Shown piece by piece: positions 1 to 64,000 of a stretch of DNA of 64,000 bases. This stretch comes from Corallium rubrum (Eukaryota > Cnidaria > Anthozoa > Scleralcyonacea > Coralliidae). Within the stretch, counting starts at the first letter, position 1. Each line of letters begins with the position of its first letter. A program made the position numbers and the translations under genes. The stretch covers positions 1,182,561-1,246,560 of the forward strand of contig OZ036003.1 in the NCBI GenBank assembly GCA_964035015.1, written 5' to 3'. The notes beneath the pieces are model-generated. The model had not been told where the DNA came from and did no database searches. It saw only the letters and a list, made by a program, of their open reading frames with translations.

Positions 1-445
1 TTTTATCAGGAATGAATAACATTTAGCATACGCAAACTACATTTAGTTTTTGACCTCCAATTTGGAGGACAAATAGTTGTCCTACAAAGGCACTTCAAAA
101 AAGTAGATGTGAATGTGTCCCCCAGTGCCACCGGTTCCTAAACATTTATACAAGACCATTATAAAAGAATTTAATTTGATTTGTCAAACATTATTATACT
201 GCAATATTGTCGCAAATGACGGTTCCGAAAAAGATGTCGGCACATAATGCTTAAAAAATGGGGTACATAATTCTTAAAAAAACAAACAAAAACAAAATAA
301 CAGCTAAACATGGTTTATTGTATTGACAGGGGTACTGTCAACAAAGGGCACTCCAGAAAAGTAGATGGGGATGTGTCCCCCCCAGTGCCACTGGTTCCTA
401 AACCAATCACGCATGTGCTCCTTTCCGGTAGCCCGAGTAAATGTG

Positions 446-510
446 ATGTGCAATGAGCGTGTGTATATTAATTAGACGGCGTTTATTTTACACACGCTCA
501 TCGCACACAC
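446..510. repeat. Hairpin-forming inverted repeat
   Basis: Two ~20-bp arms (ATGTGCAATGAGCGTGTGTA and TACACACGCTCATCGCACAC) are near reverse complements around an AT-rich loop. This looks like a tiny foldback element. No coding content is seen between bases 1 and 1500. Bases 95-140 and 340-405 share a diverged direct repeat with the phrase GTAGATG..ATGTGTCCCCC.AGTGCCAC.GGTTCCTAAAC. Confidence 0.6.
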
Positions 511-706
511 ATACCACACACACGACATAACTAATTATAGCTTCCGATTGTAAATATATATGTTAAATTGTTTCCATTAATCTCATACCCGTTGAAGGCT
601 ACAGTCTGGTAGCCGAAAGCTCGTTTCAATAAATTATTCTGGTCAGTGAACATTTTATTTGCTTTTATTATGAATCATCGTGACCGCGTTTCTTCCATTT
701 TTTCAA

Positions 707-1109
707 CGTTCTTCTTGTCCGTATAGTAAGAATATTTGTCTTTGCAAGAATTTATTGCAAGAATACAGTTCTTATCAAGAATCTTAACACGAATATTTTG
801 TCTTCAAATAAGTAATAATATTCTTATATGATTCTTGTTTCAAGAAAAAAAATACTTGTTTAAAGCAAATTTTTGCTTAAAATAAGAAAATATTTGCTTA
901 AAATAAGCAAAATAATTCTTGTCCGTATAGTAAGAATTTTTGTCTTGACAAGAATTATATCAAGAACATTTCTTCTTAAAATAAGTAACAATGTTCTTAT
1001 ACGATTCCTGTTTCAAGCAAAACAAGAAATACTTTTTTGCTTAAAATAAGTAAAATTATATTGACAAGAATTACATAAAAACATTTTTACTTAAAGTAAG
1101 AAAAATTAG
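707..1109. repeat. Two-copy ~205-bp tandem duplication
   Basis: Copy one begins near 712 and copy two near 921, both with TTCTTGTCCGTATAGTAAGA. Both continue with CAAGAA..TTCTTA and CTTAAAATAAG modules, and each copy is built from short AAGAA/TTCTT motifs. The copies have diverged by substitutions and small gaps, so this is an old tandem duplication of a low-complexity AT-rich segment. Confidence 0.6.
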
Positions 1110-1532
1110 GGTAAAAAGCTGCTCTGTACAATTTCTGAATTTATAATATAATAAATGGTAAACCTGCAATCTAAAATTTAATAATAGAATAACTCATTTT
1201 AACTGCAAGTTTTAATTACTACATGTATATTATAAAAACTACAATTAAAGGGGAAGTCAGTCTGTAAAATCACCTGAGCTTATTTGATACTGTAGTTTAT
1301 ACCATATTTATCTACTTGGTAAACTATAAAATCTTCGCCTTTGGTGCACAAACCAAGAAATCACACCATGACGTTGCAAAAAACGTAAACACGAACCCTT
1401 CGGTTGATATATCGCGTAGACACCTCAATCACGGTATATAACCTTTATAACGTATACGATTGTTCAAACGAGAACACAATTTCAATATTATATACTGTAT
1501 GTATATCAAATTAATGTTTAAAAAAACATGGT

Positions 1533-3556
1533 CTACGCACTGTTCTTGAACTTAGTATATTCTTCAATGGCAGTGTTGAAGGGAGATAACAGTTCTGCTG
1601 GTGTGGATTTATCCCCAAATATAAAATTGGGTAATACTGAAAGCCCAAGCTCATGGGATGGAGGGTAATCTATATCCAGGACGTAAAACATTCCAATGAA
1701 TGCAAGTGCAGCTTCCATTACTTTGTCCACTTCGATTGAACCTTTGCAAATAATGTACGCTGTTCTTGAGTCAATCAATATTGTAAGGCCATTTCCTTGC
1801 TTTCTAGAACAACACTGTTCAGGATCCTCATTCTCCTCACAAAAAAATAGTATAGTTACACAGGGAAGTGACAAGGCTTGTTCTTATCCATGGCCCTTAC
1901 CCTCAAATACTGTGCAGTCACTACGCAATTTGGGTGCTATGACACTGGCCAATAACTTATTCCAAAATTATATCTGGCCAATAGAACTTACAGTATTCGA
2001 AATGACCAATTTACATCTTCTATATGCATCTAAATTTACCCTTAAGACCTTAGCTTGTTGTCGTACATGTATTAGTTACAAAACCAAAAGATTATTTACT
2101 CTAAAACGAGGTCATAAGTTAATAGTAAATTGGCAGCCATTTTGGAATGTAAAATAAGTTGTGCCCAAAAATTCAGTATTTAAAGGTGTGTGCTCCAATG
2201 GGTATAGTTCCCCAAAATTAGACAGAAGACCACAAGGGCTCTTCTATTTAATTCGAGAGACTAATTCATTAGTGAACTCTATAATAGAGATCCACCTTTA
2301 GAGTCAGTGGACTCTACTGTACACAAAATTCACTATATAATCACGTTTAATCTTGATGAACTAAAACATTATGGAATATAGAACAATGAAATACTTGACC
2401 AGGATTGGCTGAGTGGATGCCACCACTCTAATAATACATGTATTTACTCTTACCTTTATGACATAAACCAGATCAATGGCCTTCCTTGTGTTTTTGTTTG
2501 TTTTCCCTGATGATCCGCCAAATATGCTATGGACATGTTTCAAAATATGAACAATCTTTGCAGCTGTAGAGAACGAGAAAAAGGATACCATATCTTAAGT
2601 TCTTAACACCAGAAATTAGGAATGCATGATGGGATTAGTACATGGATTCTCAAGCCTTTGAAGGTGATATTTTTTAACTTGAAGGATGACACAATAATAA
2701 TTAACGTAACTGAAGAAAAACACACACAAAAAACTACAGCTATTGTCCACTTGCAAACTAATCATTTGGTTTTTGAAGCCCAAACAAATTAGGAACCCAA
2801 TATTATCACAATCATGTCATCAAGATAATTTATATAAAATGAACAAAAATTTAAGAAACTTTCCATATTAAAAAACACCTACAAAATACACACATAGCAT
2901 ATTTTGTACCCTTGCCACTACAATTAATGTATCTTATTGTCTTACTTGCAGTTGGCTTGCTTGGATGTCCAACACTCTTTTTGGAAACACAAAAATAAAT
3001 TAAAAAGTCTATTTCGTTTACAGCCCTGATGTATATTATAAACGACTTGTATTTCCCCAAATTATATTATTAAAAAAAACTATTTGTATACCAAGAAAAA
3101 GCACTGGGTGCACCCGTTTAACTGTCTAAGCAAGCACCACAATTTATAGCACAAACTGCCCAACATCCGCTAAATTCGAAACTTTCTTTTCAAAAGCGAG
3201 TGTCAATGAGCCATCTCTTCCGAAGGGCCGAAGGGGCATCTTGCCCAGGGCAAGAAACCATTTATATAACACCAAAGAACTAGTCTATTTTATGCGATGG
3301 TTGTTCCTATTATATTGTGAAATACTATAAAACCTTCGTGAAGACTTCCAAAATACTTCCTAATGGTAATTCAACAACAATCAAGCTTCACAAGTTTTTA
3401 AATGTTTAAACGACCGCATGTAAATTGTAAAATGAAGCTGATAGCAATCTAGCAATCCATAAAATATTTGGTAAAACTTAACCTCAACATACCTCTCAAA
3501 TCCTTAGCCACTTCCTCATCGATTTCCCCAATCTTTATAAATAATCCTTCAGCCAT
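1533..3556 (-). CDS. Candidate multi-exon gene, SAMD3-like C-terminus
   Basis: Not firmly identified. The last exon lies within 1533-1874. Its protein contains an ALAFIGMFYVLDIDYP core, which resembles the C-terminus of repeated animal proteins often auto-named 'sterile alpha motif domain-containing protein 3-like'. Upstream on the same strand, 2454-2563 is bounded by a good acceptor (tctctacag) and donor (AAG/GTAAGAG) and stays open. A likely first exon at 3492-3556 begins ATG (MAEGLFIKIGEIDEE) and ends at a GT donor. A short segment near 2940-2990 (SVGHPSKPT) may be another exon. I infer one spliced gene from shared strand, order and splice signals. The family call rests on one exon, and phase continuity across all exons was not established, so the locus may be partial. 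Confidence 0.4.
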
Positions 3557-3812
3557 ACTGCAATGTCGATAGTTAACTTTTTTCAAAGTTTTTTTCAAAG
3601 GTCGTTGAAAAAAAAAAAGAACGCTCTTTGTGCAAAGAGTTGCACGTCACGTGATACATCCCAGAAGTCTTTGTAAGCGCACCGGGAGCCCAATCAGTGC
3701 CCAAGATGCTTTTCGAATGGTCTATGAATATTGGATATTCCTTCCCTGCAAATATTCCTTCCCTGCTAATTTCCAAGCCAAAGCATCTTTAATACACACT
3801 TGTAGAAGCAAG

Positions 3813-4180
3813 TGGGTATATTATAAATGATATTGGGCATTTCACTCGATTACATAGCATGTTCTAAGGATTTTGGGTGAAGGAAAATTCGAGTGTAGAA
3901 TATATACATTTTAAGTCCAAACCCCGAGCAGTTGCGAAAAATGCAACTACACAGGCCGTCCGGCAGGAATTGAACCCACGACCTTGCGATTCTAGTGCAA
4001 TGCTCTGACCACTGAGCCATGGAGGCCGTTGCCGAGAGCTTGATCGCGAGTTCTGTATATATAATAAGGTGCTAATGCCAGGAGAGAATTGGGTATATTA
4101 TAAATGATATTGGGCATTTCACTCGATTACATAGCATGTTCTAAGGATTTTGGGTGAAGGAAAATTCGAGTGTAGAATAT
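3813..4180. repeat. Identical 91-bp direct repeats flanking a tRNA-derived SINE
   Basis: Bases 3813-3903 and 4090-4180 are identical, starting TGGGTATATTATAAATGA and ending GAGTGTAGAATAT. Between them lies an insertion with a tRNA-like module. Ninety-one bases is too long for an ordinary target-site duplication. A segmental duplication, or recombination around the SINE, is more likely. Complete identity implies a recent event. Confidence 0.75.
3945..4030 (-). mobile_element. tRNA-derived SINE head
   Basis: Read on the minus strand, the sequence has an A box (TGGCTCAGTGGTCAGAG), an anticodon-like stem-loop with loop CTAGAAT, and a B box (GGTTCAATTCC). The acceptor-like arms GGCCTCC and GGACGGCC pair imperfectly. 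The imperfect acceptor and repeat-flanked setting argue for a SINE head rather than a functional tRNA gene. Confidence 0.65.
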
Positions 4181-4344
4181 GAAGAAAGAAGCCACAGAGT
4201 TGCCTGTGGATGAGGCTACGTTTAGAATTCTCGGCAGTAATTGTGAAAGATGTAAAGACTCCTTGAAAGGAAAAGCAGAAATGAGCCCTGGTCTTGTACC
4301 CGGTGTTATCGTTTCCAAGCTCTGACTTTAAGGATATTGATGAT

Positions 4345-4636
4345 GCACTATAATATTATGCATGGAAATGAACCAAACTTTCGAGTAGTTTGTAGCATCG
4401 ACGGGTGCCCTGCAACGTTTAACTTATACGCTTCCTTCTAAAGACATGTAAAAAGGCACCATAAAGAATTGTATGATGAAAATTTGAAGGCATGTGAAGA
4501 AAATTGTGGTGAGGACGAAAACCAACACGAGAGTGCCAACGAAGATGAAAATGAAAGTGTCGATGTTAGTACTTCAGATGACGACTCAGAAAATACAAGT
4601 AGTAGTGATGATGTAGAGGAAGAGCAGCAAGGAAAG
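4345..4636 (+). pseudogene. C2H2 zinc-finger exon of a Tnp2-like transposase gene
   Basis: The open frame encodes a C2H2 finger (CSIDGC ... HVKRH) followed by a very acidic Ser/Asp/Glu tail, and ends at a GT donor (GGAAAG/GTATAAT). The phrase NEPNFRVVCSIDGC resembles the zinc-finger start of metazoan Tnp2-like transposon proteins, whose main body appears downstream at 9.07-10.37 kb in the same orientation. A TAA interrupts the finger just before RHVKRH, so the exon is broken. Joining it to the downstream body across a ~4.4-kb intron is an inference from homologous gene architecture. Confidence 0.5.
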
Positions 4637-5429
4637 GTATAATCATGTTATTTTTTTTATTTTTGAGTTAAATATGGGTGAGGATTTGGCCATTAATTGG
4701 GCGATTTCATTTATTATATGTGCACCACCTTCCCCTGTTGCGGGGTCTGGATAGGGGTGACCCATAGAATTTGCTGGAAAAAAACCCCTATATTTTTGTA
4801 TTTTAATGATATCCAAGGGGGAAATGGGGACTACACTTAGGTATAATTATAATATATCTAAGGAGTGATGAAGACTTGTTTATCCTAAACTATAGGGGTT
4901 GACAAGCAATGCCTCAATTTTATTCTGGCATACAGCAGACAACTTTATTCAGAAGAGTGGGGCACATGCCCCTTTAAGGTGAAATGCAACGAAACAATTT
5001 TTCAGGCTTATCCTGATCATTAGACTGGTATGTAAGATGTAGCATGTTTAAGAAGTTATGTTTGCAAACATGGGATATGGTTGAGTAGAAAATCTAAAGC
5101 TTGTGATGTCACAGTTGGTGAGCCTCATTTTAGCGCGATGGTTATTCTAGGTATTTAAGCCATTTGCAACTATTTACCAACAGGATTGTAAGGCTGTTTT
5201 CTCAAAAACGTCAAAGTTCAAACTCATAAGTTGAAATTTGTCAACAGTTCACCAACTGTGATATCACAAGTTCAATATTTATAATCCCAATATCTCCGCA
5301 ATGAAATGGTGTATGAGTCTCAAACTTTTCACAGTACTTAGTTAGCATGTCATCTTTAATTTAAGCAACAATCATGAACAACATGAAAAGTTGTTGCATT
5401 TCACCTTTTATTATATGCATGACAAAATT

Positions 5430-6360
5430 ACTGCATTCTGATTGGCTGAGAGGAGTACAATTATTTTATTAATTATATATCCTTCTGTAATCAGGCCCAA
5501 ATGCTGCAATTTCATTGGTTTAGAGGAGTGCGATTTGAGCATTAATCGCACTCTTGCTAGCTGTAATCGCACACCTGTTTCAGCCAATGGAAATCAAGCT
5601 AGCTATCAAAATTGTCCAATCACAGTTCGGCACCTAAGCTGTAGGATTTTCCGGGATTTTTCAAAAAATTAAAAAATGGAGGATTTTAAATATTAAAATA
5701 TAGAATTTCAATTTGTAGTTTTTTGTATACGTTTTGAAAACAGTGTCGTGTCCCCAACAAATTAAAAACAAATTATTACCCAGATTGGCACTCGGGTATT
5801 TCTTAAATATTTTAGTCACTAAAGTAGCAACACTCGGTGAAATACAGTAAGCTTAAACTGCATGAGTGTGTTTATAAATACATGGGTATAAACACGCTAT
5901 AAAGTAAAGACAAACAGCACTAAATTACTCACATTTTTGGTTCTTGTCATTCTTTATCAATAACTCCCGATTTTACCTCACATATAATTGTATGAACTCC
6001 TCATCAATTCACTTTATTATTAAAAAACCTCCTCGTCGAGTCTCCGTATATTAAAAGAAATGGCCGCGTGAAATTTGCATTTTTTGCGGGCCATGTTGAG
6101 AGGCCTAGGTCTAGAACCCAAAAGTTGGGCTACTATGAAGCATTTGCTGTCGAAAACAAAGAAGATGAGGACATGACATGATTACATAAGGATATATAAT
6201 TAATGGGTAATAGAACGAATTGAATCGTGCTATTAATGCCAAATCATACTCGTGATTAACAAATCAACCTCCTGCTTCGTGGTCGGTCGATTTTGTAATC
6301 GCTCATATGATTTTGGCATTAATAGCACTCCTCGTCGTTCTATTACCCCCATTAATTGTA
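5430..6360. mobile_element. Foldback/MITE cluster
   Basis: The clearest element spans about 6199-6357. The left arm TTAATGGGTAATAGAACGA and the inner arm GTGCTATTAATGCCAAATCATA are mirrored by TATGATTTTGGCATTAATAGCAC and TCGTTCTATTACCCCCATTAA. Around 5430-5590 there is a related segment with GATTGGCTGAGAGGAGT and TTGGTTTAGAGGAGTGCGATT. No coding potential is convincing here; the small ORFs are inside the repeats. Confidence 0.55.
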
Positions 6361-6754
6361 CTGCGGTACAATTAATAAAAATGGAGAAGGCCCTGGGAAC
6401 GATGTTGACAATAAAATTGAAAATGGTGACTAATGCTGCAATGGAAAGTTTTCACATTTCCAACGACTTGTGGTCCACTATGAACTAAAACTTCCATGTA
6501 AATATATTGAAATGAGTACAGAGAATACCCAGAGTGAAAATGTTTCTTGTCAAGTAATGAAACAAGGTGTTAAAAGGTGTGAGTGAGTAGGAAGCGTATG
6601 TGTTGTAATTTTGTCATGCATATAATAAATAAGTAATCATGATTTTGCTCGTACAATTACTGTAAGGATTTACACTACTTGTGATATTTGAAAATTATGC
6701 CAAATTGCACTTGCCTAATGGCCTGTCACAATTGTAATTAATTATTTTATATCT

Positions 6755-6850
6755 GATATTTATTATTATTTATTATTATTATTATTTATTATTATTATTT
6801 ATTATTATTATTATTATTATTTATTTATTATTATTATTATTATTATTGTT
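6755..6850. repeat. (TTATTA)n / (TTA)n low-complexity tract
   Basis: An irregular array of TTA and TTTATTA units directly abuts the 5' truncation point of the LINE fragment that follows. Confidence 0.85.
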
Positions 6851-6855
6851 GTTTT

Positions 6856-7970
6856 CTTAACCCGAAACAAATTCGGCCTTAGTATTTGTCCACCATCAGT
6901 CAAATTCACCCAATGCCAAACCGTACTTCGAACAGCTCTTAAAACATCTCCCAACAAACAGATCAATGAACTATGGAAGTCAACTAGCAACAGCTCAAAC
7001 ATCCAGTATGACGTCTATACCTCTACCAAGCAACTTCTTAAAGATTTTCGCTCTGAGCACGAGGATAGACTTCATAACCATCTAATCTGTCAAGGCTCGT
7101 TTTTCACTAACATTACAAAGTTCTCCTTCTCTCAATTAACGAAGTTATGGTGCGTGGCTCAACCTAGACTACCTAAGAATATCTTCAATTTTACGATACG
7201 TTACATGAATAACTCTCTACCAACACGCCAAAACCTTGCAAGATGGGGTATATCACCAACACTGGATTGTTCCCTTCGTCTAGGCCCAGAAACTCTACTC
7301 CACGTCGTAGCAGGTTCCCAATCGTATCTCGAAAGGTTTACCTGGAGACATGATTCAATTTTGAACTTTCTTGCGTCAAACCTAAAGACAGTCAGCGGTT
7401 CAAATCTCTATGTCGTTCTTCCGGGATACAAAAGTCCATCCATATTAACCGGCGACTCATACCGTCCAGACTTGCTCCTGACAACAACTAGTGGATGCTT
7501 ATACATTGTTGAACTAACTGCTGGTTTTCATTCTAATCTTCAAAAGAATGTGGAACATAAAAAAAACTAAATATTTAGAATTAATTAGAGAACAAAGGAA
7601 ATTATTTATATCCGTAAAATTTATAAATTTATCAATTAGCTCTCTTGGTGTCTTTGCAAAAGAATGTTCAACATTTCTAAAAATGCTAAATGATCTTGAT
7701 TTTGACAAAGTTCACCAAAACTATTGTGTGAAACGAATGACGACAATTGCCATCAGAACTACGTATTATATATTCTGTTGCCGAAATAAGGAATGGACAA
7801 ACCCAGATTTATTAACTTTTTAATGTTGTATTGTATAAGTTTGTTATGTGTTGTTATAGTTATGTATTATAGTATACCATCGATTCAAGTAGCCGGTTGT
7901 AAATTAACTTAATAAGTGAGATTTACAATTGTATATGTAAGAACTAAATTTAATCAATAAAGTTTCCATT
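6856..7970 (+). mobile_element. 5'-truncated LINE, C-terminal part of ORF2
   Basis: The frame is open from about 6856 through 7570 and then shifts by one base in an A-run near 7560, continuing to a stop at about 7823. The protein contains motifs seen at the C-terminal end of cnidarian non-LTR retrotransposon ORF2 proteins: ETLLHVVAGSQSYL, YRPDLLL, VKFINLSISSLGVF and IRTTYYIFCCRNKEW. No reverse transcriptase core remains, since the copy is truncated at the TTA-rich tract. The 3' UTR continues to about 7970, where a second LINE tail is inserted. The copy is non-functional because of the truncation and frameshift. Confidence 0.7.
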
Positions 7971-7984
7971 ATTAACTCTTCTAT

Positions 7985-8513
7985 CGCAACACACGCATTG
8001 CTGCTTTATTCCGAAGACAGGAACAAGCAAAGAAGAGAGAATACGGCGACAGGATTAGAGAAGTCGAGCATGCCTCCTTTACACCTTTGGTTTTGCAACA
8101 ACAGGAGGACTCAGTAAAGAAACAACGATAGCGTACAAACGGTTAGCCGAACTATTGGCCATGAAACGAAAAACTGAATACGGCACTACTCTAGCCTGGA
8201 TGCGATGCTCCCTCTCATTTGCTCTACTTAGGTCGGCTATTTAATGTATCAGAGACTCGAGAGCATCATCACATCGAAGTCCGAACACAAACATTGAACT
8301 TAGTATTGCAGAAAGTCGATTATCTTATACGTAAATTTTTAATATTTTTTTTATTATTCATTTTGAAAATGTAATAGTGTAATTATAATTTATTTTTATA
8401 TATAATATAACACTTAGTCTACATAATTTTAAAGTTGGGTAAAATTGTAAATAGTATGCTGTAAAGAAGATTGATTTAATAAAATTATTATTATATTTAA
8501 AAAAAAAAAAAAA
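7985..8513 (+). mobile_element. LINE 3' tail inserted with a 14-bp target-site duplication
   Basis: The segment is bounded by identical direct repeats ATTAACTCTTCTAT at 7971-7984 and 8514-8527, and ends in an A15+ tail. These are textbook signs of target-primed reverse transcription. The protein remnant reads ALFRRQEQAKKREYGDRI and HASFTPLV, then in another frame KRKTEYGTTLAWMRCSLSFA. That matches the extreme C-terminus commonly encoded by a LINE ORF2. It carries at least one frameshift and several stops. It is nested in the 3' UTR of the older LINE at 6856-7970. Confidence 0.8.
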
Positions 8514-9068
8514 ATTAACTCTTCTATTATCAGTATTATGTAATTCGTGGCAAATTCATTAATTCAAATCACTTGTAGTGTAAATCCTTAATTGTACTCA
8601 CTATCATATGATTACCTGTACTAATTGGTTAAAATTTATTTACAGTAGATGTTGTAAGAAGGAAATTAATATATTTTACACGTTTAGTGGTAAACGAGTT
8701 CACTAAATTTAACACATTGCTGCTGAGGCCAGCCTCAGCCCTCTGCTGAATAAGATCGTCTGGTGTTAGCCAGAATAAAATAATAAAGGCTGTCCCAGGC
8801 AGGAGTGGGTTAAACTTAAATTCAACTTCTACTGTAGGTTGGGAAAGTGGACATCCAAAAAAGTGCAGCCTCCTTCCTTCTAAAAGTTAAAGAAATAAGA
8901 TTCCACAGGTACAGTAAACTGTAGTACAGCATCAACAAATCAATTCATGCAGTGTTAAAATAATTTAGATGGCTACTGTAGGAATGGATCTATTTATTAC
9001 AAGACATTGCTTGGAGAAACAATCAACAAATTATAGTTAACATAGAACCAAATTTTAACATCTTCTAG

Positions 9069-10372
9069 GTTGCAATGGGATCCATTTCAGACAGCAGTCG
9101 TACTTTGGTAAGCCAAGTGGTGAATAGTTTAAAAAGTGATGTTCTAGCAGCCTTTCAATCAGACAACCAGAAAGAAGAAGTAGAAAAGTTGTCTAAGTGT
9201 GCTCAAGATCCATTTACTGGCATTGACACAGAGCTGCAATCAACGTGCATTAAAAAGCACTTCCATTATGTTGAACATAAGGAAATCAGCCTTGGGGATA
9301 TACTTTCCAGAAAGAAAAAAAGGATCAAAAATAATTATATATGAGAAAGAAGAAAAGTTCATTTATATTCCCCTTTTGGATAGTGTGCAGCAGATGCTTT
9401 CGAATGAACGAATAGCAGGTATGATTCTTAAAAACCCACAATTGTTGTGACGGTGTATGTTATGATATGCATGATGGTAGTGTCTATAAAAACGACAAGT
9501 ATTTCCAAGAACATGAAAATCCCCTTCCACTGGTGACTTATGATGAACTAGAAGTTTGCAATCCACTGGGAAGTAATGCAGGCACCCACAAAGTGGATAT
9601 GTTTTACTACACGATTGCCAACATCTCTCCAAAGTTCAGATCTAAACGATGTGCTGTTCGTTTATTAACGATTGCTAATGCAGCAATTGTTCAAAAGTAT
9701 GGCATTAATACAGTTATGAAGCACACTGTAGATGATTTGCAGCTGCTTTATAGCGGTGTTGGCATGAATGTAAATGGCACCGAAAGAGTTATCCATGGCA
9801 AAGTATTGATGTGCACCGGTGACACTCTTGGTCAACATTACTGTGGTGGTTTCAAAGAAGGTGTCGGTGCATCATTTCAGAAATGTAGACATTGTCAATG
9901 CGAATTTCAGCAAATGCAAACCGATTTCACAGAGGAAGCATTCACCCTTCGCACAAAAGAAAGCTACACCACCCAATGCAACGAGATTGAGCAGACTCCA
10001 ACAGAGAATATAAAGAAAGATCTGCAAACAACATATGGCGTCAATTTGAGAAGTCAATTTTGTCAACTTCCCACATTTGATGTCACAAAGCGACTTCCCC
10101 AGGACATTATGCATACCTTGTTGGAAGGAACTGTGCAATATGAAGTTCGGCTTGTTCTCCTCCATTTCATTCAATTGGGCATGGCAACTTTGCCAGTAAT
10201 AAATGCGGCAATTGTTAGCCATGAATATGGCTATTCTGAAGTTAGTGACAAACCAGGGCCTCTTAAAGAATCAGTATTCTACGGTGATGAAAGATACAAA
10301 TTAAAATATAAAGCATCACAGGCAGGATTTTCTGTCAAGGGGGGCCAGGAAAAACCTAGGGGGGCAGCTTAA
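9069..10372 (+). pseudogene. Tnp2/CACTA-like transposase body, frameshifted
   Basis: The exon starts after an acceptor (catcttctag) and encodes motifs typical of metazoan Tnp2-like transposon proteins: a VCNPLGS.AG.HKVDMFYYT segment, SPKFRSK, a Cys-rich CRHCQCEF motif, and LPQDIMHTLLEGTVQYE, which resembles the DxMHxLLEG signature. Two single-base frameshifts are evident, near 9300 (LGDI to YFPERKKG) and near 9430 before YDMHDGSVY. The last frame (9467-10372) is open for 301 codons. It ends abruptly in unrelated sequence (VKGGQEKPRGAA), so the C-terminal part of the transposase is missing. Assignment to EnSpm/CACTA is by resemblance only. Confidence 0.6.
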
Positions 10373-10890
10373 CTGAGGCATATGAAGACCCAACAGTACT
10401 GAGGAAGCGTCCAAATGGAGGCCTGGGTGCAGCCCTAGAAATTGCATTTTAAAACTTTCCTAATTAGTAGTGATTAAATAAATAGATATATACTGAATAC
10501 AAAATTTGGCAAAACGGTGCCAAATATAGAATCTGTATATATATATTTCTCAAACTCATGAATAATTCATGAGCTAATTAGCCAATCAAAAACACGTATT
10601 TCGTCACGTGCGTGAGTTGCGAAACCCCGGTAATAAACGAAAAATTGAATTAATAATTAGGAAATTAGATAATAAACGCTTTAAACAATAAAAAGCGTAC
10701 GTTACAACATTTCTGAATTATAAAAACAGTCAAAACAAACAAAACTGTTTTATTACCACAATTCTAAATTATAAATGCAAAACTCAACACAGAAACCAAT
10801 TAAGTTAGGTTTGCAAATTTTAATCACACAAAAAAATCGTATGAACAACGACATGCACACTTATTACATTTTCTTCACAACAAAATTCAC
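10373..10890. other. No gene recognised; shared dispersed repeat
   Basis: No coding region is convincing. The segment 10541-10600 (CTCAAACTCATGAATAATTCATGA..TAGCCAAT) recurs at about 44,968-45,015, so it is a dispersed repeat. The rest is AT-rich. Confidence 0.5.
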
Positions 10891-11063
10891 GTCACAGTTT
10901 ACAAAATATGGTGTTTGTAAACTAACAGCAATTTTAGCTACACGCTCCTCAGTAACTGAGGTGGAACTAACATTAACATCCTCAATATTCTGACAAATTG
11001 AGGTTGAACTAACTTTTACGTCCTCGACGGTATTCTCTACTTTTGCGAAACTAGTGGACGGAC
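10891..11063 (-). pseudogene. Frame-shifted Ser/Thr-rich tail of the Crypton protein
   Basis: Immediately past the recombinase stop, an adjacent frame stays open to about 10,891. It encodes an internally duplicated unit (VEDVKVSSTS, then IEDVNVSSTS). The join at ATTTAGGTCCG needs only one extra base. This looks like the original C-terminus split off by a frameshift, though a genuine shorter protein cannot be excluded. Confidence 0.45.
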
Positions 11064-12326
11064 CTAAATTCGAGATACATTTGAGATTTGCTCTTTGCTT
11101 GCCTTCTCGTATTTAAAGAGCGCCTTAGAGCTATGCCCTGTTCTGTCTCGTATAAGCTTTTCGTCAATACCATGTTGAAAAAGTGCAGTGGTGCAAGTCA
11201 CCCTAAGAGAATGAGCCATCTTGACCTTTATGCCCACACTCTTACACATATCTGGCAATATCTTACTCAACGTATTCACACCAACAGGGCTATTTGAGAA
11301 ACCCAAATTCTTTGTATTTGGCCGAAAATAATATGCGTTAACTTTAGGTTCTTCGCATTTGGCAAGTTCAATATACAACTTGTAAACTTCAACGAGGCAA
11401 CGTTCATGTTTGTCACCTTCCTCGTGACATACATGACGAACCTTCCTTGGGACATATTTCAAATCGCAAAGACCACCATGAAATGTTTTGCTAACATTCT
11501 CTTCAAACTGGATATAATTACTGCCTACTTCAAAATTATTGAGTATTATATTACGATGCTCTCCGCGCCTAACGACAAACAACTTCCCATTATAATAATA
11601 CACAGTATTAAGCAAACTTTTAGATGTACTCAGGCCTAATTGTCCCGCAACCCAAAATTTCTCTTCTTCCTCATCAGTTATAGCTTCTTTCTCAGCCTTT
11701 TTGTGAGCAATACCGACTCCTTCCCTCGTAGACTTCTTCATTTCACAATCCAACAGCTTTTGAAAACGTAAAAATCTACAAAAATTATACAATAGTCAGT
11801 ACGGTGTATTACTAATCAGAAACCCAATGCGCTTAACAATTACAGTATACTATACACAAAAACCTGCAACGCACCGTGTATCCGACTTATCCAAAGGGTT
11901 TAACGCTAATGAGCCATTCTTTTCGTCAAGATGCCTCTTCAAAGCGGCCACTAAACCATACACGCTACGTGGTAACAACCTCCTGAATAAATTTCCCAAG
12001 CCAGTATAGTATGCCATGCTTTCGCCATTCATTTCTTCCAAAGCTGTGTCAACAGTTTGCACATTGTCATCAACCTCGTCGCTTGTCTCGCTTTTCGTAC
12101 TTCTGTAATACTGCCATTCCTTAAACACATCGACAGTCCACTTGTTCTTGTATCGGGTAGAACAAGGAATAGCGGTCTGAATAGCTTCTGTCTCTTCTGT
12201 TAATGTCCTAGCTTCTCGAAATGAACGCCCATCTTTGCTTCCCGTATTCATATTCACCTTCGCTGGTGAACTAACATATATGCTAATAATCTGAGCAACG
12301 CACCCTGTTATATAATAGCACGCCAT
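11064..12326 (-). CDS. Crypton-type tyrosine recombinase
   Basis: Exons 12326-11875 and 11775-11064 join in phase (donor ACACG/GTGCGT, acceptor ttttgtag/A) to give 387 codons. The N-terminal part has a compact helical domain (TRYKNKWTVDVFKEWQ) like that preceding Crypton recombinases. The C-terminal part has the tyrosine-recombinase hallmarks: an HSLR box (H-x-x-R), RTGHSS (the GH box) and a downstream catalytic-candidate Tyr in FKYEKAS. RRGEHRN earlier may include the first catalytic Arg. Cryptons are circular-intermediate DNA transposons and also gave rise to domesticated animal genes. The start could instead be an internal Met near 12252. After the TAG, the +1 frame stays open for about 50 more codons (10.9-11.06 kb), so a single-base deletion may have shortened the protein. 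Confidence 0.75.
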
Positions 12327-12366
12327 CTAATTAGGGAATTCTACAACAATAGACTATTGAGAAGTT

Positions 12367-12765
12367 ATTTCATGAACTCGTGGCTCGCGTTTTACCGGAG
12401 ATTCCAAACACTTGAGAACAGTTGAATTCACTCGACTGTTCACCGCGCGATTTTCATAATTGTTCTCTCGAGTTTGCAAAACACTCAAGACAATGAAAAC
12501 ACGAGTATGGTGGCCTAGGAGTGCCATAAGAATTTGTGATATATTTATTATTATTATTTTTTTTTATTTTATTTTTATTTAAAAATTAATTTTTTTATTT
12601 TTGAATATTTTTTTATTTTATTTTTTTTAAATAAAGAAATACTTTTTATATTTTACTTTTTGTTTTTAAAACGTTTTTATTATAAGAAAAAAATTTTAAA
12701 AAAGTAAATAAATAAAAATAAAATGAAAAATTTGGCAGCCCATGAGTGCCATGACCATAATGCTT
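12367..12765 (+). repeat. Left terminal inverted repeat
   Basis: The outer ~150 bp is complex sequence. The middle (about 12,538-12,728) is a nearly G/C-free tract of A/T runs. The inner end is GGCAGCCCATGAGTGCCATGACCATAATGCTTT. It matches the reverse complement of 18,440-18,870. Confidence 0.8.
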
Positions 12766-12863
12766 TATTTGAAGGCAAGCGTGTAATGAGCCCGTAATGT
12801 GTGGTTCAGTGGTCTTTTAAAGCGCGAATTTTTGCATTGCAAACAAACAATATTTAATTTCGG

Positions 12864-15800
12864 ATGACATCGATAAATCCGCGAATAATGAACAGTGATT
12901 GGGAAAACGACGAAGAGCTTAAAGAAGATTTGGAAAGATACGTCAAACAAAACCTTAAAAGGAAAGAAATACTAGATTTTGTTTCCGGCAAGTACCCAAT
13001 GTACGCATGGAGTATCCGCACTCTTTGTCGTCGATTGAGTCATTTCAACATCAGGTACATAGATTATCAAACAGATTTGAACGATGTACAGGTTGCAGTG
13101 CAGGAAGAGATGAAGGGACCTGGACAATTGCTAGGATATCGTGCCTTGCACAAAAAGATTCGGGAAATTCATCACCTAAAAGTGCCAAGGGACGTTGTGT
13201 ATGCTATGATGGCTGAAGTGGATCCCAGAGGTCTGGAAGAAAGAAGTGGTGTTGGCAAGCGGAGACAAGCTCCAAAAGGTGTATTTACATCAAAGGTAAT
13301 GTTATGTATTGTAGATATATGCAACTAAAAGATGTTTATCAATATGGTTGCAATGGTAAGACTAGTTTCACATCATGAAAAATCTAATTTCCAGGACCTG
13401 AGTGACTGCATGAGGGTCATTCATCTCTGGCAATAGGGATTACAAGAAGGGTCTGGAGAAAAAAGTCAGGAATCACTGGGCTTTATATGTACTATAATTT
13501 GCAGCTAGTAAGTTCAGAGTTACTAAATTTAAAGTTAGTTAAAATACAAAAAAAGTGTTCTTGTAACCAAGTACCACCAGTGAGTTTTATACTTTTATAG
13601 CATGCCTAAGTATACAATTACTGTATATAATTATAATACAAAATTAAAAAATAATTAATTATTAATAATAATAATAATAATAAAAAGAATAATAATACTT
13701 TATTCAAACAGCCTGGTAACTAGAATTACATATTACTAGAATTAGAATTCTACTATTTACACCATCATAGATAATCATATATTACCTATTAAGATATATT
13801 AGTATATAATATTTACAAAAATACAATTAAATTACTACAATATATACTATAAATATAATGCTACTGTATTATTATATTATTAGCTCATTATTATATATTT
13901 CTTATTATATTATTATTATTATTATTACATGTAACAAAATTTATAACAGATGTACTCCTTCAGTATATATAAGCATACTGTTATCAATGGAGGGCCGGTG
14001 TTAAATTTAAAACAACAGAATAAAGTTGTATAAAAAATAATGGTCAATAACTACTAATATCTAAGACATGGAAAGTGTAAGACATTTTTAATAATTCTAA
14101 GTAAAATTCAATCAAACGTTTAGGAATCAAGTTTAAGAATGTTCTGTATTTTGGATCTAAACTTTGTATTATTAAAAATTATTATTTATTATTTATTTAT
14201 ATTATTAGATAAAAATTATGCCATGTTGGTTCACCCTGGGAACATAATTATGCCCCCAAATTTCAAGGCCTGGTTACTGTATGTACTGTCAGTATATATT
14301 TACTGTACATGTAATTATTGGACCAGTGTACATGACAGATGTGGGACCTCAGCCTGGGGGCACATCACTCAAAAAAATCTTGTTCACTTTTGAAAAAATC
14401 CTTTACATCTCTTAACATTTGAAGACAATCTTGGAAAATTTCATAAAATCCCTTGAAAGTCCTAGAAAATCCATAAAATGTGTGGGAAAATATTAAGATA
14501 ATCCCAAAAAATCCTGTACACCTTTCTGTGCCTGTGGAGTGATGTGCCTCTTGTATGGAGCCAATATGTTATACTGGACAGAAACTGTATATATGTATTG
14601 TCTCTTTAAGGTTTCAGATTGGACAATGTCTCTTGATGGGCATGATAAGTTATGTGGCTATCAGAAAGCCACATTTCCACTATGCATCTATGGAGGATTA
14701 GACACTTATAGTGGCAGAATACAATTTCTTCATATCTGGACATCAAACAACAATCCGAAAGTTGTTGGTCCGTATTATTTGGAATACTTGTTTGAATCTA
14801 GAGGTAAGTTAGTGACTCCATAGCAAAGGTCAACCCCATACTTTAATCAGCATTATGACAATAACATAATAATCAATATATTTTTGAAGGTGACCAGATG
14901 AGAAAAATTAAAAAATGACAATCTTAGTCTGATTACTGTATCATCTGATTATAGTAATGCCATCACGCCTACGCCTAGATAAGGGGACTGAAACTGTGGA
15001 TATGGCTACTATGCATTCATATCTCCTTAGTAAGCACTGTGATACTCAAGATGCAGCAGACTGTGTGATATATGGCCCCTCTACAGAAAACAAGATAGAG
15101 AGATGGTGGAAAGAGCTTTTGGAGAGACTGGAAAGATTCTTTAAAGATCAACTCAGGAAACTGTTAGAAGATGGTGATTATGAAAGAGATGACCCCCTTC
15201 ACAGGTAGTACTGGTACATGTATACATGTGATGCATTAAATTATGTGGGATTGTGCATGTGGAGAATAAGGTTACCATCATACCACAACTTGCTCCTAAC
15301 TTGACCTTGTAGCTCAGTTAGTAGAGCATCAGACTGGTAAACTGAACATTGTGGGTTCAAATCCTAGCCATAATATTTAATAAAGTTTACATGTAGTACA
15401 GTACCAGTTAAGCCATTGTTTAACTCAACCTCTGACAGTCATTCCGTAAGGTTGACTAATGGCTTGCAACACGAGTATACAAGGAGCATTAATTCAGTAG
15501 ATTATTTTTTCTGCTAAACTGTGGTACTGTACAATTATTTTTTTCAGAGATTTACTTGCATTTGTGTACATTCCAGTTGTTCAAAGGGAACTGGACATTT
15601 TTAGAGAAACAGTGTGGAATAGTCATCGTGGCCGAAAGCAAGCAAAAAAACAACTTCCAACTGGAATACCAGACCATATTTATAGCTTTCCTGAACGGTA
15701 TGGAGGTGACAAGTGTGGTCATGTCATCAATGAAGAACATTTGAAGGAAGTTGCTGAATTATCAGGTGTTTTGGAAGGAACTGATGACTTTTTGGATCCA

Positions 15801-15902
15801 GCATTTCGAGCACGCTGTGAAGTACTTATTCCTGACACAGATGAAATTAAACCTGCAGAGGCTGCAGATGCATACTTGTATCTTAAAGCAAATTTAGCCT
15901 GA
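12864..15902 (+). CDS. IS3-like integrase-type DDE transposase
   Basis: Four exons fit together: 12864-13295 (donor AAAG/GTAATG), 14611-14803 (acceptor tttaag), 14955-15204 and 15548-15902. Their phases agree and give 1,230 nt, or 409 aa, without an internal stop. The N-terminal third is a helix-turn-helix region with IS3-like phrasing (GYRALHKKIREI, VPRDVVYAMMAEVDPRG). The catalytic core has Asp in SLDGHDKL (~153), Asp in LRLDKGTE (~217) and Glu in NKIERWW (~257), a plausible DDE triad of the rve/integrase fold. The protein would cut and paste the surrounding inverted-repeat element. It converges on the alpha-kinase gene, with ~1.2 kb of intervening DNA. ATG choice at 12864 is uncertain; 12891 is an alternative in-frame Met. 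Confidence 0.8.
13296..14610 (+). other. Intron 1 of the integrase-type transposase
   Basis: AT-rich, with runs of AATAAT/TTATTA near 13,660-13,700 and 13,900-13,930. No other gene is seen. Confidence 0.6.
15300..15380 (+). mobile_element. tRNA-derived SINE-like module in intron 3
   Basis: The A box GTAGCTCAGTTAGTAGAGC and B box GGTTCAAATCC are about 35 bp apart, as in tRNA-type pol III promoters. Flanking arms do not make a convincing acceptor stem. It lies in the last intron of the transposase. Confidence 0.6.
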
Positions 15903-17095
15903 ACTACTGTAAGATTTATTTGATTAGTTTTAAAAGTAGCACCCAAGGTTCAACTTAGTTGAAGGAAAATGAATGTTTAATCTCTTTTAAAATAAAGAGC
16001 TTTGGAAAACTTGGTCATTTAATTTACTTTTTAAAAATTCTTTTGCATTTGTACGCATGCAACGTGCAGTTTTTCTCATTTGACTAACTAAGGTGCAAAT
16101 TGCAGATATTCACTTGATTCCAACCCTGAGAACCCATTGAACTATCCAAATTTGGAACTTATCATAGATAATTAACTGTCAATGATGCAATGGCACTGTT
16201 GGAAGGAGTGAAAGAACTTGGTTTAGATTTGCCTACATGTAGGCACGTTTCATCTCCTCAAAACCAGTTAATTAAGCTGTTATAGAAATGTGAAATACGA
16301 ATTGTAGTAAGTATTACAAAGCTGCATTCACTTGACTACAGTATACATGTATATGAAAAATGATGCCATTGTCATTAATAATATACTTGAACCTGAAGAT
16401 ACTATATATCAGTGATGTTTTTCACGTTTTAGAAGTGGGGGAACACTCACCAAAGTCAAATGGGCATGGCCACTAGTCATAATAATCAAATTGGCGTGGC
16501 CACTGGTCATGAAAGTTAATGGGTGTATCACTGTATCCTGGCCAAATGATTAGGGGGAACAGCATTCCCCCAACAATTATATATATACATTCCTAGATCA
16601 GGTATTGCAAACTTAGATGACTGGGTTTAACAGGGAAAAGAAAGTTGTACTGTTAGCTTACATGTATATCAATTTAAATGTAAAAATATCAAAATTTATT
16701 GTCAATTTCCAAGAGTTCACAATGCAGTTACTGTATCTCTTTCTGGTGTAAATATTAATAACTTTAACAATCCACTACAAAGCACCAAACAGAAAATGGT
16801 GGCACTGGAATGGGGAACCCAGGCCCTCATCTGGAAAAAAAAGTGTCAGGAAAATAGAATGATCTAGAAGGAAAATCACAGTCATCAGTCCAATCTTTTT
16901 CCATCCCCAGTTTACCATTTTTATCAAGGATGTAACCCCCTACCAATTTTAAGACATTTACGGTGCCACCATTACTGTACTGTATTGTACATGTATAACA
17001 TGCTTCAGATAGAAACAGGAATAAAACTCAACATACTGGTTTTCAAACAGAGTTACATTTGAATGTTGTCTAAGGTTATTGAAGTATTCACATGG
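15903..17095. other. Interval between the two convergent genes
   Basis: No coding region is recognised. A short direct repeat (GGCATGGCCACTAGTCAT and GGCGTGGCCACTGGTCAT) lies near 16,460-16,510. The 3' UTRs and polyadenylation signals of both convergent genes should lie here. Confidence 0.4.
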
Positions 17096-17101
17096 TGTTT
17101 A

Positions 17102-18388
17102 TTATATACCAAGAAGGGCACAATATTTGTTGCACTTGTGCTCTGATAAAAATTGTTCTATTGCTTGTGTGGACAGATTTCCACAGCAAAATAGTATGGT
17201 CTGACTGTCATCATCCAGAAGCTTGGTACTTGCCACTTCTGGGTCACATAGACCATACCCAGTTCCTTGGATATCCAAAACCATAATTGCTTTTTCTGAC
17301 TTCACATATGTAAAATGTGTGAATGCTTCTGCCTTGTCTGCAACCTCGCTTCCACTAACCACAATATTTCCATCATTGTTGATGTACTTGATGAACTCAC
17401 CTTCCAGGTATAACTCCAAGGTTACAAGTTGATGGTCATTCCTGCCTAAATACACTTTCGAATACTTGAATGTTTCTCCATACTCTGCATGGATAGAGCT
17501 CTCTTTCTCCAACAGCATGGCATAATATCTTGCCAGACTATTCATTTGCACAGATTTTCTTGTATGATTATCCAAAGACCCAAATAAATCTTCTATGGAT
17601 TGGATCTGATCAGGTTTGTAGCGTTTAAGAACATACCTTCCTTTCAGACCAGAGATGGCTTGGGCGTTAAAGGCATTTCTAAAGGCTCCACTGGAAAAAG
17701 GTGACTTACTCACAGATACCTTGGCTGAAAATGGCACAAGCCATTCTTTTTTTTCCATAGAAAACTCTTCAAGGTAAAGTTCGATGATCTCCTGGTCACA
17801 TGCAGGAGGGATCAGCTTGCCAAGTTGAAGAAGCGTGCTCAGAGACACTGATTTTGGAAATGCTGAATGCTGCACGACCTTTTTGGGGGATTCAACAGGC
17901 AAAGATCTTCATGATTCAACATCTTTTGTAGTAAGATCAATCTTTTTCAGTTTAGCTTTCTTCACTGTTGGACTACAAGTACTACTGGAACCGAAGGCTT
18001 CATCACCTTCCTCAGGCTCAGTCTCTTTGTCGTCAAAGTAAAATCTTACATGCAACAGTTTAAAGTTTTTTATCTGATCTATGCTCGTGTACGACGGCCC
18101 TCTCTCACCAGCCAGCACGTCGCATGCCATAAAGGATGCCACATCAAAATAACTTTTGCACGCATTCTTGATGTTGTCAAGCGTTAATGCATCATAAGGG
18201 AACGGCACGATAGCTAACGGCCCAATTCGACTGTATTTCTGGCATTTCCCCTCGACCTCAGCAGACAATCTTTGAACAGTTAAGTCGTCCACAGCATCTG
18301 GCTGCTTCTCGTCTGTTTTACGTCTCTTTTCAGCATGCTTTTGCTTAAAATCCGCCCACTTCTTGTTATTTCTTGCTTTATTCGACAT
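17102..18388 (-). pseudogene. Alpha-kinase (MHCK/eEF2K family) passenger gene with one internal stop
   Basis: A single uninterrupted frame of 428 codons, from ATG at 18388 to a stop at 17102, contains one TGA at 17,909-17,911 (codon ~160). The C-terminal two thirds is a complete alpha-kinase domain: invariant-Lys region YVLKRY (~255), ARYYAMLLEKE, an Glu/Gly-rich ELYLEGEFIKY strand, the AFTHFTY motif, DIQGTGYGLCDP (~372-383; the DxQG and DP signature), and the zinc-binding tail HKCNKYC (~417-423). The N-terminal region (~1-159) is a basic stretch plus a conserved-looking domain (RIGPLAIVPFPYDAL) that I do not recognise. The stop context TCATGAAGA is consistent with a CGA-to-TGA CpG mutation. 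Alpha-kinases phosphorylate Ser/Thr, often in helical substrates. Its position inside the inverted repeats, convergent with the transposase, makes it a passenger gene candidate. Confidence 0.85.
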
Positions 18389-18439
18389 GATCCGATATAC
18401 ATGTAAAATCGTAGAATACACACACATGTTTGTCCCCAC

Positions 18440-18870
18440 CACTCCACCCTCAAAGCATTATGGTTATGGCACTCATAGGCTGCCAAATTTTTCATTTTAT
18501 TTTTATTTATTTTTTTTTTTAAATTTTTTTCTTATAATAAAAACGTTTTAAAAACAAAAAATAAAATATAAAAAGTATTTCTTTATTTAAAAAAAATAAA
18601 ATAAAAAAATATTCAAAAATAAAAAAATAAATTTTTAAATAAAAAAAAAAAATAAATATATCAAAAATTCTTATGGCACTCCTAGGCCACCATACACGAG
18701 GCCGGCACGGCCGAGTGGTTTTCGTTGTCTTGAGTGTTTTACAAACTTTCGTGTTTTACAAACTCTCGAGAACAATTATAAAAATCGCTTGGTGAACAGC
18801 CTCGTGAATTCAATTGTTCTCGCATGTTTGGAAACCATGGTAAAAACATTCGCACTCGTTTATGAAATAT
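18440..18870 (-). repeat. Right terminal inverted repeat
   Basis: Mirror of 12,367-12,765. The outer edge CGTTTATGAAATA abuts the CA microsatellite. It holds an extra ~35-bp internal duplication (AACTTTCGTGTTTTACAAACT) absent from the left arm. The kinase gene starts only ~50 bp inside it, so this repeat may contain the kinase promoter. Confidence 0.8.
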
Positions 18871-18871
18871 T

Positions 18872-18992
<121 letters not shown>

Positions 18993-19031
18993 ACACAAGA
19001 TGAGAAACACAAGTTACTTCATCGAAATTTT

Positions 19032-19091
19032 ATTTACTACAGAACTGTTTCGTACGGCAAGTGTTAAGCTTGCAACACTCATCAGGTAAAT
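19032..19091 (-). ncRNA. Mirror-image hammerhead ribozyme
   Basis: The reverse complement carries the same layout: stem I ATTTAC/GTAAAT, CTGATGA core, GAA, the ACAG/CTGT stem III and GTA cleavage triplet. Stem II (GTGTTGCAAG with CTTGCCGTAC) has one mismatch and two wobble pairs, so it may be weaker than the plus-strand copy. Confidence 0.7.
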
Positions 19092-19593
19092 GATATAATA
19101 TTTCAACAGCGCAACGGAATATATACAAGAGATGCATAATTAAGTAGTTTGATCATGTTACATGTAGTGGTGAGAGTGTTATCGTAGTAGGAATTTCTTC
19201 CGGTGTCGGCATGTGGATACGAGTTCGTTACGTTTGTTGAGAGAGCTTAGTTCGGGGTGGCATATGATGATAAATTTTTCGGACAGACATAAGTTACAGC
19301 GTTTGGTTTTATTAGAATATGGTTGTGATTTCTTAATGATTTTCCAGTTAATAGTATACGAGGTGTTAGAGTCTTTTAATTTCCAAATGTGCTTGGTTAG
19401 TTCGGTTGCTAATTAAATCATATGCCACCCCGAACTAAGCTCTCTCAACAAACGTAACGAACTCGTATCCACATGCCGACACCGGAAGAAATTCCTACTA
19501 CGATAACACCCTCACCACTACATGTAACATGATCAAACTACTTAATTATGCATCTCTTGTATATATTCTGTTGCGCTGTTGAAATATTATATC

Positions 19594-19653
19594 ATTTACC
19601 TGATGAGTGTGGCAAGCTTAACACTTGCCATACGAAACAGTTCTGTAGTAAAT
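19594..19653 (+). ncRNA. Type I hammerhead ribozyme
   Basis: All conserved parts are visible. Stem I is ATTTAC (19594-19599) pairing with GTAAAT (19648-19653). The core is CTGATGA (19600-19606). Stem II is GTGTGGCAAG (19607-19616) pairing over ten positions with CTTGCCATAC (19624-19633), one of them G-U, with loop CTTAACA. GAA (19634-19636) follows. Stem III is a short ACAG/CTGT hairpin with a two-base loop. The cleavage triplet is GTA, with scission expected between 19647 and 19648. Hammerheads with a short stem III are known from Penelope-like elements. Activity is predicted, not shown. Confidence 0.8.
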
Positions 19654-19779
19654 AAAATTTCGATGAAGTAACTTGTGTTTCTCATCTTGTGTTATGCCGC
19701 TCTGCGTACGCATTGAGCACTCTATCCGTACGATTTTGTATGCGCTAGTTTCTATCCTCACGATAGTTTCTATCACTAC

Positions 19780-19783
<4 letters not shown>

Positions 19784-19816
<33 letters not shown>
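19784..19816. repeat. (TA)n microsatellite
   Basis: About 16 TA units close the hammerhead-bearing element. Confidence 0.9.
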
Positions 19817-19822
<6 letters not shown>

Positions 19823-19917
19823 AATAATGTTAAGTATCAAATTCAATGATTATAATGTTACTACTAATCTTCTAGGTTTGGTGTTCCATTTCACCAGAAA
19901 CTGTTCAAATGTAATTG

Positions 19918-20248
19918 CTTTAGTTATAGTTATAGTTATAGTTATAGTTATAGTTATAGTTATAGTTATAGTTATAGTTATAGTTATAGTTATAGTTATA
20001 GTTATAGTTATAGTTATAGTTATAGTTATAGTTATAGTTATAGTTATAGTTATAGTTATAGTTATAGTTATAGTTATAGTTATAGTTATAGTTATAGTTA
20101 TAGTTATAGTTATAGTTATAGTTATAGTTATAGTTATAGTTATAGTTATAGTTATAGTTATAGTTATAGTTATAGTTATAGTTATAGTTATAGTTATAGT
20201 TATAGTTATAGTTATAGTTATAGTTATAGTTATAGTTATAGTTATAGT
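19918..20248. repeat. (TTATAG)n hexamer array
   Basis: About 55 almost perfect TTATAG copies. The period is a multiple of three with no stop in two frames, so long Ile-Val or Ile-Thr open frames arise on both strands. I regard these as artefacts. Confidence 0.97.
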
Positions 20249-20564
20249 GTTCTCAAAATGTAATAAAGTTAAACTTGCTTCTCGGTAAGGCGTCATTCTC
20301 CTTCGATGACATGGGTCAACCCTATTAAGTGCAGAAGACACATTCCACCACTGAGCTGGAATACCCAGCAGTTACAGCAACCAAATAGAGTCGCTGTAAG
20401 ATGTCAGCACCACATAGTGTTAATACAAATCGTGTTGTCTGTGCCATCTTGTTCTCCTTCCTTGGTTCTTTTGTCTTCTTACCCCTTGCATCATTCTCTG
20501 CTTTCTTCTTCTGGAATTCGAGTTCAGCCAATCTATCCTGTCTGTTGCTGAAATCCTTCAATAC

Positions 20565-22430
20565 GCTACGAAACACGTCGCATTCCGCATTTCTTTAAAG
20601 TTGTACGTATATCTTCAAGACATTTAGAAATAACTTTAAGCCTAGAGAAATGTCCATCCCACCTAGTAGCAATTAACCTTTTCAATGTAACACCCTCATA
20701 GAGCTTATCGATCTGAGGGATCTTGAAAAAATTATACAAGTCCTGATTCAACTGAAAGAAATCACTCAGCTGTAAAATGTTAGACAAAGTATCTTTAAGC
20801 ACTAAGGCAAGTCGATGGTTGAGACAGTGGATATATGGGATATCAAGACCACAATGTTCCTTGACCAACTGCTGTAACCCACCTGTTAGAAATTGTAGTA
20901 TAATTCTCATTTATTAATATTTCACCTAATTATTTTTGAAATGGTAATGTAAGTTGTGTTGGGCTATTCCTCACACATTGGGGTTGGCCAGGGGTTTTGG
21001 GTATGGTATACAGTATACAAGGTTTTTTTACATTGAGTATACAATAATTTTATATAGTATTTTGCAATTTTTGGTATTTAGTAACCACGCTTCTCTAATA
21101 TTCGAGTATTTTTTAGGTATTTTGAGCATATTTTTAAGGTGGCTCAATACTCTAAATCATGAGAAATTGCATTCTTTGCGTATAGAAAGTTTTGTAAATT
21201 GTAATGTGGGTCTGAGCTTCATTTTGGTTCATTCCATGGAATATTGAAAAGTTTTATACCCTTAATTGTTAAAGTTTACCTGAGTGGAGAAATAATGTTT
21301 TCAATAAATTCAAAAAACTTAATTTGCATAAACTATGCAGCTTACCACAAACACAATTTCTCACGTTTTGCTATTTTTACAAATGCTGCGAGTATAAAAC
21401 TTTTCAATTAATAACACAATCCTAGAGGTTATGCAATGAACTCCAATAAATCTCAGACCTGAATTACAAAACTTTTTATAAGGAAAAGTTCAATTTCTCA
21501 TGATTAAGAGTATGGAGCCACGTTATTTTTATGATTTTATAATGTATTTGGTATACCACTACCATTCTCCCTGGTCAACCCCAACATACCAACATATTAT
21601 TCTGAAAGTGGAATATACATGAATTCAGTAAAAGTCAGACTAACCTTTTTCACCAGACATGACACTAGCACCATCAAATGTATTGGATACTAACCCATCT
21701 GTCAAGGATATGCCATGTTCATCGGCAAGAGTCGTTTTAGCAATATCCATAAGACCCTTGGCAGTCCTATCTTCTGCAAGTTTGACGTCTACCACATGCT
21801 CTACGATTCCTCCATTGCAATTGTTCCAATATCTTAGTGCAATACCTTCCATTTCCCTTAAATATTTTAACGATAAAATGAACAATACATAAATGATTAT
21901 TATACTTATTAAATGTTGAAATGTTAATGATTATAATGTATTAATGATAATGTTCCCAATATACTATACAGCTATAATACACGACACCTTATATATGCTC
22001 CATAAGTTTGTGCTATTTCAGTCTATTGAATAGTATAGAGCTGTATGAAATAATCTCTTTATCTATATTAAAAGTATGCAAGTAAACACATAAATACCTG
22101 TGATTGCTGTCGGAAGTTCCATCCATCATCAGAGTGAATAACCCAGCTTCATTGCACTCCTTGGCCACCGTCTCACTCACAATCTCTGACAGAGTTTCTA
22201 TTACTTCGTTTTGAAGTTCTGCTGAGGTGTACTTCGCATTCTTCGGGAGTTGCATTGCTATCTCTTGCAAACGAGGGTCTTGGACGAAAAGAAGATCAGC
22301 GAATGTATTTAATACAGTCCTGATATTTTCTCGTTGAAATCCGTAATCTCCTCATGTCCACGAAATGGCTGACCGTTAGCAACTAGATACTTCGTTGTGT
22401 GGAATACACTGACCTCTATAATATAACTGG
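20565..22430 (-). pseudogene. hAT-like (DUF4371-type) transposase remnants
   Basis: Four minus-strand segments read like consecutive parts of a hAT-related DUF4371 protein: GQPFRGHEE (~22,370), LFTLMMDGTSDSNH (~22,110), VSNTFDGASVMSGEKG (~21,650) and GLQQLVKEHCGLDIPYIHCLNHRLALV (in parts, ~20,800-20,890), followed by KRLIATRWDGHFSRL. The Asp in MMDGTSD, the Asp in FDGAS and the CLNHRLAL motif match the RNase H-like transposase family. The segments are separated by introns or gaps, and a foldback MITE sits in one gap. The C-terminal dimerisation domain is not clear and the N-terminal BED finger was not found. This looks like an incomplete, non-functional copy. Confidence 0.6.
20977..21586. mobile_element. 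~610-bp foldback MITE
   Basis: Ends are TTGGGGTTGGCCAGGG and CCCTGGTCAACCCCAA. The inverted similarity continues inward for over 200 bp, with GTGGCTC.ATACTCT.AATCATGAGAAATTG on the left matching the right arm. It lies between two hAT-like exons. No coding content. Confidence 0.75.
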
Positions 22431-23700
22431 ACTGTGGGGTCCTGTTGCAAATGACTCACGGCAGGTGTCTGAAAAATGATGGCGTAAGCACAGGTTATTT
22501 TTCTCATAGTAGCGACCACTGACCAAGATTGTTGGCACAGGTTCTGCCAATAACCAATCAAATTTGTTTGATTATCGCCATTTTGCATGCGGTCTGCTTC
22601 TTTCCATGGGAGAAAACGGTTTCTAATTTTAAAGCATATGGATCGGTTCAATCTAATTATTTAACGTTACAGTATATTTTAACCACGATATCTCATCTTA
22701 TTCTCCGACATCGACCTGCTTTGAAAGACTAGAGATTATCTACACAGTCAAGGGAACTGCAAATCCAATGCTACGAAAAATCAAAATACTGGTAATATTA
22801 ATGGCGACGCCGTGCTATAAAAGTCAAGACTATTTTGTGCTTTGAGAGATATAATACGGTAAGCGGTTAATTCCAAGTTGTCCATTCCTTGTGTGTGTAT
22901 TATTCGTTAATAAAAAACGATTATTGACGAGTAGATCAGTTACTGCGTAGCGACGATAGGCAGTGATTTGGCCTTTCTGGTGAAGATGTTGAACTTGAAG
23001 ACGAAGCAGCAGTTTAATAGTTACCATGTTTTCATTTCCTTATGTATTGAAAAATCAAACGAGTTGGCTGTTGGCTTTGCCAAGTATATCACTGCCTAAG
23101 ACAAGTCGATGTTTGTAAAAGATGTTTTTAATAACCAATGTCGTGTCTACATGCCCGGGTTTGGCACTCTGCCGTCCCCAAATCAAGTCAATCGCTAGTG
23201 ATTTCCGATTTAATTTTCCAATTTCAATTGATTTGTTCGTTTGGATTACCTTCGTCACCAAGCACGTTTACCACCTAGCTTGTATGCTAATGCCACTTAC
23301 TGGTGAATTTTTTAAAGCCCAATTCTGTAATTCTAACATTTGGACTAAGTGATAGAGGTCAAGTGATCAAACCCCTCAATTTACTCAAATCACAAACACT
23401 GCAAGTTTTAATAAGCTTGAATTGGAAACTGTAGACACTTTAAAATGTAGACACTTTAATGATGAAAACAACCATATGAACGACTTCCTTTTCAAGTTTT
23501 TTGGAAAGAATTTTCTTTTCAAATTTTAACAATGTGTGAGAGTTAAATATCTTACAACAGGCTAACCAATGTTAACTTTTGTGGTTAGCTAAATACATAA
23601 TAAATAATATAGAATAGGTATAACATTTTCAAGTACAGTAATTATATACATATATATTTAGAATCACTACAAGTGACAAATGCACCCGTCAATTGAATGT
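22430..23700. other. No gene recognised
   Basis: The short open frames on both strands lack recognisable motifs. Sequence is moderately AT-rich and unique as far as the window shows. Confidence 0.4.
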
Positions 23701-23701
23701 T

Positions 23702-23890
23702 GGTTTCCCCAAGAATGTGGGGAAAGAACCTGATTTGTTATTTGCAAATTATGCAAAATTTATGCTAAGGAATGCCAATGTGCCCAAGACAAAAGCACGA
23801 TGGTGTGTAGCGATGCTGCTACACTTCAAGGAGAAGCTTTTAAAAGTGTTTTTAAAATCAGGTTCTTTCCCCACGTTCTTGGGGAAACCC
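23702..23890. mobile_element. ~190-bp MITE
   Basis: Terminal inverted repeats GGTTTCCCCAAGAATGTGGG and CCCACGTTCTTGGGGAAACC extend inward through AAAGAACCTGATTT and AAATCAGGTTCTTT. The element is non-coding. Confidence 0.8.
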
Positions 23891-24154
23891 ATGTGACCCG
23901 AACAAGCTTTTGCATTCGGATTTGCAGTCTCTACAAGAAACCTACTCTGTTTCTGCGTAGAGATTAGAGACTGCACGCAGGCTAACAAAAGCTATGCACC
24001 ATCCTCTATTAGGTAAATTAAAATTATGGTTGACTGCTATTCACCTATTGTTACATTTCATGTCACTTGACGAGAGTACAGGATTGTTATTACATTTGAC
24101 TGTATTGAGTCTCGATCAACTATTGTTGTTGTTGTTATAATTATATTAAATATA

Positions 24155-24302
24155 CCGTAGAATTCCAAAAGTAACAGCCCCCTGAATTAAGTAATGTTGA
24201 ATTTGTGACACTTCTAAAATTTTCTGAAAGTAGTGGTCCCCAAGGGCTGCTAAATACAAAAGTAACGAAGGCTGTTACTTTCAGAATTCTACAGTAGCAT
24301 GT
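24155..24302. mobile_element. ~145-bp MITE
   Basis: The arms TACCGTAGAATTC..AAGTAACAGCC and GGCTGTTACTTTCAGAATTCTACAGTA are inverted repeats. It is non-coding and lies just 3' of the P-element-like gene. Confidence 0.75.
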
Positions 24303-27300
24303 ACAGTGTAGACTTACAGTAGTCATTGATGGCTAAATAGAATTAGCTTGGATAATTGTTTTCTGATTTTTTTCCCTTGCAGCTTTGCTGTATGAACTCT
24401 GGCCAAGTGATGCATGCGGATCTTTGAATAACACTGGGAACAACACCTAACCAATGAAGCAATGTGATTGTTTGTTGCTGTACAGTCATACATGTGCTCC
24501 TCCCAGGTTCAAAAATGTCTGATCCAATGCAAGTAGATAGTACGGTGGTTGCAATTGCATGGACGAATCCGGAACACTGCTGAAATTTTCCTGATGTTGT
24601 GTTCAGCATTCTCATCAAACACTTTTCTGTTTCATGGCATATCTTGAGCAGAGACAAAGATGGAATGGTTAACCCTCCATTGTTCTTCCAAACAACAAAT
24701 GACATCTTTGCTCCTTCTTTTGGAACTGTGAGTGCACCCGTGCATGTTGGGCAAATAATTTGCTTCTTTACCATCTTGGCAACGAAACCTCCAATGTAAG
24801 AAATGGCCTCTTCTTTGTATTCTGACAGCTCTATAGCATTTGATACATTGCAGTAATCGTGGTCAACTGCAGCTGGTTGTCGAACTTTCAGATTATATCT
24901 TCTGGCAATCGAGATGTCAGAGGTACCTGTTTGGCAGGAGTTGATGGGACACTGTTCTTCAACACTATCCAAAATCCTGGTGTCATCTTGTGGACTGCAA
25001 TTTCCACTTCCTCCTTCAATTTTGTGGCGCATCAGCAGCTGTTTATAGGTGGCAATGAAATGGCGGGTTGTTGGGTTATTATTCCAACCACCTGCAGATC
25101 TCACTGCAGCGAAGAATAATTCTATGTGATCTTGGCTCAATTTGTACGTGAGGAGATACTTTAATTTGGCTGGTGTAGATGCTACAAGATCCTTGTACAA
25201 TGCTTGGACGCTCTTTATGGCTACTAGAAATCCAAGAAAACCAGTCTTGTGACGGGAGGTGATGATGGAACTACCAGTTGGACCTTTGATGCGCTTGATA
25301 TACTGAAATGCTTCTTCGAGGAACTTATTGATGTATTGATAATTGGACATTCGCAATGGAGCTTTGTAGTTTTTGGCCAGTGGGTTTCTCGAATTTAAAA
25401 TATCAAACAAGCGGTCAAAGACACAGAGGAATTGTGAGGTTGGATGGCAGCTACTGAATTCTGGCAGGTGGAGATGGCTGTCACAGTAGTCCACGGCGTC
25501 TGCTACACTCGAGCTGAGAGACTGTGCTGCAATGTTGACTTTCATTTTCTGTTGATGCCAGTTGATGTGGGCAAATCTCAATATATTTGCTAGATGTAGT
25601 CCCTCAGTATCTTGCAGCTTGTGTAACTCTTCGAGGCACTGCCATTTAACTGTGTTCCCATCTGGATCATACAGGACTTTAAGATCTCCAAGTGTATTCC
25701 GCACCAACTTCAACATATGGCAAACATCAAGGAAAACATGGATGTTGCAGGATGGATCACTTGGATGTTTGAAGGATGGATTTAATGCATCTACAGATTA
25801 TGTGACGCCCAGAGCTTTCATCATGGACAAATCGGCTGCTGGACCATCACAAGTGAGGGAAACTACCTTGACACCAACATCATGCAATTTGTGCAAGCAT
25901 ATTGTGATCAAGTTAGCTTTTTCTTTCCCACTCATGCCATCAATTAAGAAATACCCACATGGGACTTTCCAACTGGAATTCACAGAGACGGCCATTATCA
26001 CTAGTGCTTCAGTAGCGACTGGCATGGAATCACCAGTGACACCTGTTCCAACATCCACAAAACCACGCAATTTATCACCATCCCACTCCACATGCTTGCG
26101 GATGGACATCTCATCGAATATCAAGCTGCAGATGACATCCTGGCCATTCGTCTGGGAAGCTGTCACTTTTGCTGACATGGCTGAAAAAGCAGCTTTGGTA
26201 AAACCTGTGTCACTGTCAATGACTTTGTACCATGACCTCATGACTGATTGATGTGGGAGGCCCAAGTGAAAGCTTTTGTATACAAAATTGTAAGCCTTCG
26301 TTTAGTAGAATTTGAGGGTGAGAGCAAATGCTTGGAGCTAAGGTGTGTACGCCCCAGGATTCGTTTTCTTCTTCTGTGTGATAATTCTGTTCATGAGCTC
26401 TTGGGAAACACCAGAGAAAGTATTTTCCAGTATGGTTGCACAATCATCAGAAACAAGATTTTTGGTTCTCAATTCATCTACCACACATTGCAGTGAAGTT
26501 ACTTTTCTTCGGAGCCGTTTCATTTTCTTCCTGGAAACATCAAGTCGTCTACTAGTTTTCCTCTGACTATCGATGATCTTATCCATTTGCTTTTTAGCTT
26601 CCTAGGGCTTCTTGTGGTGGCATATGTATAGTCGTGGTGAATTGCAGATAAATCCGGCTGTTGGGATGGTTCTGGAGGTTGTGCTAACTTCTTCAATGGT
26701 GGTACATGTATTAAGGTACTTTCTGAGTCAGCCATGGGAAGTTTTCGTTTGTTAGTATTTACAATGTTAACATCAGATAATGGTTGGGTTGGGAAATACT
26801 GTAACAAAAGAATATAAGGGTATCGTGAATATCATTTAATTTAACTGTAATTCAAGTATTCAGTGTTTGTTTCAGAAAATATAAAAATAGGGCAAACAGA
26901 TCATAAAGATAATTGAGGAGAAGGGGGCAGCTTACTGTGCCCCCTCACCCCACTAAAAGAAACCCTGTTTTGTATTTCGAATAATTAAACAAAAACCTTA
27001 CCTGTCCCTCTGCTGGAAGAAAACATTTAGTTGGAATAGCATTTGATTTTAGTTTAGCCCTTCCTTCACTATATGTAGTTTCAAACATTTCATCTTCAAA
27101 ATGGAGAGAACACAGCCGACTATGTTTAGTTGGCACAAAATCCGGTCTCATTATGTGTACATTTCCTGACCATAGATCTCTTTCTTCCTTGTGTTTTTCT
27201 GGACTGGGAAATCTATAATGAAATACACATTGTAGGAACATTGACTTATATCAAAGTTATTTATTCATCAATTAATTTAATGATTTAGTAACCTCTATAG

Positions 27301-27522
27301 CAACAAAAATTTCGAGTAAAGTCAGTCTGTCACCTAAAGGCGAGCATAGGGAAACGCTATCGTTCTTGATTTTATTCACGGTTTCCTTCCATATTTTGGG
27401 ATAGAAACGCTAAAGGAGTCTTGATATACACACGTAAAGACTATTAGCGTCAAATGAACTTTAATTGGCGCATTAAAGCAGGTAATTTTTCCTATTTTGG
27501 CCAGTTAATCGTAGTGTTTGTA

Positions 27523-28347
27523 TGGCATATCACTGTGCTTGTCGTGACTGTGGCAATGGACGTTATCGGCTCAAGAAATGGAAAGAAGGTTATTGTGATC
27601 TTCACAAAACACGAGGATGTTCCAATGAATGCGACTGCCCGCCAGAGTTCAGGAAGAGAGTGAAAGCATTGCATTTTACGTTATTTTAAAGCCTTGATGA
27701 AGACCACCAATGCCATGCTACACAGACTGTGAATGGCACTGGCATGTTAACAGTTTACACTTATAAAATACATACCAGAACAAAGTGTTATCTCTGCAAC
27801 AACGCCAGAACGGTTCAAGTCGATAAAAGGACTGCACACAATCATAGATGCATCTGAACTGTTTATTGAAACACCAAAACCCCCAAAACTTCAGAGCTCT
27901 ACTTGGTCATCATATAAGCACCATAACAATTTGAAATTCCTTGTTGCCGTTGCCACAAATTCCATGGTGACATTCATTTCAAAAGCATACACTGGCAGAA
28001 CAACAGACAAACAGATAACTGTTGATTCTGGATATCTAGATAAAGTACCTAGGTATTCTACAATAATGTTTGACAAGGGGTTCATGCTGGACCAGGAATG
28101 TGCTACCCGTTGCATCACCCCATACATGCCTCCTGGAAAAAGGGGGACCTCCCAGATGACAAGTGCTGAGGTAAATAAAACCAAAAAAATTGCAAACCTC
28201 AGGATTATTGTTGAGCAGGTTATAAGAAGGGTAAAAACATTCAAAATTCTGCAGCAGGAATTACCAATAACTTTAATTCCTCAAGTCGATGACTTGCTAA
28301 TTATATGTTCTGCATTGCAAAACATGAAAAAAGCTATTATTGCCTGA
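27523..28347 (+). pseudogene. THAP-like zinc motif plus DDE_Tnp_4 transposase, internally deleted
   Basis: The first segment (27,523-27,690) starts MAYHCACRDCGNGRYRLKKW and has further Cys residues (CDLHKTRGCSNECDC), a THAP-like zinc-binding start seen in ISL2EU/PIF-like transposases. The second (about 27,781-28,347) is a continuous frame with the DDE_4 triad: Asp in TIIDASELF, Asp in IMFDKGFML and Glu in RIIVEQVIRR. The usual ~200 residues between the zinc motif and the catalytic core are missing, and the first segment ends at a TAA. The catalytic core is otherwise open to its stop. Confidence 0.7.
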
Positions 28348-28349
28348 AT

Positions 28350-29390
28350 TGCCCAAAATGAGAGTGTGGGCATATATACTGCAGGACACATGCATTCAGA
28401 AAACCTCTTGTAAATAAATTTGAACTGGTTGTTCAGAAGTTGATTAACACTAATCCTGGATTAAAATTTAATCTGTTGTTTGTTTTGTTATATTTAGACC
28501 AACTGTTTTAGTTCAATTTTCACATGTCTTGATAAAACGTTTATTAATTAATAAGAAGTTTATGAAGACAAAGTGGAATTTTTGTAAGTGGGAGTTAAAA
28601 ATTCTGTTCTATAATTTTTCACTAATCCAAGATTAAGATAGCTTTCAAATACCCAGTCCCTAAATTGTACAATTAATTATATGTTTAACTGGCCTCTTGA
28701 TTGTAATGTAAAACCTTTGCGATAATTATTTACAAACCCCTTAATTACAGTAACCTATTGATTGTTATAGTTCATTTACGATATATAGAAATTCACTTAT
28801 ATTAACCTATTAATATATACAAATTCACTTATTATTGCAGTCAAACAGGATGTTCATTTCAACGCAAAGTTGCAAGTTTCTTGTTTGAAATGTGACTTTT
28901 CAACAACTTGCTGATGATCAACATTGCAATGTTGCAGTCAATATTGCAAAGTTGTGCAGTAACGAACATCCTGTCTGACTGTAACCTATTTTATTAATTA
29001 CATCCATACAATAAATTCCTAGCCTAGTGAGAAGCAGGCAATTTCTAGAGATGTATTAAAAGTCTTACCAAAGTATTTAAATGAATACATGCAGATGGTT
29101 TTACATGTGTTGCTTTAAAATTGTCTAACATATGTTAATAAAATTAATAATATACTACAGTAACAGATAAAATTCATGTGTTGTATTTTCAATGCTTTGC
29201 AACAGTAGAACACTGTTTACAGTGCCATTTTCCCAAGCTACAAATGCCCTGAGTAACATCAAAATAATAAGAAAATTTAGCGTCATTTGTATTGCATTTC
29301 ACCATAATTTTTGCATTTTTAAATATCTAATGCATGAAATTACTAAATATTGACAATGAACTTGGTAAATAAGTCAGAAAGATAAGCTTA
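28350..29390. other. Non-coding interior of the ISL2EU-like element
   Basis: No coding sequence is seen, although a YqaJ-type gene would be expected here. A small MITE at 28,835-28,984 has arms TTGCAGTCAAACAGGATGTTC and GAACATCCTGTCTGACTGTAA. Confidence 0.55.
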
Positions 29391-29391
29391 C

Positions 29392-29512
29392 CTGCTTGCC
29401 AGCTCATCAAATGTGCCATCAACACACTTCTTCCTCTCGGATAAGAACGACTTCAGAGCATTCGTTTTCCAAAGTTTGAATGTCTCCAGAGTCATTTCCT
29501 CGAGTAAACTCA
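29392..29512 (-). pseudogene. Orphan first exon with SAP-like helix
   Basis: From an ATG at about 29,512 the minus strand encodes MSLLEEMTLETFKLW, then ALKSFLSERKKCVDG and TFDELASR, ending at a GT donor (AGCAG/GTAAGC). The pattern resembles the SAP-like start of repeated cnidarian proteins, some with YqaJ domains. Nothing convincing continues it downstream, so it is probably an orphan after internal deletion. Confidence 0.5.
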
Positions 29513-30099
29513 TGATTAATCACCACTAATAACTCACAGAGTGATTTACGTTTGAATAAAAACGGTTTAATGATCTTTTAGTACGAACAACAATGAAGGC
29601 AACGGGATACACAAGTCATTGAAAGGCGAGTTTACTCGAAATTTTTGTTGCTATGGGCCGTTGCTTAGGTCTCAGATGCGCGCGCATACCTTGCGAGGAA
29701 ACCGTAGAATCGTGTATTGTCCAATCAGGAGTGCTAAATTGACCACCTAAGGAGACTTGAAATCACAGGTAATCACTGTATTTACAGAAGACTTGTACTG
29801 TTCTTCATTTTTGCCAGTCCTTGGTCTTGAAATAATAAATTCAACTGTTTTAAATGTTTCAGATCCTAGGACTTACAATATAAATACTAATTGATATTGT
29901 GAAGTATTTGTTTGTCTTTATATTAACGTTTGCCAAATATAGAATGAATTTTATCTTTAATACCAATTTTGCTTGTAAAGTATAGAGTTTAAACAACAAT
30001 AAATATGCATCAAAAGAAATCCCCTTTTCTTGCTTCAGCTGGTGGAACGCCTTGTTTGTGCACCCGAAAGCAACACAGTATGGCATTTTCCCTCTTCAC

Positions 30100-31130
30100 A
30101 AAGTCAGCTCGACAAAAAAACTACGTAAAACAAACTGCAGCAAATGCATTTTATGACCACAAAACTGTCCGCTATATTTTTTAAGCCTTTTAATAATACT
30201 TTTGAACAATCTGGATATCTGAAAATGACGACTAAACTTCCGGTTTGTGACCTTTTAAAGTTTTGAAAGTTGAAAGTGTGATTGTATTGAGGTAAGTGGA
30301 CAATTGTTACTTTTGTTATATGAGTTTTTTTTATCTATAATATATGTGCAAAAAGAAATGCATAATAGATATTAAATAAGTGCTTACTGCTTTTTAGAAA
30401 AACCAAACTGCACATCCTATCAGTTTTACGATTGCATGCTTTGAAGGCACGATTTATATTATGGATTACAATTTTAAAACTCTTTATTTTACATGTATAC
30501 TGTTAACAAGTCACAAAAGGTTGCTGAATCCTGGTGCACTCGTTTGAAAACCGTTGAAGAGCATGATATTTTTAGTTTTTGCTGTGGGTTTTGGCTGTTT
30601 TGCTCGAGAAAAACAATTGCCGTCAAATAGTCACCAACAGTCAAGTTATATATAGTGGTCAGCGGTCATTACAATGACAAAAATAACCCCTGCTCACACC
30701 ATCATTTTTCAGCCACTTTTTCGAGAGACCCCGCAGTCCAGTTATATTATAGAGGTCAATGGTTGAATACGGTTTTTAGCCATATTTTATGTTCTGGCTT
30801 TACTTGGATGAGACTGTGATTTTCTCAATGAAAAGACATTGAACAGTTTCTAACCTTTTTGTGTTAACTAAAATTGTTTATGGTACATCTATGTATACTG
30901 TATATTATTAATGTATTTGAATATAAATAATTGCCCAGCAAATAATTCTCAGGAACGCTATATTAAAACACGGAATATAGACTAAATAGGTATAGGGTTT
31001 GAAATATGCAGTAATCCAATACTGATTTTTGCCCTCTGTTGCTGCTTTATAAAATGTAATATCCTGTGGATACTAGTCCCAATGGGTTACTATGATTATT
31101 CCATGAATTGTGTTTCTTATATTTTAGGTC
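30100..31130. other. No gene recognised
   Basis: AT-rich sequence upstream of the P-element-like first exon. It should include its promoter and terminal repeat, but neither was identified. Confidence 0.4.
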
Positions 31131-31137
31131 AACATTT

Positions 31138-31574
31138 CACAAGAGAGTGATACTGAAAGTTTCAGTGAAGAAGCATCTGTAAGTACAGTACCATAAAAGT
31201 TGTTCACACAAAATTTAGAAGCAAAGTGTAGATAACTCAATTGTTCATGCTGTAATTTTGGCTTTACCATTTAATGGGATACAACAAGGCTTACCAGTAT
31301 GGAAGCAGAGCTGAGAGAGTTGAGGAGTGAATGATCACCAACAATTGTGCTAAAAACTCTTGTTCTTGATAAAGCTGTTGAGTTTGGCTCCGTTAAAGAT
31401 CATTTCAAAACCAAAACAGGCAGGAAACATTTGCAAGGACTAATTTACCATCTTATTGGTATTGGAATGATTAGTGAAGTTCCTGGTGGTACTGCTGAAA
31501 GACCCAGTGTAATAACAACTGGCAATGTGGCAAATCTTATGAATGGCAGTGAAAAAGTATTTTTTCCAAATTGA
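31138..31574 (+). pseudogene. Uncharacterised short gene with premature stop
   Basis: A 5' exon-like segment near 31,130-31,181 encodes VNISQESDTESFSEE and ends at GTAAGT. A second segment, from ATG at about 31,299, reads MEAELRELRSE, TGA, SPTIVLKTLVLDKAVEFG, and continues to a stop at 31,574 (SEKVFFPN). Apart from that one TGA the frame is open. I do not recognise the family; the acidic first exon resembles linker exons of transposon proteins. Confidence 0.35.
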
Positions 31575-31951
31575 ACAACAGTTACAATTAAGAATAAACA
31601 GTTACTGTAGATAAATAGATATAAATTGTTGAATTGTAGTATTTAACAGTGCATAATTATGTTTCACTAACAGCAATCCAAAAGATAACGAGGGGCCAAT
31701 TGTCTGTATTCTCTCTATAGAACCTCTCAACAAAGTCACTAATTTTGCAATTTTCCACCATTGAAGTCATTTTCAGCATTTGAAATCCTATTGAAAAACC
31801 ACAAAAACCTAAAACAATACGCCAAATTGAAGAAAATAAAAGGCTGAGAATGACGTCAAAGGTGGAAAATCGCAGAATTTGCACTTCTTTGAAGGGTCTA
31901 TAGCTTGGCCCCTTGGCCTTTTTCTCTCCTTTTGTAGAGGACTGGTTATAT

Positions 31952-32032
31952 TGATGCATCGTGGGATTGTTACAGGGGACAAAACACCAAGAATTGAATT
32001 GCCTGTCCTTGTAACAATGTCAAAATGCATCA
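31952..32032 (+). repeat. 81-nt imperfect hairpin
   Basis: Arms GATGCAT...TTGTTACAGGGGACA and TGTCCTTGTAACAA...ATGCATC pair over about 20 positions with one symmetric internal loop. It could be a tiny foldback element or a small-RNA precursor-like hairpin. Confidence 0.5.
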
Positions 32033-32102
32033 CTATCACAAGTCTTCTAATCATTTCCAAAATGGCCAATAATTACAATACTTAAAATATTTACACTGTA
32101 TT

Positions 32103-32424
32103 ATTGTTTGTTTGTTTGTTTGTTTGTTTGTTTGTTTGTTTGTTTGTTTGTTTGTTTGTTTGTTTGTTTGTTTGTTTGTTTGTTTGTTTGTTTGTTTGTT
32201 TGTTTGTTTGTTTGTTTGTTTGTTTGTTTGTTTGTTTGTTTGTTTGTTTGTTTGTTTGTTTGTTTGTTTGTTTGTTTGTTTGTTTGTTTGTTTGTTTGTT
32301 TGTTTGTTTGTTTGTTTGTTTGTTTGTTTGTTTGTTTGTTTGTTTGTTTGTTTGTTTGTTTGTTTGTTTGTTTGTTTGTTTGTTTGTTTGTTTGTTTGTT
32401 TGTTTGTTTGTTTGTTTGTTTGTA
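32103..32424. repeat. (TTTG)n tetramer array
   Basis: About 80 perfect copies of TTTG. It is open in several frames on both strands (VCLF and KQTN repeats), an expected artefact of a 4-bp unit without stops. Confidence 0.97.
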
Positions 32425-32520
32425 ATTAATATGCTTGTCTAACCAATCTTTAATGTCTTTCAAATATTTATAAAAGGTGTCATATATAAATATAATACCC
32501 ATCATGTAGGTTTTTGACAT

Positions 32521-32690
32521 TGGGTCATTCCAGAAAAGATCCATACCTCCCCCACAGAGGAATTTGTGCCATCTAGGGAGGGGCTAAATATATACTTATG
32601 ATAATAGTAAAATGTTCTAGGACATCCGAAGGGGTTCTACGTCCTATTTCCTCTGTGGGGTGAGGTGTGGGTGGTTTCTGGAATGACCCA
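32521..32690. mobile_element. 170-bp MITE
   Basis: Terminal inverted repeats TGGGTCATTCCAGAAA and TTTCTGGAATGACCCA extend inward with CATACCTCCCCCACAGAGGAA and TTCCTCTGTGGGGTGAGGTGTGG. Non-coding. Confidence 0.85.
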
Positions 32691-35064
32691 TTCTAAATAA
32701 ATACTTAAACTAACAATAAATCTCAAATTAAATACATGCACAAAATGCTATTTACAAGCTCAGAAATACAAAGTTCCAAACCCTCCAAATTACAATATTG
32801 TCCTTGTGATCCAGAAGATAGTTTTGAGTCAATCAATACATGGTAAGTGTTGCATGCAGTACACAATATATAGCATGCAATAATAATTACAGAATATACT
32901 GTATGTGACCTTGAATTAGTTCATTATATTCATACACCATCATGCACCAACAACTGGTACCTCAAATCTGGAAAACTGTCATACAATTTTGACTTAAATT
33001 TATCCATGATCTTCATCACTCCCTTTTCATCAACATCCAAGTAACATTTTGACACTTGTCCATCCTTCTTTCCATTGCCATCAACAGGATAGCATGCAGG
33101 GGATTCAACAACATCTACACTTGGGTTTAGCAAACCATTTTGTAAGCAAAACCAAGCACCTTTGAGTTGATCAGCAAATGGATCGGCAACAGCATGACGT
33201 GTAGTTGGATGAACGTCAAAGGCATCTTTTGATGTATATCCAGCACGGGTCTGTTTGAACAGCTCAATTGAGCCCATTAGTCTCTGGCACATCTTTACTG
33301 AAGTGTGACCTAAAGATATGCAAGCATATTCAAATAAATATACAATCTTGCACCTGAAATGTTCCTAACTACAGTATATATCGTATTCAAGTGGCTATTA
33401 ATATAAACCTTGACTGATGGAAACTTAACAATATGAAATACCGTATACAAAGTTCGAACTACTGTACTAATTGATTTTAGAGTTAAGTATATAAAAGCTA
33501 GCAACAATGGTTACGTCATTGTTGTAAACAATTTCCAACTTTCAAAAGATCGTTTTAAAAAAGTCACATAATTTCAAAGTTAATTTTTTAACAAGTAACA
33601 TGGTTAAGTTAACATAGTTGAATAAACTTAACTAGTACAAGCCCACTTCAAGATGTCCAACCTAATGTACAATAAACTTTTTTATCCACATATCTGAGAG
33701 GTAAGTTTTAAGTGGTTGTACAATCTCTGCTTGAACATATGCATCAAGCTCTATTCCGCTTTCCTTCTTCTCTGCCACATTGACAGAGCAGTTCAAGTTT
33801 ACCATTTTCCTGAAAGCAAGGGGCCATTTCCCAAAAAAATTGATGACATGAGTGAAGCATTCAGAATAGTAGTCTCGGAAGTTTAGTTGGGCATACGCAG
33901 GTAGTTGGTGAATGAAACAAGTCTCTCTAGCCAATCCCCAACAGTGCTTTGTTGCAAGATCAAATAATGCAAACATTGGACCATACTACAAAAACATTCT
34001 GCTTCGGTACTTAAATTGAATACTAGTGGCAATTGACTTGTCAATCCATAATTTAAAGTGATGCAGTAGTATTTCTGTGTGACAACCAGTTGCACGGTTA
34101 CATTGTGACATCATTTGTGAATCTGGATACAAAGAAGATTATTTAAACTCCAACACTGCTGCAAGACCATAAGATCTAGCACTATCTCTGACAGCTTCTC
34201 TAATTCTATCCAAATTCCCTTCTGCAAATTTAATTTTCTTGAAAGCTTCTTTGTTAAGTTTTGGTCTCTTCATAACTTTGTTAACTAGATATTGAAAGCC
34301 TCCAGGACCTTGCTCTTTAAAACATGCCTCAGCTAAATAGCCTTTGGTATGCATATGCCCTGGGATAATACCAACCCAGTCATGACATGATGACCTGCAC
34401 ATGACACCCCTGTTAGTTTTGCAAGTTCCCACATCACCCACAACACCAGTGATGAAACCAGATGAAGATCTTTTGCAGGGTTGAACTGTTGCCTTGTACA
34501 GTAGTGGCCGCCTTTGCTATCGCTTCGGTATGTTGTTCATCAGAAATAGCAGGATCAAGGATTTCTAAAATTTCTGCCAGCTTCATTTTCTTTGCAATGG
34601 CTATGGGACTTGGCACATTTGTGAACAAAAGACCTCTTACACATGCTCTCGAGTTGACAAGCAGCTGACACATTTCCTTGCTTTTTAGAACCACGGCAAT
34701 CACAAGTGGAGTGACACCACATTTCTCTTTTGCATTGGAATTAAAACCAACACGGAGTAAACATTCGGCAAAACTTAAATTCAACTGTTTTACAGCAATA
34801 TGCAGAAGTGTTCTCTCCAAATGATCTTGCATGTCCCTTATATAAGGTTTATCTGCCATTTCTTTAACAAACCGTACAATCCTATCCGACTGAATGGCCT
34901 CTAGCATGTTGCGTCCATCCCCACCACCAATGCTTCCAGTTCTGCAAATATTTTCTCCCCATCATTTTCCTCTGCATTAAACAATTGCCTTTTATACTGT
35001 TCCCTATCTTGTATGTGGTGATTCATCATGAGAACAAACTCAGCATGCTCCCGTGCTTGTTTAA

Positions 35065-35187
35065 AGTGCCTCTATGGCCTGTGGGGTCTTTACATATTTA
35101 AATAACTTAGGTTAAAAGAAAATGTTTCCCAAAATGTTTTCTCAAAAAATATTAAATTCCCGCTCAGTAACAACGCTCCGAAGTTGG
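35065..35187 (+). repeat. Kolobok left terminal inverted repeat
   Basis: Exact reverse complement of 41,897-42,019 by eye over 123 bp. It is AT-rich in the middle and ends GCTCCGAAGTTGG inside. Confidence 0.9.
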
Positions 35188-35286
35188 TATCTCTATAACT
35201 GTGACCGGGCATTAGAGGGACCTGGTGCGAGTTTACTGTGTGACGTCACGGTCGGAACCGAATTTCTGTGTATAATATTGATCAAT

Positions 35287-36599
35287 ATGTTCCAAGATGG
35301 TTCGTCTGGTTCGTCTGACTCAGACTCGGCGGAAGAAAGCTATTTTTTGGAGCCCGAAGCCACAGAGGAAGAACCAGAGGTCTTTCCTTCTCACTCTCAG
35401 GCTGCTGCGACAAATATGGACGCCGACGTTGGTCCTTATTCCGAAGAGCCTATTGCCGATGAGGAATGGTTATCAGAATACAAAAAAACAATGGAGAAAG
35501 CCGAGACATTATTTGAGGAATATTCCAAACGTTTGAACGGAGAAATACCGTTAGAGTCGTGGTAAGTACTTCTACAAGTTATTACTGTTGTTGTGTTGCT
35601 TCATATATATAATATAATTATAAGCTTAAGCTTAATATAGTAAAACGAACATTTTCTAATTTCTGTCAGGTGTCAATGTGGTCAATGTAAAATTACAAAC
35701 CTTACAAATCCATCTGAGTGTCAATGCTGTAAGGAGATAGAGGGATGCATTAACGCACTGAATTCGGATCTCGTACTAAAAGAAGTTGAGGCTCCTCCAA
35801 ATTGCATCACTAGTCACCCAGGATTCACCCAAGTTTGTTTGGCAAGATGGAGTTTGCGTCTTTCAGGAAGGAAATATCGCACGATGGCAAAGAAAACTTA
35901 CCAAATAGTGGACAGCGAAGAGAGGTATTTAAGTTCATCATTTATTTATAGTATGTCAGAAACGCGTTTGTGCATTTGCACTCAACTTAATGTATTTTTT
36001 GTTTATACTTGCTACTTGCTACTAGCTGACAAATTTGTGGATACACCACGTTTTATTTTGTGGCCAATCTTAATTATTAATTAATCTTAATTAACACTAT
36101 AAATTACCACACTCATAATTTTCTAACATCAATATCAATTTCATATTTAAACCATAAGTTGAGTCAAATGGCAATATTCTTGTGAATATACCCTCATCAT
36201 CAATCATATACTGAATTTGTGGCCAAGCTCACAGCAATGGCCTCTGTAGCTCAATTGGATAGAGCACTGGTGTACATTCCCATGGTTGCAGGTTCGATTC
36301 CCAGCCAGAAGGTCTGATAGTTGATTTTTTTGCAGCTGGTCCCAGTCCGGTCTAAAAATATATAATTATCACACTCACAATTTTCCAACATCATCAATTT
36401 CGTATTCATTCATAATACAGGCTTACTGTTGTTTTTTTATTACAGGTTTTTCAGAGCTGTGTCATACAGGGAGTTTACCCAACTTGTCCATGGCTATCTG
36501 GGAAAGAGACGGCTACCCCTACCTGCATGTGCATATGATTTAATAAGGACAGAATTTCCCAGCGCTGAGAAAAAAGGATATGAAGATGAGCCAAATTAA
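35287..36599 (+). CDS. P2X7-type intracellular (P2RX7_C) domain protein, Kolobok passenger
   Basis: Three exons, 35287-35561, 35670-35924 and 36446-36599, have matching phases and total 684 nt (227 aa) with no internal stop. Residues ~1-90 are acidic and Ser-rich and end in a helix (WLSEYKKTMEKAETLFEEY). The rest is the zinc-binding P2X7 C-terminal 'ballast' domain: WCQCGQC, ECQCCKEIEGC, HPGFTQVCLARWSLRL, then FTQLVHGYLGKRRLPLPAC. In vertebrates this domain is the cytoplasmic tail of the P2X7 channel. Here there is no transmembrane channel, only the soluble domain. It lies inside the transposon's inverted repeats, convergent with the transposase, so it is a second element-encoded protein. An upstream in-frame Met at 35122 lies in the terminal repeat; 35287 is the more likely start. 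Role in transposition is unknown. Confidence 0.85.
36238..36320 (+). mobile_element. tRNA-derived SINE-like module in P2RX7_C gene intron
   Basis: Contains GTAGCTCAATTGGATAGAGC (A box) and GGTTCGATTCC (B box). Acceptor and anticodon stems are poor, so a functional tRNA is unlikely. Confidence 0.6.
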
Positions 36600-36739
36600 T
36601 TTGCTGGGGAACTCTAGTCAGTTATTAACTACAAGGCAAGGTCAAAAACGTAAGCCCTGATAGAGCCTGTAGAAGTTATACAATTATTTAATATCAATAT
36701 ATGTATTATACAGTATCTACTGTATGCTACTTTAGACTG

Positions 36740-39700
36740 TCACTTCCTTTGCTGATTCACTGGACAGCTTAAAATCTGCTTGTGCCCTTTCATGGGATTT
36801 TTGCACATTTTGCAGTGTGGAATCCTTTTCGTAGCTGCGGCAGTTGGTTGATGTGCTGTTTCATCTGATGCTAAAATTAAAAAAAACAAACATTGATACA
36901 AAAATTGTATTAGAAGTGATTATAACTAAATCATAAAATAACAGGAAATATTGTACTGTCATTTGAACACTAATTGCTACCGAAAAATGAAATACTGTAC
37001 TTGTCATTGTTGGTGGTACATCTTCCACAACCATACTTTCCCTAGCCTTTTTTTTCTTTAAAGCATCCTCTTTTGACTGCTTTGCTGATAGCATGGTGTC
37101 CATGTTTGCAGGAGTCATTTCTAGTAATTCTTTACACCCACCCTCAAGAAGTTTATTGGCATGAGCCTCAGTGTAGAACTGGTATATCTCCTCAACATAA
37201 TCTGTTGAAATAAACATGGTACAAGACAAAGTTAATATCAGGAGTTCAAACAGAGGAAATGGTGTTACTGAGTGCCACTGCAAATTTACTAATAAAAAAT
37301 TCTAATAAACAGAGCTAACATTTTGAAAAGTATTTGTTTTATTGTAATTTTGTTTATATATTCCTTCGTCTGGGGTAATCACTTACCAAAATTAGGTTTG
37401 ACATGGATTTCTCTAATGGTTCCCTCTCCATTTTTAAACTTGGGCCAAACAACTTTAACCCTACTGTTACCTTCTGCATCTTTAACTGTATCTCTGTGAA
37501 GGTTATAATTAAAGTGAAGTGAAGCTAAAATGTGCCTAAAAATAAATGTATAAACAATGGATAAAATAACAGTAAATGAAGCCAACATTTTATGATCATC
37601 AAATCACTTAGCAAATAACTGATAAACCTGGCCACAGAATTAATTTTTTGGTTTCACAAAACATTGGATCTGTACAGGGTTGAAAGTGATGTGCATTATT
37701 CTATATTTTGACCAATGAAAATGAAGTGCAAATTGCACATTGCACACTGTTAATTCAAACCCTGGATCTGCACCCCAAGGAACCAAAGAATTATTAATTT
37801 GCCTGGCCTTAATGAAAAGTTCATGAGAACCTTAACTTGCCTGCAAAGCATACCAACATATGAAAAGGCAATCATTTTAGGGGCAAAGTGGTTGAGGACA
37901 CTGTGAAAACCTTCAATACAGCTTGTCTGATCCAGAGGTGATGCTTGATTGATACCATTCTGTAACCGTTTGTTACTCAGAGCAGTCTTTAATTTCTCAA
38001 ACACGTCTGAATCTGAAACATTATTCAAATTAATAACCGAAAATCTTGTGATCAGTGAATATTTTCACTAAAGTGCAATATAAAGTACAAAGACAGCTAT
38101 AAAATACAAAAGTATGAAAACATTAACTGTACCTTCTAGAAGCCATTTGCGATCAGCAATATCTGGGTGATGTACACATTTATTGAACATTGGGTCCTTC
38201 AACTTGTCATGCTTGTTTATACAATGTTCCAGGAATGAGTTAAATTTAGCCTTGATCACTGCACCATTTCCATCTTTGGTGGACATAGCGCTCCAGTATA
38301 GGTGGTTCTCGCATGGCCTTATCCACTGTGACAGTGCTTCACATCCTGCAAACTTGGCAATTTTTGATAGAACTTTTCTCACCTCTGTAAAAAATACAAC
38401 TAAATCATTATTTTATTTTATTGTTGTTATTTTGGCTAGTGGTCAAAGGTCAGGGTGCCAAACTGCAGTCTGACTGACTGCCTTATGTTTTTCATAACCA
38501 CCCCATAGTGATCAAACGTTTGTGCTAAACTGCAGTTGTCATGATCAGTTGGCAAATTATTGATCAAATCAATGTTTTTCCTTACTCTTTGCAAGATGCC
38601 AGATATAAAAAAAGTGAGAAATGCCAGACATCTTCTCCCTCATATACTTTGCTATTGAAGTATGGCGGTCGGATATGAATGATGAAATCACAATATTACA
38701 TCCAGTTAGAAAGTCCATGCATTGCTGGAAGGCCAGGAATTCCATGGCAGGACTGCTCCCAGCAACATTCCTCTGAAAATAAAATTAAGAACAAATGTTT
38801 AATTTGTATAATGAATAAAAATGCATGAGGAATCATTTGAATGTTCACTCTGCATTTATAGTTACCATATTTCCTCTATTAAGCCCCTTGATTAAGCCCC
38901 CCAGGGGGGCTTAATCCTCTATTAAGGGGGGGGCTTATTAATTTTCGCACTTCAATAGGCAGGGCTTATTAGAAGGGGCTTAATAGAGGGAGGGGGCTTA
39001 ATAGAGGAAATATGGTCAGTTACATTAATTTGTTCCTTCAGAATTGTACTGTGCATCTCAAGATTTACTATCAGAGCTCACTATGAAACAGTCATTTCAT
39101 ATACTGCATTCTTCAGAAGAGATATGTACATTATACAATCAAAATGACTAGACTTACCTGTATTAAAGCAAAGTGGATTATCATGGGCATAGTGCAACAA
39201 AATATAGTATAAGCACCATACTTTGCACTATGCCCCATGCTATCGTGACGGCCATCACCAGCAATCACTATAGGCTTTCCTAAGTCTTTTAATTTCTGAA
39301 TTATACCCTGCTGGTATCGTTTCCAGAATAAATAGATAGATGGGAAAAGCTTCTTCTATAAAAAAAACCCAACTTTCCATGTATTTGAAAATAGATAAAA
39401 CGTAAAAGTTATTGTCAGTATCAATGCATACAGTGTCCTACTGATAGGGTGTTGGATCGCATTGACTTTCTTTATTTTCCAATGAGTTGTAGAAACATGT
39501 CTTTCAAAATTTTAGTCCAAATATGAAATTACAGTGAGTACTGGTACTTACTCGTTGATGCTCAAAGAAAGTACTCAGCTTGATTCTGGCAAGCCCCATG
39601 TGCTCAAAAATTTTCAGAGTTTTACTTGCAGAACCCCCTGCAACCAGTATGGCAAAACTTAGCAAGAAATTACCAGCAGGTATTTTTGACCCTGACATAA

Positions 39701-41708
39701 AGGGCTGACTCCTCCAAGTATTTTCCTTCTTCGGACACTTTGGGTTGTTGCAAATTGTAACAACAGTAATCATAGTTCCACTTTCACAAGTTTCTACCAG
39801 GGGGTTTTCTGTTTTACAGGTAGGGCAAAATGTAAATAATACCAGAAGTTGCTTCCAAAATACAATGAACTTAGATTGTTCTCTCAGGTTTTCACTGTCA
39901 CCATCCATTCTAAGATAAAATAAAACAAACTTCTTGTTGTTAACTCTTTGATTACTACATAGGGTTTCTCTGTGATTCATACTGAGCTAAATCCCCCCTT
40001 GCAGTGCAGTCCCACTAACACCCCCCAATTGACTTTCTTGCTATGAGACCATGTATGGGGGGGGGGGGGGGGGAATTCTCTGGAACAACACAGTAGTCTG
40101 ATACCCAGTAGTCTATTACCTTGATAAAAAAAATAACAAGGTGGTGAACTGCATATACAGTTATACTGTTAATTTCAAGCATAAGCTCTATGATGAAGGG
40201 CTTTTGCTTGAAACGTCATCATTACTTATTCACAGAATTGACAGCTCACCACCTTTTTGTTATTTTATCTTGCATTTCAAACTGCCCATGCAGCACCAAA
40301 ACTTTTTACATTATTTACCTTGAGTAGTTATTCATTCCTGGTTCATCTTCCTGATCTGATTCTACCTCAAAATTGTTTGCAGGCTCCCAATAATCAGGTT
40401 GGGTTTTTTCAGATGAAGCAGACATGGTTTCTTCCTCCTCAGAAATGCTCTGTTTGTCATCACAAAATTCTGAGACTGCAGACAATTTTTCAGTTTCACA
40501 TCCAGCTGACTCTGTAATTTCTGGAGAATTGGGGCACTGGATCCCTGGAACAAAATATAAAAATTACTAATTATTAAAAGACAGTTTCATAAAATAAATG
40601 TTGGCTTATAAACGAAATAAGAATCGATGTACAAAAAAATTCAGAGGTTGGTATAAAGTTCAATGTTGCAAATTAATATTATAATATATATAAATAGATA
40701 TGAACGACCATGAAATAGAAGTAAGCCAACTAAATTACAAACAAAAAAAAGAGCTGCAATACACACGTACTGTCTAATGAAAATGAGCCTGACACAATAT
40801 AAAACAGAAATTTATTGATGATGAAAAGATTTTATACCTCGAGACAATTTTCTAACTTCATACTTTGAAAGTTTTGTTTTAACATCGATTAGTTTATTGT
40901 TTGTAATCCGCAGCATCTTTTCTAATTCAATACAGTCTCCACAAGCTTTATAAGTAGTCTGAATGCCAATACTTGCACAAAGGATTTCATTAGTCTATTA
41001 AAAATATGACAAAATGGCCACAAATATAAAGTTACAAAACAAATGCGGTTTGAAACTATAACCCACCGTGGCAAGTTTCGAAGAAATTTTTGTCTTTAAA
41101 TAAAACTAACCTGCGTCGAGCTTTCTGATACGTTGCATCGTTCGTCTAGACACAGTCGAGGTTCTGATTCATCACACATCGGTGGGACGATTTGATCAAT
41201 TGTATCCATTGTATCACTATCAGAGTGCTGCGAAAAAGCCGCCGTCTCGCCTGCCAACAACTATCAAATATTATTTGACAAATACTGTATATTACACAAA
41301 TATGCCAAGGACGATAACTGATCTTAAATTAATAAGAACACGTACCTTTCTTCGTTTATTTCTCTGAGTGCGGTCTGATGGCGGCTCCGGCTCTTGTGGA
41401 GTTTGGAACTTGGGTATGGCTACAACGCCAAAATCATCTTTCTTTAAACTTGGCGCTTTCTTTGGTTGTCCTGGTACATTGATAAAATTTTGTTCAAAGT
41501 CTTCTTTCTCAAAATGAGCGGAACATATCCTAGATGATTTGCTAGGCGAAAAATGTTTTCTTTTTCTCTGAACAAAAGCAATCCATTGTTTTCTTCTTCG
41601 TCTAACTTGTGCTCGGGAATCGTCTTCTGAGGGAAATTTATGGAGAGCAATCCCTTTTTCGATATTGGAAATGTTAGAGCAACCATATACAATGCACCGG
41701 TCAGGCAT
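36740..41708 (-). CDS. THAP-Kolobok transposase
   Basis: Twelve exons: 41708-41346, 41245-41111, 40994-40838, 40544-40319, 39909-39552, 39355-39158, 38772-38586, 38384-38133, 38012-37841, 37535-37387, 37201-37001 and 36870-36740. All phases agree (2,529 nt, 842 aa, no stop). Exon 1 is a THAP DNA-binding domain (CIVYGCSN, HKFPSEDD, CSAHFEKEDF). Exons 2-4 are an acidic/coiled linker. Exon 5 has a zinc motif (CPTCKT, CNNPKC) then WRSQPF and GNFLLSFAILVAGG. Candidate catalytic acids are Asp in AGDGRHDS, Asp in FISDRHTS and Glu in CIEGFHSVLNHFAPKM. The C-terminus has a zinc-knuckle-like CKMCKNPMKGH. Intron 9 appears to use a GC donor (TGCAG/GCAAGT). Introns carry a MITE (38,864-39,016) and a G17 run. 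It should mobilise the surrounding element. Confidence 0.88.
38864..39016. mobile_element. MITE in Kolobok intron 6
   Basis: Terminal inverted repeats ACCATATTTCCTCTATTAAG and CTTAATAGAGGAAATATGGT. The interior repeats GGGGCTTAAT motifs in both orientations. It was carried along in an otherwise intact transposon. Confidence 0.85.
40057..40073 (+). repeat. G17 homopolymer
   Basis: Seventeen G residues in intron 4 of the Kolobok transposase. Its length is prone to sequencing error. Confidence 0.9.
40128..40262. repeat. Inverted repeat in Kolobok intron 4
   Basis: ATAACAAGGTGGTGA at the left pairs with TCACCACCTTTTTGTTAT at the right, a likely MITE or foldback. Confidence 0.5.
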
Positions 41709-41896
41709 TTCCAATTTTAAAATATTTCAAAAAGTGTAGAAAATTAATATAATTACATCTCGAACACAAGGTTGAATAGTTGAACTTACAGCGACAGTAA
41801 TTTTGGTGTGCCGACTGTGACGTAGCTCTACAATTAGAGCCCAGGCCTAAGACAAACGGTCTAACTTTCAAAATGGCACGATTTGGGCTGATTTGG

Positions 41897-42019
41897 CCAA
41901 CTTCGGAGCGTTGTTACTGAGCGGGAATTTAATATTTTTTGAGAAAACATTTTGGGAAACATTTTCTTTTAACCTAAGTTATTTAAATATGTAAAGACCC
42001 CACAGGCCATAGAGGCACT
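41897..42019 (-). repeat. Kolobok right terminal inverted repeat
   Basis: Mirror of 35,065-35,187, followed directly by the TTAA target duplication at 42,020-42,023. The transposase start lies ~190 bp inside. Confidence 0.9.
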
Positions 42020-42236
42020 TTAAGACAAAATGTTTCAGATGTTTTGTCAAAAGGAAGTTTTTCCGACTGTGAGATGGAGGGAATTGAAAATTCTTTGGCA
42101 AACTGATCCAAGATTGCACATGTACCAGCTAATGTGCTATTGTTCTCCAGAGAAAGAGGCAAAATAACTGTCTTAGTTTTCCTAGATGACTGGGATAAAT
42201 CAGCATATGAAACATCAGCAGAAATTTTTAAATCTG

Positions 42237-42323
42237 TTTTGGTGTCGTATGATTTTGTTGAAAGGTAATGATTGCATTCTTTTGGTGTCGTATGATTTTG
42301 TTGAAAGGTAATGATTGCATTCT
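42237..42323. repeat. 43-bp tandem duplication in the DUF6589-like exon
   Basis: Two adjacent identical 43-bp copies of TTTGGTGTCGTATGATTTTG... Since 43 is not a multiple of three, the duplication shifts the reading frame of the host gene. Confidence 0.85.
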
Positions 42324-44079
42324 TTATCTGACATTTTTTGAAGTGGTTTCTTGCTTGAAATACTCAGTGCATCATTAAGCAGTCCCACCAAATAGCTGTC
42401 AACATGTTTGTTCCAAAGGGCATAATGTTCTGGGTTACTTTCAAGTGAAATATTCTCAAAATTAAAATCTTTTACATCATGTTGACTTTCAGCTGCAGTC
42501 TCCTTGGACGAAAAAAATCATCTTTCCCTTCCAAATGGGGAACTAACAATCCTCTGACCGTAAAGTTCCACATATTGTCCCCATACACTTTGAACAATCG
42601 ATGATGTCGTTTGTTACCCCGATAAATGTTTACATTATCAATCAGAAACAACAAAGGCATTTCTTGTGGTGTCAATGTAGCCACATGATTCATTTTTGCT
42701 TGGAGCTGATGATCAAGGAAGTTCATTAGTGTATCCCAGTGAATTGTGAGGCCACACTTGTTTAATGTATTGATCATACGACAACCAGCACCATAAGAAA
42801 CAAGCATGATGGTAAACATCAGTGTAACATCATTCTTGCAATGCCGATTTCTTAAACTTGTAAGTAAGGAAAGTGCATGAATAGCGGATTTGGATTTCCT
42901 GTCGGTCATGTCAGTATCAGGAAATAAACCCTGTACAATTTCTGTTAGCAGCGGACACTCTCGTATAAAATCAAGCTTTAATTTGACAAATGTCTCTCCA
43001 GTTATTTGCCCTTCTGGTGATTTCTCTCCAGTCCGAAAACCAAGATTCACAATGGTAGACAATCTGTCATATTCTGCTACAATAGCTGATCTTTCGAACT
43101 CAGACATTTTCATCTCATTTTTATTTAGCAACAAAATTTTCAACTCTCGCTGATATATTGCATCAATAGAACCTGTGATGTTTGAAATACTTTCCATTTC
43201 TTTGTTGTACATATTAACCAAAGCCCTCAAGTATACATTATCTTTGACAGAAGAATTTGCCAGTATATCATCCATAAGGACCTTTGCCTTCTGCTTATGT
43301 GTTAAGACGGTTTGCTGCAATTCAAAAATTTCAGCATTTTGGCTAACTTGTAGGTCAGATTCACCAGTATCGATAGTAAAGGAAACAGATCTTCGAATAT
43401 TCCTATAATGTTGTTTTCGTTTGTCATATATTGCACCAGGAAAGGCTGACTTGACCACTCTAGTTGTTATACTTTTGCTGTCAGTTTCCAAAAATCCCAT
43501 CACATCAAGCCTGTCTGGGTTTTTTCCAGGGCTTTCAACAAAATTTTCCCTTAACTTTGCTTGTAACGATCCTTGCCTTTTCTTGCAGCCTTCGCCATGT
43601 AGCCTTTTCGTTGGTGGCTCAAACTCGCTTGGACTAAGCCCTGCAGATCTTTTAGCTTTAACTGGAGTTCTGGTTAATGATGGCTCACATTCTAGTGCTT
43701 TTAAATTGAGAAAAATATTAATTTAGGCCACGAACACTACATTGAAATAAGCATTGCACGTCCTAATGATATAACAGAAACACAAAACTATTAAATGAAA
43801 TGAACTTTACCTTCCAAAGACAAGTTTTGAAGCGAAGTATTCAATATGTCCACCACGTCACTGGTCTCACGAGACGAGTCGGCTACTTCATTTGCATTTT
43901 CCATCAAAATATAGAGTGAATAATTAAAATATAAATCGACAACCACTTCGGGCCTAAACACGAAGGTATTTTACGGAACATAAGAGCTTAAAACTTGCGG
44001 ATTGCCAAGATGTTTATGGATGTACCATTCTTCGAGCTTGTGTGCTACAAATCGAAGTAAATCTGGCAGAGGCTTTTCC

Positions 44080-44180
44080 TCTCCCCCTTCCTTTTGCCCA
44101 CCCCCTTTTTCTTCGCCCACCCCCCTTTTTTTCTTCGCCCGCGTTCCTTTTTCGCCCGCGTTCTCAATTTCGCCCGCGTT
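44080..44180 (+). repeat. Pyrimidine-rich tract with TTCGCCC repeats
   Basis: Runs of CCCCC and TTTTT with repeated TTCGCCCGCGTTC / TTCGCCCACCCCC units. Open frames across it are low-complexity. Confidence 0.7.
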
Positions 44181-44744
44181 CTCAATTTCAGTGGATTTTC
44201 ATCGGATTTTCATATTTCCAAATTATAGTGAAGTGATAAAAGCCTCTGCGGAGGAGAGAGGCTCTGATGTCACAGGTGTAAACAGTGGAAAGAGATCAAG
44301 TAAGTAAAGTTAAAAGATAAGATTAATAAGAAATGTTTAACCCCTTGGTGTATGAGATTTCTTTCCTTGATGAGTAAAATTATCAGAATGTTAGCCAGAG
44401 TAAAACACTAAAAACTGAAATGATACAGGTGTGAAAGGGTTATTACAAGCCAAGTTGTATAATAAAATAGTTTAGTTACGATATGGTACAGTATGGTTTC
44501 CAATTATGTCTGGTTGACAAAATATGACTTACATTAACAATTATTAATCTACAAGTCTTAACATTTTTCACACAAGAAAATGTGGAGCTCTTGCACTTTA
44601 TTCTACTTTGTGAATTAAAAGCACTAGCTGATTAAACATTTTACAAGCAGCTGCTTTACGTGGTTAGACTTTCAAATTCTATTAGTTCACTAGCAATCAA
44701 CTTTGCTAATACCAGACATTGATTTGCCCAAAATGTTTGTTTCC

Positions 44745-44965
44745 TCAATACATGACTTTCGAATCTCAACTGCGCATCAGAATGGTGCGTTCTGACTCAG
44801 GATAAAAGTCATTTCAGTTCATAACATCTAGCTGAGGTCTCTGTATAATTGAGTTTGGAAATATAAGTGCAATGCAAATGAATACCGTCAGTCTTTGCCT
44901 GATGATATGAATTGAAATGAGTTTTATCCTGATTCAGAGCGGAGGTTCAAAAGTTGTGTATACAT
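44745..44965. mobile_element. Foldback element (MITE-like)
   Basis: The left segment CTGACTCAGGATAAAAGTCA (then TTTCAGTTCATAACATC) is mirrored by GATATGAATTGAAATGAG followed by TTTTATCCTGATTCAG. Ends beyond this pair less well. Non-coding. The following 44,968-45,015 matches the dispersed repeat at 10,541-10,600. Confidence 0.5.
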
Positions 44966-45759
44966 CTCAAACTCATTAATAATTCATGAATAATCAGCCA
45001 ATTACAATAGTTCATTCAATCACCTGAATGAAGTTGGATACTCCAGTAAATCCCAAGATATTAGATGAAAACTATCAAATTCTTAAAATCTCAGTTATCT
45101 GTGTAAAATAAACGAGTTGCTGAATAAATTTACACACATTCATGAATAAGGGTTTATTTTAATTGCATTTTCCAATTGGAATTGCTCAATCCATATCTTT
45201 GGCGTTAAACGCAACGGGAGATATCACCATGGAAATTAATGAAGAAAGTAGGACAGATCGGGTACAAAGAGCAACGTTTTCTTTTTGTTTTTTATGCGTT
45301 GGAAGTTCTCGTTTCCACCATTGAAGGCAGTACATTTAGAAGAACAATTATATGTTTTGCTTGTTGATGAGAATTGTTTTCTGTGACCGGGAATCGGGTA
45401 TTTGAGCAGATTTAGGTTGCGCGCCGCGGCAAATCGAAGGCACAACATTTGCGTTCGACATCGTTGTTATCGTAGTTGTGCGCGGTATTGGACGTGGTTT
45501 CTATTAGATAGTAAATTACAACTTTAGCTCTTCCGAAATATCGCCTTTTACTATCACAAATGCGAACAACTTGGCCACAAACCTAAAATCAAATGGCAGA
45601 CGTTGTAATCTAACTCTGGGCCACAGTGTCCTACTTTTTCAATTAAGTCGATATCACTATGGCAATATACATCATCCTGATGTAAACACGCACAGTTCAT
45701 GTGTTAAAATATATTAAATATTATGTTGACAATGTTAAACAGGGCATGTTGCATAGCAC

Positions 45760-45980
45760 GCCTTTGTATTAACACACCTACAGTATACAGTAACACATCT
45801 TAACATGTGTTCATATAACATACCAAGGTGTGTTAAATAACACACCAAGGTGTGTTAAATAACACACCAAGGTGTGTTAAATAATCAACTCTTAAGGTGT
45901 GTTAGAAAACCTAACTTAAGGTGTGTTAAAAAAGGTGTGTTAATTATCTATCACACCTTTTCTTAGAGTGTGTTATTCTA
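45760..45980. repeat. TGTGTTA-rich array with 22-bp tandem unit
   Basis: The unit ACACACCAAGGTGTGTTAAATA occurs about three times in tandem and contains a palindromic core. More distant TGTGTTA/TAACACA copies flank it. Confidence 0.8.
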
Positions 45981-46283
45981 ATTTGTGGGTCCAACAAGAT
46001 GGTGTGATCTCTGAGTTAGCATTTTTTTTTTGGATAAAAGAAAGTTTCACTTGTACCAATTAGCTTTGACTATTCTGTCACAACCTTAATTATTTATTTA
46101 AATGTATGTGAATTGTAGGCAACATTTCTTGCAAGTAAGCAGTGAGTAAAACATGCAAAACTGATACTTTTTCATGTTGCTGGTATTTGTTATAGTTACT
46201 ATTTCAACCAATTAAAAGTTGGTTGAATTTACCATTTGAATTTCTCTTGACCAATACAATGCAAAATCCTAAATCCGCCCCTG

Positions 46284-47631
46284 CATGAATGTTAAAAGAC
46301 CTGTGATAGAAGAAGATGTTATAAAAGCTATTAAATTTAAGCTAAACAATGAAGAAGGTGCATGGAAGAAACAAAACAACTTAGTCGAAGATGTAGCATC
46401 AAAAGAGAAGATTGCCCCTCAAAATGAAAACATTTAACTTGATTTAAAATTATTTTATATTTATTATTTCCGTTAGAAAAATGTTGCATGTTAAATTTGT
46501 ACTCTAGTAGTTTAACTTTATTACATGTTTTATCAAGTTAATAAACCTTTAAATATATGAAATGAAAATGCTCTTATTTATTACTCTGAAGCCAACTTGC
46601 AAAACAGTGTTTCCCTGCTTGATTACACAATTGGTGCCTGGAAATGTCAAAGGCGAAACCTACAGGCTTGTTTATTCCCCACAAAAATATTTCATTCTCG
46701 CAAAAAATACTGGTTGGAAAATAATAAACGTAAAGAAAACTATGATTCCGGCATTCTGCAAATTATAATTTTCTTAAGTATAGTTTTCTGTAAAACTATA
46801 GTTTGTTAAACGAAAGTTTGTTTTGAAAACTATAGTTTTGTTCCAAAATACTTTCATGGTTTTAAAACTATAGTTAAAAAAAACTATAGTTTAAAGCATT
46901 AACCATAGTTTATGAAACTATAGTTTTGGTGTAAAAACTACAGTTTTTACAACTATAGTTTGTTCCAAAATACTTTAGTTTTGAAAACTATAGTTTTGTT
47001 CCATAAAAACTATAGTTTATCTTTGTAAGGGTGCTCAAAGATTGGAAGATGAGATTGACTCGATAGTGTATTATGGAGTTGTTGAGAAGGGCATGAAGCA
47101 TCCAATGAATCCTGGATTAAGTGAGTAATTTCTGTGATTATTTTTTGTTCATGTTTGATTGCAGGATTGCATTTAGTAAAACCCAAAACATCTAGTATGG
47201 CTGAAGTGTACGTTACTGTGGGTCATGTCCTCTGACTGGCTGGCTGTTTATACTTCTGAGTTATTTTCTCAAACTTGCACTTGGCGTCCTTAACCCTTCT
47301 CTGCTCAAAACGTTTTCTTATTTTAAAAAAATGATTATTTATTTATTATTCCACCATTGTACATACCAAACTTATTCATACGGTGCAAAATTTGCAAACA
47401 TTTTTCTCCAGTAAGCATGGGAATGTGAAGAAGTCTGTGAACATTATTGGCATCTTACTACAGTTCAGTTGAAGAGTTTTCAAATATTACATTTGATATT
47501 CACTTTAGCATGAAAATAGTTTTTTTATCTTTATAGAAGTAAATCACAACCATTATAATAATCATTCCACATCATATATTTAATAGATAAGCTATCATTT
47601 TGTTTGTTAGCTCTCCATGAATTATTAGATA

Positions 47632-47682
<51 letters not shown>

Positions 47683-47733
47683 TGTATATATATACTGTAT
47701 ATATATACTGTATATATATACTGTATATATATA

Positions 47734-47793
<60 letters not shown>

Positions 47794-48398
47794 TATATTA
47801 CCAAAACCAATGATCTGCAGCATGGGTCAAGAAAAATATGTTAAAAAACATTAACGAATCCATCTGCATTCCTTAGCCTTTAAAATTGACACAGTGAGAT
47901 CACTGAAATATTATTGGTCCATTTGCCATTTTTAATTATCCATCTAAAAAGGTTTAGGAATGCAGACAGAGTTGTCAAAGGTTTGGGTGGAAATCATGAC
48001 ATGATTTTTTCGCCTGTTGCACATCATCGATAATGTATGCAATAAATAGGGTATCAATATATAGTAAGTGCTACATACTGTATAGACTTTAAGGGGTATA
48101 TACTGTATTGAAGGAAATTTGTGTTGGTTGTCGTGGTTGGTCAGTTAGTGATCCTGAAAGGAGCAAACTGTGGCAAAATATCTGTTTTTCTTGCTATTAA
48201 TGATTTTGGACAAGCTGTTAGTTATAAACTTGAAATCTTTGTTTCTCTTCTTAGGAGCACGATGATCCTGAAGATTGGTGCAAGCAAAGGAAGGGGGATT
48301 TGCCTTGCATTTGGATTAGCAAAAATGAAGTGCTTCTCTTACTTGGGAAGAAAATAGTTTGTAATGCTATGCCGACAAAGCTGTCAGAACTTCTTTGA
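46284..48398 (+). CDS. Scattered candidate exons of an unknown gene
   Basis: Three plus-strand segments look coding: an ATG-started piece (~46,286; MNVKRPVIEEDVIKAIK), a segment at ~47,032-47,120 (RLEDEIDSIVYYGVV, ending at a GTGAGT donor), and 48,255-48,398 after a ttcttag acceptor (EHDDPEDWCKQRKGDLPC, then LLLLGKKIVCNAMPTKLSELL in parts). I do not recognise the family, and a single gene linking them is conjecture. Introns would include the palindrome array and the TA-CTG repeat. Confidence 0.25.
46775..47025. repeat. Dispersed AACTATAGTT palindromes
   Basis: At least ten copies of the 10-bp palindrome AACTATAGTT (or close variants), spaced irregularly by 10-30 bp with repeated TTTTGTTCCAAAATACTTT spacers. 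Confidence 0.85.
47640..47795. repeat. (TA)n interrupted by ACTG
   Basis: A TA array contains five near-regular TATATATATACTG units (period 17-18) in its centre. Confidence 0.9.
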
Positions 48399-48540
48399 AG
48401 ATATGTATAGAAATTCTTCCTTTCGGAAAATGAACTATTTCGTACCAAACAAGCTCGAAACAAGCTCTTGTTTTCAAGAGTTCTTGATCTGATGCAATAA
48501 TCGTGTATTCACGTGAACACGCATGATTAAAGCGACGTCA

Positions 48541-48610
48541 GAGGGAAACATTGCACTGTTTCCCTCTTCATTGTTGAGGGAGGAGAGGGAAACAGTGCAA
48601 TGTTTCCCTC
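48541..48610. repeat. Perfect 26-bp-arm hairpin
   Basis: GAGGGAAACATTGCACTG... (48,541-48,566) is the exact reverse complement of 48,585-48,610, with an 18-nt loop. Each arm is itself an imperfect palindrome (GAGGGAAAC ... GTTTCCCTC). Confidence 0.85.
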
Positions 48611-48655
48611 GGCAGAAAGAAACATTGAGTTTGTTGAACAACACGTGACCACGAT

Positions 48656-49219
48656 TTGACCAATAAGATTTCATTATTGGCAAACGAAAGTCTTTGGTAT
48701 ATAACAATGGTGATTAATGCACTTCAAAAGGTACACACTAAAATTTGGCGTAAGTTGCGCTCGTCGCCCAACCTTTATTCACCATGGCGAGGTGAATTTA
48801 CTATGGACATCCCAAGAGAAATATTTGCGATTATTGCCGAGCATGTCATCCAAAGAAACAGTTATGGCCACACTTACATAGAAACAGCTGCCTGTATTGA
48901 TATTTCAGTGGAGAATATGAGGAAAGCACGGTTTATTTTCGATTATATTAATGCTGAAACGGACATTATACCCAAGGAGGATATGTTTGTTGCAAAAGAA
49001 ATTACGAATAACAAGTGGGGGCTCACTGGAAAGGTCCGAAGTTGTAATAAATTCCAACAAACCACTACAATTAAAGTATTACAAGAACTCAGAGGTACTA
49101 TCAGTACATTTCCGTTATGGTTATTGGAATTTTTTTTGAATACCACAACATTAAACCCCGTACAACTGATGGGAATTTGTCATTTAATGTCTGTTGTACA
49201 TGCCCCTTTTCTTTTATGA
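48656..49219 (+). CDS. Hypothetical ORF, 187 aa
   Basis: An open frame with possible starts at 48,656 or internal Mets (e.g. MDIPREIFAIIAEHVIQR). It has no motif I recognise. The region VENMRKARFIFDYINAETD, then KWGLTGKVRSCNKF, looks protein-like, but the last ~50 residues may be non-coding read-through past a splice donor after QELRG. It lies just downstream of the 26-bp hairpin. Confidence 0.3.
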   Translation: MTNKISLLANESLWYITMVINALQKVHTKIWRKLRSSPNLYSPWRGEFTMDIPREIFAIIAEHVIQRNSYGHTYIETAACIDISVENMRKARFIFDYINAETDIIPKEDMFVAKEITNNKWGLTGKVRSCNKFQQTTTIKVLQELRGTISTFPLWLLEFFLNTTTLNPVQLMGICHLMSVVHAPFLL

Positions 49220-49514
49220 ATTTTCCATGTAGACTTCACTTCAGTGGAACTGAAAGAGTGAATCAGAACTGACAATCAACTTTATATTTGCTGCTAAAAT
49301 AGAATATTTCAATATTATGAGATATCTCGAGATTAACATTTTCCAGTTGATGTGCAAGTTTCTTGGAGATTCCCAATCCAAAGTTGAAGTTTCAGGTGAA
49401 TTTCTTAGCAGTAACCATTGCCAGGAACTAATGTAAATATATTGTTACAATTGGGGGATGCAATGATTCAAAACTGCAAATGCAATCACAAGCCGGGGCT
49501 GACAGTGCTATATA

Positions 49515-49690
49515 TAGTGGGTGGTAGTGCTATAGCACTATCACCAAAATCTTGTACCCAAAGCCTTCACCATGTTTTGATTGGCTAGCTGGAGGAAGCA
49601 TCTTTTCAAGTGGCAACTGGGTTTTTTCAGCGATGGATTATCCCACAGCCTTCATTTGTGCACGGTGAAGGCTCTGGGTACGAGATTGTG
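49515..49690. mobile_element. MITE with GTACCCA/TGGGTAC ends
   Basis: Left arm CAAAATCTTGTACCCAAAGC (on to CTTCACCATG) pairs with CACGGTGAAGGCTCTGGGTA and CGAGATTGTG. A small palindrome (TAGTGCTATAGCACTA) lies just outside on the left. Confidence 0.7.
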
Positions 49691-50212
49691 TCAGCGATTA
49701 TGTGCAAAGCTTTCATCCTCAACTTCTTTTCTACCCAGCAGTCATTTGACCTCATTAGAACTGAACCAATTCTTCACTGACATCTGCTGCTGAAGAACAA
49801 TTGCGTGTTTATTTGCAATTGTTCAAGAAATTTTAAGCAGAAATTTCTCAAACCAACTTAATGTTTATTACTTGATATAGACAAAATCCTGTTAACCTAC
49901 CTCCTGTTAAACCAATGGACTGATTATTTGGACATGTGTGCATGTGCTTAATTAGCTTTACAAACTTAATTATAGCATTCTCCATTGAATTATGGATGCA
50001 TACATAAAATTGGCTTGAAGAATAAAGGATGAAATTTTTTTTTAAAAAGCTCTTTAATTCCAACTTTTGTGTTAAATACTGCACATTTCAACATGCATTA
50101 AAAAATAAATAAATTAACTCTCTCAATGGCATTTTTTCAATTGAAATGAAACTTCTGAACACTTGCCATTGTTTATTTTATCCCATTATCTGTTACAAAG
50201 GTATTTATTCTA

Positions 50213-53200
50213 TCAGTCCTTTTGAGTAGTTGCAGTACCAGTTTGTAACAATTTTCTTAAACCACTTGTGACTTTTTGCTCAGTGACACTCTGCTGCATT
50301 ATTGTGCTGTTGCACATGCAACACTTCTCCTGTTCTCTTAATTTTTCTGTTTCCACAGTAATAGTAATCTGCTGGTGTACGCGTAACCCATATTGGGACA
50401 TAGGTTTTTTTTAGTTTCTGTTCACCTTCCACTCGATTAGAAATACTAAATGGATCAAGCTCCCTCAGCCAAACCAGGCAAATAAACTCATCGCGAAACA
50501 CAATCCACCATCTTTGGTCTTTCTTTACATTGTAGGTATTCTCGATATATCTTGCCAAATTCATGTGCTTGGACTCACGCCCTTGCATCGAGTTAAGTCT
50601 TAGCCTGTTCCTTCAAACAACTGTTTAGTGTGGTGTGGGATTGCATAGCCGATTGTCCAAATTGTAGGATTCACTCCTTTTCCGAGGAACAAGCAACAGG
50701 CATTGAAATATTGTTTGCATCTAGTGTTCAATTGTTCAACTAATTATGTGTTGAGGGAAACTCTTGTGTAAATTGCTACAGAATCCCGCAGTTGATGTGC
50801 AACGAATGCTAAAGCATGAATTGTAACTTCAAGGTTTTTAACTTCAAGGAAAGCATAATTCCATGCAAACTTCTTTGACTCTAATCCAGTGAATCGGTAA
50901 CAATAGCTAAGACCACTCTTCCTCTTCTCTGCAAACCATCTAGAAAACATTTTGAAAAGTCGTCCACATTTTATGGTGTTACTGACACAAGCCATGAACT
51001 TAGCAAGTGTGGATGAACTTGTCAGATTTGAAAGTGAATGTGCGGACTTAAGCAGGCCTTCGCCAGTATACTGCATAGCTATAGCTAAAGCAATCATGAA
51101 CCAGTACTGCCATTCGTTGTTTGTACAGTGAAGTGGTTCCGCTTCGAAATAATTGACATATTTTCCAAGGGCAGGACTAGATTCTCTTGTCTTGACTTGT
51201 TCTTTGCAATGAATGCAGTAACTTTACCTCTTTGCTTACCATGTGGATCCTGAAGGGTTTTCTTGAAGTTATCAACTTTTTGTGCCATTTTAAGCCTATT
51301 CTTATAGTCCCATGGTTGCCAAGTTGCCTCAGAGTTCCCAATGGAACCACCCATTGTATCCTTGGTATAATTACTGACATTGGCAAAAGATGAAAAGTAG
51401 GTTGCTGCATTGTTCAGTTCTCTAGACATTAATGCAACCCACTTCATGTCTGCAGGAATCAGCTCAAATTTGAAGAATACTTTGTGTCCTCAGTTGTTAA
51501 GGGCTTTTCTTCCATCTCTTCCATTTCTTTAGCCAGCTGTTTGGTGTAGCTCATCATCAGGGGATGATCGTCGGCACAGTTAGCCCCTAATAGTAGGTGG
51601 TTGTTGTTACAGCTTTGCACCCCTTGCAGTAGATTGAGAAAACTGACCAAATATGCTTAAAAATCATAATTTGATACATTTTATTTCATTGCAACATTTG
51701 CATGAACGTAAACAATATACAATAAATTATCACCAGGAAGGCCCACCAAGGCAGCTAGGTAACAATCTCTGTTTGGAGCCCCACTATTCAGGGCCTCTAC
51801 AAAATTGAAAATGGATATACTGTAGTACGTGGCTATAGGCCCCAACAGTCTGAATCAATCCTACCATTTTCCCCCAGGCCTCGCATTGTATATCGGTGGG
51901 TCTGGCTCGGGCCGACTTAATACTCACAATACCCTAGGCCATGTCACGACAAAATGACAGCGAGACATGCATTAAGTATGTGCCACTTGGCCTCTACGAG
52001 AAAATGTTTGCCTTCATTTTTTTTGCACAGAGCTTACGCTATTATTGCCTGCTCTGTATGAAAAGTGAAAATACTTCCTCATATAGGCCTTGCACTTTGA
52101 TAAAAAGTTTTATTTTTATAAATTTTTCAATTGATTTACAACAAAAAATATAAATACTTACCAGTTGCATTGTCTTCCTTACCAAACGGTGCTCCATCTG
52201 CTCCAACCGCTACATAAAACATTTGCATTATTGAGCCAATGAAGCCACAGATTTTCTTCATTAACCATTAGGTAGAGATCAGCCAACCTCAGCAGAAAAG
52301 ACTTTACAGAAAGCTGAGTGGCAAGATTTTCGAACTCTAATACTTCCCCAATATTTAGGCCAGATTTTGGGGATTTCACATCCTGGAATTATTTCTGCTT
52401 TTTTATTCTTCCTCTTATTGCCAGTGTGAAAAACCACATCAGAGCTGTTGCGTATGCTGGTATACTTCCGTTTTCCCATTAGTTCCCTTTCATACAGTAC
52501 ATGCATACTTCTTATCTGGTTGGCTTGGCTGGTTGTATACTCTTTGCATTTGCCCTTGATGATGCTACGTAAAACCCTTTCCATACACAATTTTGAATGG
52601 GATATGTATGTTGTCAATTCAGGTTTTGTAGCTGTTCCTAGTAAGGTCGTCCATAGCCCATCATTCACAGATTTAATACTCTCACCAGAATTTGTATTTG
52701 TCACACAATGAATAGTTTTCATTGCCTCAACTGTCTTATGTTTCCTTCTACTTTGTTATGACCTGGAAAGGTTTAACTTCTCACTTGATGACAGCAAAAT
52801 TCTGCTTGGCTTTCTAGGTGTTTTCACATTTTTAGGGTAATCGGTGCTACAGCTCACTGGAATATGACAATATGTTCTTTCAGTTCGTCAATCTAATAAC
52901 ATATAATGCATGTACAAATAATTAAAAATGTGTTAAATACCAGATCTTGCTACTGAAACCTTATCAGATGAAGTTGCAGGCCAATACAACATACTACATA
53001 GTATGTCCAATAATGTCAAATGTGTGCAAAATTATTACAAAACACAAACATTCATAATAAGCCATAAACATGCAAAGTTGTCACAACACAACACAACACA
53101 ACACAACACAACACAACACAACACAACACAACACACAGCACAGCACAGCACAGCACAGCACAGCACAGCACAGCACAGCACAGCACAGCACAGCACAGCA

Positions 53201-54106
53201 CAGCACAGCACAGCACAGCACAGCACAGCACAGCACAGCACAGCACAGCACAGCACAGCACAGCACAGCACAGCACAGCACAGCACAGCACAGCACAGCA
53301 CAGTACAGCACAGCACAGCACAGCACAGCACAACACAACACAACACAACACAACACAACACAAACATATGCAGTTAACACAAACAAAACAAAATGAAAGC
53401 TGAGCTTATTTAATTTCTGTTGCTGAACTATAATAAGCTATCCCACGACAAGCTCAAAAGACTTGCCATGTAGTTTCTAATGTCAGAACTATAAACTAGC
53501 TACAGGTTAATTATAACTCGCATTCAAGACAATTTATAAACTGAATGGAAAATAATTCTACCTTTCACTTCCTCTTCGATATAAGTGCTTGAGTAGAATG
53601 CAATTTCCTGGTCACTTCTTTAAAGCTCAGCCTCTTGTTTCCCCATCTCAAGTTTTATTTCATTGATTTTCTGGGCATTTTCTGTCTTTTTCAGCAACTC
53701 ATTTTGTATGGCTTGTTTTTTCATTCGCTGGTATGCCCCAGATTAAACCTTCGCTTCTTGGCACTTGGGATCCTTGCAGGTGTGCTGAAAGAGCAGCGAT
53801 TTAAAAATTCAGTCAAGCTCGACTGGCCATGAATAAATACATTTTTGATGAGAGAAGACATTGAACAACAATCGTATGATTTTGTATTTCAACATGATAA
53901 CCTCAAAGTTAGATAAAATTTATATTGAAATACTTACTTTGAAATGTCCTGAGAAGAACCAGAAAGGCCATTTTCGACCTTCAGACAGTTCTTAATAAAA
54001 ATCCTGGCAAGTTCCATATCAAACTGTAGCTTATAAATCCACGATTTCCAGTGTTGCCGCCATTTTGTGTTTACTTTTACCCATTTGTCATAAGGGCCTG
54101 TTAAAA
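50213..54106 (-). pseudogene. Degraded member of an unnamed repeated gene family (ADGAPFG-type)
   Basis: Consecutive minus-strand pieces: GPYDKWVKVNTKWRQHWKSW (54,106-53,937, GT donor), a coiled-coil segment with two TAA stops and a frameshift (~53,786-53,566), KPELTTYISHSKLC ... YERELMGKRKY (52,722-52,390), LLRLADLYLMVNEENLWLHW, VAVGADGAPFGKEDNATG (~52,165), LLLGANCADDHPLMMSYTKQ, MKWVALMSRELNNAATYFS, EPLHCTNNEWQYWF-like (~51,110), and a tail QRWWIVFRDEFICLVWLRE (50,588-50,280). Repeated cnidarian predicted proteins share this order of motifs. ADGAPFG may hold a catalytic Asp, but the function is unknown. At least four frameshifts and two stops mark it as dead. A CACAR pentamer array sits in one intron. 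Confidence 0.55.
53084..53364. repeat. (CACAA)/(CACAG) pentamer array
   Basis: About 56 units. Both edges are CACAA and the core is CACAG, with a single CAGTA variant at ~53,302. Open frames on both strands are artefacts of a stop-free 5-bp unit. Confidence 0.97.
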
Positions 54107-54149
54107 AATAGGCATGTCCAGACATGCATGTATCTACCGCGTTCAATCA

Positions 54150-55680
54150 TGCCTATAGCTACTATGGTAAAAACAATGCTGTAATTACTGTATGTACTTG
54201 TAGTGACCTTGTATTCAGAGCTGAACAAGATTTTTGTCAAGATTGTCAATGCTAGCCATGCTGTGTTTTTAAGAAAGGAACTCAGAGTAAAGCCATCAAA
54301 GCACAGGAGGCTGAGCACTAACAGCTCTACTCATATCTGGCACAGAAGCATGAGTCCCAAGCCCATGCAGATATGTGCATGGTCACCCATTCAAATACTA
54401 TAACTCAATCAAATTGGGCTTTACTTCGGTCCTCATGCTGAGAGGCAGTGTGATCATAGCTTGACTATTAAAGCTATGGTACTATTTAAAACCTATGGTA
54501 ATAAAGGATGGTTGTTGTAAAGTTTAGTAGGCCAATCAAATTTTAATACAGTACATCAATAACAGCTCACAAAAATTGACTAATAAAGTATTTAAATAAC
54601 TTTGTTACAACAATTTGCCAAATAATTATAATGCAATCCAGTTGGTATCTGAAGTATGACTGCCGTATTTAAAGTTTAGAAATATTGAAGTTGTGAATGA
54701 ATTAGATCTCCAGCAATTGTCATCAAAATTATGAAAGCAACTATACATTAATTGTTCTTCAAGATCGAGTAGACAATATACTGTATATGCATGCATGCAG
54801 TAAAAGGTAGAATAAATGTTTGGCATTCATGACATACATTTTTGCATGACATTGACAACTGCAGCATACAATTTAATTACCCATTATTATCATTATAAAT
54901 ATAAAGGCTTGCCGTTTCGCACTCTCTACATAGCCTGTCACTGACATTTGAATATTGTACAATATGTTATTTAATAGCATAATAATTTCGCTCGTGGACT
55001 ACCGCAGGTTTTGCACATTCTTGCTTGATCATGAAGCTAGTTTTGTTTTCTTAGAAGAAAATTTCATTTCTGTTCAGCAATGCACAGCCTTGTCAGTTTA
55101 CAAAGCTCGATCAGACTGCTGAATACATGTATTAAATTGTGTAAACATGTTGGCCATATAAATGGCCTCGTCTGAATAGGAGATTGTCCAAAGACTATTA
55201 GAGGCTTTCAAAAACGTATCATCATTCCAACAAGGTCTATAATACATCACGTTTAAAAATCGACTACGATTCAGACTTAAAATACTTACCAAGCTTGTAA
55301 AAAGTTCTATTCTTGAAATAAATATTCTCGCACCTTGAACTGATTTCGCTCCATGCTGTCATAGCATTAACTTACATGAAGTACTTGGTGTACAATTTTG
55401 GCTTCGGCGGTTTGTCGTCAGTCAATCGTTTAATTCTATGTTTTGATTGGCTCCGAAGGCATTCTTTTGTTAACTTAAACTTACACGCACGATAGCAATG
55501 TATCTACTAGCGCACGCGCAGTAGATACAAAAACGGGCAATTTCAGGTCCATTGAATAATTTCTACCCATAAGCTTTTGCGTACGTAATTGAAAAAAATC
55601 TTTCAAAAAATTATCAACCGGAAATGACACATTTTAGGGGGTAGTTAGCCCCGGCGTGTTAAGTGGCCCACGAATTGAAA
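54150..55680. other. No gene recognised
   Basis: AT-rich sequence with scattered short ORFs lacking motifs. It includes the likely upstream region of the 50-54 kb family member. Confidence 0.4.
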
Positions 55681-55683
55681 CTA

Positions 55684-55860
55684 TTTAGTTGCCTGAAGAT
55701 CGCCCCACGTGAAACTGACAGTTGCGACGCTCAACATTTTGAGGTAAGCCCACTTAAACTATACTATATTCGCTCTACCTTATGGTATTGAGCACTTTCC
55801 GACATTCCGTGAACAAAATCACATGTGCTCGTTTTGTATATTTGCACCTGACAATTTCGA
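55684..55860 (+). repeat. Penelope-type terminal repeat with hammerhead-like motif
   Basis: CTGAAGA ... GTGAAAC ... CAGTTGC (55,694-55,728) follows the hammerhead core order (CUGANGA, GAAA, then a U-H triplet), but stem II is only two or three pairs. It is followed by TTTTGAGGTAAGCCCACTTAA and ATTGAGCACTTTCC. Diverged copies occur at 62,400-62,540 and, inverted, at 63,350-63,500. Confidence 0.5.
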
Positions 55861-56875
55861 TTCGGTTATTCTTTAAAAAGCATCCCAATACCATCAAAGA
55901 AATATTTATGAAACCTCGCTCGACAAACATCAATCGGCAAATGCATTTCCTTTCTCTCATCAGACAACACAACCCACCTAGCATTTTAAAACAGCTACCA
56001 ACATCAATTGGCAAACGCATTTCCCTTCTCTCATCGGACAACACAGCATTTAAGGAATCCGAACCAATTTACCCAAATGCATTAAGACACAGTAATTTCA
56101 ATCAGGAATTAAATTATACACAGCAAAACCCACAACCACGCAAAAACCGACATCGCAATATCATTTGGTTCAATCCACCATACAACAAAAACGTAAGATC
56201 AAACATAGGACGCAGCTTTCTTAACCTAATCGACAAACATTTCCCACCAGAAAACAAACTCCATAAAATTTTCAACAGTAATACAGTGAAAGTCAGGTAC
56301 AGTTGCATGAACAACGCCACAATCATGAAACACAACGCACACATACTTAAAAAACACAGCCAGTTGTAACTGCAGGGATAAAACAGTGCCTGACAAATAG
56401 CATAGTATACAAAGCAACTGTTTCCACAAGCGACATAAATAACACCAAACACTACATTGGCATGACAGCAAACAATTTCAAAGAGCGATACAGAAATCAC
56501 ACTAAATCTTTCCAAAACGAAGAAATACTCAAACGAAACCGAACTTTCGAAACACGTCTGGGGTTTAAAAGAAAAGAAACAAAATTTCAACATAACATGG
56601 TCTATTTTAAAACGCGCGGCTCCCTCAGGAGGATCAGGCAGATGCAATTAATGTTTCGAAGAGAAACTTTGTATCATGAAAGCAGACAAACATTTTTACT
56701 CAACAAAAGATCAGAAATCATTTCAACATGCAGGCATAAAAATAAATTTAATATCAACAATCTAAACAACAATCAAAACAAGGAAAGGAATTTGAGGAAC
56801 CCACCGCCCACACACCCACCTTTCGGCCAAAACCATTTGAGGGATGCATTCACTCTTTCACCACCCACCTCTTGA
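55860..56875 (+). pseudogene. Penelope-like retroelement C-terminal fragment with GIY-YIG endonuclease
   Basis: The first frame (to 56,369) has the phrase NIIWFNPPYNKNVRSNIG followed by FLNLIDKHFPP and KVRYSCMNN, characteristic of the region between reverse transcriptase and endonuclease in Penelope-like elements. After a frameshift near 56,365, another frame carries the GIY-YIG core: SIVYKATV (the G-I-Y strand, with Gly replaced), KHYIGMT (the YIG motif) and FKERYRNHTKSF with the conserved Arg. Another shift occurs near 56,570 (TFETRLGFKRKETKF). The reverse transcriptase is absent upstream, so this is a 5'-truncated dead copy. Confidence 0.75.
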
Positions 56876-56913
56876 CCAAAACCATTTAAGTGGCCCACAA
56901 ATCGAAATTATCT

Positions 56914-56914
<1 letters not shown>

Positions 56915-56944
<30 letters not shown>

Positions 56945-57005
56945 CATCATATATATATATCTTATATACCGTGACCGTGTCATATAACACGGTCACGGTC
57001 ACGGT
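56915..57005. repeat. (TA)n and CGGTCA direct repeats
   Basis: A TA microsatellite is followed by ACCGTGACCGTGTCATATAA and CACGGTCACGGTCACGGTC, an inverted repeat with GTGACC/GGTCAC units. Confidence 0.8.
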
Positions 57006-57189
57006 CGGATGTGGCTTTTGTTGAGAGCAAAATTATTTCGCTATACTTTGCTTCGTCTTACGTTTTCAAATCTTAATGTAAGATTATAGTGTCTCTTGAG
57101 GTTCTAAGGGACTAAAAGTAGTTTATATAAAGCTGAATTCGTCATCTGAGTCAAGTAAACATTTAAAAGCCGTCAGCTCAATAGGCTTT

Positions 57190-57930
57190 ATGATGGCCAC
57201 TCGGTCCACTCAGTCGAAGAGTCTAGTGGCAGAGACAGCAGCTTCGGTTGTAAACCAAATGGATGTTTATGTTAAATCTGAATTATTCAGTAATATTATC
57301 AAGGAGGCTGTGAATTCCACAATCTTGGCTGTTTTGAAACCAGCAGTGGAAGAAGCAGTCAAACCTCTTCGTGATAAGATCGACATATTGGAAGGTGAGG
57401 TAAAACGTTTACACAGCCTACTTTCTGAGGTGAGTGAAAAGTCTAACGCAAATGAGCAATATTCAAGAAGGAATAACATACATATTTTTGGTCTTCCCGA
57501 GCCATTTGAGAAAGATGTTATGGCAAAAGAAGATTGCTATGAAACTGTCCTGAACTTTTGCAGCTCTGAGCTTAATATTGATATTAGTCGTGATGAAATA
57601 GACCGGGCCCATAGGGTCGGTTGACCTAAAGCGACACAAGAAAATGGTATGCACCCTCCTCGTTGTATGATTGTGAAGCTAGGAGGCCATGGCAGTAAAA
57701 TAAAGATAATGAAATCCAAAAAGAACTTAAAGGGAAAATCGATGTTTATTAACGAAGATTTGACCAAGAAGAATCATGTCTTACTAATGTGTGCAAAAGC
57801 TAATTGCCCAGGAATTTCAGTCTATACTGTTGAGGGTACCATCATGGCTAGACGCCCAAATCAAAAGACGGCTTACCTTATTTCTTCTAAAGATGACCTT
57901 ATAAGTAACAGTTTATTTGTGTCCTCTTAA
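57190..57930 (+). pseudogene. LINE ORF1 protein (coiled coil plus RRM-like), one stop
   Basis: A 246-codon frame has a single TGA at 57,622-57,624. Residues ~30-80 form a coiled coil (PLRDKIDILEGEVKRLHSLL), then EQYSRRNNIHIFGLPEP and IDRAHRVG match the nucleic-acid-binding region of LINE ORF1p proteins. RCMIVKLGG and a C-terminal domain follow in the same frame. The stop replaces the usual Arg of HRVGRP (CGA to TGA). ORF2 does not follow, so the copy is 3'-truncated or rearranged. Confidence 0.75.
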
Positions 57931-58795
57931 AGTATTTATGAAAGGAAATTTTCGGTTCCTTTTTTATTTGAGTTTCTGATAGAGTTTTTTTGCGCTGAAC
58001 ATCGTGGGCAAATTTGTTTTTGACGTAGTGTCCTAGAAAGTAGGTTTTTTTCACTCTAAAAGTGGCAATTTTTGACAAGTAGATGTCCGGCTGAGGCGCG
58101 CGGTCAAATTATGTGTGTGACATCACTGGTTAGAGTCGCATCAAACTTGCTTGTGCTAAAGATGGCAACATCAAGCAAGCGAGACGGAGGTTGTAGCGAT
58201 AAAAGTAAAAAACAGTTGGGGAAATATTGTGTGGCTGGTGGACCAGGGAATGCAAGTTGTAAGAATAACTCACTTGTGGAAGGAATATCGATGCATGGCT
58301 TCCCTAAGACCGAAGGAACGTTACGAAATTCGTGGATAAAGTTTGTCCAAAAACACCGACCTAACTGGCAGCCATCGTCATACTCGCCACTTTGTTCAGC
58401 TCATTTTGAGCCTCGTTTTTTCCTCCAACAACGAGATATCACCGTCAAACAGTTAGAGCCAGACAAACCATTCGAAACAAAGAGATGGTTGGACAGAAAA
58501 AGTGCTTTTCCGACGATAGATACAGTGCGGCCGGAGGTACGTTGAAACTAGGTTTCTGTCGAAACTCGTTGACAAATTAACCTGATGTTAATCTTTATTT
58601 GCATGGAAGGCAAATATTCCTTAACCTATCTTATCATGCACATTTTGTTTCAACATATTAAAGTATGATACTATGCGTTTTCTTTCAGATTTTGCGGGAG
58701 ACTAATTTGCATTCCACGCAAACAGCGGGACCAATGGCAAATATGGATACCACTGTTGACAATTAAGAAAGCTTTGCCGAAGATAAAAGTCAAGA

Positions 58796-58863
58796 CCTCG
58801 ATGAAGACCTCGATGAAGACTTCGATGAAGACTTCGATGAAGACTTCGATGAAGACTTCAATG
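58796..58863 (+). repeat. 12-bp tandem repeat GAAGACTTCGAT
   Basis: About five and a half copies of a 12-mer containing a TCGA-type palindrome. In the transposase frame it encodes alternating Asp-Glu-Asp-Phe/Leu. Confidence 0.85.
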
Positions 58864-59472
58864 AAGACACGTCTTTTGCACCGACAACACCATCCGAAAC
58901 CTACAGCGAAACACTCGATGAACGACTACGCCGACAACAGGACAATTTAAGAAAGTGTAAAACGAGAAACTCTAAATTGAGCAAGCAGTTACGCCACCAG
59001 AAACGAATTATTAAACATCTGAGAAACCAGCAGGTTTGTTTCGTATTTCTGTTTACACTGCTGTTTATTATTTTTTAAACATTTATATCGATCCTTGAAT
59101 ATATTATGCGCTCAAAATAAGCCCACAAAAAGTCCTTGGCTGAGCCTATTTTTTATGTTACGATGCACAGCTACATTTTCAATCCATAAAATATCTGTTT
59201 TTTGATTTCAGCAGTCACAACCAAATATAATGAACAAAATGCCTCAGGCCCAAGTGCAAATGTTGAAAATATGAGGAAAACCGTTCAGTATCACTATGAA
59301 AGCCAGACAGAGACAGAGTCTGGTGAAGAGAGTGATTGTGATGTTGCATTGAATCCCCTTGTAGAAGAGGCCAATGAAAATGATGATGGCGATGATGAGG
59401 ATATTCAAACGTCAACAAGAAACACTATAAGCTACAGTATAATTTACATTTATCCTCTGTGTGAGGGTAGAT

Positions 59473-59473
59473 A

Positions 59474-59548
<75 letters not shown>
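59473..59548. repeat. (TG)n and (TA)n microsatellite
   Basis: About eight GT units followed by about 28 TA units, in an intron of the truncated Kolobok. Confidence 0.95.
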
Positions 59549-59550
<2 letters not shown>

Positions 59551-59573
59551 TCAAATATATGTATATGAAAATT

Positions 59574-59655
59574 TGACTGTCCCAACCGGGAGTCGAACCC
59601 GAGGTTTCCGAACCAACCCATCAGCACTCTAACCACTGAGCTATTGAGACAGGGT
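59574..59655 (-). mobile_element. tRNA-derived SINE head
   Basis: On the minus strand, an acceptor-like pair CTGTCTC/GGGACAG closes a cloverleaf-like unit with A box TAGCTCAGTGGTTAGAG and B box GGTTCGACTCC. The anticodon arm is irregular. More tRNA-like than the others here, but embedded in repeats. Confidence 0.65.
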
Positions 59656-60483
59656 CAGAACAGTCAAACATCATATACATATTTATACATCACCCCGACT
59701 CTCAAATCTTTGCAGCAAGATATCTCATCTTCGACGAAGTAGAGCGAAGCCTCTTGCATACATCCTCAAGTAGCAAGCTTATCACCACTTATCACCATAT
59801 ATATATTATATATATATATATATATATATTACATATTACATATGTAATATGTATTAATATTGTATTTTTATTCTGTTGCAGTGTATCTGCCAATGCAAAA
59901 TGCCAAGATGAACCAAAGTTCATTGTGTTTTACAGTGCCCTCATGTTATTTTCCCAGTTTTGCTTCAAATGTAAAGGGGGGAAACCTAAGGTTAGAATGG
60001 AGAGAAATGGAACCATGGTAACCGTTTATCAACACTGTGATGCTTGCCAAGGGAACTCTTTCTCATGGAGAAGCCAGCCACTTGTACTTGGAAGATACCC
60101 AGCGGGAAATATCCTCCTTAGTTTTGCAGTACTTATGGCTGGTGCTTCAATGAGTAAGGTTCTTCTTGTATTCAAACACATGGGGTTGACAGTATATAGT
60201 TCAAGGACATTATTCTATCATCAGACCAAATTTGTGTTTCCTACCATCTTACTGCACTGGGAACGTTACCAGCGTTCCTTAATTGAGTCATTGAAGAGTG
60301 TCCGTGAAGCAGTTTGGTGTGGAGATGGCAGATTTGACTCAATGGGCCACTCTGCTAAATACGGAGCCTATACCATGTTCTGCACAAGCATAATGAAAAT
60401 TGTTCACTTTGATTTGTTACAGGTATGTTTTAATAACTTGCATTATTTTTCCTGGAAATGATTCAATTTCAGCTATCCCTTAC

Positions 60484-60670
60484 GAAAAATTCCTATAGGA
60501 TCTTATAGGAATTCCTATAGGAATTCCTATAGGAATTTATAATTCCTATAGGAATTCCTATTGGAATTAAAAATGCCTATAGGAATTCCTATACGAATTC
60601 CCATAGGACTTCAGAATTCCTATAGGAATGAAATATTCCTAAAGGAATTCCTATAGGAATTAAATATTCC
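60484..60670. repeat. ATTCCTATAGGAAT palindrome array
   Basis: About eleven overlapping or adjacent copies of the palindrome ATTCCTATAGGAAT and variants, immediately after the truncation point of the second Kolobok. Confidence 0.9.
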
Positions 60671-60699
60671 ATACTATTGCATATATAAATATATAATAG

Positions 60700-60734
<35 letters not shown>

Positions 60735-62330
60735 ATAGTATGGTATAGTATACCCTTATCAAAGTGAAACTATGGAAATTCTATGGTAACTAATGGGCCA
60801 TATGTGACCCATAGATGTGAATCCTGCGGGAAGGTACGATGGTAATATGGGACTACTATGGTGCGCTTTTTGCTAAATTTCAACGTATGGAAAATACATG
60901 GGATGGTGAGACTGTTACACACAATATGGGAAAACTATGGGGATGAGAAACCCATAGGTTTTCAACGGTTTGCTATATTTTCTTTGCTTTCACATTATAT
61001 GGAAACTATATGGGATTTTTATAAACTGAAGAGACTTAATATGGGATTGATATGCAAGCTTCTTGCCTCCCCTAATGTTCAACGACGACTCACGATTTCC
61101 CAATAAATACGTGAAAATGACGGAATGTCGGAATCCCATAAAGGACATCCGACATCCTGGTTCAGGGCCCCCTGTGACAGGGGCCTCAGGCTCTTGCCCG
61201 GCAGCACATATCGGAGTTACGCCACTGTTTGAAACAGAATAGCATATCAGAATTCAGAAAGAAAGGCTACAGGTAATAAAACGTCTGGCCAAACAGCGCC
61301 GTCACCAGTGCAGTGTGTGCAGGGGCTCCGTCCATGGAGAGGCTCTGGGGACGAGAACGAGGCTGCAGCCACGAAACTGCGCGGATAGCGAGCGCGCATT
61401 GACACTTGGGATAGCGTCATTTCACTTTCGATTCTCATCTCAGCGCGCCACGTTTGAAATTCATTTGGCTTTTGAGATCCAAGCTATGGAAAATGTTGGT
61501 AATAAAAGACTTTGTTTGCGAAGAGATCAGGCAGAACAGTCCTTGCCGAAGTAACATGTTCTTATGGAAAGATTTAACTAAAAGCGATAAATCCAGTTGA
61601 ACCAAGAAAGTTCTAGAAGCTTCTCTCGCACGAGCCACAAGGCTACGAACAAGGTAAGAGATTGAGTACTTATCGTTTGTTTTCTATTGTCCTACTTATT
61701 GTAATGTGAAATTTTCTCTGGCTCTCGTCAAATTTCCTGTTTGATTGTCCAATACAAACCATTTTATACTGAAGTTAGTGTAGTTGAAGTCAATGTTTCG
61801 TATTAAGTCATCATCTTTTGCCTCGTGAACATGGCGGCTGGAGTCTCTTCTCAATTCTATAGTCAATTGTTGTTCCTAACAAACTCTCAAATCATTCTAT
61901 CTTTTTTGACATTCTTTAGCCACCGTTGCTTTCATGATAAGGATTATCTTATGTAAAACTAAAGCATTCAGATTTTGAGGTAAAAGTTATTTGTGATTAC
62001 AGCTGAATCACTGGCAGAATTCGTCATCACTGTGAAATATTAAATTGTTGTTAACAGACTAACAGTATGTTGTGTGTGTGTGTTTGCTTACACTGTATTC
62101 ATTTCATATATTATTTTCTAGTGCATAGGGTAGAGTTACCTTGTTCAGTTGTGTTCAGTCATTCAATTCAACTTTCTATTTATATTGGTAAGTAAAATCC
62201 TTAATAAGCTTAATTCATATACTGTACTAGTAGTTTATTTATTGAGTAATGACATAATGATCTATTCCTAGGTTGATATCGCAAAATACGAATTGCAGGT
62301 CATATATTGTCTAATTGTATATCTTCTATT
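60700..62330. other. No gene recognised
   Basis: 60,740-61,090 is enriched in CTATGGG/ACTATGG/CCCATA words, as if from a degenerate tandem repeat. 61,320-61,360 (GCTCTGGGGACGAGAACGAG) resembles one end of a MITE. Bases 61,500-62,330 hold no convincing gene. Confidence 0.4.
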
Positions 62331-62333
62331 TAC

Positions 62334-62336
62334 ATA

Positions 62337-62395
<59 letters not shown>

Positions 62396-62538
62396 TATAA
62401 GTAGGCTTACCTCAAAATGTTGAGTGTTGCAACTGTTATTTTGAGGTAAGCCCACTTAAACTATATTATATTCGCTCTACCTTTATGGTATTGAGCACTT
62501 TCCAACATTCCATGAACAAAATCACACGTGCTCATTTG

Positions 62539-62600
<62 letters not shown>

Positions 62601-62777
62601 GAAGTATAGTTACCTTAAAGTCTTCACTACCAGAAATTTCACCCTATACAGCCTGATGATCCCGCTTAGGGTGAAACTTGTGGTAGCGAAGACTTTAAGG
62701 TAACTATACTTCATGCTTTATATTTTGCTCTATCTATATGGTATTGAGCACTCTAACATTTCGTGAACCAAAAGTCA

Positions 62778-62830
<53 letters not shown>
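62334..62830. mobile_element. Penelope-type terminal repeats between (TA)n tracts
   Basis: Two foldback units separated by TA arrays. Unit 1 (62,392-62,540) has arms GTAGGCTTACCTCAAAAT and ATTTTGAGGTAAGCCCACTT and then ATTGAGCACTTTCCAACATTCC. Unit 2 (62,596-62,775) has arms AAGCATGAAGTATAGTTACC (through AAAGTCTTC) and GAAGACTTTAAGGTAACTATACTTCATGCTT, with an internal CCTGATGATCCCGCTTAGGG..TGAAAC hammerhead-like core, then ATTGAGCACTCTAACATTTCGTG. Confidence 0.6.
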
Positions 62831-62832
<2 letters not shown>

Positions 62833-63300
62833 AATGGTGGAAGTTGTCACTCAGGTGGATAAACGGTAATAAGGTTGTTCTCCGAGTGTAACGAAACCAA
62901 ACTGGGAAGCATTTAAAAAATGCAGACCCCAGTAGGAATCGAACCCACGACCTTCCGAACGCTAGGCGGACGCTCTACCGACTGAGCTACATGGTCTGGC
63001 GGAGAAAGGTATGGGAATAATTGTTTATACACTGAATGTCGAAGCGGTACTTCGCTTTATCGACTCAGCGTCGAACTATACTCAGTTCTTATTATTATGA
63101 TGAATGGTGGAAGTTGTCACTCAGGTGGATAAACGGTAATAAGGTTGTTCTCCGAGTGTAACGAAACCAAACTGGGAAGCATTTTAAAAATGCAGACCCC
63201 AGTAGGAATCGAACCCACGACCTTCCGAACGCTAGGCAGACGCTCTACTGACTGAGCTACACGGTCTGACGGAGAAAGGTATGGGAATAATTGTTTATAC
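62826..63300 (-). mobile_element. Tandem pair of tRNA-derived SINEs
   Basis: Two nearly identical ~190-bp copies (about 62,826-63,018 and 63,098-63,296) start TGATGAATGGTGGAAGTTG and end GGGAATAATTGTTTATACA. Each contains, on the minus strand, an A box GTAGCTCAGTCGGTAGAGC, an anticodon-like loop CTAGCGT and B box GGTTCGATTCC. The copies differ at a few positions (e.g. GGCGGACG/GGCAGACG). Confidence 0.75.
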
Positions 63301-63313
63301 ATATATATATACA

Positions 63314-63349
<36 letters not shown>

Positions 63350-63500
63350 AACGAACATGTGTGATTTTGTTCATGGAATGTCGGAAAGAGCTCAATACCG
63401 TAAAGGTAGAGTGAATATAGTATAGTTTAAGTGGGCTTACCTCAAAATATTGAGTGTTGCAACTGTCAGTTTCACGCAGGGTGATCTTCAGGTGACCTGA
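63350..63500 (-). repeat. Inverted copy of the Penelope-type terminal repeat
   Basis: The minus strand reads CCTGAAGATCACCCTGCGTG, AAACTGACAGTTGC, CAACACTCAATATTTTGAGG and AAGCCCACTTAAACTATACT, matching 55,690-55,800. It ends in a TA microsatellite. Confidence 0.65.
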
Positions 63501-63610
63501 TATAATACTAATCTTCAGGCAATTAGTATTATATCAGTTTGTCTTATTAATCTAACCGGTCAACTTTGTAAAATATCCAGATGTGTGATTTTAGCATATC
63601 AATGATATAT

Positions 63611-63656
<46 letters not shown>

Positions 63657-63700
63657 GTTGACCGGTTAGATTAATAAGACAAACTGACATAATACTAATA
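63500..63700. repeat. Inverted repeat around (TA)n
   Basis: CAGTTTGTCTTATTAATCTA and ACCGGTCAACTTT (63,535-63,570) are mirrored by AAAGTTGACCGGTTAGATTA and ATAAGACAAACTG (63,653-63,687), on either side of a TA array. The last ~300 bases of the window show nothing further. Confidence 0.75.
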
Positions 63701-64000
63701 ATATTCATTATATCATATTCATATTCAAAATTACAAGAATTCTGCTAGGAAAGTAGAATTTTCTGTCCAAATTGTTTGTTCGGTAACTGCAATATTGTAC
63801 TTAGAAGGAATGTGTGAGTATGTATGTGACCTTTGGGGGGGATGTTACTCTTGACCCTGGGAAGCTAGTCAGCTAGTAAGGTCATTACTGAGAGCCCATT
63901 TGTGATACAGTACATGATGGAAGATTAAGTCCTAAATATACTTTGTATATATAATGTTTAATACATGTATTGACATTAATTTACACTCCACATCATTTTA

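Follow-up and report, generated by a model that had tools for sequence, protein, structure and literature searches.

Positions 12366-18869 of the window (the whole analyzed stretch of 64,000 nucleotides of the Corallium rubrum contig OZ036003.1) are occupied by one DNA transposon, in which paired terminal inverted repeats enclose two convergent genes. The following features were identified:

12366..12766, no strand assigned: left terminal inverted repeat (401 bp, begins TATTTC)
12888..13295, plus strand: transposase exon 1 (N-terminal helical part, without the HHCC zinc motif)
14611..14803, plus strand: transposase exon 2 (first catalytic D, in SLDGHD)
14955..15204, plus strand: transposase exon 3 (second D in LRLDKGTE; catalytic E in NKIERWW)
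15548..15902, plus strand: transposase exon 4 (includes the stop codon)
17099..18388, minus strand: alpha-kinase gene (ATG at 18388, TAA at 17099-17101; N-terminal domain, then kinase domain)
17102..17908, minus strand: frame with the whole alpha-kinase domain (PF02816, frame residues 73-263)
17909..17911, minus strand: in-frame TGA breaking the kinase gene between the N-terminal domain and the kinase domain
18452..18869, no strand assigned: right terminal inverted repeat (418 bp, ends GAAATA)

The diverged inverted repeats of about 400 bp noticed in the preliminary description were confirmed, with lengths of 401 and 418 bp. Upon alignment of positions 12367-12790 with 18445-18870, 347 of the 389 paired bases were identical (89.2%), with 72 gap columns; identity rose from 68% over the outermost 53 bp to 86% over the following 80 bp and 94%–97% deeper inside. 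The termini, TATTTC...GAAATA, are of the TA..TA type. The six bases on either side of this single copy (AGAAGT on the left and TTACGC on the right, where the flank enters a microsatellite) do not form a duplication. Blastn searches with the repeats and the interior found no second copy within the window; the hits were the element itself, the partner repeat, and short matches, which we read as low complexity. The anatomy of the element, with inverted repeats and two genes, led us to dismiss its identity as a Polinton or a retroelement.

The DDE transposase was correctly described as intact and composed of four exons. Its spliced frame encodes 401 amino acids without an internal stop and has GT-AG introns, the exon borders being our own reading of the frames rather than of a transcript. 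The protein matches the Pfam family rva_4 at 9.8e-19 and carries the catalytic triad D145, D209, and E249. One Cys and four His precede D145, so the HHCC motif is absent. An integrase fold was found by predicted-structure comparison of the relative P0003, which stands here for the window protein. A sequence search of PDB with the transposase profile returned only two weak matches (E 0.45 and 0.77), taken as chance.

The second gene had been presented as convergent with the transposase and carrying a full alpha-kinase domain. The domain is full (Pfam PF02816, 7.3e-36) and the orientation is indeed convergent, but the gene is interrupted, and the kinase of this copy is probably dead because the TGA at 17909-17911 cuts the frame. 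In the aligned relatives, which are predicted proteins and so provide no independent test, the column of this TGA contains a residue or a gap. The break looks recent, since apart from this TGA the surrounding frame is open and the branch leading to the window's kinase domain in the kinase tree is short (0.067). The kinase begins with the ATG at 18388, about 63 bp inward of the right repeat; the earlier estimate was about 50 bp.

The kinases of this family are short proteins with an N-terminal domain of their own. The K, H, D, and Q residues are kept in 33 of 33 kinase rows, at identities down to about 34%; the second D is present in 32 of the 33 rows, the zinc H in 30, and the two zinc C in 30 and 28. 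We take the K, D, Q, and D positions to be catalytic and the H, C, and C positions to bind zinc. Predicted-structure comparison showed that the relative P0121 has an alpha-kinase fold close to those of eEF2K, MHCK-A, and TRPM7. The PF02816 match, the conserved residues, and the fold of P0121 place the domain in the alpha-kinase family, with kinase activity predicted from sequence. The fold and these catalytic and zinc positions are common to MHCK-A, TRPM7, eEF2K, and ALPK1, whereas the element kinase is a short, transposon-encoded protein that has its own N-terminal domain and presumably lacks the remaining domains of these four proteins.

Among the matches listed, the N-terminal domain was common to all 170 kinases of at least 380 amino acids. 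It has no Pfam match: of the 32 members compared, at most one matched any given Pfam family other than Alpha_kinase (best E 0.022). Its predicted structure is strand-strand-helix-strand-strand, an order that we read as possibly ubiquitin-like. Comparison of the kinase model with viral structures gave no match at E 0.001 or better. Profile searches with the kinase and the transposase yielded 34 and 35 pattern matches in viral contigs and 505 and 125 in genome contigs, none of them confirmed. The candidate paper PMC6505742 was set aside as irrelevant, since the kinase treated in its accessible part is an eIF2-alpha kinase.

The preliminary description had proposed asking whether other copies of the element carry the same kinase; relatives of both genes were found linked on other contigs. 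The comparison covered the best 120 of 286 transposase matches and the best 120 of 174 and 120 of 213 kinase matches (the kinase sets overlap), each cluster being represented by its longest contig. Linkage was judged from contigs of identical size in bases or from neighboring gene names rather than from the DNA of the relatives. Among these matches, seven contig sizes were common to the transposase rows (114) and the kinase rows (211), against a chance level of 0.01 matches per shift obtained with shifted sizes. Two shared contigs, of 214,097 and 374,143 bases, both belong to Exaiptasia diaphana, and the latter carries the transposase LOC110237035 and the kinase LOC110237033. Two more have sizes of 64,267 and 5,435 bases. 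The shared Ciona contig of 12,273,785 bases is chromosome-sized and proves little, and the matches at 1,640 and 2,183 bases were dropped as short and of differing sources. In EukProt, moreover, the gene models P0011 and P0129 directly follow each other. Besides the window, this makes five good pairs (four on contigs of 5.4–374 kb and one of consecutive models) and one weak pair (Ciona). Thus, the kinase is not a one-off in this element, and the presence of the same two genes together in relatives indicates that it probably has a function in the element rather than being carried by chance. The linked pairs also argue against a conserved host locus.

The two proteins appear to have diverged together. 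Their identity matrices were correlated over five pairs including the window (r 0.924, with 2 of 120 permutations as high), over six (r 0.892, 4 of 720), and over these six plus Ciona (r 0.818, 8 of 5040); the pairs are few, and the permutation counts include the unpermuted order. Trees were built for 42 of 218 kinases and 26 of 121 transposases, chosen by us, window included, and were read unrooted. The linked rows split alike in both: the window with the EukProt pair, then Exaiptasia 214097, then Exaiptasia 374143, and on the opposite side 64267, 5435, and Ciona. The forks that matter have supports from 89/92 to 100/100, and the other forks are weak. Linked kinases occur in both large kinase clades and among the deep unresolved rows and are absent from three groups of 2, 4, and 5 rows; linked transposases are scattered too, with 5 label changes, at least 4 of them forced. 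This distribution suggests that the kinase family is largely or wholly transposon-borne. The genome of Exaiptasia harbors two lineages of the element, P0025/P0167 and P0022/P0201, with 54% identity between the transposases and 36% between the kinases. A kinase tree had likewise been proposed, and in it a branch with 99/99 support separates the 42 chosen kinases from TRPM7 and MHCK-A, a weak test because these outgroup rows are only two, long and distant, with no host alpha-kinase of cnidarians among them.

According to PMC10045372, in the part accessible, IS3EU elements have TA..TA ends, usually 6-bp duplications, and an IS3/IS481-like core lacking the HHCC motif. The C. rubrum element shares with IS3EU/GingerRoot the TA..TA termini and a DDD/E integrase-type core without this motif, while this copy is not flanked by the customary 6-bp duplication. 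In the available portion of PMC12730594 (2025), all families of fungal TET+ IS3EU are described as having a TET/JBP gene between a transposase and an alpha-kinase in opposite orientations, and those of Pucciniales have TAYGG..CCRTA ends and 6-bp duplications. These elements and ours thus agree in combining an integrase-type DDD/E transposase with an oppositely oriented alpha-kinase in a single DNA transposon. Ours, in contrast, has no third gene, ends in TATTTC..GAAATA with 401- and 418-bp repeats, and shows no duplication. The kinases are likened here by gene plan and not by sequence; among the kinase matches listed in the set of 120 of 213, none bore a fungal name. Since no frame of at least 80 amino acids lies wholly within 15903-17098, a TET/JBP gene between transposase and kinase was not found and membership in the TET+ group was ruled out; the element may still be IS3EU. 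Styx of Zymoseptoria, as far as described in the part of PMC10853768 available, also combines an IS3EU-like transposase with additional genes in four reading frames, the extras being GATA, CCHC, and DUF3577 proteins, with no alpha-kinase described there. Therefore, the earlier generalization that transposons of the integrase type usually contain no gene other than the transposase does not extend to every IS3EU element, given the fungal TET+ elements and Styx as reported in these partially available sources. Assignment of our element to IS3EU/GingerRoot fits on core, termini, and gene plan and is likely but not proven, because the duplication is missing and the comparison was made with descriptions and not with named IS3EU proteins, none of the 120 transposase matches listed having that name. 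The plan of transposase plus alpha-kinase is already published for fungi (PMC12730594, accessible part). No animal counterpart was found among the papers listed by the literature searches; the animal branch, the co-inheritance of the two genes, and the extra N-terminal domain are new here.

The reading that we favor with good confidence is a two-gene animal transposon of the IS3EU/GingerRoot type with a resident, co-inherited alpha-kinase that most likely aids the element. Its relatives point to a cnidarian as the probable host. Judging by its family, the transposase (integrase RNase H core, DD39E) would act on the inverted repeats and move the element. The kinase would be transcribed inward from the right repeat, opposite to the transposase. 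Toward the two start codons the repeats become nearly identical, and their likeness breaks off about 121 bp short of the ATG of the transposase and 63 bp short of that of the kinase. The inner right repeat, a near-copy of the stretch upstream of the transposase, is probably its mirrored promoter, so that each repeat could bear one; the earlier suggestion that the right repeat supplies the kinase promoter gains from this likeness close to both start codons. The N-terminal domain probably docks the kinase on a partner, and the kinase could phosphorylate either the transposase complex or a host factor involved in chromatin, silencing, or repair. The present copy, with its kinase interrupted, would rely on kinase made elsewhere or be inactive.

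Several observations weigh against this reading. Of the two genes in this copy, only the transposase has an open frame; the kinase is broken, as would be expected if it were dispensable, and the flanks lack a target-site duplication. Linkage comes from contig sizes and gene names, and among the matches listed, with one contig per cluster, 115 of the 120 kinase rows whose contigs reach 5 kb had no transposase row of equal contig size. The permutation tests use few pairs, and the window holds one copy of the family. The loss of the kinase frame alone would suit a passenger gene that an ancestor of the element picked up once and that has since moved along with no role in transposition, as would the passage of fungal TET/JBP accessory genes between transposon superfamilies reported in the accessible part of PMC12730594. 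A neutral passenger would decay, however, and the K, H, D, and Q residues are kept in every one of the 33 rows and the two proteins co-diverge over six pairs. We rate action for the element above passive carriage because active-site conservation and co-divergence persist to about 34% identity, and consider the passenger unlikely. Slightly less probable still is a kinase acting on the host cell, e.g., on translation like eEF2K, and kept because it alters the state of the host, for the benefit of the element or the host, without involving the transposase. The modeled fold close to eEF2K, MHCK-A, and TRPM7 and the retention of diverged lineages in the one genome of Exaiptasia would agree with this, but the kinase is bound to the transposase in the linked cases and no host-locus copy was identified. 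The single copy in the window and its flanks without duplication could also reflect chance, with the element inserted beside, or the repeats happening to enclose, an unrelated host kinase gene; the linkage of the same two families on other contigs with correlated divergence, the kinase start about 63 bp from the repeat, and the fungal parallel (PMC12730594, accessible part) make this very improbable.

Beyond the favored reading of a resident kinase aiding its transposon, we put forward a bolder one only tentatively: the kinase could be a core second gene of IS3EU since before the split of animals and fungi, or spread between them, that controls transposition, and most short MHCK-, ALPK-, and TRPM6-like kinases of cnidarians would then be transposon genes. 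Control of a transposon by a protein kinase that it encodes is a mode not known to us. Should the kinase serve the element, phosphorylation would be the means by which a eukaryotic DNA transposon governs its own movement or the defenses of its host.

The listed cnidarian proteins named MHCK-, ALPK1-, vwkA-, eEF2K-, or TRPM6-like contain the N-terminal domain, except the short P0332. By their sequences, we read them as probable element genes rather than host genes, and labeling these short kinases TRPM6-like, ALPK1-like, MHCK-like, or eEF2K seems to misname genes of transposons. The proposal that the element spreads kinases and explains their expansions is thereby half tested. Many "alpha-kinase" models of cnidarians may belong to transposons, a caution for kinome counts and for claims of family expansion.

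The window is rich in transposon genes. Outside the left repeat, minus-strand frames at 11064-12326 come within 40 bp of it; one (11067-11795) has a DUF3504/tyrosine-recombinase match at 1.7e-16, the frame beside it (11850-12326) has no assignment, and together they perhaps represent a Crypton-like element. The right side of the transposon is adjoined, beyond a CA/TA microsatellite, by a 279-bp inverted repeat with arms at 18990-19268 and 19417-19695, which are 99% complementary and separated by 148 bp. Further transposon-type frames at 24346-26301 (minus), 27751-28344 (plus), 41295-41726 (minus), and 58060-58542 (plus) comprise a P-element/THAP9-like transposase (two frames), a DDE_Tnp_4 transposase, and two THAP domains.
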